Below, piece by piece: positions 1 to 64,000 of a stretch of DNA of 64,000 nt (position 1 is the first letter of the stretch; the number at the start of each line of letters is the position of its first letter). The stretch is from Anaerolineae bacterium. Lineage in GTDB: Bacteria > Chloroflexota > Anaerolineae > Aggregatilineales > Phototrophicaceae. The notes under the pieces are model-generated. The model worked only from the letters and a program-made list of their open reading frames with translations. It ran no database searches and had not been told where the DNA came from. The position numbers were made by a program, and so were the translations under genes. The DNA is taken from assembly GCA_022824565.1 (NCBI GenBank), contig JAJDZQ010000166.1, positions 1-64,000 on the forward strand. The letters run 5' to 3'.

Positions 1-874
1 CAACCAGCTGCGACATGACCTCGAAGTTGATGCCGTCGGCTGCGAACTGAATGGTATTTTTCTCTGGTCCGCAGCGGTTGACCAAGCCGGCCACACCGCC
101 AGCGAATTGCCAGACGACTACCTCGTGCCCGCTATTCGTGACGGGATTGAATGGCGAACGGGTGTAGGGACCCAGCGGATTGTCGGCGATAGCGACGCCC
201 CACTTGCTCTCCATGTGATGGATGCCGATGCCCTCGCCTTTGTAGTAGAGCCAGAATTTGCCCTCGCGAGCCATCAAGGCCGGGTCGTGCACTTGCAGGC
301 TATCCCACTCGCCCGGCTCAATGCATTCTTCGCGATCTTTGCGCTCGTCGACCTGGCCCGATGGATGCGGCTCGAGGATGGGCGCGGCGCTCTTCGTCCA
401 GGGACCATGCGGCGAGTCTGCCCAGGCGATGGCGATAGATTCCGGCGTGCTGCGGTAGTTGGGATTGGGCGCCACCTGGTAGACCATGTAATAGCGCCCG
501 TCGATTTTGACGACATCGGCCGTGAAGACGCCACGTTCGTCGTATGCGCCCGGTCCGCCACGCTCGACAGCAGGACCGATTTCGGTCCAGTGATGCCCAT
601 CGGTCGAGGTGGCATACCAGACATCGGCCAAGTCCCAGGGAGTCGCCGGCAAGGTATCCGTCATGCGGTCGAAGCCGACTGGCGGGCAGGGGTGAGCGGC
701 GCGGGTATACCAGATGAAGTATTCGCCAGCGATGCGCAAGATAGCGCTGGGGTCGCGCCGAACGATGCCTTTCTCGTAGCCCAGCCCAGTCACCGGGCTA
801 TATTTGAACTTGGCAAACCAGGGATTTTCTCTGTCCGGTCGCTGAAACCGGCGCATGGCGGCGCTGATTGTCAT
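1..874 (-). CDS. Glycoside hydrolase family 117-like protein (3' end outside window)
   Basis: About 291 residues are visible; the C-terminus lies beyond the left edge. The protein looks like a five-bladed beta-propeller glycosidase of the GH117 type. It carries RRDP (D41), a WYATSTDGHHW blade motif, VHDP, and TNSGHE followed by GPEKNTIQFAADG. These are the same landmarks, in the same order, as in the two other GH117-like genes here; in characterised GH117 enzymes the three acidic residues of RDP, HDP and GHE form the active site that removes 3,6-anhydro-L-galactose from neoagaro-oligosaccharides. There is no signal peptide, so it probably acts in the cytoplasm. The start is an ATG preceded by GGAGG at 7-base spacing. 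It is third in a leftward operon after the cycloisomerase-like and solute-binding genes. The true substrate is unproven, and family GH43 is the main alternative label. Confidence 0.75.
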   Translation of the reverse strand, partial: MTISAAMRRFQRPDRENPWFAKFKYSPVTGLGYEKGIVRRDPSAILRIAGEYFIWYTRAAHPCPPVGFDRMTDTLPATPWDLADVWYATSTDGHHWTEIGPAVERGGPGAYDERGVFTADVVKIDGRYYMVYQVAPNPNYRSTPESIAIAWADSPHGPWTKSAAPILEPHPSGQVDERKDREECIEPGEWDSLQVHDPALMAREGKFWLYYKGEGIGIHHMESKWGVAIADNPLGPYTRSPFNPVTNSGHEVVVWQFAGGVAGLVNRCGPEKNTIQFAADGINFEVMSQLV

Positions 875-943
875 GGGCGTGCCTCCAAGTGAAAGGGGAC
901 CGATCGCGAAGACCAGCCCCCCATGCTGCGAAGGTCGAGCGAG

Positions 944-2953
944 CTAGCTGCCGCCTTCGAAGTACCATTGTTCGGGCATGAACATAACCCACTGCCGGTA
1001 GCTCCAGGCCCATTGCCCGGTCGTGTCGTTGGGCGGCGTGTTCTTCAAGTTCTTCTTGAAGAGCAGCGGCTGCGGCGGACGCTGGATGGTACCAATCTGA
1101 TAGAGGCCGCCGAAAGAGGTGTTATAGAAGGCTTTGCCAGCCTCTAACCACTCATCGGAAAGATAGGGTTTGGACAGGTATTCCTCGCCCATATTCCACA
1201 GGTCAACGACTTCTTGAGGCGGTTCTTCGCCACTTTCGCCGTCGCTGAGGATCCATTCTCGCCAGGGGATGCCCGAGGCGCGATTGCCCCAGGGCACGCG
1301 CATATTGCCCAGGCCGCTGGCCATGGCGCCGATATCCAGAATGTCTGCGCCCCAAGCCGAGATATCCAGCGAATTGCTGTTGCGCAGCTCGCGGAAGAGC
1401 CCGTCGCCGATGATCTTGTACTGGGTCTTGACGCCGACTTCGTTCCAATAGGAAGCGATCAACTCGCCGATCTGACGCCAGGAATCTTCGGGCACATAGA
1501 CCTGGAAGTTGATGAAGAGCGTCTCGCCATCCGGGCGCATGCGGAAGCCATCGGCATCGCGCTGGTCCAGCCCCATCTCGTCCAGCAACTGATTGGCCAA
1601 GTCGGGATCGTACTGCGCGTAGTTGGTGGTCATCCAGGGCTCATAGAATGCTGACGAGGGCACCGGCGCGCTTTGTGAGGCGTTGGCCAGTCCGAAGTAG
1701 ACGAGTTCGTTGATTTCGTCGCGATTGATGGCGACAGACATGGCTTGGCGGAAGCGCAGATCCCAGAAGATTTCGCGCAGGGGCAGGTTTTCGGTCGTGA
1801 AGTTGAACATCAGCGAATACTCGTTGGCGCGGCTGTATTCCGCTAGCGCTGTCCGATAGCCGCCCGCTTCTTCATTCTCGCGATAGGTCGGATAACTGCC
1901 CAGCGAGCCCCAGCCGAAGTGCGTGTATTCGCCCGCGATGCCTTTCAAATCCTGCACCTGCACATCTTCCACCAGCAAGCGGCGCAAGGTATCGGTATAG
2001 GGCAGTTGATTGCCAGCCGTGTCCACCTTGAAGAAGTAGGGGTTGCGCTCGTAGAGCTTGTTGCCAAAGGCGTCTTCGCTCACAAACACAAAGGTGTTCA
2101 GGGTTGGCGAATAGGGATCGGTCTCCGAGCCGAGATTCCAGGTGTTGTTGTAGGTGTTCATCTTGGCATTGAACATCTGCACCCAGCTTTCAAAGCCCAG
2201 TTCATCCGCCAGAGCGCCGGCATCCGGGTTGTAATCGATGTGATACTGCTCGAAGTAGTGAGCGGGCCGATAGCCGCGATGACCAATCTCGCTTCCAATG
2301 GCGATGAGGAGCGTGGGACGGGCTTCTGGATACGAGAAACGGATCGTCTGCTCGTCGATGATCTCCATCGCTGGCAGCTCGCCATCCAGCACCCAGGGAC
2401 CGCCCGGCGCGGGAGTCAACTCGGGGTTGCCAAGCACATCCTCGAACCAGAAGCGGAAGTCATCGGTGGTAAATGCTTCGCCATCCGACCATCTGTGCCC
2501 TTCGCGGAGTGTGAAGGTGAAAGTCGTCTGGTCGTCAGAAACATCAAAAGATTGCGCGACATTGGGGATGATGCTGATCAAGTCGGTATCGATGGTCAGC
2601 AGCTTCTGCAAACGCATCTCCAACACATCCCAGCCACAGCAAGTGGGCAGCGCAGAAGGACCCTTCAGCTCGCCGCCATATTCGCCGATCTGTTCCAGCG
2701 GCTGGACGACGACAGGTTGCGCGGGCAGGCGCTCTTCCACCGGTGGCAGTTCACCAGCGGCGACTTTCTCCGCCAGCATAGGCGCCTCTCCCCAGCTGTC
2801 GATGCTGTTGCCAGTAGCGGCGGAGTAGGCAGCGAGGTCGGCATATTGGAATGGATAGACCAGCTCGCCCTCGTGCATGGCTTGCCCGAAAACGACAGTC
2901 GGCAGCAAGACCAATGCCAAGACAGTCATGAGTACAAATTGGCTTCGTTTCAT
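944..2953 (-). CDS. ABC transporter substrate-binding protein, family 5 (peptide/oligosaccharide type)
   Basis: This 669-residue extracytoplasmic binding protein is of the DppA/OppA type (SBP_bac_5). Members import oligopeptides, nickel or, in several thermophiles and Chloroflexota, oligosaccharides. The chosen ATG gives MKRSQFVLMTVLALVLLPT, a clear signal peptide, with GGAG just upstream; an upstream in-frame start would bury this signal. No lipobox cysteine is visible at the probable cleavage site after VVFG, unusual for a binding protein in a lineage often described as single-membraned. Internal matches include SDGEAFTTDDFRFWFEDV and LRFRQAMSVAINRDEIN, standard for the family. It lies between the cycloisomerase-like and GH117-like genes and diverges from the matching permeases, so an oligosaccharide ligand is more likely than a peptide. 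Confidence 0.88.
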   Translation of the reverse strand: MKRSQFVLMTVLALVLLPTVVFGQAMHEGELVYPFQYADLAAYSAATGNSIDSWGEAPMLAEKVAAGELPPVEERLPAQPVVVQPLEQIGEYGGELKGPSALPTCCGWDVLEMRLQKLLTIDTDLISIIPNVAQSFDVSDDQTTFTFTLREGHRWSDGEAFTTDDFRFWFEDVLGNPELTPAPGGPWVLDGELPAMEIIDEQTIRFSYPEARPTLLIAIGSEIGHRGYRPAHYFEQYHIDYNPDAGALADELGFESWVQMFNAKMNTYNNTWNLGSETDPYSPTLNTFVFVSEDAFGNKLYERNPYFFKVDTAGNQLPYTDTLRRLLVEDVQVQDLKGIAGEYTHFGWGSLGSYPTYRENEEAGGYRTALAEYSRANEYSLMFNFTTENLPLREIFWDLRFRQAMSVAINRDEINELVYFGLANASQSAPVPSSAFYEPWMTTNYAQYDPDLANQLLDEMGLDQRDADGFRMRPDGETLFINFQVYVPEDSWRQIGELIASYWNEVGVKTQYKIIGDGLFRELRNSNSLDISAWGADILDIGAMASGLGNMRVPWGNRASGIPWREWILSDGESGEEPPQEVVDLWNMGEEYLSKPYLSDEWLEAGKAFYNTSFGGLYQIGTIQRPPQPLLFKKNLKNTPPNDTTGQWAWSYRQWVMFMPEQWYFEGGS

Positions 2954-3014
2954 GCGTAAGCTCCTTTCAAAGCTTTGAACGACAACAGGTATTATGCGGG
3001 TCGGCAAGGTTCAT

Positions 3015-4118
3015 TCAGTCTCCTTTCACTTCAAATTCACGCAGTTTGTCCCACTCAAATTGCACGCCGTGGCCTGGCTCTGCGCCGGCGCGCATCAGGC
3101 CATCATGCAGCAGGGGCGGGTTCTTGATGAAGCGCTCGAGGCCGAAGCTGTGCACTTCCAAAAACGAAGCGTTGGGGATCGCCGCCAGCAAATGCAAGTG
3201 CAGCTCGTGTACGCCATGCGAAGTTACTGGCAAGTTGTGCGCATAGGCCAGCCGCGCCACGCGCATCCAATTGGTGATGCCGCCAATATTCGATACATCG
3301 GGTTCGGCAAAAGCGATGCCAGCCTCGAGTGTGTGGCGGAATTCATAGATCGTGCGCAGGTTTTCGCCCGCGGCGATTGGCAAGCCGCCTTCACGCGCGA
3401 TGCGGCTCAAGCCGGCATAATCGTCGGGGATAGTCGGCTCTTCCAGCCAGAAGACATCAAATTCGCGGAAACTGCGCGCCGCGCGGATGGCTTGCTCGGT
3501 TGTCCAGCGCATATTGGCATCGACCATCAGCGGCCTATCGGGACCCAGACAATCGCGGACCGCCCGCAGCCTGGCGATATCTTCGGACAGCTTGTCGCGC
3601 CCCACCTTGATTTTGATGGCGCGGAAGCCGTCAGCCAGGTTGCAGCGCGTCTGCTCGACCAGTTCGTCTGGTCCCAGCTGCAAATCGATGCCGCCGGCAT
3701 AGGCCTGGGCCTCGCCAGCATATCCGCCCAGCAGCTTCCACAGCGGCTGTCCCTGGCTGCGCGCCAACAAATCCCACAAGGCGATATCGACCGCCGACAT
3801 GGCGAAGGCTGCCAGCCCGCCCCGCCCCACATAATGCAGGCAGCGCCACATGCGTTCCCAGATCTGCTCGATGCGGCCCGCGTCTGCGCCCAGCAGCAAC
3901 GCTTGTAAATCGCGCTGGATCAAAGAGCGGATCGCCGCGCCACCACGCCCTATCGTATAGGTGTAGCCGATGCCGCTCTGGCCGCACTCGCTTTCCAGGC
4001 GCACGGCCACCACCTCAAATTCGGTGTGCACGCCATGCGTGGCATCGGTCATGGGATGGCTGAGCGGCAGCAAGAAATGCCGCGTTTCGACGCAGGCGAT
4101 GCGCAGCGGGTCGTTCAT
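3015..4118 (-). CDS. Enolase-superfamily enzyme resembling 3,6-anhydro-L-galactonate cycloisomerase
   Basis: This 367-residue protein has the mandelate racemase/muconate-lactonising fold. The expected catalytic parts are visible: lysines in KIKVGR (K169, K171), metal ligands D200 (VDAN), E226 (LEEPT) and E252 (AGEN), and a catalytic histidine at H301 (SHGVHELH). HYVGRGG, AFAMSAVDIALWDL, GGIDLQ, EEPTIPDDY, SNIGGITNW and LEVHSFG match my memory of the anhydrogalactonate cycloisomerase subgroup (EC 5.5.1.25), which opens 3,6-anhydro-L-galactonate to 2-keto-3-deoxy-L-galactonate. That subgroup call rests on recall, not a search; a sugar-acid dehydratase is the alternative. The ATG is preferred over the TTG one codon upstream because GGGAG sits at good spacing. 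It is the first gene of the leftward operon and its context with GH117 supports the call. Confidence 0.7.
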   Translation of the reverse strand: MNDPLRIACVETRHFLLPLSHPMTDATHGVHTEFEVVAVRLESECGQSGIGYTYTIGRGGAAIRSLIQRDLQALLLGADAGRIEQIWERMWRCLHYVGRGGLAAFAMSAVDIALWDLLARSQGQPLWKLLGGYAGEAQAYAGGIDLQLGPDELVEQTRCNLADGFRAIKIKVGRDKLSEDIARLRAVRDCLGPDRPLMVDANMRWTTEQAIRAARSFREFDVFWLEEPTIPDDYAGLSRIAREGGLPIAAGENLRTIYEFRHTLEAGIAFAEPDVSNIGGITNWMRVARLAYAHNLPVTSHGVHELHLHLLAAIPNASFLEVHSFGLERFIKNPPLLHDGLMRAGAEPGHGVQFEWDKLREFEVKGD

Positions 4119-4201
4119 CAAGGGCGCTCCCGACGCGCAGACACCAACTGGCCTGTCGGCATCCTGGTTGCGGAAAGAAGACTGCGTGGCAACATAAGGG
4201 A

Positions 4202-4269
4202 GTGATAACCGGTTTGCGGCAGATTGTCAAGTGTACATTGTTGACAATCTGCAATTCCACAGCTACAAT
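4202..4269. promoter_or_regulatory. Divergent promoter pair with palindromic operator
   Basis: A perfect inverted repeat (AGATTGTCAA, 10-base spacer, TTGACAATCT) spans 4221-4250. Rightward, TTGACA at 4241-4246 and TACAAT at 4264-4269 are 17 bases apart, a near-consensus sigma-70 promoter for the permease operon. Leftward, TTGACA (4230-4225) and TATCAC (4207-4202) are also 17 bases apart, serving the cycloisomerase operon. Both -35 boxes lie in the palindrome arms, so a bound protein would block both promoters. Within it, ATTGTTGACAAT (4237-4248) matches the operator at 10480-10491 except for one central base. The GntR/FCD protein encoded nearby is the likely ligand, by inference. Confidence 0.75.
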
Positions 4270-4325
4270 GCGCGCATGAGCGGCTTTCATTCAGCGATGC
4301 CAGTTGGTGCAGCGGGCGCAGGCGC

Positions 4326-5321
4326 ATGAGAAACTATGTCTTGCAGCGCCTGGTCTATATGGTCTTCTTGCTGTGGCTGGTCACCGTCGTCACTTTCATC
4401 GTGATTCAGCTGCCGCCAGGCGACTATCTTTCCAGCTACATCAGCCGGTTGGAACAAGCTGGCGAACAGCTTTCGGACGAGCAGGTGACGAACCTGCGCC
4501 GCCAGTATGGGTTGGACCTGCCCATCTATGCCCGTTACTTCAGTTGGTTCCGGCAGGTGCTGCAGGGCGAATTCGGATTCTCGTTTGATTGGCAGCAGCC
4601 GGTGCGCGATATCATCGGCGAGCGGCTGGTCTTGACCTTCACGATTGCGATTCTGACTGCCATCTTCACTTATGCGGTGGCCATCCCCATCGGCATATAT
4701 TCCGCGGCGCGGCAATATTCCATCAGCGATTACATCGTTTCTTTCATCGGCTTTATCGGCTTGTCGATTCCCAATTTTATGCTGGCCCTCATCATGCTCT
4801 ATGTGGCCTGGTCGCAATTTGGTCTGAACTTGACCGGCTTGTTCTCGCAGGAATTTCAAGGCGCGCCCTGGAGTTTGGCGAAATTGGGCGATCTGGCGCT
4901 GCACCTGCCCATTCCCATCATTGTGGTCGGCACGGGCGGCACGGCCGGCATGATCCGCGTCATGCGCGGCACCTTGCTGGACGAGCTGAACAAGCAGTAT
5001 GTCATTACCGCGCGCAGCAAAGGCGTGGGCGAAGTCAAGCTGCTTTTCAAATATCCAGTGCGGGTGGCGCTAAACCCCATCATCAGCAGCCTCGCCTGGC
5101 TCTTCCCCAGCTTGATTTCGGGCGGCACCATCACCGCCTATGTGCTGGGTTTGCCCACGGCGGGACCGATGCTGCTGCGCTCCTTGCTGACGCAAGACAC
5201 CTTTTTAACGGCGAGCTTGCTGATGTTCGTCACGATTCTGACCGTCATCGGCACGACGGTTTCCGACATCCTGCTGGTCGTGGTCGACCCGCGCATCCGC
5301 ATGGAACGCGCGGCCAACTAG
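4326..5321 (+). CDS. ABC transporter permease, DppB/OppB family
   Basis: This 331-residue inner-membrane permease has six predicted spans, beginning LVYMVFLLWLVTVVTFIVIQL. The cytoplasmic EAA-type loop that contacts the ATPase is visible around VITARSKGVGEVKLLFKYPV (about residues 222-241), followed by SSLAWLFPSLISGGTITAYV. It should pair with the DppC-type permease 6 bases downstream and with the binding protein across the divergent promoter. No ATPase subunits are present in the window, so they must be encoded elsewhere. Expression should start at the TTGACA/TACAAT promoter about 55 bases upstream. Confidence 0.9.
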   Translation: MRNYVLQRLVYMVFLLWLVTVVTFIVIQLPPGDYLSSYISRLEQAGEQLSDEQVTNLRRQYGLDLPIYARYFSWFRQVLQGEFGFSFDWQQPVRDIIGERLVLTFTIAILTAIFTYAVAIPIGIYSAARQYSISDYIVSFIGFIGLSIPNFMLALIMLYVAWSQFGLNLTGLFSQEFQGAPWSLAKLGDLALHLPIPIIVVGTGGTAGMIRVMRGTLLDELNKQYVITARSKGVGEVKLLFKYPVRVALNPIISSLAWLFPSLISGGTITAYVLGLPTAGPMLLRSLLTQDTFLTASLLMFVTILTVIGTTVSDILLVVVDPRIRMERAAN

Positions 5322-5327
5322 GCGGAG

Positions 5328-6479
5328 ATGACGATGTTGCGGCGAATCGGCATCAGGCGCGGAGCGACCAAAGCGCAAGCCACCGCTTTTGACGAGAGCT
5401 ATTATCTCGCCTCGCAGTGGCAGCTGATCTGGCGCAAGTTTCGGCGGCATCGCCTGGCAATCGGGTCGCTGGCTGTCATCATCGTCCTCTATTCGATGGC
5501 GCTCTTCTCCGAATTCTATGCCATCAATGACTATCAGAAGCGCCATGTCAAATTTGCGAAGTCGCCACCGCATACCATTTACTTTGTCGATGACACGGGC
5601 ATTTTCAGCTTGCAACCCTTCATTTATCAAATGAAGCAAACCCTGGATATGGACACATTGCAGCGCAATTATTCCGAAGTGCGCGACAAAAAGTACCCGA
5701 TCCATTTCTTTGTGCGGGGCGAGCCTTACAAGATTCTGGGCTTGTTGGAAAGCGATATCCACATCATGGGCGTGGAAGCGCCGGGCGTCTTCTTCCCGTT
5801 TGGCACAGACGACCTGGGTCGCGATCTGTACTCCCGCACCATGCACGCGGCGCGCATCTCGCTGTCGATCGGTTTCCTGGGCGTCATCATCAGTTTTGTG
5901 CTTGGCTGCTTGTTCGGCGGCATCTCTGGCTACTTCGGCGGCGTGGTCGATCTGGTGATCCAGCGCTTGATCGAATTTTTGATATCGATCCCGTCAATCC
6001 CGCTGATTATTGCGCTGGCGGCTGCCCTGCCCGCCGAGTGGAGTTCGACCCAGGTGTATTTTGGCATCACGTTGGTGCTGGCCACCGTCGGCTGGACGAC
6101 GTTGGCGAGAGCGGTGCGCGGCAAATTGCTGGAACTGCGCGAGGCAGATTTCGTCATGGCGGCGCGCATATCCAACATGGGCGACCTGGATATCATCTTG
6201 AAGCACCTGCTGCCTTCGTTCGCCAGCTTTTTGATCGTCGTGTTGAGCCTGGCGGTGCCGGGCATGATCCTCGCCGAGACATCGCTGAGTTTCTTGCAGA
6301 TCGGCATACGCCCACCCGCCGTCAGCTGGGGCGTGCTGCTGCAAGACGCGCAGAATATCCGCAGCCTCAGCCAAAGCCCCTGGCTCTTGATCCCGGGCTT
6401 GTTTGTCATCGTGACCGTGCTGGCGTTCAACTTTCTGGGCGATGGTTTGCGAGATGCCGCCGACCCCTACAAACAATGA
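5328..6479 (+). CDS. ABC transporter permease, DppC/OppC family
   Basis: This 383-residue second permease is longer than the usual roughly 300 because a large hydrophilic insert (about residues 65-150) separates the first span from the rest. The family mark GTDDLGRDLYSR precedes the core spans, and the EAA loop follows (ADFVMAARISNMGDLDIILK, about 268-287). Long-insert DppC proteins are seen in oligosaccharide-type systems, which agrees with the glycosidase context, though this is inference. The gene follows the DppB-type gene at 6 bases with a GGCGGAG ribosome site. Confidence 0.9.
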   Translation: MTMLRRIGIRRGATKAQATAFDESYYLASQWQLIWRKFRRHRLAIGSLAVIIVLYSMALFSEFYAINDYQKRHVKFAKSPPHTIYFVDDTGIFSLQPFIYQMKQTLDMDTLQRNYSEVRDKKYPIHFFVRGEPYKILGLLESDIHIMGVEAPGVFFPFGTDDLGRDLYSRTMHAARISLSIGFLGVIISFVLGCLFGGISGYFGGVVDLVIQRLIEFLISIPSIPLIIALAAALPAEWSSTQVYFGITLVLATVGWTTLARAVRGKLLELREADFVMAARISNMGDLDIILKHLLPSFASFLIVVLSLAVPGMILAETSLSFLQIGIRPPAVSWGVLLQDAQNIRSLSQSPWLLIPGLFVIVTVLAFNFLGDGLRDAADPYKQ

Positions 6480-6502
6480 TTCTGCTGCTACACTCGGTTC
6501 GA

Positions 6503-6617
6503 CCAATAAGGTAATGTAAGAAAAAATGAACCGCCGAGTTGACAGAGTACACCGAGTGATAAATACCTCTGTGTCCTCTGTGTTCTCTGTGTAGAATAAT
6601 GCTCAATTCGTTATTGG
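6503..6617. repeat. Imperfect hairpin intergenic repeat element
   Basis: The 189-base gap between the permease and regulator genes holds a hairpin-like element. Outer arms are CCAATAA (6503-6509) and TTATTGG (6611-6617). Inside, a left arm rich in CCGAG/ACAGAG units (about 6530-6557) is partly complementary to the right arm CCTCTGTGTCCTCTGTGT (about 6566-6583). This type of GAG/CTC short-unit hairpin recurs as dispersed intergenic repeats in many bacterial genomes. No coding potential is seen. Confidence 0.55.
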
Positions 6618-6668
6618 TTCCACTTCGGATTGTATTGAACCACACTTAGCGGAAGTAGAAATGTCCTG

Positions 6669-7277
6669 ATGACGACAATCGAAATTTATCGTACGCTGCC
6701 CGAGCAGATCGCCGCACGCCTGCGCCGCGAAGTGCTTTCCAACAAACTGAAACCCGGCGATCCCCTGCGCGAGGCCGATCTTTCACAACGATTCGGGGTC
6801 AGCCGTGGTCCTGTGCGCGAGGCATTCCGCCAGCTTACCCAACAGGGTTTGCTGGTGCTCGAGCCCAACAAAGGCGCGCGTGTCGCCCAAAATCCCAGTG
6901 TGGAGGTGCGGCCGCTGGTCGTGCAGCTGCGCCGAACTATCGAGACTTTTGTGCTGGACAGCATCTTCGATCGCATCACCGAGATGGATATCGGGCGCTG
7001 GGAAGATAGCCTGGCAGCTATCTACGCAGCCTGTCAAAACAACGATGTCGATGCGCTGACCGACTGCGACCTGCGCTTCCACCAGGCGATTATCCAGAGC
7101 CACGATGACAAAGACATCTTTACGTTGTGGCAGCCGATCGCCATGCGCATGATGATGCAATATACGCGCCACGGCGATATCATGGAAAGCTACCGCGAGC
7201 ACAAGCGCATCCTGGATGCCATCCGCCGCGGCGACAAGCCAGGCGCAATCGATGCGCTATACGCCAATATCCAGTAA
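6669..7277 (+). CDS. GntR-family transcriptional regulator with FCD domain
   Basis: This 202-residue protein has an N-terminal winged helix (about 10-75: LREADLSQRFGVSRGPVREA, QQGLLVLEPNKGARVA) and a C-terminal all-helical FCD ligand domain (about 85-200) with DLRFHQAII and EHKRILDAI, where FCD proteins bind a metal and a small acid. FCD regulators usually repress sugar-acid or organic-acid operons and release DNA on binding the pathway acid. Its position inside the locus and the shared palindrome at 4237-4248 and 10480-10491 make it the probable local regulator. No copy of the palindrome is seen directly upstream of its own gene. Confidence 0.88.
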   Translation: MTTIEIYRTLPEQIAARLRREVLSNKLKPGDPLREADLSQRFGVSRGPVREAFRQLTQQGLLVLEPNKGARVAQNPSVEVRPLVVQLRRTIETFVLDSIFDRITEMDIGRWEDSLAAIYAACQNNDVDALTDCDLRFHQAIIQSHDDKDIFTLWQPIAMRMMMQYTRHGDIMESYREHKRILDAIRRGDKPGAIDALYANIQ

Positions 7278-7295
7278 AGGACTTCGATTAACCTA

Positions 7296-7349
7296 AGGGG
7301 CGGCAACTCGCCCAAGACCTATCCGTAGGGGCGAGGCGCTGACTCGCCC
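7296..7349. repeat. Two copies of a GGGGCG...TCGCCC intergenic repeat
   Basis: Two short units lie between the regulator and dehydrogenase genes, at 7296-7313 and 7327-7349. Each starts AGGGGCG and ends ACTCGCCC, and each can fold back on itself. They look like a dispersed intergenic repeat unit and not a promoter. Confidence 0.5.
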
Positions 7350-7369
7350 AATTGGAAACAGGACGAAAT

Positions 7370-8389
7370 ATGGCAATCGCAGCATTTTATGAAGGTGAGC
7401 GCCGCATCCGGCCGGGCGACTGTGAGCCGCGTCCGCCAGCCGCAGACGAGGTGCAATTGCGCGTTTCGCATTGTGGCATTTGTGGCACAGACCTGCACAT
7501 TTTTCATGGCGCGATGGATGCGCGCGTGCAGATGCCGCTTGTGATGGGGCACGAAATGTCGGGCACAGTGCACACAACGGGCGCAGGCGTCGACGAGTTC
7601 GCGCCGGGCGATCGGGTGGTCGTCATGCCGCTGGCCGCCTGCCACCGCTGCCCCGCTTGCGCAGCCGGGCACAGCCACATCTGCCACAACCTGGACTTCC
7701 TTGGCATCGACACGCCGGGCGCATTCCAGAGCTACTGGACTGTGCCAGCCAATACATTGCACCGCGTGCCGGCCGCGCTTTCTCTGCAACATGGCGCGCT
7801 GATCGAGCCGCTGGCGGTCGCCTGTCATGATGTGCGGCTGGCAAATGTGCAGGCGGGCGATGAGGTAGTCGTGCTGGGCGGCGGTCCCATCGGCATGCTG
7901 GTGGCGCTGGTGGCGCGACAGGCTGGCGCAGCTGTGCTCGTCTCCGAAATCAACCCCTACCGTGTCGACCTGGCGCGGCAGCTTGGCTTCGAGGCGATCA
8001 ATCCACGCGAGGCTGATCTGCTGGCGGCGGTGCTGCGGCGCACAGGTGGCGCTGGCGCCGATATCGTCTTTGAAGTATCGGGCTCGCAGGCTGGCGCTGC
8101 TGTGATGACCGAGTTGCTGCGCACGCGCGGATTGGCCGTGGTGGTCGCGATCTTCGCCCAGCCACCAAAGCTCGACCTGTTCCGCTTCTTTTGGCGCGAA
8201 CTGCGCTTGCAAGGGGTGCGCGTCTATGAAAGTCAAGACTTCGCCACCGCCATCGACTTGGCTGCTTCTGGCGCGCTGCCGCTGGACGAGCTTATCACCG
8301 ATATCCGCCCTTTAAACGCGCTGCAGTCTGGCTTTGAGGACATGGAAAAAGGCGGGCGCGTCATGAAGATTCTGTTGGAGGTGTCATGA
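7370..8389 (+). CDS. Zinc-dependent alcohol dehydrogenase (MDR family); candidate 2-keto-3-deoxy-L-galactonate 5-dehydrogenase
   Basis: This 339-residue medium-chain dehydrogenase has catalytic-zinc ligands C38 (ICGTD), H61-E62 (GHE) and E146, four structural-zinc cysteines (C91, C94, C97, C105), and a nucleotide-binding GGGPIG near 170. The fold is like sorbitol, threonine or galactitol dehydrogenase. The start ATG at 7370 has AGGAC upstream; an in-frame TTG at 7352 is less likely. Its stop overlaps the start of the KduD-like gene by 4 bases, so the two are probably translated together. In the known anhydrogalactose pathway, a dehydrogenase of this kind oxidises C5 of 2-keto-3-deoxy-L-galactonate before a KduD-like reduction. 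The family is certain; the substrate is inferred from context. Confidence 0.88.
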   Translation: MAIAAFYEGERRIRPGDCEPRPPAADEVQLRVSHCGICGTDLHIFHGAMDARVQMPLVMGHEMSGTVHTTGAGVDEFAPGDRVVVMPLAACHRCPACAAGHSHICHNLDFLGIDTPGAFQSYWTVPANTLHRVPAALSLQHGALIEPLAVACHDVRLANVQAGDEVVVLGGGPIGMLVALVARQAGAAVLVSEINPYRVDLARQLGFEAINPREADLLAAVLRRTGGAGADIVFEVSGSQAGAAVMTELLRTRGLAVVVAIFAQPPKLDLFRFFWRELRLQGVRVYESQDFATAIDLAASGALPLDELITDIRPLNALQSGFEDMEKGGRVMKILLEVS

Positions 8390-9156
8390 ACGTGCTCGAT
8401 ACATTTCGGCTGGATGGCAAGACGGCGCTGGTGACCGGGGCGCGCCGCGGCATTGGTTTTGCCATGGCCAGCGCACTGGCAGAAGCGGGCGCGGATATCA
8501 TCGCGGTCAGCGCCAGCCTAGAAGCCAGCGGCAGCGAGATTGAGCGGGCTGTCTTGGCGCAGGGGCGGCGCTTCGCTGGCTATCGCTGCGACTTCTCAAA
8601 GCGCGACGAGCTGCACAAATTTATCGCACAGGTGACAAGTGAACAGCCCGTCATCGACATTTTGGTCAACAACGCGGGAACTGTCCTGCGCGAGCCGGCC
8701 GCCACGCACAGCAATGCCTATTGGGACCGCATCATCGAAATCAACCTGAGCGCCCAGTTCGTGCTCAGTCGCGAGGTCGGCGCGCGCATGCTGGAGCGAG
8801 GCAGCGGCAAGATCATCTTTACGGCATCGCTGCTGACATTCCAAGGCGGCATCACGGTGCCGGGCTATGCAGCCAGCAAGGGCGGCATCGGGCAACTGAC
8901 GAAGGCGCTGGCGAACGAATGGGCGAGTGGCGGCGTACAAGTTAATGCTATCGCGCCCGGTTATGTGCGCACCGATGTAACCGAAGCGCTGCAAAATGAC
9001 CCCGAACGGTATCTCGCCATCACAGAGCGAATCCCGGCCGGGCGCTGGGGCACGATCGACGATTTTAGGGGACCGGTCGTCTTCCTGGCATCGGCAGCCT
9101 CCGATTTCGTCAACGGCGAGATTCTGGTTGTCGACGGCGGCTGGATGGGGCGCTGA
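8386..9156 (+). CDS. Short-chain dehydrogenase, KduD-like
   Basis: This 256-residue classical SDR has TGARRGIG for cofactor binding, NNAG, and the catalytic set N120, S148, Y161 and K165. RIPAGRWG, FLASAASDFVNG and VVDGGW near the C-terminus are typical of 2-keto-3-deoxy-D-gluconate 5-dehydrogenase (KduD), which interconverts 2-keto-3-deoxygluconate and its 2,5-diketo form. It starts within the stop of the zinc dehydrogenase. The pair would oxidise and then re-reduce C5, converting the L-galactonate to the D-gluconate configuration. The KduD-like call is good; the direction and exact substrate are inference. Confidence 0.85.
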   Translation: MNVLDTFRLDGKTALVTGARRGIGFAMASALAEAGADIIAVSASLEASGSEIERAVLAQGRRFAGYRCDFSKRDELHKFIAQVTSEQPVIDILVNNAGTVLREPAATHSNAYWDRIIEINLSAQFVLSREVGARMLERGSGKIIFTASLLTFQGGITVPGYAASKGGIGQLTKALANEWASGGVQVNAIAPGYVRTDVTEALQNDPERYLAITERIPAGRWGTIDDFRGPVVFLASAASDFVNGEILVVDGGWMGR

Positions 9157-9162
9157 GCGATA

Positions 9163-10398
9163 TTAGACGCCGATGGTTGGCTTGTCGAAGGCAGCTTGTT
9201 CAGCCAAGATACGCTCGCGCCAGTCTGTGGGCAGACGCGCCACCCGCTGAAAGAAAGTCTCTTCGCTGAAGTGCAGGTTGCTGCGCTTGAATTCTGGACG
9301 ATGACAGTCGCGCGACAAGTCGCAATCGAAGCGGATGATATGGCAGCCCCTGCGCGAACCATCGCCCGGCGGCGTGATGTGGCTTAATCCCCAGGTGATG
9401 CCACGCCCATCGTTGTTATCCGCGAAGGCATCGGGACAGAAGGGACCAGGCGCCACCGGCGACAGCTGCACATGCGCCATGGGCTGGAAGTTCAGCCCGT
9501 CCGGCGCAAATTGAATGGTATCTTTTTCCGGACCATCCAGTATCAGCAAGGTAGCAATGCCGCCTTTGTAATTCCAATACATGGTTTCATGCCCGGAATT
9601 GGTGACCGGGTTCAGCTCGGACTTGCTGAAGGGTCCTGCTGGATTGTCGGCGATGGCGACACCCTGCGCGAGTCGCAATCCGCCGGAGATTTTCTCGAAA
9701 GGCGAGCCTTTGTAATAGAGCCAGACCTGTCCCTTGTAGACCAGCGGATACGGGTCGTGGATGGCGCAGCTATCCCATTCGCCAGGCGCGCCTTGCGGGA
9801 CAATCGGCACATCCATGCGCGTCCAGGGACCATCTGGCGAATCGGCATGCGCCATGCTGACGCCAACGCAATCATGCGCCCGCCACTTGGTCGTGAAGCA
9901 CTGGTAATACAAATAATATCGACCTTTCCAGACCAGGATATCCGGCGTGGAAAGCGAGCGGTCGCCATACGTGCCTTTGGGCGCGCGCGGCACGGCGATG
10001 CCTTGCTCCACCCAGTCGAAGCCGTCTTTTGATGTGGCATAGCAGATATCGGCCAGGTCCCAATCGACGGCGGGGATCTCTTCATTCGCCTGGTCGTGGT
10101 GGCGCATGCCCACTGGCACATGCTCGGTGATGCGCCGCGTGTACCAAACATAATAGGTATCGCCAATCTTGAGCACCTTGGACGGGTCGCGCCGCGAAAC
10201 AGACATTTCCGATTCGTCTTTGCCGATGCCGCTGACGCGCGAATACATAAAGTTGGTATAGAAAGGATTGCCCGGGTCTTGCCTGGGCGTCCACATGTCA
10301 TAAACGCGTTCGGTAGCCGCGCTCAAGGGGCGGTCGGTGGGTTTGGTCTGTGGCATCATGCCAGGGAAAGCGCGCGGTTTTTTGCTGTCTTCGGTCAT
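9163..10398 (-). CDS. Glycoside hydrolase family 117-like protein
   Basis: This 411-residue single-domain enzyme has the GH117 landmarks RRDP (D71), WDLADICYATSKDGFDW, IHDP (D215), NSGHET (H270, E271) and GPEKDTIQFAPDG. The spacing of the three acidic residues (144 then 56) is close to that in the other copies. No signal peptide is visible, so it is probably cytoplasmic. It is transcribed leftward, back to back with the GMC gene, and its stop lies 6 bases from the stop of the KduD-like gene. It shares the 10.48-kb operator region with the GMC/GH117 pair. Its N-terminal 25 residues are poorly ordered. GH43 is the alternative family name. Confidence 0.82.
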   Translation of the reverse strand: MTEDSKKPRAFPGMMPQTKPTDRPLSAATERVYDMWTPRQDPGNPFYTNFMYSRVSGIGKDESEMSVSRRDPSKVLKIGDTYYVWYTRRITEHVPVGMRHHDQANEEIPAVDWDLADICYATSKDGFDWVEQGIAVPRAPKGTYGDRSLSTPDILVWKGRYYLYYQCFTTKWRAHDCVGVSMAHADSPDGPWTRMDVPIVPQGAPGEWDSCAIHDPYPLVYKGQVWLYYKGSPFEKISGGLRLAQGVAIADNPAGPFSKSELNPVTNSGHETMYWNYKGGIATLLILDGPEKDTIQFAPDGLNFQPMAHVQLSPVAPGPFCPDAFADNNDGRGITWGLSHITPPGDGSRRGCHIIRFDCDLSRDCHRPEFKRSNLHFSEETFFQRVARLPTDWRERILAEQAAFDKPTIGV

Positions 10399-10479
10399 GG
10401 TGTCTCCTTGTTGCCTGCCTGCGGCAATCTAAATAATCGCCGCAAATGAGTGTTGGATTGCTTGACACTTGTGCTGTCG

Positions 10480-10491
10480 ATTGTAGACAAT
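10480..10491. promoter_or_regulatory. Palindromic operator ATTGTAGACAAT between divergent genes
   Basis: This perfect palindrome with a two-base centre lies between the leftward GH117-like gene and the rightward GMC gene. It matches 11 of 12 bases of the site at 4237-4248. A TTGACA at 10462-10467 and a weak TAGACA at 10484-10489 (16-base spacing) would place the operator over the rightward -10 box; a second TTGACA abuts it at 10491. FadR/GntR-type operators are commonly of the TTGTnnACAA form, so the local regulator is the probable ligand. Confidence 0.65.
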
Positions 10492-10541
10492 TGACAAGAC
10501 CTGGTCAACTAATCGCTGCAAAATGGGAAGAGGGCGCGGTC

Positions 10542-12122
10542 ATGCACGAGGCGGACTACATCATCATCGGCGCGGGCTCGGCCGGGGCAGCTGTCGCGGC
10601 GCGCCTGAGCGAAGACCCGCAGGCGGCTGTGCTGTTGCTGGAAGCGGGCGGACCCGACAGCGACCCGACTATTCATGTGCCGGCGCGTTTTTCCGACCTA
10701 TTTCACAGCGAGTTCGACTGGGATTATGAAACTGTGTCCCAGCCCGGGCTGAACGGTCGCCGAGAATATGTGCCGCGCGGCAAAGTCTATGGCGGCACCA
10801 GCTCCATGAACGCCATGGTCTATCAGCGCGGGCATCCATCCGATTATGATGGCTGGGCAGAGGCGGGCAACACGGGCTGGGCATATCGGGATCTGCTGCC
10901 CTGGTTCAAAAAGATGCAGCATCAGGAACGCGGCGCATCGCGGCATCACGGCATCGGCGGACCGATCAATGTGGCCGACCTGCGAGACCCGAATCCGTTG
11001 AGCCGTGCCTTCGTGGCTGGCGCGCTGGAACTGGGATATGCGCCGCGCGCGGATTTTAATGCTGGCGAACAAGCGGGCTTCGGTCTTTACCAGGTTACGC
11101 AGAAGCGCGGGCAGCGACACAGCAGCGCCGTCGGTTACCTGCCAACAGCCTTGCAGCGCCCAAATTTCACTGCCTTGCCCTTTGCCCGGGTCACGCGGTT
11201 GTGTTTTGAGGGCAGACGTTGCCAGGGAGTCGAGTTTTGGCACGAGGGCGAGCGCAAGACCGCGCAGGCGAGAAAGGAAGTTGTCGTCTGTGGCGGCGCG
11301 ATTAACTCGCCACAACTGTTGCTGCTTTCGGGCATTGGGGCGGCTGCGCAGTTGGCGAGGCATGGCATCCCCGTGATAGCGGACCTGCCGGGCGTTGGGC
11401 AGGGCTTGACAGATCATATGCAGGTGCCGGTCGCCTATCATTGCCATGCGCCAATCAGCCTGGTCGGGAAGAACGCGCCAGAGCAGCAGCGGCTCTATGC
11501 AGAAGAGCGCATGGGCTTGCTGACATCGAACCTGGGCGAGGCGGGCGGGTTCGTGCGGCTCGACCCGCGTTCACCTGCGCCGGAGCTGCAATATCACTTT
11601 GGTCCCGACTGGTTCATCCGCCACGGCTTCGCGACGCCGGCGGGGCACGGCTTTACCATTCTGGCTGGCTTGGTCGGCACAAAGAGCGCCGGCAAGCTCG
11701 AACTGGCTTCGGCAGATCCCTGCGCGGCGCCATTGATCGACTTCGACTGCCTAAGCCACGTTGACGATGTGCGCATTCTGCTGGCGGGGGTCAAGCTGGC
11801 GCGGCAGATCGCCCAGGCAAGCGCATTTGATGCGGTTCGCGGCGCTGAATTCTTGCCCGGCGCGCAAGTCACAGCGGACGCGGAACTCATTCATTTCATC
11901 CGCGAATTCGCCACCACGATTTATCATCCCGCCTGCACCTGCAAGATGGGCGATGATCGGTTGGCGGTGGTGGACGAACGGCTGCGCGTGCATGGCTTGG
12001 CAGGGCTGCGCGTGGCTGACGCTTCGATTATGCCGCGCATCATCAACGCCAACACCAATGCGCCCTGCATCATGATTGGCGAAAAAGCGGCGCATATGAT
12101 CCGCGAGGACAACAGACGATGA
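10542..12122 (+). CDS. GMC-family FAD-dependent oxidoreductase
   Basis: This 526-residue flavoprotein is of the glucose-methanol-choline family. The FAD-binding IIIGAGSAGAAVAARLSED is at residues 7-25, the second FAD motif RGKVYGGTSSMNAMVYQRG is at about 80-98, and the C-terminal catalytic region has IYHPACTCKMG followed by RVADASIMP and NANTNAPC. Family members oxidise alcohols or aldehydes, passing electrons to oxygen or the respiratory chain. The ATG at 10542 with AGAGGG upstream is preferred over an upstream in-frame start because it puts the FAD motif at the N-terminus. It overlaps the two-domain GH117 gene by 4 bases. In a pathway lacking an aldehyde dehydrogenase it could oxidise the released anhydrosugar; this is a guess from position. 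Confidence 0.88.
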   Translation: MHEADYIIIGAGSAGAAVAARLSEDPQAAVLLLEAGGPDSDPTIHVPARFSDLFHSEFDWDYETVSQPGLNGRREYVPRGKVYGGTSSMNAMVYQRGHPSDYDGWAEAGNTGWAYRDLLPWFKKMQHQERGASRHHGIGGPINVADLRDPNPLSRAFVAGALELGYAPRADFNAGEQAGFGLYQVTQKRGQRHSSAVGYLPTALQRPNFTALPFARVTRLCFEGRRCQGVEFWHEGERKTAQARKEVVVCGGAINSPQLLLLSGIGAAAQLARHGIPVIADLPGVGQGLTDHMQVPVAYHCHAPISLVGKNAPEQQRLYAEERMGLLTSNLGEAGGFVRLDPRSPAPELQYHFGPDWFIRHGFATPAGHGFTILAGLVGTKSAGKLELASADPCAAPLIDFDCLSHVDDVRILLAGVKLARQIAQASAFDAVRGAEFLPGAQVTADAELIHFIREFATTIYHPACTCKMGDDRLAVVDERLRVHGLAGLRVADASIMPRIINANTNAPCIMIGEKAAHMIREDNRR

Positions 12123-14596
12123 ACAGGCCAGACCGCAAGCCACGGCTGCCCGGCGAGCCAGGCGCTGCCCAGCCAAACGACCGTCAGCTTAGCGCCGCCA
12201 CGCAACGTCTGTATGACAAGTGGGGACGTTATCAAGATTCCACCAGCAAATTCTACACGACCTTCAAATACAGCCGCCTTGCGGGCATCGGCAAAGAAGC
12301 TGGCATCACCCGGCGCGACCCGACCACGGTGCTGCGCATCGACGGCACCTACTTCGTCTGGTATACGCGCCGTCAAACCGCAAACGATCGCGACCAGCGC
12401 AACAAGCCACCTCACCAGCGGCAGACCTGGGATACACCGGTCTTTGATTGGGATCTGGCAGAGATCTGGTACGCGACCTCCACAGACGGATTCAGCTGGC
12501 AAGAGCGCGGGGTGGCCATCAAGCGGGGACCGAAAGCTGCCTATGATGGCCGCTCGGTTTTCACGCCCGATGTTTTGATGACGGCGGACGGCTTCTATCT
12601 CTATTATCAGGCTGTCGATTACCCTTATTGCACGCGCACGCGCAACAGCATCGGCCTGTCTTTCGCCAGCTCGCCGCATGGTCCCTGGCAGCGCGTCGAT
12701 ACGCCGGTGCTGCGACCGGGCGCCGCTGGAGAATGGCTGGGCGAAGACGACACAGACGAAGTAAGTCGTTATGGCGACTGGGACAGCCACAAGGTGCACG
12801 ATCCCTTCATTCTGGCGCGGGATGGCAGCTATTGGCTCTATTACAAGGGGCAGCCCATGGGCTGGACGACCCGCTATTCGCGCGGGATAGGCTGGGGCGT
12901 CGCCATTGCCGACAAGCCAGACGGTCCGTTTGTCAAATCGCCGCTGAATCCTGTAACCAACAGCGGGCACGAAACCTGTCTGTTTCCCTATGGAGAAGGC
13001 GTGCTGGCTATTTGCGGGCACGACGGACCCGAGAAAGACAGCATCCAATACGCGGCTGACGGGCTGAACTTTGAAGTGGTCGCGCATGTCACGCTGCCGC
13101 CGCCCGCCGGAGGTCCTTTTGCGCCAGATGCCTATGAGCACACGCGTGATGGCAGCGGCATCGCCTGGGGGCTCGCGCATATGGCCACCGAAGAGATGAA
13201 GAGCGGCAACTCCTACCTCATCCGCTTTGATTGCAACTTGCGCCGCGGGCTCGAGCGACCTGGTTTTCGTGGCACAAATATCCGCTTCCCCGAAGCCGTT
13301 TATTTCTCGCCCGATCTGGCGTTGAACGAGCGCAACAAACAGCCACTGCGCTTTGCCAGCGAGCCGCAGAAACCTCCAGAAGCGCCGCCACCACCTCCGC
13401 ATAGCCGGGCATCGCAACGGGTATATAAAACCTATGGCGTATACAAAGACCAAGGCAGCGAATTCTTCTCGGCATTCAAGTATTCGCCACTCAGCGGGCT
13501 GGGCAAGGAAGCCGGCGTCACACGGCGCGACCCATCCAAAGTCATTCGCGTTGGCGAAAAGTATTATGTCTGGTATACGCGCCGCAAAACCGCAGAGGCC
13601 TGGCGCGGAATTCAGCAAGCCAGCCAAACGCGTCCAGCCTGGGCTTGGGACCTGGCGGATATCTGGTACGCGACATCCACAGACGGATTCAGCTGGCGAG
13701 AACGGGGACCAGCTGTGATTCGGGGCGCGCCCGGCCGCTTTGACGACCGCTCTGTATTCACCCCCGATATCCTGATGCACGGCGGCAAATTCTATCTCTA
13801 CTATCAGGTTATCCAGGGCGTATGGGCAGAGCGGACGCGACACCGTATCGGCATGGCCTGGGCAGATGCGCCCCAGGGACCCTGGACGAAGCTGGACCAG
13901 CCTGTCTTGCAGCCCGGTCGAGCTGGCGAGTTCTGTGGCGCAGAAGATGATGCCGATGCGATCGGCAGCTTCGGCGAATGGGACTCGCACAAATTGCACG
14001 ATCCTTTTGTGCTGCGCTACCGCGGGCAGATTTGGCTCTATTACAAAGGTGTGCAATATGGGCGGACTTATCGACACGATCTGGGCATCGGCTGGGGGGT
14101 CGCCAGAGCCGACAATCCGCAGGGTCCATTTGTCAAGTCGCCTTTGAACCCGCTCACCAACAGCGGCCACGAGACCTTCCTCTATCCATTTCGCGAAGGC
14201 ATTGTCGCCATCACCAGCCACGAAGGTCCCGAGAAGAACACAGTCCAATTTGCGAGCGATGGCTTGAACTTCCAAGTGGTCGGCAAAGTGTCTGTGCCGC
14301 CAGTTGCCGCGGGACCCTATGTGCCCGATGCCTTCACCGACAACCGGGACGGACGCGGCATCAGCTGGGGCTTGTCGCACATCCACCACGATGATGCGGG
14401 AGCGCTGGCGGATAGTTACCTGGTGCGCTTCGACTGCAACCTCAGCCGCGATGAGCAACGGGCCGATTTTTACCGCGCCTGGAATTATCGCTTTCCAGAA
14501 TCAGCTTATTTCAGCCAGGCATTCGCGCTGACGCCACCAATGAAAGACGAAGCGCTGCAACTCATGGCGAAGATCGACACAGATACGCGCGTCTGA
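12119..14596 (+). CDS. Tandem two-domain GH117-like glycosidase
   Basis: This 825-residue protein is built from two full-length GH117-like propellers. Domain 1 (about 25-405) has RRDP with D67, VHDP with D228 and NSGHET with H284-E285. Domain 2 (about 430-805) has D471, D628 and H684-E685. A proline-rich linker (about 415-430, EAPPPPPHS) joins them. Spacings of 161/57 and 157/57 between the acidic residues agree with the family active site as I recall it (155/58). Both halves keep every catalytic landmark, so both may be active, possibly on different linkages. No signal peptide is seen. Known GH117 enzymes are single-domain proteins of about 360-400 residues, so this fusion is unusual. It is translationally coupled to the GMC gene. 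Confidence 0.85.
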   Translation: MNRPDRKPRLPGEPGAAQPNDRQLSAATQRLYDKWGRYQDSTSKFYTTFKYSRLAGIGKEAGITRRDPTTVLRIDGTYFVWYTRRQTANDRDQRNKPPHQRQTWDTPVFDWDLAEIWYATSTDGFSWQERGVAIKRGPKAAYDGRSVFTPDVLMTADGFYLYYQAVDYPYCTRTRNSIGLSFASSPHGPWQRVDTPVLRPGAAGEWLGEDDTDEVSRYGDWDSHKVHDPFILARDGSYWLYYKGQPMGWTTRYSRGIGWGVAIADKPDGPFVKSPLNPVTNSGHETCLFPYGEGVLAICGHDGPEKDSIQYAADGLNFEVVAHVTLPPPAGGPFAPDAYEHTRDGSGIAWGLAHMATEEMKSGNSYLIRFDCNLRRGLERPGFRGTNIRFPEAVYFSPDLALNERNKQPLRFASEPQKPPEAPPPPPHSRASQRVYKTYGVYKDQGSEFFSAFKYSPLSGLGKEAGVTRRDPSKVIRVGEKYYVWYTRRKTAEAWRGIQQASQTRPAWAWDLADIWYATSTDGFSWRERGPAVIRGAPGRFDDRSVFTPDILMHGGKFYLYYQVIQGVWAERTRHRIGMAWADAPQGPWTKLDQPVLQPGRAGEFCGAEDDADAIGSFGEWDSHKLHDPFVLRYRGQIWLYYKGVQYGRTYRHDLGIGWGVARADNPQGPFVKSPLNPLTNSGHETFLYPFREGIVAITSHEGPEKNTVQFASDGLNFQVVGKVSVPPVAAGPYVPDAFTDNRDGRGISWGLSHIHHDDAGALADSYLVRFDCNLSRDEQRADFYRAWNYRFPESAYFSQAFALTPPMKDEALQLMAKIDTDTRV

Positions 14597-14625
14597 TTTG
14601 CGAGCTGGTCGGCCGCGCCCGCCAT

Positions 14626-15480
14626 TTACCCGATCTTTTCTGCGACAACGCTGAGCATCAGCGGGATGCGCTGGGGCAGGTGGTCGGGCATGGCATAGCG
14701 ACGCCCGCCCAGCTCGCGCATGTCGGGCATAGGCTTGAAACCGTTGCAATAGTCATATTCGCGCAGGTGCGTCAACGTCAAGCCCGCGTCTACAAGCGCC
14801 ATGACGACCTCGGCGCTGCCCCACTGGTATTCGACGCCGGGATACGGATTCACAAAGTCGACCACGCCGGGCTGCAGCTGGGTGGTTTCTGCGGCGCTGC
14901 CAGTCAAGGCCACATAATCGCCAACGCCCGACTCGAATTCATGTACCACACCGCCCATGAAGTCGTAGCGCAACTGCCATTGCGCGTCAAATATGGCAAA
15001 GGCCGGATGAAAGTCCACCAGCACAAAACGTCCGCCCGGTGCCAAGCAGTTGGCGATGCCCCGTCCCCAGGCAGCCAGGTCAGACAGCCAGCACAGCACG
15101 CCATAGGATGAAAAAACGACAGCAAATTGCCGCTTGTTTTGGTCAAAATAGTCGTAGATATCGGCGCGCAAAAAGTCGGCAACGATGCCCGTGTCGAGCG
15201 AAAGCTGCCGCGCAAAGCGAACCGCTTCGTCGCTGATATCCACGCCAGTGCAGCGCGCGCCCAAATGCCTGGCCAGGCTCAAGGTATCTTGCCCGCAATT
15301 GCATTGCAGATGCAACAAATGTTTGCCAGAGACTTCGCCGAGCATGGTCATTTCTTCAGAGAATAATGTATTGCCGCCGGCCCGAAAGAAGGCCGCCTGG
15401 TCGCCCTTGTGGCTGTTGTGCGCCTTTGTGCCTGCATTCCAGGACAAGCGGTTGATCTCGTGATGCGTTCGGTTGGGCAT
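14626..15480 (-). CDS. Class I SAM-dependent methyltransferase
   Basis: This 284-residue protein has a Rossmann-type methyltransferase domain (about 45-165): HLQCNCGQDTLSLARHLGA replaces the usual glycine-rich motif I, and TGVDISDEAVRFA supplies the acidic SAM-ribose ligand. FSSYGVLCWLSD and LAPGGRFVLVDFHP follow. The C-terminal part has aromatic-rich segments that may bind substrate. The substrate is unknown. It lies tail to tail with the GH117 fusion and is probably not part of that locus. Confidence 0.8.
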   Translation of the reverse strand: MPNRTHHEINRLSWNAGTKAHNSHKGDQAAFFRAGGNTLFSEEMTMLGEVSGKHLLHLQCNCGQDTLSLARHLGARCTGVDISDEAVRFARQLSLDTGIVADFLRADIYDYFDQNKRQFAVVFSSYGVLCWLSDLAAWGRGIANCLAPGGRFVLVDFHPAFAIFDAQWQLRYDFMGGVVHEFESGVGDYVALTGSAAETTQLQPGVVDFVNPYPGVEYQWGSAEVVMALVDAGLTLTHLREYDYCNGFKPMPDMRELGGRRYAMPDHLPQRIPLMLSVVAEKIG

Positions 15481-15591
15481 GGCAGATAGGACCTCCGCGG
15501 CTGGGCAGCGGGCATTCTAGTCGCATGACCGGCTTCCTGCAAGCAACTTGCCGCTGCGACTCGCGCGCACTATACTACCCGCAACACGATT

Positions 15592-16338
15592 GTGAGCGAC
15601 CTGATGACCGAAACCGACTTGGTGAGCGCCGCCATCGACGCGCTGCAGCCCGCAGCCGATAATCAGCTTTCGCCCCAGAATCTGCCGCTGGCGAATTGCT
15701 TGTGCGCCAGGATCATTGCTGTGTTGCTGCGCAAGCTTCGGCTTGCGTCCGACTGTGCAGTTGAGGAATGCGCCGCCTTCTTGAAGATGACGCCAGAGCA
15801 ATACGAGGCTTGGGAAACTGGCGAAGCTGCGCCGAGCCTGCCCGAGCTGGAGTTGCTCGCTGGCTTTTTGCGGGGCGCGCCGACTCCGCACCGACAAAGC
15901 GACTACCTGCTGCTGCGCCAACGGATCATCGGCGTTGTGATGCAAAAGGCGCGTCTGCATGCAGAGTCAGATGCAGACCTGGCCCAGGCGGCAATCCATC
16001 CCGACAGGCTCAGCGCCTATGAACTGGGCGAACGCAGCGCCCCTATGACCGATCTCTGCGCGCTGGCTCAAGCCTTGGGCTTGGAGTTGAGCGCATTCCT
16101 GGCCGCCAGCACAACGGCAAGACCTTTCCAAAAGCCCAGCGCCGCGCAAGCAGCCAACGACGGCGCAAGAGCCTTGATTGACTTCGCCGCCGACCACAAA
16201 AATGCCGCCTTTATTCGCTTGGCGATGGCTTTTCGGCATATCAGAGCGGACGACTTGCACCGCATCGCCGATGCGCTCTTGGCGATCATCAACGCGCGCG
16301 CAGAACGCGACCTCGCCGAGTCCAATGCCGCGTCTTGA
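15592..16338 (+). CDS. Double helix-turn-helix (XRE-like) protein
   Basis: This 248-residue protein has two degenerate XRE/Cro-type HTH modules: one at about 45-95 (LRLASDCAVEECAAFLKM, YEAWETGEAAPSLPELELLA) and one at about 110-160 (DADLAQAAIHPDRLSAYELG, MTDLCALAQALGL). The C-terminal 80 residues are helical and of unknown role. The start is a GTG; an ATG four codons downstream is possible. It overlaps the next membrane-protein gene. The target is unknown; it may regulate the neighbouring glycosyltransferase and exporter genes. Confidence 0.7.
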   Translation: MSDLMTETDLVSAAIDALQPAADNQLSPQNLPLANCLCARIIAVLLRKLRLASDCAVEECAAFLKMTPEQYEAWETGEAAPSLPELELLAGFLRGAPTPHRQSDYLLLRQRIIGVVMQKARLHAESDADLAQAAIHPDRLSAYELGERSAPMTDLCALAQALGLELSAFLAASTTARPFQKPSAAQAANDGARALIDFAADHKNAAFIRLAMAFRHIRADDLHRIADALLAIINARAERDLAESNAAS

Positions 16339-18742
16339 TATCGGCGCGATGACAGGCAGACGCAAGCTCTTCCACACGGCCCGACTGTGTCTGCTGCTGG
16401 TTGCGCTGATGGCTGGCGTCTATCTGTTGAGCTTCCGCGCGGTGATCCAGTCGGGCGATACACTGCGCACATTTGACGCCATGACCAGCTACGCGCGCTA
16501 TGGCGATTGGCTGCTGGACGAATCGGGCTGGACAGAGCTGCCGCTGCGCATCCACCAGACCGATGAGCTGCCCCTGCGCGAATATGGTGTCGTAGAGCGG
16601 CTGCAGGCAAAGCTCGCCCTGCCCTTGCTGCGGATGGCGCAAAGCCTGCCCCGCCTCGGCAACATCCACGCCGTCTGGCTTTTCAATGTCGTCGTTAGCG
16701 CGCTGACCATCGCGTTGATCTTTCTGCTCGCGCGGGCGCTGGGTTATCACGATGCCACAGCGCTGCTCGTCGCCATCAGCAGCGGGCTGGCGACGAATCT
16801 GTGGGCATACAGCCAGGCGCTGTTCCGTGAGCCACTGGCGGCCTTCTTCCTTATTTTGACCTTGTTGTGTCTGCAAATCGGCAGGCGGCGGATCTGGTGG
16901 CTGCGGCTGCTCGGCTGGCTTTGCGCGGCCGGGGCGCTGCTGCTGGCCACGCAAGTCAAGTACTCGGCAGCCCTGGCTTTGCCGGCTGTGTTGGTCTTTG
17001 CTCTGCCCGAGCCAGAAGAGCCGTCCAGTTGGCTGGCAAAGCTCTACAAAGCGCTAGCGCTTGTGCCGCTGGTGGCGCTGGCAGTCCTGATGCTGCTTGA
17101 TCCGCTGCCGAACGCGCTGCTCGACCGGTTAGCTGGCCTGGGTCTGGATGGCGGCTATGTGGGCATCGCCTTGCGCATTTATCTCTTGAGCCCGGGCGCG
17201 GGGATTTGGGGCACTTCGCCAGTCGCGCTGTTGGCGGTCGGTGGCTGCCTGCTGCTGATTCAGCGGGGGCGCTGGCGATTGCCAACGACCATTGTCCTGC
17301 TGGCAGGGGCCTATGCGCTGGGACATGCGCTATTGGTGGACCGGCACTGGTTTGGCGGTCTGAGCTTCCCGCCGCGTTTCTTGACGCCAGTCTTGCCGGT
17401 GTTGATGCTGGGGAGCGCGCCAGTCATGCAACGATTATTGCAAGGGCGCAACCGCAAACTGGCCGCCGTGTGCATCGCGCTGCTGCTTTATGGCATTTGG
17501 ATTCAGTTCAACGCCATATCGCTCAGCTGGGAGCAGTATAGCGCTTCCCTGCCCGCGGAGTCGGGCGGGTTGGCGGAGTGGACCCCGGCGTTGCTGCAGC
17601 CGCAGTATTTTCGCTGGTTCGTTTTGCCGCGGCGCTGGGCAGATCTCGGCTTTGACTTGCTATGGACTCGCGCCAATCTGCCTGTCTGGGGCATCAGTTT
17701 CGCCGTTCTGGTCGCCTGCCTCGCCATTTGCCTGTGGCGCAGCCTGCAAAATCCAGGCAGCCGCTGGCGACATGCCGCCCTGCCCCTGGTCTGCTTGTGC
17801 TTGCCCATGACACTGCTTGCCCTCAGCGCAGCCTATGACCGAGACCCGCGAACCCGCTCGCAAAATGCGGCGCTGCACGAGGCGTTGGCTTATCTGGATG
17901 CGCATAGCCGTGCCGATGATGTGCTGTTGCTGGGCAGCGGCGATTATGCCGGCTTCGTCATGCAGCACCTGGATGACGACCAGCCGCGCCCGATCACTTT
18001 GCCGCGTCCGCTCGCGCAGGCAGCCAGCGAAAGACAACCAGCGCTGGTCACATCGTCCAATCCCAACGACTGGCTGGACCTGCAAAGCATGCGCGCGATT
18101 CAGCATCTGGCCAGTCGACAAGATCGGCTGTGGCTGCTGGCCGAGACCAGCCCCTTCATGAACTGGAGCTTCCGCCCAATGGAGCGGTATCTGGCCTTGC
18201 ACTTCTACCCGCTGGGCGAGGTCGCGCTTGGACACCAGGACCCGACGGTGCGCCTGCTGGAATACAGCACACGTTCCGCCTTCAACCCGCTCGCCCCATT
18301 CGCCGGAGACATCGCCAGCGACCTGCGCTATGGCGAGCACATTCGTCTGGCCAGCATCACCCTGCCCAATGGCTTGAGCTATCAGCCGGGCGCGACAATC
18401 GAAGTGTCGCTGCATTGGCAGACAGATGCGCCCCTCGCAGAAGACTACACTGTGGCCCTCTTCGCCGCCGATGCGGTCGCCCAGCAGGTGATCGCGCAAG
18501 GGCACGATTCTGCTCCGCAAGCTGGCTTCGCGCCGACATCCAGTTGGACAGGTGGCGTATGGGACAACCGAGCGTTGCGCCTGCCCGCCGATGCGCCAAG
18601 CGGAGAGCTGCAGTTGTGGCTGGCCATGTATCGCTGGGATAGCGAAGTCGGCGCTATCAGACGGTTGCCGGTGACCAGCGGGCAGTCTGTGCACGGGGGC
18701 GAGATTGGCGTATTGCCAGTGACGGTCGCTGTGGAAGGGTAA
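16325..18742 (+). CDS. Large membrane glycosyltransferase-like protein (GT-C/GT39 type) with C-terminal beta domain
   Basis: About 805 residues, with a first span at ARLCLLLVALMAGVYLL and roughly a dozen spans through residue 480. The first outer loop has acidic residues (SGDTLRTFDAM), as in GT-C enzymes that use polyprenyl-phosphate sugars. The C-terminal extracytoplasmic part ends in a beta-sandwich (about 672-800) with PGATIEVSLHWQT and SGELQLWLAMY, a module also found, twice, in the gene at 22497. The start is uncertain (16325 overlaps the HTH gene by 14 bases; 16349 is possible), and upstream in-frame sequence lies over the HTH gene and is rejected. Sugar donor and acceptor are unknown. 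Confidence 0.7.
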   Translation: MPRLDIGAMTGRRKLFHTARLCLLLVALMAGVYLLSFRAVIQSGDTLRTFDAMTSYARYGDWLLDESGWTELPLRIHQTDELPLREYGVVERLQAKLALPLLRMAQSLPRLGNIHAVWLFNVVVSALTIALIFLLARALGYHDATALLVAISSGLATNLWAYSQALFREPLAAFFLILTLLCLQIGRRRIWWLRLLGWLCAAGALLLATQVKYSAALALPAVLVFALPEPEEPSSWLAKLYKALALVPLVALAVLMLLDPLPNALLDRLAGLGLDGGYVGIALRIYLLSPGAGIWGTSPVALLAVGGCLLLIQRGRWRLPTTIVLLAGAYALGHALLVDRHWFGGLSFPPRFLTPVLPVLMLGSAPVMQRLLQGRNRKLAAVCIALLLYGIWIQFNAISLSWEQYSASLPAESGGLAEWTPALLQPQYFRWFVLPRRWADLGFDLLWTRANLPVWGISFAVLVACLAICLWRSLQNPGSRWRHAALPLVCLCLPMTLLALSAAYDRDPRTRSQNAALHEALAYLDAHSRADDVLLLGSGDYAGFVMQHLDDDQPRPITLPRPLAQAASERQPALVTSSNPNDWLDLQSMRAIQHLASRQDRLWLLAETSPFMNWSFRPMERYLALHFYPLGEVALGHQDPTVRLLEYSTRSAFNPLAPFAGDIASDLRYGEHIRLASITLPNGLSYQPGATIEVSLHWQTDAPLAEDYTVALFAADAVAQQVIAQGHDSAPQAGFAPTSSWTGGVWDNRALRLPADAPSGELQLWLAMYRWDSEVGAIRRLPVTSGQSVHGGEIGVLPVTVAVEG

Positions 18743-18877
18743 CAGGGATTTTGGCCACAGAGGCGCAGAGATTCTGCAGCGGCGGGGGGGCGATGGAGCT
18801 AGAATCTCTTATACTGCTTTTTGCCAGACTCGGTTAGACTGCGGCTGTGCGCCTGTTCCTTCATCCAGAGACAAGAC

Positions 18878-20671
18878 ATGTCTGCTGAATTTGTCGTCAA
18901 TTCGCCCATCGCTACCAACCACAGCAGCCCGTTCCGCTTCATCCTTTCGCACATCCTGCGGCATCCAATAGCCGCGCTGCTGCTGGTGGCGGGCGCATTT
19001 TGCAACGCCTTTTTGGCTGGCGTCGTCCCGGGAGCGCTGGGCAGCGCGTTTGATGCCATCCTGCTGGGGAACGAGCAGACGATGGGTTTGATTGTGAACA
19101 GCGTGCTGCTCATCATCGGCTCGCAATCCTTGCGCTCGCTGCTGCAATTTGTGCGCAATTTCTCAGCAGAGGTATTCGCCCAACGTTTTGAGCGCGATAT
19201 CCGCGACGAGCTGTATTCCAGCCTGCTGGGCAAGAGCATGAGTTATCACGACAGACAGCCGGTCGGCGAGACGATGGCGCGCGTGACCAACGATGTGCGC
19301 GAGATGAATCTGATGATGAATCCGGGCATCAATCTGGTTACGGGCGCGAACATGTTTTTAATCATGCCCGCTTTGTATGCGCCGAGCATCCACCCGCAGT
19401 TGATCCTGGTGCCACTGCTTTTCATCTTCGCGCATATCTGTGTGCAAGTATATTTTGTTTTGCGCCTGCACCCAATCGCGCAGCAGGTTCGTGGCAGCTT
19501 CGGGCGGATGAATGCGCGTTTGGCAGAAGCGCTGGATGGTTTGGAAGTGGTCAAAGGCGCGGCGCAGGAACAAAGCGAAATGGGCAAATTCAACAGCCTG
19601 GCCGATCTGGTGCGCGACAAGTTTATCGACCAGGGCGAATTCGAGGCGCGCTATCTCTCGGTCTTTCTGTTTGGCTTGACGGTGGTGGCGGCTTTGGCGC
19701 ATGCTGCCTGGCTCTTCGAGGCGCAGGCCATCGCAGAAGGCGATGTAATCGCATTTCTGGGTTTGATCAACCTCTTCCAGTTCCCCGTGTTCATATCACT
19801 TTTTTCGTCATCGCGCATCGCATCGGGCTATGCCAGCGCCGCTCGCATCTTGGAAGTGATGACGACGCGCACCTTGCTGGATCAAAATCAACGCGGCTAC
19901 AGCGCCGATCTCCAGGGCGAAATCGTATTTGACAAGGTCTGCTTCGGCTATTCGCCAGAAGATGAAGTGCTCTGTGATGTATCGTTTCGTGTGCAGCCCG
20001 GGCAGACGGTCGCCATCGTCGGGCAAACTGGCTCGGGCAAGAGCACGCTCAGCAAGCTGATAAACCGGATTTATGATGTGGATAGTGGGCGCGTGCTGAT
20101 GGACGGCGTAGATGTGCGCGACTGGAATCTGCAAGCGTTGCGCTCGCAGATTAGTATCATCGAGCAGGACATATTCTTATTCAGCCGCAGCGTGGCCGAA
20201 AATATCGCCTTCGGCACAGAGCATCTTGATATGGACGGCATCGTCGACTCGGCGAAAGCTGCCCAGGCGCACGAATTCATTTCCAGCTTCCCCGACGGTT
20301 ATCACACCATCATCGGCCAGCGCGGCATGACACTCAGCGGCGGCCAGCGGCAACGGCTGGCCTTGGCGCGCGCCTTCCAGACCGATCCGCCCGTCCTCAT
20401 CCTCGATGACAGCACCAGCGCCATCGACAGCGCCACAGAAGACAAGATACAGCGCGCCATTTGGTCGGCGGCTCGCGGACGCACGACGTTGCTGATCACC
20501 CATCGCCTGTCCCAGATTCGTTGGGCAGACCACATCGTTGTGCTGCGCAAGGGTCGGGTGGTGGCGCAGGGCACGCACCAGGATTTGCTGCGCCGTTCAC
20601 AATCGTATCGGCATATCTTCGACCGCTATTCCTCAGCCGACAGCCAATCGCAAATGGCGCGGGGAGGCTAG
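18878..20671 (+). CDS. ABC exporter subunit 1 (membrane and ATPase fused)
   Basis: This 597-residue half-transporter has an N-terminal six-span domain and a C-terminal ATPase: Walker A GQTGSGKST from residue 382, signature LSGGQ at 486-490, and Walker B ending LILDD with D510. The usual catalytic glutamate is aspartate (D511). This pairs with the non-consensus signature of subunit 2, so one of the two ATP sites of the heterodimer should be inactive, as in TM287/288 and BmrCD. The start ATG at 18878 is chosen since the upstream extension is cysteine/arginine-rich and unlike the family. Subunit 2 follows after 3 bases. Substrates could be drugs, lipids or glycolipids; the flanking glycosyltransferase genes favour a lipid-linked product, by inference. 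Confidence 0.9.
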   Translation: MSAEFVVNSPIATNHSSPFRFILSHILRHPIAALLLVAGAFCNAFLAGVVPGALGSAFDAILLGNEQTMGLIVNSVLLIIGSQSLRSLLQFVRNFSAEVFAQRFERDIRDELYSSLLGKSMSYHDRQPVGETMARVTNDVREMNLMMNPGINLVTGANMFLIMPALYAPSIHPQLILVPLLFIFAHICVQVYFVLRLHPIAQQVRGSFGRMNARLAEALDGLEVVKGAAQEQSEMGKFNSLADLVRDKFIDQGEFEARYLSVFLFGLTVVAALAHAAWLFEAQAIAEGDVIAFLGLINLFQFPVFISLFSSSRIASGYASAARILEVMTTRTLLDQNQRGYSADLQGEIVFDKVCFGYSPEDEVLCDVSFRVQPGQTVAIVGQTGSGKSTLSKLINRIYDVDSGRVLMDGVDVRDWNLQALRSQISIIEQDIFLFSRSVAENIAFGTEHLDMDGIVDSAKAAQAHEFISSFPDGYHTIIGQRGMTLSGGQRQRLALARAFQTDPPVLILDDSTSAIDSATEDKIQRAIWSAARGRTTLLITHRLSQIRWADHIVVLRKGRVVAQGTHQDLLRRSQSYRHIFDRYSSADSQSQMARGG

Positions 20672-20674
20672 TTT

Positions 20675-22495
20675 ATGGCGGCGATATTTGGCGGATTGCA
20701 AAGCGACAAGTACGATCGGCACTATACAGATGCCTATCTTTTTCGGCGAATTGGCGAATATCTGGGCGAGCATAGGCGGATCGTCGGGCTGGGTTTGCTG
20801 GGCTTTTTGGTGGTGGGCATCGCGCGGGCTGTGCGTCCCGTTTTCATCAGCGCGGCTATCGATGACATGGTGACAGCTGGCGATGCGCTGACCTTGATAT
20901 TTTTGGCGCTGGCTGTCATCGCCGCCTCGGAATACCTGTTCAATTATGGCCGGCGGCGCTTCACTGTGGTGGTCATCGGCCGCGTGGTGGCACAGCTGCG
21001 CAAAGACGCCTTCCAGGCAGCCATCGAGCGCGACCTGGCTTTCTATGACCGGCAAAAGTCCGGCGCGGTCATCAGCCGCATCACCAGCGACACGCAGGAA
21101 TTTGGCGATGTCATGCTGCTGGGCAGCGATGTCGTCTCGCAATTCCTCAGCGTGCTGGTCCTCTTTGCCGCGCTGCTGAGCTATTCAGTCGAATTGACCG
21201 CCATTTTGCTGCTGACGATGCCCATGGTGGTCCTGTCTGCGCTGGTGTTTCGCTTCTTGGCGCGAATCGTCACTCGACAGGGCGCGCGCGCCATGGCTGT
21301 GGTCAATGACAATATCCAGGAGAGTGTGACCGGCATCAGCGTCGCCAAGAATTTCCGCCAGGAAGCGATGATCTACCGCGAGTTTTCGACAGTCAACAAT
21401 TTGAGCTATACGATCAACCTGCGGCGCGGCATGGTGATGTCGCTGGTTTTCCCCACGATGGGCGTGTTGTCGGCTGTGGCGATGTCGGTGCTGGTCTGGG
21501 CTGGCGCGGAATCGGTGCTGGCCGGCCTGATCAGCGCAGGCGCGTGGTATCTATTCATCCAGGGCGTAGATCGCTTCTGGTTTCCTTTCATGAATCTGGC
21601 TTCATTTTGGAGCCAATTCCAGCAAGGACTAAGCGCCGCCGAGCGCATCTTCGCCTTGATTGATGCCGAAAACTCTGTTTTGCAATCCGCCAGCATCAAA
21701 GTTACCCAGCTGCCCGGACGCATCGAGTTTGCTGATGTGACCTTCCAATACGACCGCGGCGAACCAGTCTTGCGAGACTTCTGCCTGGATATCAAACCCG
21801 GCGAAAATGTGGCATTCGTGGGGCACACCGGCGCGGGCAAAAGCACAATCACCAAGCTAATCACGCGTTATTACGAATTCCAAAAAGGGCGCATCTTGAT
21901 TGACGGCGCCGACATTCGCACCTTGGATATGCCCAGTTATCGCGCGCGTCTGGGCATCGTGCCACAGCAGCCATTCCTGTTTAGCGGCAGCGTGCTGGAC
22001 AACATCCGCTATGGCAATCCGCAGGCGACATTGGACGAAATCAAACAGGTCTCGCAGAGCATTGGCCATGGCGAATGGCTGGACAGCCTGCCAGATGGGC
22101 TGAACAGCGATGTGGGCGAACGCGGCGCGATGCTCAGCGTCGGGCAGCGGCAACTGGTCAGCCTGCTGCGCGTGCTGGTGCAAAAGCCTTCCATATTCAT
22201 CCTGGACGAAGCCACCGCCAGCATCGATCCATTTACCGAATCGCAGATCCAAGATGCCATTGAATTGATCCTGGCGCGCTCGACCGCCATCTTGATCGCG
22301 CATCGGCTGAGCACAGTGCGCAGCGCCGACCGCATCATTGTGCTGCGCGCTGGCGAGATCATCGAAGAAGGCAATCACGAACAGCTTTTGCTCGCGGCAG
22401 GTCACTATGCCGAGCTTTACAACACCTATTTTCGTCATCAATCCCTGAAATATGTCGAAAGCGCAAAAGAGATGTTCGCGGCAGCGGGCTCGTAA
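20675..22495 (+). CDS. ABC exporter subunit 2 (membrane and ATPase fused)
   Basis: This 606-residue partner of the preceding gene has six spans, then an ATPase with Walker A GHTGAGKST from 383, signature LSVGQ at 487-491 (serine-valine in place of serine-glycine), and Walker B FILDE with D511 and catalytic E512. The functional site of the dimer would combine this Walker A/B with LSGGQ of subunit 1. The gene starts 3 bases after subunit 1 and ends 1 base before the next glycosyltransferase-like gene, so the set is one transcription unit. Confidence 0.9.
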   Translation: MAAIFGGLQSDKYDRHYTDAYLFRRIGEYLGEHRRIVGLGLLGFLVVGIARAVRPVFISAAIDDMVTAGDALTLIFLALAVIAASEYLFNYGRRRFTVVVIGRVVAQLRKDAFQAAIERDLAFYDRQKSGAVISRITSDTQEFGDVMLLGSDVVSQFLSVLVLFAALLSYSVELTAILLLTMPMVVLSALVFRFLARIVTRQGARAMAVVNDNIQESVTGISVAKNFRQEAMIYREFSTVNNLSYTINLRRGMVMSLVFPTMGVLSAVAMSVLVWAGAESVLAGLISAGAWYLFIQGVDRFWFPFMNLASFWSQFQQGLSAAERIFALIDAENSVLQSASIKVTQLPGRIEFADVTFQYDRGEPVLRDFCLDIKPGENVAFVGHTGAGKSTITKLITRYYEFQKGRILIDGADIRTLDMPSYRARLGIVPQQPFLFSGSVLDNIRYGNPQATLDEIKQVSQSIGHGEWLDSLPDGLNSDVGERGAMLSVGQRQLVSLLRVLVQKPSIFILDEATASIDPFTESQIQDAIELILARSTAILIAHRLSTVRSADRIIVLRAGEIIEEGNHEQLLLAAGHYAELYNTYFRHQSLKYVESAKEMFAAAGS

Positions 22496-22496
22496 T

Positions 22497-25106
22497 ATGG
22501 CGAGCGGGCAAAGGCGGGAGATGCAAGCGGCTGCGGGCCGAGCCTCACGGGCGGCTCTGGCCTGGCTGGGGCGCGGTTTGGCATGTTTGCGAGCGGCGGC
22601 AGGTTGGCTAAGCCTGCGCATTTTGACGGGGATTGTGGCGGTCTGGCGCTGGTTCGACTCGCTGGATATTCCGTTGAGTCCGCTGCAATGGCTGCTTGGT
22701 TTCTATGCGATCTTCGGCCTGCTGTATCTGTTCGCCACGCCGATCTTTGAAGCAAACGAGGAATTGTGGCACTTTGGTTATGTGCAGCACCTGCGCGAGA
22801 CCAGCAGCCTGCCCGTGCAAGATTTGGCGGTGCGCGACACGCTCTATGGACAGCACGGCAGCCAGCCCCCGCTCTACTATGTGGCTGTCGCGCTCATAAC
22901 CGCGCCGATAAGCCTGGATGATGCCGCGCCCTACCGCCAACTGAATCCACATGTGTTGGCCGACCAGCCCGGGGCATTCGGCAATAAAAACCGCGTTACG
23001 CATGCTGAAGGCTGGCGAACCACGCAGGGCACTGGCTTGGCTGTGTTGGTGGCGCGCGCATTTGGTTTGCTGCTGGGCGCTGGCACGATTGCTTTCGTCC
23101 ATCGCATCGGCCAGTTGATCTCGCCGCAGCGCCCAACTGTCGCCTTGGTGGCCGCCGCCCTGACCGGTTTGAACCCCATGTTCATATTCGTCAGCGCCTC
23201 GGTCACCAACGACAGCCTGGCGATGTGCCTGAACAGCGCGCTGATCTTGCTGCTGCTGCGCACATTGCGCGATGGCTTCTCAGCCCGCGCCAGCCTGGCG
23301 ATGGCTGTGCTGTTTGGCCTGGCTTGCCTGACCAAAACGACTTCGCTGGTCTTGCTGCCGGTTTTGGTCGGCGCGGCATTTTTTGTGCGGCGCAAGACAG
23401 ACGACCGCCGCGGCCTGCTGGCGATGCTCTACCTGCTGCTGCTGTGCTGGCTGCTGATCGCGGGCTGGTGGCATATTCGCAATCTGCAACTGTATGGCGA
23501 GCCACTGGGCATCATCACCCAAGCGACCCTGGCTGGTTCGCGCGGGATGTACTTCGATCTGGCTGATTTATTCGCCGAATTCCAGCAGTTTCGCATGTCA
23601 TTTTGGGGGCTGTTTGGCGCGTCCAATATCCAGCTGGCCAGCATCTTTTATGTCTTGTTCGACCTGGGCACATTCCTCAGCCTGGCTGGCTGTCTGTTCT
23701 TGATTCTGCAACTGCTCGCGATTCGCGACTTTGCCTACGCTCGCTATGAACTGGCGCATCTGCTGACATTGGCAAGCGCGCTGGGGTTATTGTGGCTGGG
23801 CATCTTCTACCTGGGCTCACTGACGCCGGTTACGCAGGGGCGGGTGCTTTTTCCTTTGATCGGCGCGCTGGGTCCGCTGCTGGCGGTGGGATTGGTAGAG
23901 ACAGTGTGGTGGCTGGTCTTTTGGCTGCGCCCGCCCAACCTGGACTTTGTGCGCGCTGGCGATGCGGTGCCCAAGGAATTGCTGCAAAGGTGCATGCTGT
24001 GGCAGCTGCGCGCGCTGGGCATAGCCGCATTTTTGGCGCCACTGACGGTCATCGCCGGCCAATATGGCGCGCCCAGCCCCGTCGATGCGCCGCCGCCAAG
24101 CGCCCGCCCGGTGTATGCCGAGTTTGGCGATGTGGCGCTGGTCGCCTATGAGCACAGCGACCGGCGCTATTCGGCCGGCGACCAGGTGCGCTTGACACTG
24201 TATTGGCAGGTGCGCGCGCCATCCAAAGACGACAACAGCCTGTTCTTGCGCCTGCTGGATGACAACCAACAGACAATCGGCCGTTACACGACTTTTCCTG
24301 GCGCTGGCAGCCTGCGTACATCCAGGTGGCGCGCAGATGCGATTTACCCGGACGAATACATCATCCCGATCAGTTCGGCGGCTTATGGGAGCTATCCATT
24401 CGATTTACGCGTGGAATGGCAAAATGGCGAGCGGAGCATCCTCGCTACCGACAGCGGCGGGCGGCAGATTGAGCCTGTCCTGCTGGAACTTGGCGCAGTC
24501 GTCACGCCGCGCCAGCAACCGGCCGCCAGCGAATTCAATGAGATTCTTGCCGACGACCAACCCCTCTTTGATGAGGTCATCCGCCTCGAAGGCTTCAAGC
24601 TGGATATCAGCCGCAATGAAATTAGCCTGCACTGGAAAGCGGACTCTGCGCCAGCAGAGAATTACACCATCTTCGCGCATCTGCTGGACGAATCGGGCGA
24701 TATCTTGTCTCAAGCCGATGCCGCGCCGCGCCTGCCCACCCGTTACTGGCGCTGGGGCGAGGCTTTCACCACTTTTCATCAATTCCCCAGCGAGGCAAAT
24801 ATGCTAGACCATCAGCTGGTGGTCGGCTTGTATCTGCGCGATATACACGGGTATCCCAAAGCCGAATTCGTCCTGCAGCCGCAAGCAGAGGCTCAACCGC
24901 CAGAACTTGAACCAGACTTGAGCGTGGAAAACGAAGCGACAACCGATATCCAGCTGGACGAGGAAGCTACAGCGGAAGCCGAACAGAGGCTGGATGCCTA
25001 CACCATCCTATGGGATGCGGCGGCAGAAGTCCTCGCGCTTACCCCGACGCCCGAACCCACGCCTGGAAGTGGAGACAGCGCGGACGAAAGTCAGGCAGCG
25101 CCGTAG
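22497..25106 (+). CDS. Large membrane glycosyltransferase-like protein (GT-C type) with two beta domains
   Basis: About 869 residues, with a first span near FYAIFGLLYLFATPI directly followed by the acidic ANEELWHFGYV, the position of the GT-C catalytic acid. HGSQPPLYYVAVALI and about ten more spans follow. The extracytoplasmic C-terminus has two related beta-sandwiches (about 545-645 with QVRLTLYWQV, and 690-800 with ISLHWKAD and YTIFAHLLDESG), then an acidic, threonine/proline-rich tail. The ATG two bases after the exporter stop is chosen. It ends in a 16-base tail-to-tail overlap with the HIT gene. The role is transfer of a sugar from a lipid carrier; the acceptor is unknown. Confidence 0.75.
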   Translation: MASGQRREMQAAAGRASRAALAWLGRGLACLRAAAGWLSLRILTGIVAVWRWFDSLDIPLSPLQWLLGFYAIFGLLYLFATPIFEANEELWHFGYVQHLRETSSLPVQDLAVRDTLYGQHGSQPPLYYVAVALITAPISLDDAAPYRQLNPHVLADQPGAFGNKNRVTHAEGWRTTQGTGLAVLVARAFGLLLGAGTIAFVHRIGQLISPQRPTVALVAAALTGLNPMFIFVSASVTNDSLAMCLNSALILLLLRTLRDGFSARASLAMAVLFGLACLTKTTSLVLLPVLVGAAFFVRRKTDDRRGLLAMLYLLLLCWLLIAGWWHIRNLQLYGEPLGIITQATLAGSRGMYFDLADLFAEFQQFRMSFWGLFGASNIQLASIFYVLFDLGTFLSLAGCLFLILQLLAIRDFAYARYELAHLLTLASALGLLWLGIFYLGSLTPVTQGRVLFPLIGALGPLLAVGLVETVWWLVFWLRPPNLDFVRAGDAVPKELLQRCMLWQLRALGIAAFLAPLTVIAGQYGAPSPVDAPPPSARPVYAEFGDVALVAYEHSDRRYSAGDQVRLTLYWQVRAPSKDDNSLFLRLLDDNQQTIGRYTTFPGAGSLRTSRWRADAIYPDEYIIPISSAAYGSYPFDLRVEWQNGERSILATDSGGRQIEPVLLELGAVVTPRQQPAASEFNEILADDQPLFDEVIRLEGFKLDISRNEISLHWKADSAPAENYTIFAHLLDESGDILSQADAAPRLPTRYWRWGEAFTTFHQFPSEANMLDHQLVVGLYLRDIHGYPKAEFVLQPQAEAQPPELEPDLSVENEATTDIQLDEEATAEAEQRLDAYTILWDAAAEVLALTPTPEPTPGSGDSADESQAAP

Positions 25107-25594
25107 AGACCTCGCCAGGTTTCCCGCATTTGCTGGCGGATGACCGACAATTCTTCCGCAATCGTTTGCGTCTCGCCGATACTGACCATGAAATTGGCGT
25201 CGCCCGACCAGCGCGGCACAATATGATAATGAAAGTGCGCCGCAATGCCCGCTCCAGCCGCCGCCCCGATATTCGCGCCGATATTGAAACCATCGGGATG
25301 GGCGAGCTCGCGTAAGACGCGCATGACGCGGTTTGACATGGACATCACTTCGGTCAACACACCCGCCGGCAGCGATTCGGGCGATGGACTATGCGCGTAG
25401 GGGACGACCAGGGTATGCCCAAATGTATAGGGATAGCGGTTCAGCACGGCAAAGCAGCCTGCGCCACGGGCGACGAGCAGGTTGTCGGCAGCCGCTGCAT
25501 CGCGGGAAGGAAGCTCACAGAATAGGCAGCCATCTGCACTCCCGCGTTTGCGTTTGATGTAGGGCATGCGCCAGGGGGTGTAGAGCTGGTCCAA
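25091..25594 (-). CDS. HIT-family nucleotide hydrolase/phosphorylase
   Basis: This 167-residue protein has the histidine triad H120-x-H122-x-H124 (AAHFHYHIVPRW) with a preceding FNIGANIG. An N-terminal CLFC pair (C23, C26) may bind zinc. MDQLYTPWRMPYI at the N-terminus is typical of the Ap4A phosphorylase-like branch, so the annotated start is likely right. Family members split dinucleoside polyphosphates or nucleotide conjugates. It diverges from the biotin ligase gene. Confidence 0.9.
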   Translation of the reverse strand: MDQLYTPWRMPYIKRKRGSADGCLFCELPSRDAAAADNLLVARGAGCFAVLNRYPYTFGHTLVVPYAHSPSPESLPAGVLTEVMSMSNRVMRVLRELAHPDGFNIGANIGAAAGAGIAAHFHYHIVPRWSGDANFMVSIGETQTIAEELSVIRQQMRETWRGLYGAA

Positions 25595-25685
25595 GTTCGG
25601 CTCGCTATGGGTTGGTCGGCCAGCATATTCTAGCGAAAGCCGCGTCTGCTACAATGCGCAGGATGTTAGCCGCCACGAGAACACC

Positions 25686-26444
25686 ATGACTTTAGCGCAT
25701 GATCGCCTGGCAAAGACACTGCCAGCGCCATTTCGTTATTACGAGCGCATTGGCAGCACCAACGATGTCGCCCGCGACTGGCTGTTGCAAGGTGCGCCGC
25801 TTGGCGCGCTTGTCATCGCCGACGAGCAGTTTGCCGGCCGAGGCCGCCGGGGCAAAAGCTGGCAGACACCGCCTGGCGCAGCGCTGGCTTTGTCGGTGAT
25901 TCTGCGCCCAGATTCGCGCTGGCTGCCACGAATCACTATGCTGGGCGGGCTGGCTGTTTGCGAACTGGCCGAGAGCCTGGGCTGCGCAGATGTCGGCATC
26001 AAGTGGCCCAACGATGTGCAGATTGCTGGCAAGAAAGTCAGCGGCATCTTGTGCGAGGCGACCTGGTCGGGCGAACGGCTCTGTGGCGCGGTCTTGGGCA
26101 TCGGCCTCAATGTGCGCACAGATTTCCAGGGCACCCAGCTGGCGGCCACGGCAACCAGCCTGGAATCGGCAGTCGGCGCGCGGCTCGACCGGGCGCAACT
26201 GGCGGGAGAATTGACGGAGCGGATTCTGTATTGGCAGCGGCGCATCGAAACTGACAGGTTGTTCTCAAGCTGGCGAAGTCGCCTGAATGCGCTCGGCCAG
26301 ATGGTGAATGTGGGCGGTGTAGCCGGGCAGGCGCTGGATGTAACGGCGGATGGCGCATTGCTCGTCGTCGATGAGTTCGGCAAGCGGCACACCTTCCATG
26401 TCGGCGAGCTTGCGCCACTGGCACGGGCGGGCAACATCCAGTGA
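25686..26444 (+). CDS. birA: Biotin--[acetyl-CoA carboxylase] ligase
   Basis: This 252-residue single-function biotin ligase lacks the DNA-binding N-terminus of E. coli BirA. Motifs are GSTNDVA (23-29), GRGRRGKSWQTPPG (51-64, the biotinyl-AMP loop), KWPNDV (106-111) and KVSGILCE (117-124), followed by a small C-terminal SH3-like domain. It attaches biotin to carboxylase carrier proteins in the cytoplasm. Its stop overlaps the GTG of the next gene by 4 bases. A TACAAT box about 30 bases upstream is a candidate -10. Confidence 0.92.
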   Translation: MTLAHDRLAKTLPAPFRYYERIGSTNDVARDWLLQGAPLGALVIADEQFAGRGRRGKSWQTPPGAALALSVILRPDSRWLPRITMLGGLAVCELAESLGCADVGIKWPNDVQIAGKKVSGILCEATWSGERLCGAVLGIGLNVRTDFQGTQLAATATSLESAVGARLDRAQLAGELTERILYWQRRIETDRLFSSWRSRLNALGQMVNVGGVAGQALDVTADGALLVVDEFGKRHTFHVGELAPLARAGNIQ

Positions 26445-27274
26445 GTCGCATCCGCTTTGAATGGGAGGTCGAGGCGGACACAATCGACCAGCCCGATGGC
26501 GAAGACCCGCTACTCAAGCGAAATCGCCGCCGAAACCTGCGTCGCTTGCTGCTGTTGGTCGCGCTGCTGGTTGCGGCAATCCTGCTAGGCGGGCTGGCTT
26601 TGCATTTGCGGCTTGTGCAAGTGCAGAACGAGATTGCGCAACAGCTTACAGACACCATCAAAGTGGAGGCGGCAGCCCTGCGCATCGGCGATCGCAGCAC
26701 ATTTATGCAGATACAAAGCGGTGATGAAAGCTGGCTGACGGCGCAATCGACACTTTTTGAGCGCTATCAGACATTGAAATCTGCGAATGCAATCGAGTTG
26801 TCTGGCGATATTCTGTCGGTGACAATCGCAGGCGAACGAGCGCGCGCCCTGGTGAGGGAAGATGTAAATGGCTTGCCCTATGCGCGGCTGTCTTTCTATG
26901 TTCGGGCAGAGCGAACCTGGCGACATACCGCGCCCGATTTCACATTTTGGGGCGAGCAACAACGCAGCGAGGCGGGGCGCGTTATCGTCAATTATCAAGA
27001 GGCCGATGCGATTTTTTCCAGGCAACTGGCAGAAGCTGTAGCAAACTGGTTCGATGCTCAGTGCGCTGCAATAGACTGCGACGCTGGCGCGAAGCTGCAA
27101 ATTGATATCGTACCCGATCTGGAAGAACCGCTTCTGTGGATGGATGCAGGCGCAGGCCGGTTGCTGGTGCGCTCGCCATATCTGGACCGCGTCCGCGCCG
27201 AGACGCCATTTGACAAGGAACAGGCTGCGGCGCTCTACAAACTAATCAGCGATAACTGGGATTTCGGCTTGTAG
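26441..27274 (+). CDS. Membrane-anchored protein of unknown function
   Basis: This 277-residue protein has a short arginine-rich cytoplasmic N-terminus (about 1-35), one membrane span (about 36-56, LLLLVALLVAAILLGGLAL) and a soluble outer domain of about 215 residues. I do not recognise the outer domain; it has FYVRAERTWRHTAPDFTFWG and two cysteines near the C-terminal half. The GTG start is coupled to birA by a 4-base overlap. The coupling may be only positional. Confidence 0.65.
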   Translation: MSRIRFEWEVEADTIDQPDGEDPLLKRNRRRNLRRLLLLVALLVAAILLGGLALHLRLVQVQNEIAQQLTDTIKVEAAALRIGDRSTFMQIQSGDESWLTAQSTLFERYQTLKSANAIELSGDILSVTIAGERARALVREDVNGLPYARLSFYVRAERTWRHTAPDFTFWGEQQRSEAGRVIVNYQEADAIFSRQLAEAVANWFDAQCAAIDCDAGAKLQIDIVPDLEEPLLWMDAGAGRLLVRSPYLDRVRAETPFDKEQAAALYKLISDNWDFGL

Positions 27275-27287
27275 TGCGAGGGAAGTC

Positions 27288-27312
27288 CCGGGCTGGCAGT
27301 ACCAACCCGGGC
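27288..27312. terminator. GC-rich hairpin between convergent genes
   Basis: CCCGGGCTGG and CCAACCCGGG form a 10-base stem with one mismatch around a 5-base loop, between two convergent stop codons. No U-tract follows on either strand, so if it ends transcription it is not a classical intrinsic terminator. Confidence 0.35.
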
Positions 27313-27343
27313 GAAATGATCTGACTTGGAGAGCAGTGGTTGA

Positions 27344-27760
27344 TTAGCCGTCCATGCCCATTGCAGCATTGCGCAGGACGACCAGGAATGCCAGTACATG
27401 GCCGAAAATGATGTGCCCAAAGAGGCTGGGATCTGTCAGCGAAATCTGCAGCATTTCCCCACCGGCGATAGCGGGCATAATAATGAGGCCGCCGAGAATC
27501 CACCAGATCACGCCATAGATGAGACCGCCAACCGCGATGTCCGCCAGCGGGTTGTTCATCTTGACATATTCTGTGAAGAGACCCGTGTAAAGCGCGCCAA
27601 TCACTGCGCTGATGATGATATGCAGGATGAAGCCAATCAGGGCATCAGCCGAAATCATCCCGCCGACCATGTCCGCCATGCCCGGACCCATAAACGCCAT
27701 GAACACATACCCAGACATAATGCCCGGGATGATACCCTTCATCAATTTGTCGCTGTCCAT
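27344..27760 (-). CDS. Small multi-spanning membrane protein
   Basis: This 138-residue protein has about four hydrophobic segments (IPGIMSGYVFMAFMGPG, LIGFILHIIISAVIGALYTG, AVGGLIYGVIWWILGGLI, FGHIIFGHVLAFLVVL), rich in glycine and methionine. I do not recognise the family. A GAGGAGG ribosome site lies upstream, supporting a real gene. It stands alone, transcribed leftward away from gyrA. Confidence 0.65.
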   Translation of the reverse strand: MDSDKLMKGIIPGIMSGYVFMAFMGPGMADMVGGMISADALIGFILHIIISAVIGALYTGLFTEYVKMNNPLADIAVGGLIYGVIWWILGGLIIMPAIAGGEMLQISLTDPSLFGHIIFGHVLAFLVVLRNAAMGMDG

Positions 27761-27866
27761 TTAGATTCCTCCTCTTAAGCACTGCATTACTTCTTTCCGT
27801 TGGAAGGGGAATTTGCGCGCAGGTCTCCTTTCTCGGCCGACTACACCGCCAAAGCACTTATGTCTT

Positions 27867-27893
27867 AGTATAACCCAAATTTGGATTCTGCAA
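27867..27893 (-). promoter_or_regulatory. Candidate promoter for the small membrane protein
   Basis: On the minus strand TTGCAG (27893-27888) and TATACT (27872-27867) are 15 bases apart, slightly short, about 100 bases before the start codon. It sits in the 351-base gap before gyrA; the rest of that gap shows only T-rich sequence and no convincing gene. Confidence 0.35.
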
Positions 27894-28031
27894 CATTTTT
27901 TTCGATATGGCTTCTTTTTTCTCGCAGGCTGATGAGATGGCTGGTCGGCAGCGCTGCCAAATCTTCCGCGCCCACATCCCGCAGCACACAGACATCCGCG
28001 CCTTTTCTAGCGCGCGCCTGGCATAGCAGGA

Positions 28032-28060
28032 TTGCCGCCTATGTGATACAATTCTATAGG
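28032..28060 (+). promoter_or_regulatory. Candidate gyrA promoter
   Basis: TTGCCG (28032-28037) and TATAGG (28055-28060) are separated by 17 bases, 52 bases before the gyrA start. Each box matches the sigma-70 consensus at four of six positions. It argues that in-frame sequence further upstream is leader and not coding. Confidence 0.4.
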
Positions 28061-28111
28061 CTAAATGGGGCAGGTATCGCAAGCAGAATCGAGGGCGGGA
28101 AGCCGCACAAT

Positions 28112-30658
<2,547 letters not shown>

Positions 30659-30921
30659 AGTTTGCCTGTTGGTCAAGCCCCACGGTCGCCCAGCGGTGCC
30701 AGTCTGATGGTGCAGGTGACAGCGACCCCATGCTAAATCAAGCAAGAGCGCGCTTCTCTCTATACAGGCTTGTCCGCAATTCTGCAAAAGAGAAGGTCTG
30801 AAGAGCTGCGCGGCAGCAAACCCCCACCCCAAAGTGAGGGAAGGGCTCTATTGCTTACTGCTCAGATTGCTTAGCACCCCTACCCGCCTTGTGGGGGAAA
30901 GGGACCGGGGATGGAGGCAGA
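30659..30921. other. Intergenic region with low-complexity G/C-rich repeat
   Basis: This 263-base gap lies between convergent gyrA and the L25 gene. It contains a short palindrome GCTGCGCGGCAGC (near 30803) followed by CCCCCACCCC, and near 30880 a CCTTGTGGGGGAAAGGGACCGGGG stretch split over repeated C-rich and G-rich blocks, like dispersed intergenic repeats. No gene or clear terminator is seen. Confidence 0.4.
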
Positions 30922-31563
30922 TTACTCGTCGGAAGCTTCGTCTGCGTCTTCTACTTCTTCACCGTCGATTTCGCCTTCTTCGCCTTCCAGGTCTTCTTCG
31001 GCGCGCGCGGCGGCGGGCTGTACAATCTTCGCCAGCATCTCGTTGGGGTCATTGTGCACGGTGACATTCTCGCCGAAGGTGAGATCGCGCACCAACACCT
31101 CAGAGCCCAATTCGGTCAAATCCGACAGGTCAATGATGATGCGGTCGCGGATATCGCTGGGATAGACTTCCAGAGTCAGCGAACTGCGACCGGTGATGAG
31201 GATGCCTTCGCGCGCCACAACCACTGGACTGCGGCCCTCCATGACAATCGGCACTTCCACCGAGATGCGCTGGGTCTGGTCGACAGCCAGGAAGTCGACA
31301 TGCAGGATATCGCCGCGCACGACATCGCGTTGCACTTCACGAGCCAGCGAAGGATAAACCTCCCCCTCGACTTCGATATCGATCAAGTTGGTGCCGCCAG
31401 CCTCCATCAGCATCACTTCGACCGAGCGATAGGGGAATTGTACGCTGAGCGGATCGGTCGAGGGACCATAGAGAATGGCGGGTACAAAGCCGTCGCGCCG
31501 CAGCTGACGATTTTTCTTGCCTCGCGCCCCGCGTTTTTGGGCGGCAAGCTGAAAGTCGGACAT
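30922..31563 (-). CDS. rplY: 50S ribosomal protein L25 (long Ctc form)
   Basis: This 213-residue two-domain L25/Ctc protein binds 5S rRNA. The N-terminal L25 domain (about 1-95) has LRRDGFVPAILYGP and ILHVDFLAVD. The C-terminal Ctc beta domain (about 96-185) has VEVPIVMEGRSPVV and LEVYPSDIRDRI. A very acidic tail follows (about 186-213). The gene ends a convergent pair with gyrA; tRNA-Gly lies upstream on the same strand. Confidence 0.93.
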   Translation of the reverse strand: MSDFQLAAQKRGARGKKNRQLRRDGFVPAILYGPSTDPLSVQFPYRSVEVMLMEAGGTNLIDIEVEGEVYPSLAREVQRDVVRGDILHVDFLAVDQTQRISVEVPIVMEGRSPVVVAREGILITGRSSLTLEVYPSDIRDRIIIDLSDLTELGSEVLVRDLTFGENVTVHNDPNEMLAKIVQPAAARAEEDLEGEEGEIDGEEVEDADEASDE

Positions 31564-31706
31564 GGGTTTGGCTCCTGTGCGCGCACAGCGGTTGGCGCGC
31601 TGGCTGCTGTTATAGAAAATGCTTCGCGCCCATGCTATTGCCCGGCTGCGCGGGTGTCAATAGGCTTTGACGCGCTGGCACACAAAGTTCGGGGAAAGCC
31701 CTAGAA

Positions 31707-31779
31707 AGCGGGTAACGGGACTCGAACCCGTGACCTACTGCTTGGGAAGCAGTCGCTCTACCGACTGAGCTATACCCGC
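31707..31779 (-). tRNA. tRNA-Gly (anticodon CCC)
   Basis: A full cloverleaf reads on the minus strand: acceptor GCGGGTA/TACCCGC (7 pairs), D-arm GCTC/GAGC, anticodon stem ACTGC/GCAGT around loop TTCCCAA, and T-arm ACGGG/CCCGT around TTCGAGT. The discriminator base is U and CCA is not encoded. Confidence 0.95.
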
Positions 31780-31991
31780 GCACCGTCTGTAGTTTAGGGT
31801 TCGCCCCTACCTTTGTCAAGCCGCGGTGGTATTTTGCACTGGGCGCTCGCATTATGATGCATTGCTTCCTCTCGGTGGACTCGCTGGCAAGTTAGAATTA
31901 TGCGATTAGCTGGTTATTGATGCCTCAGGGGCTATGCGCAAATAGCGATTGTGCTAGAATGCGCGGCTGCGTTCAGCAACGATTGGCAACC

Positions 31992-33173
31992 ATGATGTCT
32001 CTTGCCGGACAACCGGCCAGCGAGCGCAAGCTCAAGATCTTGATGCTGCTTCTCTATTATTACCCGCATTCCACCGGCTTGACGAACTATGTGCGAATGC
32101 TGGCAGAGGCGCTGGTGCAGCGCGGTCACGAAGTCACCGTCGTGGCTTCGCAGCATACGAAGGCGCTGCCGCGCGGGGAGTCTATGCTCAATGGCGTGCG
32201 CGTTGTGCGTTTGTGGGCGCCGCTGCGCATCAGTCGGGGCTTTATCATGCCCACCTATCCCTGGCAGATTTACCGCCTCATCCGCCAGCACGACATCGTC
32301 AACATTCATGTCCCGCTGCTAGAGACGGCGCTGGTTGCTATTCTTTCGGGCTTGGCTGGCGTCAAGCTCATCGCCACACATCACGGCGACTTGATCTTGC
32401 CAGCGGGCCGCTTCAATCGTTTTATCACAAGTGTCATGTTCGCTATGTACCAGCAGATGGCGCGGCGAGTCGCCTGTCTGGTCGGTTACAGCGATGATTA
32501 TGCAGACAACTCGTATTACCTGCGGCCATTTCGTGACAAGGTGCGCAGCATATACCCGCCGGTGCAAATCCCCTTGCCCGACCAGACGAAGACCAGCGAG
32601 TGGCGCGCCGCCTGGCAGCACAAAGGCGGACCGGTCATCGGCTTTTCTGGCCGATTCGTGCAAGAAAAACGCCCCGACCTGTTGATCCGCGCGCTGGATG
32701 TCATCAACAAACGCCATCCGCACGCGCGCATCATCTTCGCCGGCGAATATGACATCCCCTACGAAGGCACCTGGCAGCGGCACGCAGCCCTGGTCGAACA
32801 ATACCGATCGCAACTGGTCTTTTTGGGACTCTTGCGCGACCCACGAGAACTGGCGAACTTTTATGCAGCCTGCGATGTGCTGGTGCTGCCCAGCGACAGC
32901 GACTGTTTTGCCCTGGTGCAGGTCGAAGCTATGCTGTGCGGCACAGCGGTGGTGATGACAGACATCGCCGGCGGGCGCGTGCCAGTGCAGGTGACAGGCA
33001 TGGGCTTATTGGCGAAGGCGGGCGATGCCATCTCGATTGGCGAGGCTGTGCTGGCTGTGCTGGCAGACCGGGCCAGCTATACAAAACCGCGGGAAGAGAT
33101 CGCGCAGATTTTTTCATTTGACAGGACCCTGCAAAGCTATGAAGAATTGTTCCTGCAGCACGCGCGCAAATGA
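31992..33173 (+). CDS. Glycosyltransferase family 4 (GT-B fold)
   Basis: This 393-residue cytoplasmic, nucleotide-sugar-dependent glycosyltransferase opens with LKILMLLLYYYPHSTGLTNY, typical of the GT4 N-terminal Rossmann domain. The C-terminal donor domain has GFSGRFVQEKRPDLLIRAL and a modified EX7E motif in SDCFALVQVEAM (aspartate in the first acidic place, then E). The double ATG at 31992/31995 is chosen over an upstream frame because homology begins soon after. It is the first gene of the rightward glycosylation cluster and probably builds a lipid-linked sugar. Confidence 0.85.
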   Translation: MMSLAGQPASERKLKILMLLLYYYPHSTGLTNYVRMLAEALVQRGHEVTVVASQHTKALPRGESMLNGVRVVRLWAPLRISRGFIMPTYPWQIYRLIRQHDIVNIHVPLLETALVAILSGLAGVKLIATHHGDLILPAGRFNRFITSVMFAMYQQMARRVACLVGYSDDYADNSYYLRPFRDKVRSIYPPVQIPLPDQTKTSEWRAAWQHKGGPVIGFSGRFVQEKRPDLLIRALDVINKRHPHARIIFAGEYDIPYEGTWQRHAALVEQYRSQLVFLGLLRDPRELANFYAACDVLVLPSDSDCFALVQVEAMLCGTAVVMTDIAGGRVPVQVTGMGLLAKAGDAISIGEAVLAVLADRASYTKPREEIAQIFSFDRTLQSYEELFLQHARK

Positions 33174-33271
33174 CCGCGCAAATGACCACGCAATTGATAG
33201 GGAATAGCAAGAATTGGTCGCTACAATAGACGAAAACCATACCAGCCCAGGCGACCATAGCGAAGCACAAC

Positions 33272-36019
33272 TTGCTAGTCGCGACGCGGCGAGCCCGGGC
33301 CGGCGACAAAAGGTCTCTCGCAGAGGATGCCCCGTTGAACAGTGGACAAGATAGACAAGTGACTGACGACCCGGCTCGACCTGAAAACCCTGAATCCACA
33401 GCGGATGCCAGCTGGGAAGCCTCCTTGCAAGAATTGACCGTTGCCCAGCTTCTCGGCTTGTTGATCAGAAAACCACTGGCAACCAGGCGGCGCATCCAGC
33501 GCACAGCCGCGTCTATACCCCAGCAAATGGAGCCGGCGTCGCCTGAGCCGCTGATGGCGCAAAGTGCGGGCAGGCAGGGCAGCTGGCAACTGGCAAGCGG
33601 GCGGCTGTTGCAGGGCAGGCATTTGCAGCTGATTCTGTATTTGGCGGCCGTTTTGTTTGCCTATATCGGCAGTGTCTATGGGCGTGGCACGCCAGAGATC
33701 TCGCGTATCAATTACTATTCGATGCAAGTTGCGGCACCCTATCTGTGGGCGGGCTTCTTGCTGTGGCTGCTGGCGGAAGTTGTTGGTCATTGGCAGCCAT
33801 TGCGCGCTGGCTGGCGCAGGCTGGACGAGCTCGATCGCTGGCGCTGGCTGGCGCGCCTGGTCCCTGCGCTAATTTGCCTCAGCGGCGTCTTTGTGCTGGC
33901 GACTTCTCTGAGCGCGCCACTTGACCAATCTGTAGAACTGGCGGCTAACGGTCTCCTGCGCTTTGCCAGCGGCGGAATGGTCTGGTTGGGCATCAATCTG
34001 AGCTTTCGGTGGCTTCGCCAACGCCAGCAGCCGCAGCCAAATTCAAATGCGTCGGCAACAGAAACACCAGCCCTGGCTTGCAAGCGGCCGCCGTTGCGCC
34101 CCCCAATTTGGCGCGAAATCAGCCCCTTGCGGGTCTTGATGATCGTGATCGCCTGCCTGTGCAGCCTGCATGTGTGGGAGAACTCGACCGGCAACTTCAT
34201 ACCGCTGGACACGATCAAAGTGTGGTTTGGCGCTTCGTTGCTGTGGTGCTTCTGCTTTGCGCCGCTGCGCTGGAATGTCTTTGATTGGGCGACGAATGCC
34301 ATCGACCATTGGCGGCGCATCCGCTGGCGCAGGTATCGAGGCGCGATTATCGGCTTCGTCTTGTTACTCATCCTCGGTTTCAGCTTCCGCTATGACAGGC
34401 TGGGCGAATACCCGCGCTATATGTATGGCGACCTGGTCGAGAAAATCCAGGATGCGCACAAAATCTATTACCATGATGATTATCGCATCTTTATGCAAAA
34501 TATCGGTGGCCGCGAGCCGCTGCATTTTTACCTGCTGTCTATCATGGCCAGCCAGGAAGGCATGAACTTCGACCACTTCGCGCTCAAGCACATGTCGGCG
34601 TTGTGGACGCTTTTGGCGATGCCGCTGATGTTTTGGATGACAGTGGAAATCTTCTCTGGCTTGCAGCGCGATCGAAAATGGTCGCTACTCGTTGGCTTGG
34701 CCATGCTGGGCTTGGTGGCAGGCAGTTTTTGGCATGTGGTGCTGGGCAGGCAGGGCATGCGCATCAACACAACGTCGTTTTGGGTGCCCGCCATCATGAT
34801 ATTTTTTGTGCGAGCGCTGCGCAACAACCGCCGTTCCGATTATATTGTGGCTGGATTGCTGCTCGGCTATGGCTTGATTAGCTATCAAGCCATGCGCATG
34901 TTGCCCGCTTCCCTCGTGGTCGGCGTGTGCATCGCCTTGTTGATGCGCCGCTTTTCATGGCGGACGCGCGCCAGCTATTTGCTGAATCTGGCTGTGCTGG
35001 CCGGCATCGCTTTCACTGTCTTTATGCCGATTTTGCGCTATTGGACAGAATATCCAGAAGATTATATGCGGCGCACCAGCACGCGCATGTTTGGCGATAT
35101 ACCCGTTTCTGAAGACGAACGCACAACATTCTTGCTGGAAAGCGGCGCCCGTTTTTTGAAGAACTGGCACGACCAATTCTTGATGTATCACTACAATGGC
35201 GAGCAGACCTTCATCACCAGCGCGCCCGACAAACCGGCTATGGACCCCATCTCAGCCGCCTTTATGTTATTGGGCGTGGCCGCCTGGCTGGTGCTGATGA
35301 TAAAGAAGCGCGACCCGTTTGTTTGGTATGCGCCGGCATTTTTGATTTTGGCGCATCTGTCATCGGCGCTGGCTTTGTCATTCCCGATCGAAGTGCCGAG
35401 CTTTTCCCGCGCCAGCGCAGCCATCACGCCGAGTTATCTCATCGCCGCGCTGCCTCTGGCTTTGGTCTGCCGCCAGCTATTTCGCTGCCTGCCGAAGCTG
35501 CTCGGGTTGCTGGCGGGCATCGGCTTCGGGGCGCTGGTGATTCTGGCTTCCAACGAATTCAATGCCGACTACTACTTCGGCTATTTCACCGACAACTTCA
35601 ACGCCTCGTCGCATCCCTATGTCGAAGCTGGCACAGTGCTGCGCGGATTTGTGGATAGCGATGGCGGCTTTGGCAATGCTTTTGTCGTGGCGATTCCCCA
35701 TTGGCTGGATCATCGGGCGGTTGGCATCGAGGCGGGCGTCATGTACTTCGACAATGGGGCTTTCATTGACGACATCCCCTGGCTAATCCGCCGCAACGCC
35801 CACAGCCCAACCCGCTGGCCCCTTGATGCTCAACGTGATCTGCTCTTCTTCTATGCCAACAGCGACCTGACAACGCCGCTCGTGCTGGAAGAGTGGTTTC
35901 CGCAAGGCAGGAGCTTGTTCATCGAAGCGCAGCAGCCCAACCGCGGCTTCTATGTCTACCGCGTGCCGGCTTTGGGGCAACAGGGCTTGCAAAACTTCAT
36001 TGATCAATTCGCACCATGA
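33272..36019 (+). CDS. GT-C-type membrane glycosyltransferase-like protein
   Basis: About 915 residues with a hydrophilic N-terminus of about 115 residues, then roughly 12 spans beginning LILYLAAVLFAYIGSVYG. The large loop after the fourth or fifth span has YMYGDLVEKIQDA and GGREPLHFYLL, as in ArnT/PMT-like GT-C enzymes. The C-terminal 200 residues are extracytoplasmic. The exact start is unclear: an in-frame GTG near 33360 would shorten the soluble N-terminus. Its stop overlaps the next start by 4 bases. Donor and acceptor unknown. Confidence 0.7.
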   Translation: MLVATRRARAGDKRSLAEDAPLNSGQDRQVTDDPARPENPESTADASWEASLQELTVAQLLGLLIRKPLATRRRIQRTAASIPQQMEPASPEPLMAQSAGRQGSWQLASGRLLQGRHLQLILYLAAVLFAYIGSVYGRGTPEISRINYYSMQVAAPYLWAGFLLWLLAEVVGHWQPLRAGWRRLDELDRWRWLARLVPALICLSGVFVLATSLSAPLDQSVELAANGLLRFASGGMVWLGINLSFRWLRQRQQPQPNSNASATETPALACKRPPLRPPIWREISPLRVLMIVIACLCSLHVWENSTGNFIPLDTIKVWFGASLLWCFCFAPLRWNVFDWATNAIDHWRRIRWRRYRGAIIGFVLLLILGFSFRYDRLGEYPRYMYGDLVEKIQDAHKIYYHDDYRIFMQNIGGREPLHFYLLSIMASQEGMNFDHFALKHMSALWTLLAMPLMFWMTVEIFSGLQRDRKWSLLVGLAMLGLVAGSFWHVVLGRQGMRINTTSFWVPAIMIFFVRALRNNRRSDYIVAGLLLGYGLISYQAMRMLPASLVVGVCIALLMRRFSWRTRASYLLNLAVLAGIAFTVFMPILRYWTEYPEDYMRRTSTRMFGDIPVSEDERTTFLLESGARFLKNWHDQFLMYHYNGEQTFITSAPDKPAMDPISAAFMLLGVAAWLVLMIKKRDPFVWYAPAFLILAHLSSALALSFPIEVPSFSRASAAITPSYLIAALPLALVCRQLFRCLPKLLGLLAGIGFGALVILASNEFNADYYFGYFTDNFNASSHPYVEAGTVLRGFVDSDGGFGNAFVVAIPHWLDHRAVGIEAGVMYFDNGAFIDDIPWLIRRNAHSPTRWPLDAQRDLLFFYANSDLTTPLVLEEWFPQGRSLFIEAQQPNRGFYVYRVPALGQQGLQNFIDQFAP

Positions 36020-39000
36020 CGCCGGCAGCAGCGCATAACGAAAACCAGGCGGCGCGGCTTATGCCGTTGCGACGCGCGCTTTCGAGCCGTGGCCGCATCA
36101 TCAACCTGCTGCTGGCGCTGGTGTTGGTCTATGGCCTGGGCCTGCGCCTGGTCGGGCAAAATTGGGATGACTATTCGCACACGCATCCCGACGAGATGTT
36201 CCTGACCCTGTTGTCTCTGCCACACTTCGGCGGCGTCAACAATTTTACGCCGGACGAAGTCAATTTCCCTCGCCAGCAGATCATCGCCCATGCCCAGGGA
36301 CCTGCTGTCCAAACACAGCAAGACATTGTTGGCGCAGCTTCATTGCGGCTGGGCGCGGTCGCGGGCACATTCTCGGCTGAAGCGGCGCATTGGCTGGCCA
36401 ATGACAAATCGGTCGCCAGCTACCAGGATATGACAGCCGCTCAACATGCGCTGCGCTCGCGGCAGGTGGATGTCTTGCTGGCGCGAGCCACAACGCCCCT
36501 GCTGCACGTTGAACTCGTGCAGCGCGGTGCCATCGAGTCGACCAACTTGCAAGAGCTGTATTGCCGATACCATAACCCGGCCAGCGCTGGGGTCGGCGGC
36601 TATTTTGATACGCGCTGTTCGCCACTGAACCCGCACAATGCCACGCAGTCCTTCTTTGTATATGGGACTTTGCCAATCTTTTTGGCGCACTTTGGCAGCG
36701 AGATCTTGCGCGCGGGCACAGAAGCCGGCTGGCCATTTTTTGACTTTTTGGCGCCGCATCTGGTTTGGCGCGGCATCAGCATGGTCTTTGACAGTTTGTC
36801 GATCCTGGTTGTTTTTCTGTTGGGTCGGCGCGCTCACGATCAGCGGGTGGGCTTGCTGGCGGCGCTCTTCTATGCGTCGTCTCCGCTGGCGATCCAGTTG
36901 GCGCACTTTGGCACGGTCAATGCTATCGCCTGTTTTTGGGTTGGTCTGGCGCTCTATTTCGCGGTTGGCGTCCAACAACAGGGCCGGCACGGTGCCTACT
37001 GGTGGTTTGGCATCGCTTGTGGCGCGGCGGTGGCCAGCCGCATCAACCTGGCGCCGCTGGCTGGCATCATCGTGCTGGCGGCTGCTGTACAGCTGCTGCC
37101 CGCGCTCAGCTTCCAGCCGGGCAACAAACTGCGCCGGCAGCTCGTCTGGCACACTGTCGCCGGCTTGTTGCTGGCGGGTTTCGGCGCATTCCTGGCTTTT
37201 CGCGTCTTGAATCCATACGCCTTTGCAGGCCCTGGCTTTCTGAATATCTTGCCAAATGACCGCTGGCTGGAGAATATGGAGCGCGTCAGCGTCACCGTAT
37301 CCAGTCCCCAAGAATTCCCTCCCAACTGGCAGTGGCTGGCGAAGTCTTCGCTCGTGCATCCAGCCAAGGACATGCTGTTTTGGGGCATGGGCATCACATT
37401 CGGCGTTCTGGGCTGGTTTGGCTGGGGCTGGTCGGCGCTGCGGCTGCTCAGGTTGGGCGCGGGTTCTACCCGTCAACTGCTGCTGCTGGTCTGGGTGGGC
37501 GGCTACACGATCTGGATGGCGCGGCTCTTCGCCATGACGATCCGCTATTACCTGCCGCTCTATGGCGCGCTGGCTGTGTTGGCTGGCTGGTGCCTGGTCG
37601 AATTGTGGCGACGATCGCAGTCATCCGAGCGAAGTTCGCCCATCGCGGCCGGTCTGCTGGCCTTTTTTGGCGCGTCCTTCGCCGCTGTTGGCACCGCGCA
37701 TGCGCAGGGAGTGGCTGCCGACGCCACCGCCATCACGGCGATTGGCTTGGGACTGGCTTTGCTGGTTGCTGGCATCGTGCCCAGTTTCCGCCGCGGGCGC
37801 GTCATTGTGCTGGGCGGCTTCGCACTGGGGTTCGCCTTGATTTGGGGATTGATGAGCGCGGGCAGATACCAGCATCAGACGACGCTCGTGCAGGGTTCGC
37901 GCTATCTGTTTGAGCAGGTGCCAGGCGACTTTGCCATCCGCATAGATGGCGCAGACAGCCGTGCCCCCTTGATCAATATCGCCTTTCACAACAGCGGCCT
38001 GCCCCTGCCCGGCTTTGAAAACGCGCCGTATCTGGGCACGAACCTTTATCCAGAGACCGAAGCCAGACGTCAGGCTTTCGTTGCGCCAGCCAGCGGCATG
38101 ATATCTTCGGTGCATGCGCCGCACCTCTTCGACCCGCACGATGATGCAGAGCCAGAACACCTCGTCATCCGCGTGTACGAGGCAGACGGCGCAACAGTCT
38201 TGGCAGAAGCGACCTTGTACGCGAATTTGCCGCGCGATAAACATGCCCTGGGCGCGGCCTATGACATCCCCTTTGCGAACCCGGCGGAAGTCAGCGCAGG
38301 CGCTACCTATACATTTGAAGTGGAGATTTTGCCGGGCAGCGGCGATGTCGTTGGTTCGGGCTCGGTGGTGCTGGTAGAAGGCACTTGGGACAACCGTCTC
38401 ACCGGCATCCATACCTGCGATTTGCCCAGGGGGATGAGCCTGGCGGACGATTTGCCAGCCGGCAGCTTCCGCCCACGCGACTGCCGCGGCACGCAAGCCT
38501 GGTACGGTCTGGTCAACTCAATCGACCAGATCATGTCGTATCCGGTCGATGACCAGGTCAAGCGGGATGACATCCTGCGCAGCCTCGAGCTGGGCGACTA
38601 CCTCACCATCGCCAGCAACCGATTTTACGATCATCTGCGGCGCAACTTGAAGCGCTGGCCGCTGTCGACGCTCTATTATGAGAAGCTGTTTGCCGGCGAG
38701 CTGGGCTATGAGCTCGAACTCACGATAGACGAGCCATTTGAATGGGGTCCCTGGCGCGTTTCCGACCAGCATCTGCCGACCTACGATTCGCCCGTGTGGC
38801 TGGACGAGCTGGAAGCCGACGAAGCCTATCATGTTTATGATCATCCGGCCGTCTTCATCTTTCGCAAGACCGACGAGTATTCGCAGCAACGGGTCGAAGC
38901 CATATTCAGCCAGGTATCGCTGCTCCAGTATCAGGAATTGCGAGCGGATGACGAAGTGGCGCAAGACCTGGGCGTGTTCTACTGGAATCTGGAAGAAGCC

Positions 39001-41919
39001 GAGCAAGCTCCGACCGCGCTGATGTTCCCGCCAGAAGAACTCGCGACGCAAACGGCGGGCGGGACCTGGTCGGAGCGCTTCTTTCGCGACAGCATCGCCA
39101 ACAGCAATCAGGTCGTCGGCGTCATCGCCTGGTACGCGGCGATCTTCCTCATCGGCGCGCTGGTTTTTCCGCTGGTTTACAGCATCTTGCCCAATTTGGC
39201 AGATGGCGGCTATGGCGTCTGCAAGCTGGTGGGCATGCTGCTGCTTGCCTGGCTGGCCTGGGCGGTTTCCAGCTTGAAGATTCCGCTGTGGTCGCAGGCT
39301 GGCCTGGTCTTGTCGCTGCTGCTGGTGGCTTTGCTCAGCGCCCTGGTTGGTTATCGCAATCGCCGCCGGCTGTTGGACTTTCTGCGCGAACATTGGCGGC
39401 GGCTGGCCTGGATGGAGCTGCTTGCGATCGCGGCCTTTCTGCTGATGATCGGCATTCGACTGACCAACCCAGATTTGTGGCATCCCTACAAAGGCGGCGA
39501 GAAACCCATGGACTTCGCCTTGTTGAATGGCGTGCTGCGCAGTACGACCTTCCCGCCAATTGATCCCTGGTTCGCGGGCGGTTTCATCAATTATTACTAC
39601 TTCGGATATGTGCTGGTGGGCGCGCCGGCGCTGCTGTTGGGGATTGTGCCCGCCTTCGCCTACAATTTGATGATCCCCACGATCTTCAGCCTGACAGGGT
39701 TGGGCGCATTTTCTGTTGCGTTCAATATCACCGCTCGCCTGCGCAGACAGGCTGGCGAAGGCAGCGCAAAACACAGCCGCTCTTGTGGCAGCGCCTGGCT
39801 GGCGGGCGCGATGGCGCTGCTAATGTGCGTCGTGCTGGGCAACCTGGATACCGTGCGCGTGCTGGGGCATGGTTTTGCCCGGCTGGGCGGCTATAGCATC
39901 CCCGAGGGCTTGGAACCATTCCTGGTTGACGAATACCTGGCGGCGAACGACTTCGCCATCTCTGCACAAACGCGCCAGGAGTTGGCAGAACGCGCGGCTG
40001 CGGCATCGATGGTCGATTCGCTGCGTTACGAACTCGACAATTCTGCGCAGTTGACAGGCAGCATCGTCCGCGGACTGGGTCGGGCGCTGGCCGGCGAGCA
40101 GTTGCCGATCGGCAGTGACCGCTGGTATTGGGGTCCTTCGCGCATATTGGCCGAGACGCCTGGCGTGCGGGGTGGCGCGATCACCGAGATGCCCTTCTTT
40201 ACTTTTGTGTATGGCGATCTGCACGCGCACATGATCAATATGCCATCGATATTGCTGGCGGCGCTCTGCCTGTTCAGCGAGCTGGTCCAGATCGGGCGCG
40301 AGCGACGGAGCCCGCTGGAGCGGTGGCTGGCGCTGGCGCTTCTGGCGCTGACAGTCGGCTTGATGCAGGCGACCAACACCTGGGATTTTCCGGCCATGTT
40401 GCTTTTTGCGCTGGTGGGTTTGGCTTATGCCTGGCACTTGCGCTGGCGGTGCGCATTCGTGCCCGTGCCCGATGCGCGCTTCTATGCAAGGTTGCTCGGT
40501 TTCGCGGCTTTGCTTGTCGCGTTGCTTTCGGCCATCGCCGCCAACAATGTTGACTCCTGGTTCGGTTCGTCGCGCCTATTTGCCGAAGTCGCCCTGGCTG
40601 CGCGGACGGCGCTGTTGTTGGGTATGGGGCTGGTGATTGGCTGGCTCGGCCTGCGCCACTGGCTGACGCGGGCATCGGCGCTGGATTTGGTGGCGACTTT
40701 GGGTGGCTTTGCGCTGTTGTGCTGGGCATTTGCCCTGCCCTACACCTCGTGGTATGCGGCGAGCTATGGCAGCATTGAGCTTTGGCAAGGTGGCAAGACG
40801 CCGCTTTGGGCTTACCTGGATATCCACGGCTTATTCTTGTTTCTGCTGGTTTCGCTGCTGGTTTGGGATACGGCGCACTGGCTGCGAACGACGCGCGTGC
40901 ATCGCTTGCAAGCCAACTGGCGGCGGCTGCGCTGGGCATTGGCTGGCAGCGCGGCGCTTCTGCTGCTGGCTGTGGCGTTGACCTTGGCGCATGTGCAAGT
41001 TGCGCTGATTGTGCTGCCACTCGTGTGCTGGATCACCTGGCTTTTCTTCCGTTCTGGGCAGTCGCTGGCGCTGCGCTTTGCACTGGTGTTGGCTGGTTTG
41101 GCGCTGGTCTTGACGCTGGGCGTGGAGATCATCGTCATCGGCGGCGATATCGGCCGGCAGAACACTGTGTTCAAGTTCTACATCCAGGCCTGGCTGCTGC
41201 TGAGCGTTGTCGGCGGCGTGGCCTTCGCGTGTTTGTGGCAGTCCCGCGCAGCATTCAGCCCTAGATTGCGCTGGCTGTGGACCGTGCCCTGCCTGGGGCT
41301 TTTTGTCGTGGCCGGGCTGTTTCCGATTATGGCGACGCGGGGCCGTTCTTTTGACAGGATGGCGCCCGACAGCCCCTTGACGCTCAATGGCCTCGATTAC
41401 ATGCGGCAGGCGCAGCACTTCCAATTCGCAGAAGCGGGAAGCCCGCCCACGGCGATCCCGTTGCGCACCGATCTGGCGCTAATCCGCTGGCTGCAAGAGC
41501 ATGTCGATGGCTCGCCAGTCATCATGGAAGGTCGCCACTTCCCCAGTGAATATCAGTACAACGGGCGCATATCCATTGCGACGGGATTGCCGTCTGTGCT
41601 GGGCTGGAACTTTCATCAGCGGCAGCAGCGCACGCTCTTCCCCATGCACCAGATGATCAACCAGCGCGATGCGAATATCCGCCAGTTTTATCAGACCGGC
41701 AGCATCGATATCGCTGTCGATCTGCTGCATCTGTACGCCGTCAAGTATATTATCGTCAGTGATTATGAAGCGGCGAATGCCACGCTCGAAGGCTTGGCGA
41801 AGTTCCAGCGCATGGTAGAGCGCGGTCTGCTGGAGCTTGCCTTTGCCGTGGATGGCGGCGCAATTTACACAGTGCAAGAGGACGCCCTGCTCGATTATCT
41901 GATAGGCAATAACCGATGA
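36016..41919 (+). CDS. Giant fusion: GT-C module, soluble insert and Chlor_Arch_YYY (DUF2298) module
   Basis: This 1967-residue membrane protein has three parts. Residues 1-615 form a GT-C-like module with first span LLLALVLVYGLGLRLV and the acidic THPDEMF in the first outer loop. Residues 620-1035 form a soluble, beta-rich, mostly extracytoplasmic region. Residues 1040-1967 form a second multi-spanning module with the DUF2298 landmarks EKPMDFALL (1162-1170), FPPIDPW and INYYYFGYV; the YYY motif gives the TIGR family its name. The last 200 residues are extracytoplasmic. It is linked by 4-base overlaps to both neighbours. The function is presumably sugar transfer from a lipid carrier during envelope glycosylation; this is inferred. 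Confidence 0.78.
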   Translation: MTPAAAHNENQAARLMPLRRALSSRGRIINLLLALVLVYGLGLRLVGQNWDDYSHTHPDEMFLTLLSLPHFGGVNNFTPDEVNFPRQQIIAHAQGPAVQTQQDIVGAASLRLGAVAGTFSAEAAHWLANDKSVASYQDMTAAQHALRSRQVDVLLARATTPLLHVELVQRGAIESTNLQELYCRYHNPASAGVGGYFDTRCSPLNPHNATQSFFVYGTLPIFLAHFGSEILRAGTEAGWPFFDFLAPHLVWRGISMVFDSLSILVVFLLGRRAHDQRVGLLAALFYASSPLAIQLAHFGTVNAIACFWVGLALYFAVGVQQQGRHGAYWWFGIACGAAVASRINLAPLAGIIVLAAAVQLLPALSFQPGNKLRRQLVWHTVAGLLLAGFGAFLAFRVLNPYAFAGPGFLNILPNDRWLENMERVSVTVSSPQEFPPNWQWLAKSSLVHPAKDMLFWGMGITFGVLGWFGWGWSALRLLRLGAGSTRQLLLLVWVGGYTIWMARLFAMTIRYYLPLYGALAVLAGWCLVELWRRSQSSERSSPIAAGLLAFFGASFAAVGTAHAQGVAADATAITAIGLGLALLVAGIVPSFRRGRVIVLGGFALGFALIWGLMSAGRYQHQTTLVQGSRYLFEQVPGDFAIRIDGADSRAPLINIAFHNSGLPLPGFENAPYLGTNLYPETEARRQAFVAPASGMISSVHAPHLFDPHDDAEPEHLVIRVYEADGATVLAEATLYANLPRDKHALGAAYDIPFANPAEVSAGATYTFEVEILPGSGDVVGSGSVVLVEGTWDNRLTGIHTCDLPRGMSLADDLPAGSFRPRDCRGTQAWYGLVNSIDQIMSYPVDDQVKRDDILRSLELGDYLTIASNRFYDHLRRNLKRWPLSTLYYEKLFAGELGYELELTIDEPFEWGPWRVSDQHLPTYDSPVWLDELEADEAYHVYDHPAVFIFRKTDEYSQQRVEAIFSQVSLLQYQELRADDEVAQDLGVFYWNLEEAEQAPTALMFPPEELATQTAGGTWSERFFRDSIANSNQVVGVIAWYAAIFLIGALVFPLVYSILPNLADGGYGVCKLVGMLLLAWLAWAVSSLKIPLWSQAGLVLSLLLVALLSALVGYRNRRRLLDFLREHWRRLAWMELLAIAAFLLMIGIRLTNPDLWHPYKGGEKPMDFALLNGVLRSTTFPPIDPWFAGGFINYYYFGYVLVGAPALLLGIVPAFAYNLMIPTIFSLTGLGAFSVAFNITARLRRQAGEGSAKHSRSCGSAWLAGAMALLMCVVLGNLDTVRVLGHGFARLGGYSIPEGLEPFLVDEYLAANDFAISAQTRQELAERAAAASMVDSLRYELDNSAQLTGSIVRGLGRALAGEQLPIGSDRWYWGPSRILAETPGVRGGAITEMPFFTFVYGDLHAHMINMPSILLAALCLFSELVQIGRERRSPLERWLALALLALTVGLMQATNTWDFPAMLLFALVGLAYAWHLRWRCAFVPVPDARFYARLLGFAALLVALLSAIAANNVDSWFGSSRLFAEVALAARTALLLGMGLVIGWLGLRHWLTRASALDLVATLGGFALLCWAFALPYTSWYAASYGSIELWQGGKTPLWAYLDIHGLFLFLLVSLLVWDTAHWLRTTRVHRLQANWRRLRWALAGSAALLLLAVALTLAHVQVALIVLPLVCWITWLFFRSGQSLALRFALVLAGLALVLTLGVEIIVIGGDIGRQNTVFKFYIQAWLLLSVVGGVAFACLWQSRAAFSPRLRWLWTVPCLGLFVVAGLFPIMATRGRSFDRMAPDSPLTLNGLDYMRQAQHFQFAEAGSPPTAIPLRTDLALIRWLQEHVDGSPVIMEGRHFPSEYQYNGRISIATGLPSVLGWNFHQRQQRTLFPMHQMINQRDANIRQFYQTGSIDIAVDLLHLYAVKYIIVSDYEAANATLEGLAKFQRMVERGLLELAFAVDGGAIYTVQEDALLDYLIGNNR

Positions 41920-44639
41920 TGTTGGTCATCGATTGGCTGTCGGGCGAAGTCCAGTATTTGCTGGGCTGGTGGCTGTGGATTGCGTTGGCCGGCGCGGCGG
42001 TGCTGCCCTTGTGCTGGCGGCTGCTGGGGGGATTGCCCGACCGTGGCTATACATTGGCGCGCGCCATTGGCCTGCTGCTGGTGGCGTCGCTGTATTGGCT
42101 GCTGGGCAGTTATGGATTTCTGGATAACTCGGCGGGCAGCCTGGTATTTTGCTGGCTGTTGATCTTGGCGGGCTCGAGCCTGTGTTGCTGGATGCTGCCG
42201 GGCGGCTTCTCTATCCGCGCGTGGTGGCGCGAAAATATGGCGCTGGTCGTGACGAGTGAATTGATCTTCGCTGCATTATTCTTCGCCTGGGCGCTCTTCC
42301 GCGCTTTTCAACCAGAGCTGTACACAACCGAAAAACCCATGGAGCTGGCCTTCATCAGCGCCAGCCAACGCAGCCCGAGCTTTCCCCCCGCCGATCCCTG
42401 GATGTCGGGATACGCGATTAGCTATTATTATCTGGGTTATGTGATATCCGCGGGGCTGGTTCTTCTCAGCGGCTTGAGCAGCACAATCGCCTTCACCTTG
42501 ACAAATGCCATGTTGGTCGCGCTAACCGGGTGTTGCGCCTTTGGCGTGGCTTACAATCTTGTCCGCTCGCGTGGGCGGCAGGCGGCAGTTTCTGGCAGCG
42601 CGTTGATCGCCGGCGGCCTGGCTGTGGTGATGTTGACTCTGATGGGCAACTTTCAGTTCTTGTTGATTGAAGCGCCGTATCAATCACGCGCGGCGCCTAC
42701 GGAATACTTTGAATTTTGGGGAATCCAACAACGGGCCGATTTACCAGCCAGCCCGGACAACACAATCGATGCCCGGCTGAACCTGGACACCAGCGCTTGG
42801 TCGCATTGGTGGTGGTTTCATGCCAGCCGCGTGCTGAGCGACTATAGCCTGGATGGCGCACTGACTGGAATCCAGCCGATAGACGAATTCCCGGCTTTCA
42901 GTTTCGTGCTGGCCGACAACCATCCGCATGTGCTGGCGCTGCCTTTTGTGGTTGCCGCCATTGGTTTGATGCTGAACTTGCTGCTGCTGCGCAGGCCTCC
43001 CAATGGTTGGGAGATCGGTCTATATGGCGTGGCGCTGGGCGGTCTCGCATTTCTGAATGCCTGGGATGGTCCGATTTATCTGTGTGGCATGGTCGGTGTC
43101 GAGGCGCTGCGCCGCTTGATGACCAGCGAACGCGGCCGGCTGGAGGGCTATGATTGGCTGGGGCTGGCCGGATTCGCTGTGAAGCTGGCAGCAGTCGCTG
43201 GCCTGGCCTACCTGCCCTACTTCGTGGGGTTTCGCTCGCAGGCTGGCGGCATCTTGCCCAACCTGGTCTATCCAAGCTATTTTCCGCGTTTCTTCATCAT
43301 GTTTGGTCCTTTCATCATCATCCTGGCGGCTTACTTGCTGGTCGAAAGCTGGCGCGGCAGAGCGACTCCCCGCTTCAACTGGCGGCTCGGCTGGCGGGTG
43401 GGCTCTGCGGTCTTGGGCATCGGCGCGGGATTGTTGATCGTAGCTGCTTTGGCGCAAGCGCACGCGTATCCGCAGCTGCTTTTCCCCGGCGTCGGCTCGG
43501 CAGCGGCGCAAACCGGCTCTGAATGGCTGGGAATGGTCCTGGAACGACGGCTTTCGCATAGCCTGGTTGCGATTTTGCTGCTGCTGGGCATGGCGCTGGT
43601 CGTGGCGCGGCTCTTCCCCGCCCGCTATAACCCGCGCCGCGATGAGTTCTTGGCGGTCCGCTGGATAACCTATCCGCCGGCGACCGGTTTTTCCCTGCTG
43701 TTGATTGCCATGGGTTTGGCGCTCGCCTGCTTCGTTGAATTTTTTTATCTGCGCGACAACTTTGGCGCACGGATCAATACGGTCTTTAAATTCTATTATC
43801 AAGCCTGGGCGCTTTGGAGCATCGCTTGCGCCTATGCCCTGTTCAGCATGACAATTGAGCGCCAGCAACCGGTTCCGCACACGTTGCTTCGCCTGGGGAT
43901 TGCTGGGGTAGCCACGGCCAGTGTCATCGCCGGCGCTGCCTATACGTTTGCCGCCGTATATCACCGCGCCTGGATCGAAACGGGTCGGCAGCATGCACAG
44001 GTTGCAGCGCGCTACACGGCTCCACCTGGCTGGGACGACAGCATTCGCCAGATCGCGGCGGGCCAAAGGGTGTCGAGCGGCTCGCAACTTTTTTCGCGCG
44101 CCGGCAACCAATCGGAAGACAGCGCAGACAAGGTCATTTCGCTGCATGATGGCCTGGCGCTGCTGGACGGCGATGCAGTGATTGTGCAAAAGCCGCTCTC
44201 TTTGCAGGGCGATCTGGGCGGATTGCACCGAGACGATCTGGCTGTCATCGCTTGTTTGAGCGAGCTGGTCGGGCGCGATGAAGCTGTCGTGGCCGAAGCG
44301 GTGCAAAATGCCTATGACATCCGCTATGGACGCGTCGGCACGCTGGCGGGCATCCCCACTGTGCTGGGCTGGGAAAATCACGAACAACAATGGCGCGGCA
44401 ATACCTATCCTGCCATCGCTGGCACTCGGCGAGACGACCTGCACCAACTCTACACGGCACCCGACATCGCGACGGTCGAAGACAGCATAGCGCGGCAGGG
44501 CATCACGCATATACTCTATGGACAGACGGAACGATCGCAATATGGCAGCCTGGCTGAAGAGATCCTGCAAGCGCGCCTGCCAGTTGTTTGCGAATCTGGG
44601 CAATCGCGCGTGTACGCAACAGCGCTTTCATCATCATGA
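41916..44639 (+). CDS. Chlor_Arch_YYY (DUF2298) membrane protein
   Basis: This 907-residue stand-alone homologue of the C-terminal half of the preceding giant protein has EKPMELAF at 139-146, FPPADPW at 156-162 and ISYYYLGY at 168-175, then about 12 spans with DNHPHVLALPFV, and an extracytoplasmic C-terminal domain from about 690. A shared segment near the last spans (NTVFKFYYQAW here, NTVFKFYIQAW in the fusion) confirms the relationship. It starts inside the stop of the fusion gene and its stop contains the next start. The family is known mainly from Chloroflexota and archaea; its reaction is not established. Confidence 0.82.
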   Translation: MMLVIDWLSGEVQYLLGWWLWIALAGAAVLPLCWRLLGGLPDRGYTLARAIGLLLVASLYWLLGSYGFLDNSAGSLVFCWLLILAGSSLCCWMLPGGFSIRAWWRENMALVVTSELIFAALFFAWALFRAFQPELYTTEKPMELAFISASQRSPSFPPADPWMSGYAISYYYLGYVISAGLVLLSGLSSTIAFTLTNAMLVALTGCCAFGVAYNLVRSRGRQAAVSGSALIAGGLAVVMLTLMGNFQFLLIEAPYQSRAAPTEYFEFWGIQQRADLPASPDNTIDARLNLDTSAWSHWWWFHASRVLSDYSLDGALTGIQPIDEFPAFSFVLADNHPHVLALPFVVAAIGLMLNLLLLRRPPNGWEIGLYGVALGGLAFLNAWDGPIYLCGMVGVEALRRLMTSERGRLEGYDWLGLAGFAVKLAAVAGLAYLPYFVGFRSQAGGILPNLVYPSYFPRFFIMFGPFIIILAAYLLVESWRGRATPRFNWRLGWRVGSAVLGIGAGLLIVAALAQAHAYPQLLFPGVGSAAAQTGSEWLGMVLERRLSHSLVAILLLLGMALVVARLFPARYNPRRDEFLAVRWITYPPATGFSLLLIAMGLALACFVEFFYLRDNFGARINTVFKFYYQAWALWSIACAYALFSMTIERQQPVPHTLLRLGIAGVATASVIAGAAYTFAAVYHRAWIETGRQHAQVAARYTAPPGWDDSIRQIAAGQRVSSGSQLFSRAGNQSEDSADKVISLHDGLALLDGDAVIVQKPLSLQGDLGGLHRDDLAVIACLSELVGRDEAVVAEAVQNAYDIRYGRVGTLAGIPTVLGWENHEQQWRGNTYPAIAGTRRDDLHQLYTAPDIATVEDSIARQGITHILYGQTERSQYGSLAEEILQARLPVVCESGQSRVYATALSSS

Positions 44640-46669
44640 GCGGGGGCTGGGGCAACTTGACAGCGGCATCGGGACTGGATGACTTGCAGGCGGCATCTGC
44701 GCAGGCGGATGACAGGCCAGCCCGCCAGAACATTGCTGCCGAGTGGCTGGCCTACCTGTGCCTGGCGCTATTGGCGCTGCTGTTGCGCGTCGCCGAGCTG
44801 GACACTGTGCCGCTGGGCGATGCCGAGGTTGGCACCGCGCTGCACGCCTGGCACAGCATAGAAGACGATGCGCCGGGCAAGGTCCGCCCCGCCAGCAGCC
44901 CGCTAACATATATCAGCCAACTTCTCACATTCAGCCTGCTCGGCGCGAACGAGTTCAGCGCGCGCATCGTGCCCATGCTGGCCGGCTTTGCCCTGACCTT
45001 GACTCCCCTGCTCTTCCGCGACCATTTGGGCCGCACGCGGACATTCGTTTGGTCTGGCTTGCTTTCTTTGCTGGCCATTCCAATCGCCTCTGCCCGCATC
45101 GCCGATGGCAACAGTTTTATGCTCTTGTTTGCGCTGCTGGCTGTTTGGATGGTGCGCCGCTATTGGTATTCGCAGCGATTGTCAGACGCGCGCTGGGCTT
45201 TCCTGTTGGTACCGTTGATGACCTTGCTGTCCAGTCCGTCGGGCATTCCCCTGCTGGTTATCATGCTGGTGGCGGGCTGGTTGGCGGTATGGCGGACGGC
45301 GATCAGCGCTCCCCAACGGCTCGACTTGCCCGGCGATGATATCCTGCAGCTAGCCATGCGCCGGCTGCGCGCCTTCCCGCTGGGGCAGACCGCATTTGTG
45401 CCATTGGCCGCGGTTGGCTTGGTGGCGACTGGCTTCATGTTGAACCCCGCCGGGCTGCGCACTGTCAGCCAGTTGATCGCCACTGCGCTGGCTGGCTTCT
45501 CGCAGGGCAGTGGGCTCGACGACACAAGATTGGGGCTTGCGGCGCTGCTCGCCTATGAACCGCTGTTGATCGTCTTTGCCCTGGGCGGCGCCTGGTTGCT
45601 GTGGCGGCAGGGCGCTGTGACTTACCTCGACCGCTTCGCCGCGGCCTGGGCGCTGGTTGGCGCGCTGGCTTTTCTGCTCTATCCTGGCGCCGGACCCGCC
45701 GATGCCATGTGGGTCGTGCTGCCGCTGACTTTGCTGGCCAGTTATGGCATCGCCCAACTGATGGTCGACAGGCGCGTGGTCATCTTGTGGGAGCTTGGCG
45801 ATGACGCGGAGCGCGACGCCCGCGAACAGGACGGTTCTGAACTGTATAGCACCGCCTATTGGTGGGTGAAGTGGTTGATCGGCGCGGTCGTATTGACTTT
45901 GCTGCTGATTATGTCTGTGCAATTTATGCAAACGGCGCGGCTGATGCTGGAGCTGCCAGCAGACGCAGGCTTGGTCCAGGCGCTGGGATTGCTGGCCGAC
46001 GCCAGTTTGTTACGGTTGCTGCATTCGCTGGGCATGCTGCTGCTGACATCGATTGTGCTGGTCGCGGTCTGTCTGCTGCTGGCGAATTACTGGGGAGCGG
46101 CGACCTGTTTGCAGGGTATCGGCTTGGGCTTTCTCTGCTTGATGCTGCTGTCCGGGCTGGGCGGTGGCTGGGGGATTGCGGCGGCTGACACGCATGTGCC
46201 CGATGGAATCTGGCGTCAAAGGGCGATCAGCCACGATGTCAAGCTGCTGCAAAGCACCTTGCACGAGCTGTCTGAGCGGCAAACTGGCGGCTTCCCTCTG
46301 CTAAAATTGACCGTCGTCGAAGACCATCAACACGGCATCAGCAGCGAAGGCATGCTCGCCTGGCTGCTGCGAGATTATGTCAATGCGCAATTTGTTCCCA
46401 GCGCCTTGCAAGCCGCCGGCGCGCCCATCGTGTTGATGGATGATGACGCGCAGCCAGCGCAGTTGGGCGGCGCTTATGTCGGGCAGCGCTTCTTGCTCAA
46501 GCGCAACTGGTCGTGGACAGCGCAAAGTGCCTGGGATATGCCCGCCTGGTGGACGCAGACACGCCGCCGGCCCGCCAGCGACTTGGCTGAAGACGCGCTC
46601 ATCGTCTGGCTGCGGCAGGATGTATATGATGGCGTGTCGCCGCAAGCAGCGAATTCCTGGATAAACTGA
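44636..46669 (+). CDS. GT-C-like membrane protein
   Basis: This 677-residue protein has a short cytoplasmic N-terminus, a span at AYLCLALLALLLRVAEL, then the acidic LGDAEVGTALHAW that aligns with the catalytic loop of GT39/Agl23-type enzymes. About 12 spans follow, with a soluble C-terminal region of about 150 residues containing VEDHQHGISSEG. The ATG overlapping the previous stop is chosen. It is likely a paralogue specialised for another sugar or acceptor; the function is inferred only from fold and context. Confidence 0.7.
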   Translation: MSGGWGNLTAASGLDDLQAASAQADDRPARQNIAAEWLAYLCLALLALLLRVAELDTVPLGDAEVGTALHAWHSIEDDAPGKVRPASSPLTYISQLLTFSLLGANEFSARIVPMLAGFALTLTPLLFRDHLGRTRTFVWSGLLSLLAIPIASARIADGNSFMLLFALLAVWMVRRYWYSQRLSDARWAFLLVPLMTLLSSPSGIPLLVIMLVAGWLAVWRTAISAPQRLDLPGDDILQLAMRRLRAFPLGQTAFVPLAAVGLVATGFMLNPAGLRTVSQLIATALAGFSQGSGLDDTRLGLAALLAYEPLLIVFALGGAWLLWRQGAVTYLDRFAAAWALVGALAFLLYPGAGPADAMWVVLPLTLLASYGIAQLMVDRRVVILWELGDDAERDAREQDGSELYSTAYWWVKWLIGAVVLTLLLIMSVQFMQTARLMLELPADAGLVQALGLLADASLLRLLHSLGMLLLTSIVLVAVCLLLANYWGAATCLQGIGLGFLCLMLLSGLGGGWGIAAADTHVPDGIWRQRAISHDVKLLQSTLHELSERQTGGFPLLKLTVVEDHQHGISSEGMLAWLLRDYVNAQFVPSALQAAGAPIVLMDDDAQPAQLGGAYVGQRFLLKRNWSWTAQSAWDMPAWWTQTRRRPASDLAEDALIVWLRQDVYDGVSPQAANSWIN

Positions 46670-46735
46670 GGAAAATGCCGTGGCGATGTGTAGATATATA
46701 AGTGCCAGCCCAGCAGCCATCCAGAGGCGTCGACT

Positions 46736-47341
46736 ATGACCATTAGCCGCGCACAAGGTAATGCCGAGATTGACGCGACAATCGCGCGTGCCCTGCATGG
46801 CGATCAACATGCCTATGCCGCGCTCTACGACCAGTTCGCAGCGGGTTTGTATCGGCTGTGCTATAGCTTGTTGATGAATGAACAAGATGCCGAAGACATC
46901 TTGCAAGAGTCGTTTTTGTACGCGTTCAAAAATCTGCATCGCTACGATGCGCGCAAGTCGGCGCTGAAGACCTGGCTGTATACCATCGCTGTCAGCCGCT
47001 GCCGCAATACCTATCGGCGCAAACGTTTTCTGACCGTCGACATATCGCAATGGTTCGGCGCAGAACTAAAAGCGCCGCCAGCCGAAGCGCCCGAAGCTGC
47101 TGTCATCCGCCGCGACGCCAGCGACTCGATCACACGCGCGTTGGGTGATTTGTCGCCACGATTGCGCGAAGCGATCGTGCTGCGCTATGGACAAGGCATG
47201 ACTTATCGCGAAATCGCCGAGGTCATGGGTTGTCCGCAGAAAACCGCCGAAAGCCGCGTGCGCCTGGGGCATCAACGTTTGCGCCAGTCGCTGCAGACAG
47301 TTGGCTTGGGCTTGCTCGAAGAAATGCTGCGTGTACATTGA
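46736..47341 (+). CDS. ECF-type RNA polymerase sigma factor
   Basis: This 201-residue protein has sigma region 2 (about 22-95: LYDQFAAGLYRLCYSLL, DAEDILQESFLYAFKNL) and region 4 (about 138-190: LSPRLREAIVLRYGQGMTYR, EIAEVMGCPQKTAESRVRLG). It is followed by a probable membrane anti-sigma factor, the usual ECF arrangement. An AT-rich stretch GATATATAAG lies about 40 bases upstream of the start. It may control the surrounding glycosylation genes or an envelope stress response. Confidence 0.92.
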   Translation: MTISRAQGNAEIDATIARALHGDQHAYAALYDQFAAGLYRLCYSLLMNEQDAEDILQESFLYAFKNLHRYDARKSALKTWLYTIAVSRCRNTYRRKRFLTVDISQWFGAELKAPPAEAPEAAVIRRDASDSITRALGDLSPRLREAIVLRYGQGMTYREIAEVMGCPQKTAESRVRLGHQRLRQSLQTVGLGLLEEMLRVH

Positions 47342-47354
47342 GGCAGCCGAAACT

Positions 47355-47885
47355 ATGCTGATTCGTTTCAAATACCAGTATTGCAAAGTTCACATGGCGC
47401 GTTTTGTCGCCGGCGATCTTTCCGATGCTGCGCGGCGGAGAATCGCCCGTTACATTGACGAGTGCCCGGATTGTTACCGCGAATATAGGCGTCACCGCGC
47501 CTTCGACCACAATTTGTCTCGCCAACTGCCGACGCTGGGACGCCCCAGCCGGCAACAACTGGACGGCATGTGGCTGGCGCTGCAAGGCGAACTGGTCGCG
47601 CCGGCCAAGCCAATCAAGACCCTGGGCGACTTTGCCCGCCGCAGCAGCCTGCACTTCAGTTATGGTCTGGCTGCTGTGGCCATCTGCCTGGCGGTGCTGC
47701 TGCCGATCGCGCTGGGCTACCAGGCAGCGCTCGCCACTGCCGAGCTGCGCCCTGCGCCGCAGGTGGTCTCTCGCGCGCGCATCCCGACTTCTGGCCATTT
47801 CAATCGCCCGGCCGTGAGCATCGCGACTCCGCCACGCGCCAACGCCAGCTATCCGCAGTTGCAAAATACGCCCGAGCCACGTTGA
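47355..47885 (+). CDS. Probable membrane anti-sigma factor
   Basis: This 176-residue protein has an N-terminal zf-HC2-like segment (YQYCKVHMARFVAGDL, then RYIDECPDC), a linker, one span near 110-130 (YGLAAVAICLAVLLPIALGY) and a short outer tail. In the usual zinc anti-sigma motif a histidine precedes the CxxC pair; here a tyrosine occupies that place, so zinc binding may be altered. The start could also be a GTG at 47331 overlapping the sigma stop. The role is to hold the ECF sigma factor at the membrane, by analogy. Confidence 0.7.
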   Translation: MLIRFKYQYCKVHMARFVAGDLSDAARRRIARYIDECPDCYREYRRHRAFDHNLSRQLPTLGRPSRQQLDGMWLALQGELVAPAKPIKTLGDFARRSSLHFSYGLAAVAICLAVLLPIALGYQAALATAELRPAPQVVSRARIPTSGHFNRPAVSIATPPRANASYPQLQNTPEPR

Positions 47886-47940
47886 TGCGCGCCCGGCCAG
47901 CTATGGCAATTCCGTTTCTTTCCCGCAGGTCTATGCCCAG

Positions 47941-50900
47941 ATGATTACGACATCCAATCAAATCGAAGACAACGCGCTCAGCCGACTTTTGAGCCTGCGC
48001 CTGACCGCCAACTGGTATCTCATCGCAACGGTCCTCATTTTCTTGCTGGCTGTGTTCAGCCGCTTTCACCTGCTGGGCGAGCGCGTCATGAGCCACGACG
48101 AGAGCCTGCACACGCGCTATTCCTACAACTTGTACAACGAAGGCAACTTCGCGCATACGCCGCTGATGCACGGTCCAGTGCTCTTCCATGCCACGGCCCT
48201 GTCCTTCTACTTCTTCGGCGACAGCGACTTTAGCGGGCGCCTGTATACTGCCGCGCTGGGCGTCATGCTGGTGATGTTCCCCCTGCTGTGGCGGCGCTGG
48301 CTGGGCCGGTGGGGCGCGCTGCTGGCTTCGCTGATGATATTGATCTCGCCATTGCTGCTCTATTACAACCGCTACATCCGCCATGATACGCCATCCATTT
48401 TGTTCGGCATGATCATGGCCTATTGCATCCTGCAATATCTGGATGGCGAGTCACGGTTTCGGCGGCGCGCCTATTGGCTCTATCTCTTCGCCGCGGCGAT
48501 GATTTTGAACCTGGGGTCAAAAGAAACCGCCTTCATTTACCTGGCCATTTTCGGCAGCTTCTTGACGATCTTTTTCCTGGTTCGGCTGGCGCAGGCGCGC
48601 TGGAGCTTGCGCGGCAAACCCCTGTTTCAACAGATTATGCTGGGCATCTTGCTGGGCGGGATGATGACCCTGGGCATGTATATTGTCGTCGACATCATCC
48701 CGGCGCAAATTATCCCGGGCCGCGGCACGAGCTGGGACGCATTGAGCGACTTGCAGCGGTCAACTTTTGCCAGTTGGATGGCGCTGGCGATAATCAGCGG
48801 CGGCTTTGTATTGACGACAACCGCACTCTACGCATTCCGCAATTCGATGAAGCGCATTCCCTGGCGCGAACTGGGCTTCATTTTCTTCATCGCGCTGCTG
48901 ACTGCTGGCGGGCTACTCTTTATCGAGGAGCTTTCGCACGGGTTGGCATCCAGCATCGCCACCGACTCGGAGGCAGCAGACGCAGCCATTATGCCAATCA
49001 GCTGGCTGCCACCCCTGGCGCTTTGGGCGATTCTGCTTGGCGTCAGCGCGATCTTGCTGCGCGACCGGCGGCGAAACCGGAACGCCGAGTCGGAAGCTGG
49101 CGATTCCCCTGGCGGCATCTGGGGCTACTTGCAGCAATTCCCAGAAGTCGATTTTCTCGTGCTCATGATCACCTTGATATTGCCTTGGACGACTGCCCTG
49201 TTCACGCGCATGATGGGCGGTTCTGCCGAGGCTTTCGCTGCGCTCGCCGTAGCGCTGCCAGAGGGCATCAACAGCCTGATGTCGGCCGTGCCTGGCGTTG
49301 GCGGCGGCAGCGGGCAATTCCTGGCTGGCGCATCTGTCTTCTTGCCACTGGCGCTGCTGTCACTGGTCATCGGCTTGGCCTGGAATACGAAGCGCTGGCT
49401 GGTATCCGCCACGATATTCCATGTGATTTTCGCCATCTTTTTCACCAGCGTCTTCACGAATATCGCTGGCTTGGGCACTGGCATGATCTATAGCCTGGGC
49501 TATTGGCTGGAGCAGCAGGGGGTGCGCCGCGGCAGCCAGCCACAATACTATTATCTACTGATCATTCTGCCGACTTACGCTTTCCTGCCCATCATCGGCT
49601 CGGTCAGCGCCATGTTCGCGGGGGTAACCTGCTATTGGAAAGCGCGCCGCCAGCAACTAATCGAGCAGGAAGAGTTACAGCTGCTTGAAGCGGAATTGGC
49701 AGAACAAGATGTGAAGAAAGAACCGGCAGCGCGGTTTGTTCGCGAAGCAGCCACCGACACCGGCAAGCTAAAGCGCTTGTCTTTTGTGCTGCTGCTGGCC
49801 TGGTGGGCGATATTGAATCTGGTCGGATATTCGCTGGCTGGCGAAAAGATGCCCTGGCTGGGCACGCACATGACTTTGCCGCTGATCTTGATTAGCGCCT
49901 GGTACTTCGGCGGCGTGATAGCGCGCATCGACCAGCGCAAATTGTGGAGTCGTGGCTGGCTGGCGCTGCTGGCGATGCCGGTCTTCGTCATCGCTGCAAC
50001 CCAGGTTGTGGGCGCCTATGTCGTTGGCGACCCGCCTTTCATGGGCTTGGCGTTGCACCAACTGGAGCGCAGCTATCAATGGCTGGCTGCGCTGCTGGCG
50101 GCGGTCGGCAGTGGCGCTTTGCTGGCACGGTGGGCGCGTGAACTGGGCTGGTTGCACTTGCGGCGTTTGTGCGCGCTCACGATTTTTGCGCTGTTGTGCG
50201 CCTTGACTGCTCGCGCGGCCTGGATGGCCTCATTCATCAATTATGACCTGCCGACCGAATTGCTGGTATATGCCCATTCTGCGCCCGGCGTGAAGTGGGT
50301 GCTGGATGACATCAACGAGATGAGCTTGCGCATCACCGACGGCAAGGACTTGCGCTTCGCCTATGATGATGAAGTGTCGTGGCCCTATAGCTGGTACTTT
50401 CGCGACTTCCCCAAGGCTGTCTTCGTTGGCGGCAATCCGACCTTGCAAAATACCGAAGAGGCTGCCTTTGTGGTGGTTGGCGCCGGGCATCGTGGCGATG
50501 TGGAACCGATTTTGGAAGACCGCTATAACCGCCGCGACTATGTGCGCATGTGGTGGCCCATGCAAGATTATTTTGGCTTGACGCCCGAACGGCTGCTGAA
50601 TGTGTTGGATTTCTCGCCGGGCAACACGCAGGCTTCTGCGCTGCGCCAAGGCATCTTCGATATCTGGTGGGCGCGCGATTATGACCGCTATGCCAGTGCC
50701 ACCGGCAAGGATTTCTCGTTGACGAATTGGCCCGTCTCCGACCGTATGCATGTTTTCATCCGCAAAGACTTCGCCGCCGAAATCTGGGAATATGGCGTCG
50801 GCGATGGCCAAGTGCCTGTCGAAGCGCCGGTCGAGGTCAATCAATGCGCCGCCAACTGGCAGCCACAATTGCCGCTGGGCGATTTCAATACCAGCGCTTT

Positions 50901-51747
50901 GGTCATGCAGCATCCGTTGGCGCTGACCGTCGTGGACGACCGAGTCTATGTCGCGGACGAAAATGCTCACCGGGTGCAGGTTTTCTCGGCTGTCGATGGG
51001 TCGCCCCTGCGCACGGTCGGCGGCGCAGACGGCATCCGCTTCAACCGTCCCAACAGCGTGGCCGTGTTGTCGAATGGCGATATGCTGGTGGTCGACACCT
51101 GGAATTATCGCATCCAGCATATTGATGGGGGTGGCAGCCATATCTATAGCTGGGGCGAGCCGGGCGAGTATGGATTTGCCGCGCCGGCTGATCCAACCCA
51201 CGGCTTTTGGGGTCCTCGCGATGTGGTCATCGACAACGCGGGGCACATCTACATCGCCGATACCGGCAACAAGCGGATTCGCGTTTATCGGTTGGAAGCT
51301 GGCTTGGCTGTGCACCAATTCGACATTGGCAACGGCGGCAGCGCGCCCGGCGAATTGGACGAGCCAGCTGGTTTGGCTACTGCGAGCGACGGGCGGCTGT
51401 TTATCGCCAACACCTGGAACCGGCGCATATCCGTTTTTCATACCAGTGGCATTCATCAAGGCGATTTCCGCGTGCGCGGCTGGTACAACAGCAGCTTCAA
51501 CAGACCCTACCTGGCGCTGGACGAGAGCCGCGACCTGCTTTATATCACTGACCCAGACAGCCGCCGCATCCTCGTGCACAACCTGGCTGGCGACTGCATC
51601 GGCTCTTTCGGAGAGCCAGGCGAATCTGGCAGCAGCGGACAATTTCAAGATATTGGTGGCATCGCGGTGGACTCCGCTGGCTATGTCTATGTGAGTGATT
51701 CCGGCGCTGGAAGAATTGTCAAATTCCCGCCATTTGCGCGAGGCTAG
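47941..51747 (+). CDS. Agl23-like (TIGR03663) membrane protein fused to an NHL-type beta-propeller
   Basis: This 1268-residue protein opens with a span at YLIATVLIFLLAVFSRFHLL and the catalytic-type MSHDESLHTRY (H52, D53, E54), then TPLMHGPVLFHATAL and NRYIRHDTPSILFG. These are hallmarks of the flippase-activity-associated Agl23 family of Chloroflexota and archaea. Spans continue to about residue 765, followed by a soluble domain. Residues about 960-1268 carry six NHL-like repeats (for example VYVADENAHRVQVF, IYIADTGNKRIRVY, LFIANTWNRRISVF, VYVSDSGAGRIVKF), expected to form an extracytoplasmic propeller. It likely handles lipid-linked sugars in glycosylation; the propeller may bind the acceptor. 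Confidence 0.82.
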   Translation: MITTSNQIEDNALSRLLSLRLTANWYLIATVLIFLLAVFSRFHLLGERVMSHDESLHTRYSYNLYNEGNFAHTPLMHGPVLFHATALSFYFFGDSDFSGRLYTAALGVMLVMFPLLWRRWLGRWGALLASLMILISPLLLYYNRYIRHDTPSILFGMIMAYCILQYLDGESRFRRRAYWLYLFAAAMILNLGSKETAFIYLAIFGSFLTIFFLVRLAQARWSLRGKPLFQQIMLGILLGGMMTLGMYIVVDIIPAQIIPGRGTSWDALSDLQRSTFASWMALAIISGGFVLTTTALYAFRNSMKRIPWRELGFIFFIALLTAGGLLFIEELSHGLASSIATDSEAADAAIMPISWLPPLALWAILLGVSAILLRDRRRNRNAESEAGDSPGGIWGYLQQFPEVDFLVLMITLILPWTTALFTRMMGGSAEAFAALAVALPEGINSLMSAVPGVGGGSGQFLAGASVFLPLALLSLVIGLAWNTKRWLVSATIFHVIFAIFFTSVFTNIAGLGTGMIYSLGYWLEQQGVRRGSQPQYYYLLIILPTYAFLPIIGSVSAMFAGVTCYWKARRQQLIEQEELQLLEAELAEQDVKKEPAARFVREAATDTGKLKRLSFVLLLAWWAILNLVGYSLAGEKMPWLGTHMTLPLILISAWYFGGVIARIDQRKLWSRGWLALLAMPVFVIAATQVVGAYVVGDPPFMGLALHQLERSYQWLAALLAAVGSGALLARWARELGWLHLRRLCALTIFALLCALTARAAWMASFINYDLPTELLVYAHSAPGVKWVLDDINEMSLRITDGKDLRFAYDDEVSWPYSWYFRDFPKAVFVGGNPTLQNTEEAAFVVVGAGHRGDVEPILEDRYNRRDYVRMWWPMQDYFGLTPERLLNVLDFSPGNTQASALRQGIFDIWWARDYDRYASATGKDFSLTNWPVSDRMHVFIRKDFAAEIWEYGVGDGQVPVEAPVEVNQCAANWQPQLPLGDFNTSALVMQHPLALTVVDDRVYVADENAHRVQVFSAVDGSPLRTVGGADGIRFNRPNSVAVLSNGDMLVVDTWNYRIQHIDGGGSHIYSWGEPGEYGFAAPADPTHGFWGPRDVVIDNAGHIYIADTGNKRIRVYRLEAGLAVHQFDIGNGGSAPGELDEPAGLATASDGRLFIANTWNRRISVFHTSGIHQGDFRVRGWYNSSFNRPYLALDESRDLLYITDPDSRRILVHNLAGDCIGSFGEPGESGSSGQFQDIGGIAVDSAGYVYVSDSGAGRIVKFPPFARG

Positions 51748-51802
51748 GCTGGCCTGGCCCGGCGCTTGCATCAAAATGGATGCCCGCGCCCAGCATGCTC
51801 TA

Positions 51803-51879
51803 CCAGCGAGTTCACCAAGAACATCGAGTACATCGAGTACAACGAGGGCTGGGCAAAGGCTTTGCGATGTATTCGCTGG
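51803..51879. repeat. Short-unit intergenic repeat bounded by CCAGCGA/TCGCTGG
   Basis: Inverted ends CCAGCGA (51803-51809) and TCGCTGG (51873-51879) enclose three near-identical 9-base units, GAACATCGA, GTACATCGA and GTACAACGA (about 51820-51846). The GAG-rich unit resembles the left arm of the repeat at 6503-6617. It occupies the first part of the 315-base gap before nusA. Confidence 0.5.
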
Positions 51880-51925
51880 TGAATAGGATTTGCTGCGAAT
51901 GGCCTGGTCTTGGCTTGGCTGGCAC

Positions 51926-51954
51926 TTGACTAGCGGCGCTTTTGCTGTTAGGCT
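51926..51954 (+). promoter_or_regulatory. nusA: Candidate nusA operon promoter
   Basis: TTGACT (51926-51931) and TAGGCT (51949-51954) are 17 bases apart, with TG one base upstream of the -10 box (extended -10). The predicted transcript would start near 51961, about 100 bases before the nusA start codon. Confidence 0.55.
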
Positions 51955-51976
51955 CATGTTGGTTCTTCTGTTCGGG

Positions 51977-51999
51977 AAAAGTGGGAAACCCCCACTTTT
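51977..51999 (+). terminator. Terminator-like hairpin in the nusA leader
   Basis: AAAAGTGGG and CCCACTTTT form a perfect 9-base stem around a 5-base loop AAACC, followed by TGTTTT. It begins only about 16 bases after the predicted transcription start and 64 bases before nusA. CCCAC of the right arm could instead pair with GTGGG at about 52008-52012. It may end the upstream glycosylation transcript, act as an attenuator for nusA, or both. Confidence 0.6.
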
Positions 52000-52062
52000 T
52001 GTTTTATGTGGGCATGGTGACCGCCGCCAGCGCACAGCAAGTCCACTTTGGGGTGAACAAGT

Positions 52063-54060
52063 ATGTCGAACGAATTGCAGACCGCTTTTAACGAGATCGC
52101 ACAATTGCGCGAACTGCCGTCCGAGATCGTGCTCGACGCGCTACAGACGGCTCTGGTATCCGCCTTCCGCAAAGACACTGGCGCCAGCGCGGCGCAGGCA
52201 ATCGAAGCGGAGATCGACCCAGCCACCGGCCACGCCAAGGTCTTCGTCGAGAAGGAAGTCGTCGACGAAGTCTTTAGCGATGCCACCGAAGTCGACCTGG
52301 AACGGGCGCGCGCTTTTGACCCGGCTGCCGAGCTGAACGATGTGGTCATGGTGCATGTCGAGCACAACACCAGCACGTTTGGGCGCATCGCGGCGCAGAC
52401 AGCCAAGCAGGTCATCTTGCAAAAAATCCGCGAAGCCGAGCGCAGCGCCTTGTATGACGAATTCATCAACCGCGAAGGCGACTTGATGATCGGCACAGTC
52501 CAAAGCACGAATTCGCGCAAGGTGACGCTCAGCCTGGGGCGCGCCGAAGCCGACCTGCCGCGCAGCCAGCAAATCCCCGGCGAGCGCTATCGCACGCACG
52601 AGAAAATCCGCGTCTATGTCGTAGAAGTATCCAAAAGCAGCCGCGGACCGCAAATCTTGGTCAGCCGCGCCCATCGCGAAATGCTGCACCGCCTGCTGGA
52701 ATATGAAGTGCCGGAAATATACAACGGACAGGTCGAAGTCAAAAAGATCGCCCGCGAGGCCGGGCACCGTTCCAAGGTCGCTGTGGCGGCGCTGCAAGAC
52801 GGCATCGACCCGGTCGGTGCCTGTGTTGGCATGCGCGGCATCCGCATTCAAAATATCGTCAAAGAGCTGCACAACGAAAAAATCGATGTCATTGAATGGA
52901 ATCCAGACGCCGTACAGTTCATCACCAAGGCGCTCAGCCCGGCGCGGGTTGTCGGCGTCTTTTTGGACAATGATCCGGCCGAAGGCAAGACGGCTGTTGT
53001 GCTGGTGCCCGATGACCAACTCTCCCTGGCGATTGGCCGCGAAGGCCAAAATGCGCGCCTGGCCGCCAAGCTGACCGGCTGGCGAATTGATATCAAGAGC
53101 GTGCTGGAAACAGTGCAAACCGCGCTGGACAACCTGGATGCCCCACCGCTGGCGGGCTGGTCTGCCCCTTATAGCGATCTTGTCGCCGAATCGCTGCGCA
53201 TCATGGAAAAACGCCGCCTCGAGCTGGCGGTCATGCCCGAAGAATTCAAATCGCTGGAGCGCTTTGCCAGCCTGGTCGAAGCGCGCATGCAAGAAGCCCG
53301 TGATGCCGCGCACGTAATCTATATCGACCGCCGCGATAGCGTTCGTGAAACGCTCGCGCCCACTCTCTTCGAGCTGCCGCTGGATGTACTGGATGTATCG
53401 CAAGAAGTGCTGGACGCGCTCGAGCCTTATGAAAACATCGGCGAAGTCATGCTGCACCACCTCGTTGACGAATCGCTGGTAGCTCGCAAATTCGCCGATA
53501 TCGAAGGCGAGCCCAGCGCCCAACTTCAAGCCGCGCTGGACAGCATCATGGCGGCCGATCTCGAGCAACTGCTGGCAGAAGCCATTTCCATAGAAGACGA
53601 TGCAGAAGAAGAATCCGCAGATGAACTGGCAGCCGAGCAGCCGACTCAACCAGAGGCGCAAGCCGAAGCCGCAGAAGCCGATACAGACGAGGCAGAAAAG
53701 GCGGATGTCGTCCTGGATGCCTTTGGGCAGCCGATTGCGCCCGAAGAAGCAGCGCCGCCAGTTGAAGAAGTCGTGGTGCCAGATTTGGTGATTGCCGTGC
53801 CCGGACCAGTGCCCGAAGCTGCCGACCAACGCCGCGAAGGTCGCGAAGAACGCTCGGGCGAAGCGCCATTTGTCGAAGAAGATGGCGAGAAAGAATTCGA
53901 GCTAGAGCTGCGCAAGGGCAAGACGCAACGCCGCAAAGATCGTCAAAAACGCCGTCAATTGGTGCTGGACGAAGCCAGTGGCGAGGTCATCGCCAAACGC
54001 CGTCGCAAGAGCAGCCGCGGCAACTGGGACGAAGAAACCTGGGAAGATTACGATTATTAG
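52063..54060 (+). CDS. nusA: Transcription termination/antitermination protein NusA
   Basis: This 665-residue protein has the N-terminal RNA-polymerase-binding domain (about 1-125), an S1 domain (about 135-200, [17 protein letters not shown]), and two KH domains (about 200-350) with [19 protein letters not shown] and [19 protein letters not shown]. It is longer than the usual 350-500 residues: after about 490 there is a strongly acidic stretch and then a basic C-terminal patch ([14 protein letters not shown]). It modulates pausing and termination. No rimP gene precedes it, unlike the common rimP-nusA order. It is the first gene of the translation operon. Confidence 0.95.
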
Positions 54061-54078
54061 TCGGCGCGAGGTCGGCGC

Positions 54079-54336
54079 ATGCGCAGCAAATCCCGCCCGC
54101 AGCGGACTTGTGTGGTCTGCCGCGAAAAGCGCGATAAAAACCAGCTGACGAGGCTCGTCATGGTGAATGGCAGACTGCAAGTCGACCCCAGCGGCAAGCT
54201 GAATGGACGCGGCGCGTACCTGTGCGAAAAAACAGCTTGTTGGAAAGAAGCTGGGCGCGCGACATTGAGCCGAGCCTTGCGCTATGAATTGCACGAAGAC
54301 GATTGCGCGCTGCTGCGGCAGATGATACCGTCATGA
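54079..54336 (+). CDS. ylxR: YlxR-family RNA-binding protein (RnpM)
   Basis: This 85-residue protein has the family signature RTCVVCREKRDKNQLTRLV and GRGAYLC. YlxR proteins bind RNA and have been linked to RNase P regulation in Bacillus. It lies 18 bases after nusA, its usual place before infB. Confidence 0.92.
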   Translation: MRSKSRPQRTCVVCREKRDKNQLTRLVMVNGRLQVDPSGKLNGRGAYLCEKTACWKEAGRATLSRALRYELHEDDCALLRQMIPS

Positions 54337-54408
54337 AGCGGCTGCGCTGACGGAGACGGGAATACCCAGCCTGCCTCCGCACAATCGCTACCAGAGTAGG
54401 AGGCAGGC

Positions 54409-56220
54409 ATGACCAAAGCACCAAAGGCAGTCCTGATACCCGATTTCATCACGGTTCGCGAACTCGCCGAACTGATACAAAGCAGCCCCATCGATGTCAT
54501 GAAAAAGCTGATCTCGAACGGGATCATGGCATCGATCAACCAGCAGATTGATTTTGACACAGCGGCGATTGTGCTGGAAGAGATGGGCTTCAGCGCTCAG
54601 TCGGAAAGCGCCTATGCCGCAGCCGAAGAAGAAGAAAAGCGCGCCGAAGAACGCGAAGAAAAATGGAGCGCGATGTACGAAGGCGAATCGGCCGATTCGC
54701 TGGTAGGGCGGCCACCCATCATCACGATTTTGGGGCATGTCGATCACGGCAAGACCACCCTGCTGGATACCATCCGCAAGACTGCCGTCGCCGAATACGA
54801 AGCAGGCGGCATCACCCAGCACATCGGTGCCTACCAGGCGCAGCACGACGGCAAAATATTGACCTTCCTCGATACGCCCGGTCATGAAGCCTTCACCGCC
54901 ATGCGCGCTCGTGGAGCACAGGGCGCAGACATCGCGATTTTGGTAGTCGCCGCAGACGACGGCGTCATGCCGACCACGCGCGAAGCACTCGACCATGCGC
55001 GCGCCGCCAATGTGCCGCTGGTTGTCGCCATCACCAAGGTCGACCGCCGCAATGCCAATCCCGAGATCGTCAAGCAGCAACTGTTTGAGCTGGAACTGGT
55101 GCCCGATGACTGGGATGGTTCCACGATCATGGTGCCTGTCGACTCGCTTTCTGGCGCTGGCATCCCCGACTTGCTGGAAGCGCTGGTGCTGGTCGCGGAC
55201 GAGCACGAGATTGTCGCCAACCCCAAAGGGCATTTGCGCGGGTCGGTGGTAGAAGCTGAAATAGACCGCAGCCGCGGCACCATGGCGACACTGCTGGTGA
55301 TGAATGGCACGATGAAACGCGGCGACTCGATTGTGGCTGGCACGGCTTATGGCAAGGTCAAAGCCATGTTCGATTCGACTGGCAAGCCTGTCAAACGCGC
55401 CCTGCCATCACAGCCCGTGGCCGTGCTGGGGCTGGATTCTCCGCCCGCGCCTGGTGTCATGTTCGAGGCCACCAGCAGCGACAAGCAAGCGCGCAGCATC
55501 GCCGAAGACCGCCGCCTGGAAGAACGAATTCGCCTGGCCAGCGGCTCTGCCCCGGCCACCATGACCCTGGAAGACTTCCTGCAGCAATTCCAAGAGGGCG
55601 CAGCCAAAGAATTGGCCATCGTGCTCAAGACAGATGTGCAAGGCTCGATCCAGCCTATCACAGACGAATTGCAGAATATCTCGCAGCGCAACGAAGAAGG
55701 CATCGCTGTGCGCGTGTTGCGGCAAGAGGTCGGGCGCATTACCGAATCGGATGTCATGCTGGCCAGCGCCTCGAATGCCATTATCGTCGGCTTCAATGTG
55801 AACGCGGACAACCCGGCGCTGGCTTCTGCCGAGGTGCAGGGCGTAGAAATCCGCCGCTACAACATCATTTATAAACTCTTCGAAGATATAGAGCTGGCGC
55901 TGCATGGCATGCTCGAGCCGAAGTTCGCCAACAGAGTCATCGGCGTGGCCGAAGTGCGCCAGACTTTTCGCATTCCCCGCAGCGGCGTCATTGCTGGCAG
56001 CATGATCCGCGAGGGAGAAGCGCGGCGGAATGCCAAAGCCCGGCTGCGGCGCGGCAATAGAATTATCATCGATGGCGTCAATGTCGCATCGCTGCGCCGC
56101 TTCCAGGATGATGTGCGCGAGGTGCGCAGCGGCTTTGAATGCGGCATCGGCCTGGACGGCGTCAGCGAATACGAAATCGGCGACTTGATCGAGTTTCTCG
56201 TGCGCGAGCGCGTTACCTGA
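54409..56220 (+). CDS. infB: Translation initiation factor IF-2
   Basis: This 603-residue GTPase brings initiator tRNA to the 30S subunit. The N-terminus is short: one IF2N-like domain (about 5-55) and a charged helix, then the G domain from about 100 with GHVDHGKTT (G1), DTPGHEAF (G3) and TKVD (G4, threonine in place of asparagine). Domains II, III and IV follow, with the C-terminal VAEVRQTF and GDLIEFL. A strong GTAGGAGGC ribosome site precedes the start. Confidence 0.96.
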   Translation: MTKAPKAVLIPDFITVRELAELIQSSPIDVMKKLISNGIMASINQQIDFDTAAIVLEEMGFSAQSESAYAAAEEEEKRAEEREEKWSAMYEGESADSLVGRPPIITILGHVDHGKTTLLDTIRKTAVAEYEAGGITQHIGAYQAQHDGKILTFLDTPGHEAFTAMRARGAQGADIAILVVAADDGVMPTTREALDHARAANVPLVVAITKVDRRNANPEIVKQQLFELELVPDDWDGSTIMVPVDSLSGAGIPDLLEALVLVADEHEIVANPKGHLRGSVVEAEIDRSRGTMATLLVMNGTMKRGDSIVAGTAYGKVKAMFDSTGKPVKRALPSQPVAVLGLDSPPAPGVMFEATSSDKQARSIAEDRRLEERIRLASGSAPATMTLEDFLQQFQEGAAKELAIVLKTDVQGSIQPITDELQNISQRNEEGIAVRVLRQEVGRITESDVMLASASNAIIVGFNVNADNPALASAEVQGVEIRRYNIIYKLFEDIELALHGMLEPKFANRVIGVAEVRQTFRIPRSGVIAGSMIREGEARRNAKARLRRGNRIIIDGVNVASLRRFQDDVREVRSGFECGIGLDGVSEYEIGDLIEFLVRERVT

Positions 56221-56228
56221 GGCTGCGC

Positions 56229-56603
56229 ATGTCCATCAAGCAGCAGCGCATGAACGACCGCATCCAGCAGATTCTGAGTCGGCTGCTGCAACGCGAAATT
56301 GCCGACCCGCGTCTGCGCGATGTGACGATTACCGAAGTGCATCTGGACCCCGAATTGGTGGTCGCCAAGGTCTATGTGAGCGCCATGGGCGACGAAAGCC
56401 GCCGGACCGAAGTGATGAAGGGATTCCGCCGAGCCCGGGGCTATCTGCGCCGCGAGCTGGGAAAGCGCATCCGCCTGCGGCACACGCCCGAGCTGCATTT
56501 TGACTGGGACCACACGTTGGCGCACGCCGACCACATCAATCAGCTCATCGCCGGGCTGGATATCCCCGCGGAGACCGAAGCAGACAGCGATGCCCCCCGC
56601 TGA
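56229..56603 (+). CDS. rbfA: Ribosome-binding factor A
   Basis: This 124-residue protein has the KH-like RbfA fold: RMNDRIQQILSRLLQREIAD, DPRLRDVTITEVHLDPEL, KVYVSAMG and LRHTPELHFDWDHT. It matures the 30S subunit. The ATG 9 bases after infB is chosen; upstream in-frame sequence lies over infB. It overlaps nrnA by 14 bases. Confidence 0.93.
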   Translation: MSIKQQRMNDRIQQILSRLLQREIADPRLRDVTITEVHLDPELVVAKVYVSAMGDESRRTEVMKGFRRARGYLRRELGKRIRLRHTPELHFDWDHTLAHADHINQLIAGLDIPAETEADSDAPR

Positions 56604-57570
56604 GACACACTGGCAAGCTGCAGCAGACGCAATCGCCGGCGCGCAGACGGTGCTGGTCGTCTCGCATATTTCACCCGATGGCGACGCCATTGGCTCGCTG
56701 CTGGGCATGGCCGGGGCGTTGCTCGGGCTGGGCAAGACAGTCACCGCCGCCATAGACGAGGGCGTGCCAGACGAATTGGCCTTCTTGCCAAACAGCCAGG
56801 CAATCCTGCCCAGGTTAGCGCGCGGTGAATTCGACCTGATGATCGCGCTAGATGCCAGCGATATCGAACGAATTGGCAGGGTCGGCAAATATGGGCTGGC
56901 GCACAGCCGGCGCGTCATCAACCTGGATCATCATCCGACCAATACGCGCTTTGGCGATATCCAACTGGTCGTGCCAGAAGCGGTCGCCGCCGCCGAAGTC
57001 GTCTTTGACTTGCTGCAATATGCGGGCTGGACCCTGAGCCGCAATGTCGCATACGCCTTGCTGGCAGGGCTGGTGACCGACACGCAGGGTTTTCGCATCG
57101 CCGCAACCAACAGCCGCAGCCTGGAAATCGCCCAGGCGCTGATGCGAGCCGGCGCGCCGCTTGCCGAGATCATGGCGCGGACAGTGAACCGCCGCAGCTT
57201 TGCCGAAGTGACCTTGTGGCAGAAGGCATTGGCATCTGTGCAACTGCGCGACGGCTTGATCTGCGCGGCCATCACACAGAACGACCTGAAGCAGGCCAAC
57301 TTGCGCAAAATGACCGATGGCGGGCTGGTCAACTACCTCGTCGATGTCGATACGGCGAAGGTGGCGGTCGTATTCAAAGAATTGCCCAAAGCGGTCGAGA
57401 TTAGCTTTCGCGCCAAGCCGGGCTATGATGTGGGGCAGTTGGCGCTCGCATTGGGCGGCGGCGGGCATGTCTTGGCGGCGGGCTGCACAGTGGCTGGCTC
57501 GTTGCAGCAGGCGCAAAAGCAGGTCTTGCCTTTGGCGCGCAAAATCATCGCCAGGGGAGACAGCGCTTGA
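56590..57570 (+). CDS. nrnA: DHH/DHHA1 phosphoesterase (NrnA-like oligoribonuclease/pAp phosphatase)
   Basis: This 326-residue protein has DHH motifs SPDGDAIGS, ALDASD, NLDHHPTNT and DTQGF that bind two metals, plus the C-terminal DHHA1 motif GGGGHVLAAG. Homologues degrade short RNAs and 3'-phosphoadenosine 5'-phosphate, and often lie between rbfA and truB, as here. It overlaps truB by 1 base. Confidence 0.9.
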   Translation: MPPAETHWQAAADAIAGAQTVLVVSHISPDGDAIGSLLGMAGALLGLGKTVTAAIDEGVPDELAFLPNSQAILPRLARGEFDLMIALDASDIERIGRVGKYGLAHSRRVINLDHHPTNTRFGDIQLVVPEAVAAAEVVFDLLQYAGWTLSRNVAYALLAGLVTDTQGFRIAATNSRSLEIAQALMRAGAPLAEIMARTVNRRSFAEVTLWQKALASVQLRDGLICAAITQNDLKQANLRKMTDGGLVNYLVDVDTAKVAVVFKELPKAVEISFRAKPGYDVGQLALALGGGGHVLAAGCTVAGSLQQAQKQVLPLARKIIARGDSA

Positions 57571-58487
57571 TGCCGGTTTCTTGCGCGGGCTTCTTGAATA
57601 TCAACAAACCCTTGCGAATGACAAGCCATGATGTCGTGGCGCGCATCCGGCGGCAGGCTCGCGAACAAAGCATTCGGCTGAAAGTAGGGCACGCTGGCAC
57701 ACTGGATCCGCTCGCCGATGGGGTGCTGGTCGTCTGCCTGGGCGCGGCGACACGTCTCAGTGATTACATGATGCGCGGGCAAAAAGCCTATCGCGCTACG
57801 ATTCAACTGGGCATCGCCACCAGCACCTACGATGCCGCCGGCGAGGTGACCCGCCGCTCAAACCCCAGCCAGGTGACAATCGACGAGATTCGCGCCGCGC
57901 TGCCCCAATTTATTGGCGCGATCGAGCAGGTGCCGCCCATGCACAGCGCCATCAAAGTGGGCGGCAAAAAGCTCTACGAATTGGCGCGGCAAGGCAAGAC
58001 AATCGAAAGGCAGCCCCGCGCTGTATCGATTCAGGCCCTGCGCATACTCGCTTGGGACTCGCCATTGCTGGAGTTGGCTATCCAGTGTGGAGCAGGGACA
58101 TATATCCGCAGCCTGGCGCACGATCTGGGCGAGGAGTTGGGAGTCGGCGCGCATCTTGCGAGCTTGACAAGAACCGCCAGCGGCAACTTCACGCTCGCTG
58201 ACAGCATCAATCTGGAACCGTTGCTGGGCTGCAAGGACTGGTCACGGCAACTTGTACTGCCCTGGCGCGCCTTGCGAGATTATCCGCGCCTGACATTGGC
58301 TGCTGATGAAATTGCCCGTCTGCGCAAGGGCCTGTTCATCAATCGACGCGACTGTCTGGATGCGCCTGTCGTCTTTGGCTTCGATGCACAGCGCCAGCTG
58401 GTCGCGATTTTGCAGCCGCGTGGCGAGCGCTGGAAGCCGCACAAGGTCTTCCCGCCGACAGCCGCAGCCAACCAGGCAGCAGGCTGA
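57570..58487 (+). CDS. truB: tRNA pseudouridine(55) synthase
   Basis: This 305-residue protein makes pseudouridine 55 in the tRNA T-loop. The catalytic aspartate is D46 in GHAGTLDPLADGVL, and KAYRATIQLG, PPMHSAIKVGGKKLYELAR and CGAGTYIRSLAHDLG follow. A C-terminal PUA-like part begins near 240. The ATG overlapping the nrnA stop is chosen. Confidence 0.95.
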   Translation: MPVSCAGFLNINKPLRMTSHDVVARIRRQAREQSIRLKVGHAGTLDPLADGVLVVCLGAATRLSDYMMRGQKAYRATIQLGIATSTYDAAGEVTRRSNPSQVTIDEIRAALPQFIGAIEQVPPMHSAIKVGGKKLYELARQGKTIERQPRAVSIQALRILAWDSPLLELAIQCGAGTYIRSLAHDLGEELGVGAHLASLTRTASGNFTLADSINLEPLLGCKDWSRQLVLPWRALRDYPRLTLAADEIARLRKGLFINRRDCLDAPVVFGFDAQRQLVAILQPRGERWKPHKVFPPTAAANQAAG

Positions 58488-59422
58488 TGACGCGACACTT
58501 GCACAACCTGGCAGATGCCCGGCTGGAGACAGAATCTGTCGTGACAATCGGCGTCTTTGATGGCGTGCATCGTGGTCATCAAGCTTTGGCGAGCGAACTG
58601 GTGCGGCGGGCGCGCCACAGTGGGCGAAAAGCCGTCGCCATAACTTTTTTTCCACACCCCGACAAAGTGCTCGCTGCGACCGAACAGCGCTATTATTTGA
58701 CGCCGCCGGACGAGCGCGCCCAATTGCTGCTGGACCTGGGCGTCGATCTGGTCATCACGCATCCTTTTGACGAGGCGACGCGCCAACTGCGAGCGGTCGA
58801 CTTTGTGGCGTTGCTGGTGAGACATTTGCGGATGCGCGAGTTGCGGGTTGGCGCAGAGTTTGCGCTGGGTTTTCAACGCGAGGGCGATATCGCTTTTCTG
58901 CGCGCGCAGGGCCAACAGCGTGGCTTTCAGGTGGCGATTGTTGCCCCGGTCACAGCGCAGGGAGAGCGCATCCGCAGCTCGGATTTGCGCGAACTCGTGC
59001 GCGCTGGAGACATGCCAGGCGCGGCTGCCCTGCTGGGTAGAAACTACTCGCTCACGGGCGAAGTGGTCATGGGCGAGCAGCGCGGACGCACGATCGGCTT
59101 TCCCACCGCCAATGTGGCTGTCTGGCGAGAGCAGATCATCCCGGCCCGTGGCGTCTATGCGGCTTGGGCGCTGGTCGATGGAGCGCGTCACATGGCTGCC
59201 ACCAACATCGGCGTGCGCCCGACTTTCGCCGGCACAGCGCTGTCTGTGGAAGCGCACCTGCTGGATTTTCACGGCGATTTGTACGGCGCTCGTGTGACGC
59301 TGTCTTGCGTCGATCGGTTGCGGATGGAGCAGAAGTTTGGGGGGCTGGACGAGCTCACCGCGCAGATCGGCGCTGATGTCTTGGCTGTGCGCGCTCGTTT
59401 GTCGGGCGCTGCGGCCAGCTAA
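58487..59422 (+). CDS. ribF: Bifunctional riboflavin kinase/FAD synthetase
   Basis: This 311-residue protein makes FMN and FAD. The N-terminal adenylyltransferase domain (about 15-180) has GVFDGVHRGHQ, TFFPHP and SSDLRELV; the C-terminal riboflavin kinase domain (about 185-305) has GRTIGFPTANV. It shares one base with truB. Its stop overlaps the stop of era on the other strand by 3 bases. No FMN riboswitch is seen. Confidence 0.95.
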   Translation: MTRHLHNLADARLETESVVTIGVFDGVHRGHQALASELVRRARHSGRKAVAITFFPHPDKVLAATEQRYYLTPPDERAQLLLDLGVDLVITHPFDEATRQLRAVDFVALLVRHLRMRELRVGAEFALGFQREGDIAFLRAQGQQRGFQVAIVAPVTAQGERIRSSDLRELVRAGDMPGAAALLGRNYSLTGEVVMGEQRGRTIGFPTANVAVWREQIIPARGVYAAWALVDGARHMAATNIGVRPTFAGTALSVEAHLLDFHGDLYGARVTLSCVDRLRMEQKFGGLDELTAQIGADVLAVRARLSGAAAS

Positions 59423-60357
59423 TCGCCCTTGCGCTTGCCAGAAGCATAGCCCAGCCGCCGCATGAAAGCATCGTTGCTGCGCCAATTCCGCAGCAATTTC
59501 ACACGCAGGTCGAGCCGCACCGGCCTATCTAGGAGCGATTGCAAGTCGCTGCGAGCCGCGCTGCCAAGTCGCTTGATCATCGCGCCGCGTTTGCCAATGA
59601 TGATACCTTTTTGAGAGTCGCGCTCGACAAAAATCGTCGCTTCGATCTGCGTGCGCTGGGCGCCTTCGCGGAAGCGTGTGATTTCGACAGCGACGGTATA
59701 GGGGATCTCGTCGCTGGTATGCTCGATCACCTTCTCGCGGATGAGCTCGGCAGCCAGGAAGCGCAGGTTGGCGTCGCTGGCTTGCTCGGCGGGATAATAG
59801 CGTGGACCCAGCGGCAGCAAAGGCAGCAGCGCCTCCAGCAACTTGTCGATACTCTGCTTCTTGGTCGCGCTGGTCTGTAGCGCGCATTGAACATCGCAAA
59901 GCGCAAGATGCTCGCTGGGGTCTGCGTCAGCATGCAACAAGTCGGACTTGTTAAGCGCCAGGACGATGGGCTTGTTGGCGGCGAGCTGGCGCAGCAGGTC
60001 GGCAATGCGACGGTCAGCTTCGTTGGGCGCGCGCGAGGCATCCAGCAGCCACAAAATCGCATCGGCATCGCGCAGGGCACTACGCGCCACGCCCACCATG
60101 TATTCTCCCAAACGGGTTTGCGGTTTGTGTATGCCCGGCGTGTCGACAAACAGAATCTGGGCGTCAGCCGCTGTGTAAATGCCCAACTGCCGCTGCCGGG
60201 TCGTTTGCGGCCGAGATGTCACAATGGCAATCTTTTGCCCGAGGATGGCGTTGATTAACGTGGATTTGCCGACATTGGGCTGCCCGACCACCGCCACGAT
60301 GCCCGAGCGATGGTCTTCGCCCCAATCATCGCTGAAGATAGAGTCCAGATCAGCCAT
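59419..60357 (-). CDS. era: GTPase Era
   Basis: This 312-residue protein has an extra acidic N-terminus of about 20 residues, then the G domain: VGQPNVGKST (G1), DTPGIHKPQ (G3), NKSD (G4) and SATKK (G5). The C-terminal KH domain has KGIIIGKRGAMIKRLG and the LDLRVKLLRNWR end. Era binds 16S rRNA near its 3' end and aids 30S assembly. Its start overlaps the end of the 161-residue upstream gene by 8 bases. Confidence 0.95.
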   Translation of the reverse strand: MADLDSIFSDDWGEDHRSGIVAVVGQPNVGKSTLINAILGQKIAIVTSRPQTTRQRQLGIYTAADAQILFVDTPGIHKPQTRLGEYMVGVARSALRDADAILWLLDASRAPNEADRRIADLLRQLAANKPIVLALNKSDLLHADADPSEHLALCDVQCALQTSATKKQSIDKLLEALLPLLPLGPRYYPAEQASDANLRFLAAELIREKVIEHTSDEIPYTVAVEITRFREGAQRTQIEATIFVERDSQKGIIIGKRGAMIKRLGSAARSDLQSLLDRPVRLDLRVKLLRNWRSNDAFMRRLGYASGKRKGD

Positions 60358-60835
60358 CGGCGCGCCAGTCTGCCAAGCGACTACACTGCGGCAGGTGCTC
60401 CAGCAGTCGCTTTGGGAAGGCGCTGGCATCGTGGGCGATCAAGGCATCTATCCGCGCCAGGGGCTTGCAATCCGCGCTGTCTGCATAGGCGTAGACTGCG
60501 CAAGGCAGCGCCAAATCCAGCTGCTTGAGGAAGAGCATCTCGTCTGTGCCATCTGCCAAGCGCCCACAGACATCGGCGCGTGGAAATAGATGGCCGCGCT
60601 CGGTGATAAAATGCCAGGCAGATTCTCCCACCAGCATTTCGCCGCGGTCGGCCACAACCAGGTCGGGCACAAGCCGGTCCTGGGGCTTGCCCAGGATGCT
60701 GATGCCATAGCGGACAATCAACTCGCCACCCGCCACCACCCGGCCGCGGTCCAAAGCATGATCCGCCAGCAGCCAACTATCGTCCAGCCGCGTGAGCAAG
60801 CCACGGACCTTGTCGGATATGGGCAGGCGCTGCAT
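60350..60835 (-). CDS. Conserved-looking protein of unknown function
   Basis: This 161-residue soluble protein starts MQRLPISDKVRGLL. I do not recognise it. It has LVVADRGEMLVGESAWHFI, TDEMLFLKQLDLALP and a C-terminal AHDASAFPKRLLEHL. The overlap with the start of era implies coupled translation. The opposite-strand frames here have poor composition, which favours this one. Confidence 0.6.
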   Translation of the reverse strand: MQRLPISDKVRGLLTRLDDSWLLADHALDRGRVVAGGELIVRYGISILGKPQDRLVPDLVVADRGEMLVGESAWHFITERGHLFPRADVCGRLADGTDEMLFLKQLDLALPCAVYAYADSADCKPLARIDALIAHDASAFPKRLLEHLPQCSRLADWRADG

Positions 60836-60842
60836 GGCTGTT

Positions 60843-61097
60843 TTAGTGGTGTTCGGGTTCTGCGGGGATGTTGATATCATCGAAGCGCTGGAAAGGGCGC
60901 ACCCAGCCCAGCCAGAAGCCTATCGCCAGCGCCAGCAGCAGCAAGCCAACCACGATTAGCAAGCCCAGCCCGTGGGTGGCGTCCGCGTCCAGGTCTGCGC
61001 CAAAAACGACGCCGATGGACGCGCCGGCAATCATCAAAGTCATGCCCAGACCACCCACCATCGCCAAACCATACAAGGTCAATCTGCTTGGCTGCAT
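60843..61097 (-). CDS. Small two-span membrane protein
   Basis: This 84-residue protein has two spans (LYGLAMVGGLGMTLMIAG and LGLLIVVGLLLLALAIGFWL) and a histidine-ending tail. GAGGT lies upstream of the start. The function is unknown. It is first in the leftward unit with the 161-residue gene and era. Confidence 0.65.
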   Translation of the reverse strand: MQPSRLTLYGLAMVGGLGMTLMIAGASIGVVFGADLDADATHGLGLLIVVGLLLLALAIGFWLGWVRPFQRFDDINIPAEPEHH

Positions 61098-61204
61098 CGC
61101 GCTACCTCGTTACTTGCTGGCTGGTTTTCGCAGCGCCTGTGCTACACTGGCGCAGCATAGATTTTGCCGCGAGAGTGCGATTCCGTCAAGCCTGAGAGGT
61201 GGCA

Positions 61205-61801
61205 ATGGTCCTAGAAACAGTGCTGTTCATCCGACATGGGCAAACCGACTACAACCAACAGGCCCGTCTGCAAGGCACGCTGCCCGTGCCGCTGAACGAT
61301 GTGGGGCTGGCACAAGCGCGCTCCCTGGCGACAGAATTGGCGGACTATGGCATCGGCGCGATCTATGCCAGTCCCATGCTCCGCGCCCTGCAGACGGCGC
61401 AGGTAGTTGGCGAGCGCCTGGGGCAAATGCCTGTGCAAGACGCGCGTTTGGGAGAAATCGCTTTTGGCTGCTTCGAAGGCATGACGATGGCCGAAGCGGC
61501 GGCGCACTATCCACAGGCGCAGCAGCGCTGGCAGAGCGGCTTTCTGGCTTATCGCGTGCCAGGCGGCGAGTCGCGGCTGGATGTGCAGCGGCGCATGCGG
61601 GCGGCTTGGGACGACATCTTGCGGGCCGATGCCGCGTCCACAGTCGCCGTGATTGGTCATGGCTCGGCGATCGCCATCTTTCTGGGGTCGCTCTTCGCCG
61701 TGCTGCCCGCTACCAGACTGCGCAACACATCAATCACCACACTACAGCGCCGCGGCGACATTTGGGAAATCGCTGGCTATGGAGAAACGCCCCATTTGTA
61801 G
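61205..61801 (+). CDS. Histidine phosphatase family protein
   Basis: This 198-residue phosphoglycerate-mutase-like phosphatase has the phospho-accepting FIRHGQTDYNQQ near the start, SPMLRALQTAQVV, a proton-donor glutamate in EIAFGCFEG, and the second histidine in VIGHGSAI. The ATG with GAGAGG upstream is preferred over a GTG two codons earlier. The substrate is unknown (sugar phosphate, nucleotide or cobamide precursor). Confidence 0.88.
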   Translation: MVLETVLFIRHGQTDYNQQARLQGTLPVPLNDVGLAQARSLATELADYGIGAIYASPMLRALQTAQVVGERLGQMPVQDARLGEIAFGCFEGMTMAEAAAHYPQAQQRWQSGFLAYRVPGGESRLDVQRRMRAAWDDILRADAASTVAVIGHGSAIAIFLGSLFAVLPATRLRNTSITTLQRRGDIWEIAGYGETPHL

Positions 61802-61909
61802 ATTTGCGCCGCCGAGCCTGTTCAAGGCAACTGCGCCACTTCTAATTGGCGTTCGTTTGCGTACAATCGGCAGGCAAAGCAAACCAACAACACGAAAGGA
61901 CTGGACCGC

Positions 61910-62896
61910 ATGTCGCAACCTATCCGAGTGGCTGTAACGGGTGGTGCCGGGCAGATCGCCTACAACCTGCTCTTTCGCATCGGCAATGGCGAGGTCTTCG
62001 GCGCAGATCAACCCGTGGTCTTGCAGATTTTGGAAATCCCGCCGGCTATGGATGCCCTGCGCGGCGTGGTCATGGAACTGGAAGACTGTGCGCAGCCGCT
62101 GCTGCATGACATCGTCATATCGTCCGACCCCCATGTCGCTTTCAGAGATGCCAACTGGGCAATCCTGGTGGGTGGCAGACCGCGCGGACCGGGCATGGAA
62201 CGCGGCGATTTGATCGCGGCAAATGGGCCGATATTCGTCGAGCAGGGCCGGGCGCTGAACGAGGCTGCCGCCGCCGATATCCGTGTGTTGGTGGTCGCCA
62301 ATCCTTGCAATTCCAATTGCCTGGTGGCAAAAGCCAATGCGCCAGATATCCCCGCAGACCGCTTCTTCGCCATGACGCGCCTGGACGAGAATCGTGCCAA
62401 AGCCCAGCTGGCTCGGAAGGCTCGCGCCCAAGTGGTGGATGTACGCCGCCTGGCCATCTGGGGCAATCACAGCGCGACGCAGTTCCCCAACTTCGAGCAT
62501 GCCCAGATAAACGGCATCCGCGCGGAAGCATCGATTGGCGACCGCAGTTGGCTGGAAGGCGAGTTCATGACGACGGTGCAGCAGCGGGGCGCGGCTATCA
62601 TCCGTGCGCGTGGCAAGAGCTCTGCCGCCAGCGCCGCCAACGCCGCTCTTGATACCATTCGCAGCTTGACCAACCCAACAACTGACGGCGACTTCATCAG
62701 CGCCGGCATCCCCAGCGAAGGCAATCCCTACGGCGTGGCAGAAGGGCTTGTCTTCTCTTTTCCTTTGACCAGCGCGGGGAACGGCTCGGCCGAAATTGTG
62801 GCGGGGCTGCAGCTGAGCAGCTATGCTCGCGGCAAAATCCAGGCTAGCGAAGCCGAATTGCTGGAAGAGCGAGAAGCGATCGCCGACTTGCTATAA
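61910..62896 (+). CDS. mdh: Malate dehydrogenase
   Basis: This 328-residue NAD(H)-dependent enzyme is of the cytosolic/type 2 malate dehydrogenase branch. The nucleotide loop is [16 protein letters not shown]. Substrate-binding arginines lie in [13 protein letters not shown] and TRLDENRAK, and the proton-relay histidine in WGNHSATQ. It interconverts malate and oxaloacetate in the TCA cycle. It has its own leader of about 100 bases. Confidence 0.94.
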
Positions 62897-62903
62897 ATGG
62901 GCG

Positions 62904-63158
62904 CTAGGCGACTTCTACCTCGGTGCGTTTGGGTTTTTCGGCGGTGGCCTGGATGAACTCCGGTTCTTCTGGCACCACTGCCGCCATGACGATATACAGC
63001 AGCGCAGCCGGACCGCCCAGCATAGACAAGATCAACCACGCGATGCGCACCAGGCTGGGGTCGACATCCAGATACTCGGCAATGCCGCCACAAACGCCGG
63101 CGATACTGCGCTGTTTGCGAGAACGATACAGCCTTTTGCGCGGGTTGAACTTCACCAT
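62904..63158 (-). CDS. PspC-domain membrane protein
   Basis: This 84-residue protein has the PspC motif RSIAGVCGGIAEYLDVDPSL followed by one span (IAWLILSMLGGPAALLYIVM). PspC proteins take part in membrane-stress signalling. It is convergent with mdh and has a charged C-terminus. Confidence 0.88.
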   Translation of the reverse strand: MVKFNPRKRLYRSRKQRSIAGVCGGIAEYLDVDPSLVRIAWLILSMLGGPAALLYIVMAAVVPEEPEFIQATAEKPKRTEVEVA

Positions 63159-63239
63159 GGAATCCTCTCCTGAATTGCTGCTTTCACTCCAATATACGCA
63201 GATAGCCGCCTGTGGTTGCGCAGAAGCCAGCAGCCGTGA

Positions 63240-64000
63240 TCAACTTTGGGGAGATTGCTGGTGGCGGAAAGGACTCTTGCCGAGGCCGGGAGCCAGCCGC
63301 GTCACCCCCCAAAATGCGCGAATGCCGATCCACAGCAACATGGTCAGCCAGACGCCAGCGAAAGCTTCATCAGTTTGCGTGGGCAGCAGCGCCAGCCCCA
63401 ACATCGCGCAGAAAGTCGCCATCAGCATGACATTGCGCAGAAAGCGATAATCGCCCGTGCCCCAGTGTACGCCATCGGTGACGAAAGCCAGCGCGCTCAG
63501 TGGCTGTGAAAGCGCGGCGACGATCCAGGCGAGGTGAAAAACGGCAGTCGCAGCGGGCGGCACGAAGACGAGCGCAACCAACGGAGTCGCCACCAGCGCA
63601 ATCAACATCAACACGATGCCCGTCGCCAAACTCCAGCCGGTGCAGGCCATGGCAACACTGCGAGCGGTTGCCAATCGCCCCGAGCCATAGAAATAGCCAA
63701 CCAGGCTCTGCGCCGAGCTGGCCAGCGCTTCGGCAATCAATGCCGTAAAAAACCACACCTGGCGGATGACCTGATGCGCCGCGCCGGCTTCTGCGCTCAT
63801 CTGGGTGGCGACGCGCGTGGCAACAAGCAGAAAGAGTGTCAGCGCGCCCGAGCGAATGACCAGATCGCGCCCCACGCGCAGCAGCCGCAAACCCGCATGC
63901 AAGTCGAAATCGCGGCTCAAACCCAGACGCCGATGCAGCTCCCACAGCAGCCAAAGCGCGCCAAGCCATTGACTGATCGAACTGGCCAGCCCAGCGCCAG
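63240..64000 (-). CDS. MATE-family efflux transporter (5' end outside window)
   Basis: About 253 residues of the C-terminal half are visible; the reading frame stays open to the right edge. Repeated spans (LVIRSGALTLFLLVATRVA, VVATPLVALVFVPP-type segments) and QVWFFTALIAEALASSAQSL with VGYFYGSG resemble the DinF-like branch of the MATE family, Na+ or H+ driven exporters. The substrate is unknown. Confidence 0.8.
   Translation of the reverse strand, partial: GAGLASSISQWLGALWLLWELHRRLGLSRDFDLHAGLRLLRVGRDLVIRSGALTLFLLVATRVATQMSAEAGAAHQVIRQVWFFTALIAEALASSAQSLVGYFYGSGRLATARSVAMACTGWSLATGIVLMLIALVATPLVALVFVPPAATAVFHLAWIVAALSQPLSALAFVTDGVHWGTGDYRFLRNVMLMATFCAMLGLALLPTQTDEAFAGVWLTMLLWIGIRAFWGVTRLAPGLGKSPFRHQQSPQS

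Follow-up and report, generated by a model that had tools for sequence, protein, structure and literature searches.

A window of 64,000 nucleotides from an Anaerolineae bacterium, which is the whole stretch of DNA analysed here, encodes a protein in which two full GH117 domains are carried on one chain, and by homology, fold and core residues this tandem is a member of GH117. The open reading frame (12119–14593 on the plus strand, ATG start, stop codon to 14596; see the table) specifies 825 aa, and its halves, A (1–403) and B (404–825), share 55% identity over 382 aa (E 2e-155). RRDP lies at residues 65 and 469, HDP at 227 and 627, and SGHE at 282 and 682 of A and B, respectively, with RRDP and HDP separated by 162 vs. 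158 residues and HDP and SGHE by 55 in both. The strong PDB matches of each half are GH117 structures alone (E 1e-76 to 1e-89); a Pfam search of the tandem returned only GH43, a family related to GH117, and no match to the GH117 model. The linker, the least conserved region of the protein, is proline-rich at ~416–427, with PPEAPPPPP at ~419–427. These data bear out an earlier note on this DNA, which had described two complete GH117-like domains with the three motifs at near-identical spacing, the glutamates E285 and E685 and a proline-rich joint, and had proposed the alignment of the two domains given above. Absent from that note were the A/B difference at the catalytic dyad and, at the same locus, a single GH117 gene, a further GH117 pair and an anhydrogalactose pathway gene. 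No signal peptide was obvious on reading the N-terminus, and a long antisense ORF (11924–14458, minus strand) is taken as a shadow of the tandem coding frame. The interpretation we favour, and consider rather probable, is that of a cytosolic covalent GH117 pseudo-dimer that releases terminal 3,6-anhydro-L-galactose (AHG) from imported oligosaccharides, with domain A, and probably also B, active.

Table. Features of the tandem GH117 gene and its neighbourhood (window coordinates; residue equivalents in PpGH117 numbering).
Feature	Position	Strand	Evidence or remark
First gene of second GH117 pair, cut by contig edge	1..835	-	continues on contig C133
Family 5 solute-binding protein of Opp-type transporter	944..3007	-	PF00496 3e-56
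3,6-anhydro-L-galactonate cycloisomerase ortholog, enolase superfamily	3015..4121	-	phmmer 5xd7 E 2e-112
Opp-type ABC transporter permeases, two genes (4326-5321, 5328-6479)	4326..6479	+	
GntR/FCD transcriptional regulator	6669..7277	+	
Zinc-type alcohol/sugar dehydrogenase	7352..8389	+	
SDR dehydrogenase, KduD-like	8386..9156	+	below KduD cut-off
Single-domain GH117 (S), divergent, Zg3615/Zg3597 type	9163..10398	-	phmmer 4u6d 8e-117, 4u6b 6e-112
GMC oxidoreductase	10446..12122	+	stop overlaps tandem's ATG (ATGA)
GH117 domain A, residues 1-403	12119..13327	+	phmmer 4ak5 4e-86, 4u6d 2.5e-79
Domain A N-terminal helix arm, residues ~22-45, propeller after	within 12119..13327	+	
RRDP, domain A, general base Asp67 (= PpGH117 Asp90)	12311..12322	+	role: PMC11574756
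HDP, domain A, Asp228 (= Asp245)	12797..12805	+	
SGHE, domain A, general acid His284 and Glu285 (= His302/Glu303)	12962..12973	+	
Dyad position, domain A, Asp302 (= Asp320)	13022..13024	+	Asp in 33/33 A halves
Linker, residues 404-428	13328..13402	+	predicted ordered, pLDDT 85-92
GH117 domain B, residues 429-825, own N-terminal helix arm	13403..14593	+	phmmer 4u6d 4e-89
RRDP, domain B, Asp471 (= Asp90)	13523..13534	+	
HDP, domain B, Asp628 (= Asp245)	13997..14005	+	
SGHE, domain B, His684/Glu685 (= His302/Glu303)	14162..14173	+	
Dyad position 320, domain B, Glu702	14222..14224	+	Glu in 32/33 B halves, Ala in G212

Characterised GH117 enzymes have subunits of ~40–45 kDa, corresponding to one domain (one early report gives 10 kDa; PMC8152962), and form dimers or octamers (PMC8152962; PMC11574756), in keeping with the description of the family as single-domain, pairing proteins from which the earlier note had set out. 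In GH117 dimers each subunit packs its N-terminal helices on the other and, with its C-terminus, narrows the active site of that partner (PMC11574756), and in BuGH117B a histidine of the partner completes the +1 subsite (PMC5849685). The proposal that a covalent tandem could mimic such a dimer, for which a structure prediction of the full chain had been suggested, is supported by the AlphaFold2 model, in which the two domains are predicted to pack compactly and the linker to be ordered (56-row alignment, pLDDT 90.1, pTM 0.91). The high pTM implies a defined relative placement of the two domains. This alignment consisted of 31 tandem rows to which 25 single-domain rows had been added, apparently placed by MAFFT on half A only; a first, shallow run on the 31 tandem rows gave pLDDT 68 and a pTM of just 0.57, which speaks against the favoured reading. 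The model shows the five-bladed propeller of the family, its top 18 PDB matches are all GH117, and the best of them is Zg3615 with β-AHG bound (TM 0.87–0.89 over ~410 columns). In GH117 assemblies separate subunits exchange their N-terminal helices; here the predicted compact packing occurs within one chain, and since both helix arms are kept, a covalent GH117 dimer is the simplest reading. The model thus supports, as a prediction, a single compact two-domain body, in which each propeller would carry its own helix arm and the two would be packed like the subunits of a GH117 dimer.

The genes around the tandem suggest AHG as its putative product. The GMC gene adjoins the tandem in G212, a genome from a second genus of the family, as well, and the overlap of its stop with the tandem's ATG probably reflects translational coupling; S is likewise a conserved partner of the tandem. 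The cycloisomerase shares 68% identity with a gene near the G212 tandem, and an ortholog is also found near the more distant UBA3499 tandem, with an aldehyde dehydrogenase gene beside it, although 2ovl, an uncharacterised Streptomyces-type racemase structure, scores slightly above 5xd7 for the window's gene. On the opposite strand of that gene, an ORF at 2994–3908 (plus) has no Pfam or NCBIfam match and was dismissed as its shadow. The last 141 bases of contig C133 match the start of the window exactly, and this contig carries the other GH117 gene of the pair, with a sulfatase next to the pair, as well as an Opp ATPase. In the window's genome 24 genes for sulfatases were counted and no domain reached the GH16 cut-off, and we infer import and cytosolic cleavage from this combination with the Opp transporter genes. 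The Opp-type importer would thus bring in short, possibly sulfated, AHG-ended oligosaccharides, from which the tandem would cleave the terminal AHG in the cytosol; the genomic context supports such a release of AHG, which in GH117 enzymes proceeds with inversion. Oxidation of the released AHG, for which the coupled GMC enzyme or a nearby dehydrogenase may be responsible, would come next, and the cycloisomerase would then open the product to 2-keto-3-deoxygalactonate. The best aldehyde dehydrogenase in the window's genome is just 36% identical to that of UBA3499, so another oxidoreductase, possibly the coupled GMC enzyme, may perform the oxidation. The lack of a GH16 above cut-off, an enzyme that would yield the oligosaccharides, speaks against this scheme.

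To compare the two active sites, residues of 33 A halves and 33 B halves were mapped in PpGH117 numbering. Every A half (33 of 33) has Asp90, Asp245, His302 and Glu303, and so does every B half except that of G212, which has neither His302 nor Glu303. Position 320 separates the halves: it is Asp in every A half and Glu in all B halves but one, including that of UBA3499, so that the exchange is probably older than the separation of these lineages. In PpGH117 a proton is shared between Asp320 and the general acid His302, and a His/Asp mechanism has been proposed (PMC11574756). This dyad partner, an expected feature of GH117, is present in A and replaced in B, whose membership rests on the other features of the family. 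At position 167 every A and B half, like Zg3615/Zg3597, has Asp, and AhgA-type structures have Glu, so that neither half carries the Glu167 of clade A; mutation of this residue inactivates PpGH117 (PMC11574756), which speaks against the mechanism, yet Zg3615 has Asp too. Within the genus both halves are under purifying selection (dN/dS ~0.07–0.12), slightly weaker on B, and the fixed A/B differences include positions 160, 184–186, 262–266, 305 and 320, which are likely pocket loops. Under the favoured reading, domain A would be the constitutive active site, with an Asp base, a His acid and an Asp dyad partner, and domain B would complete it as a partner; with Glu in place of the dyad Asp, B itself would probably still be active, though adjusted to another substrate or pH.

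Half B of G212 departs further. It has RSDP for RRDP, QDP for HDP and SGRA for SGHE, with His302→R, Glu303→A, Asp320→A and Lys260→R, it lacks ~37 residues of core loops, and its identity to the window's B is 49% in the core and 79% in the tail (residues 782–800), while half A of the same protein is intact. A less probable reading is that the tandem is an obligate covalent heterodimer whose second propeller is turning from an enzyme into a partner; the dyad of B is altered in every species, its site is destroyed in one genus, and the tail presumed to close the first site is kept. A reading of similarly low probability leaves one working site, with A the enzyme and B a partner becoming a pseudoenzyme that mainly completes or gates A's site. 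The decay of G212 B beside an intact A, the retention of its tail above its core and the Glu found at the dyad of every other B half all favour it, but in the window's genus the other catalytic residues of B do not vary, and B evolves only slightly faster than A; moreover, G212 is one sequence, and the decay of its B may be lineage-specific. It is unlikely that the halves are two independent enzymes of different aglycone specificity, fused for co-expression and equal dosage and lacking functional contact between domains: the fixed differences at likely pocket loops and the poorly conserved linker are what such enzymes might show, whereas the retained helix arms and the fixed packing predicted from the pTM and the ordered linker argue against them. 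Finally, same-strand adjacent GH117 pairs do occur at the same locus, and in L087 and L089 the two genes are in frame, just one stop codon keeping them apart, but an assembly or frame error joining two neighbours, which the earlier note had named as what would undo its claim, is vanishingly improbable and is ruled out by uninterrupted tandems in ~30 independent assemblies from three lineages.

The distribution of the tandem, in an overall sampling of ~900 Chloroflexota genomes and a single pattern scan for close relatives, shows it to be a genuine gene. A scan with one genome per species gave 33 loci, at which the tandem occurs with 53–94% identity in all but two cases, namely a Bacteroidales single-domain protein (L039) and a tandem split over two contigs (L033/L038). 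In the window's family, uninterrupted tandems (frames of 826–908 aa, the open frames being re-derived from the DNA) were found in 30 of the 34 genomes that belong to the window's genus or have matches, and in G391 the tandem is split over contigs; outside the genus but within the family it occurs in G212 only. Within this genus of Anaerolineae, the full-length tandems come from ~30 independent MAGs and are 74–94% identical, and UBA3499 and UBA3001, which are near-identical records, carry the more distant form. Chance is excluded because the whole tandem is conserved in these independent assemblies. Among 396 sampled genomes of the class, the other GH117s have frames of 193–492 aa, plasmid-borne GH117s span ~1.1 kb and are thus single domains, and a scan of IMG/VR found no relatives. 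The bin names suggest marine sponge hosts for the tandem-bearing bacteria, and the tandem-bearing Chloroflexota are probably sponge-associated.

With regard to the origin of the fusion, the A halves form one clade and the B halves another, the long UBA3499 B half being left unplaced. S groups with Zg3615/Zg3597 (support 100/99), and B is placed with this S/Zg clade (93/80), although neither A and B as a clade (p-AU 0.202) nor A with S/Zg (p-AU 0.225) is rejected. From these sequences, A, B and S/Zg3615 appear to radiate almost together, and the split between A and B is about as deep as that from the free-standing Bacteroidota and Chloroflexota relatives, among them Zobellia Zg3615/Zg3597. The two halves are therefore old paralogs, and a recent in-gene duplication finds no support; in-gene duplication was the origin for which a GH117 tree had been proposed as a test. 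Unless it was moved by transfer, the fusion would be older than the divergence of the genus, G212 and UBA3499. The second GH117 pair of L087 and L089, adjacent genes sharing a frame one stop codon apart, could illustrate the route by which such a fusion arises. An apparent second, independent fusion, the upstream pair listed as frames of 799–822 aa in G802 and G806, was rejected, as the DNA holds two ORFs parted by stops.

Among known systems, the clade A enzymes (ZgAhgA 3p2n, PpGH117 4ak5, BuGH117B 5ta7, SdNABH 3r4y) are α-1,3-(3,6-anhydro)-L-galactosidases, with which the tandem shares the fold, the catalytic Asp90/His302/Glu303, Asp245, Lys260 and the N-terminal helix arm. They are, however, built of single domains and assemble as homodimers or octamers; the members that were aligned (3p2n, 4ak5, 5ta7) have Glu167, where the tandem has Asp, and half B additionally carries Glu at 320. 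The Zobellia galactanivorans proteins Zg3615 and Zg3597 (4u6d, 4u6b), which are GH117 but lie outside the AhgA clade in the tree, fall in the same larger clade as the tandem and share its Asp167, and Zg3615, the best fold match, was crystallised with β-AHG; both are nevertheless single domains and lack a loop of ~16 residues that precedes WDSHKxHDP in A and B, and their nearest equivalent in the window is the S gene rather than the tandem. The cluster has the cycloisomerase in common with the Vibrio-type AHG pathway (AHG dehydrogenase, 5xd7 cycloisomerase), whose aldehyde dehydrogenase has a counterpart in UBA3499 and no close one in the window's genome, and differs from it in its GMC, SDR and Zn-ADH genes and Opp-type import. 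A phrase search of openly available literature yielded no description of a tandem GH117, and the covalent tandem architecture and the Glu at the dyad of half B set this protein apart from described GH117s.

A natural fusion with unequal halves makes each site separately switchable within one molecule, which is impossible in a homodimer, and the Asp, Glu and Cys that occur naturally at the dyad position offer a test of the proposed His/Asp mechanism (PMC11574756). An anhydrogalactose pathway in Chloroflexota with no detected GH16 agarase also raises the question of which anhydrogalactan is eaten. If the obligate heterodimer is the true state, active-site sharing in GH117 dimers would have driven gene fusion, followed by a division of labour between the two domains.

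The second GH117 pair at the tandem locus is divided between two contigs whose ends are identical over an exact 141-base stretch, and in the paralog group of this pair residue 320 (PpGH117 numbering), the dyad position, is Cys in all 42 of the 42 readable sequences. Position 320 is Asn or Ala, and position 303 is Thr, in some members of the divergent GH117-like group; the dyad Asp and Glu303 are therefore not universal.

The two pairs of neighbouring GH117 genes that share one reading frame, at the loci L087 and L089, may represent a state preceding fusion. The zinc-ribbon-like stretch of the more distant UBA3499 tandem sits between both GH117 domains, inside the linker. The frame antisense to the window tandem is probably a compositional shadow.

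Features discussed in this part
Feature	Location	Strand	Remark
UBA3499 tandem, linker region	L031 156-2774		long; zinc-ribbon-like stretch ICRCGFEQINSDSRVCGRCGD
Divergent GH117-like group	L085 2753-6186; L104 1651-4905		another family of same class
GMC oxidoreductase	window 10446-12122	+	score near, yet under, choline dehydrogenase cut-off
Open frame antisense to tandem	window 11924-14458	-	844 aa
Second GH117 pair	window 1-835; L106 5320-6784	- in both	neighbouring genes; same locus as tandem
GH117 gene pair, shared frame	L087 2098-4494	-	single stop codon between
GH117 gene pair, shared frame	L089 12794-15061	+	single stop codon between

The GMC oxidoreductase gene of the window is probably coupled to the tandem, and a GMC oxidoreductase gene also adjoins the tandem in G212, the second genus of the family with this fusion; the enzyme is a candidate for oxidation of 3,6-anhydro-L-galactose.
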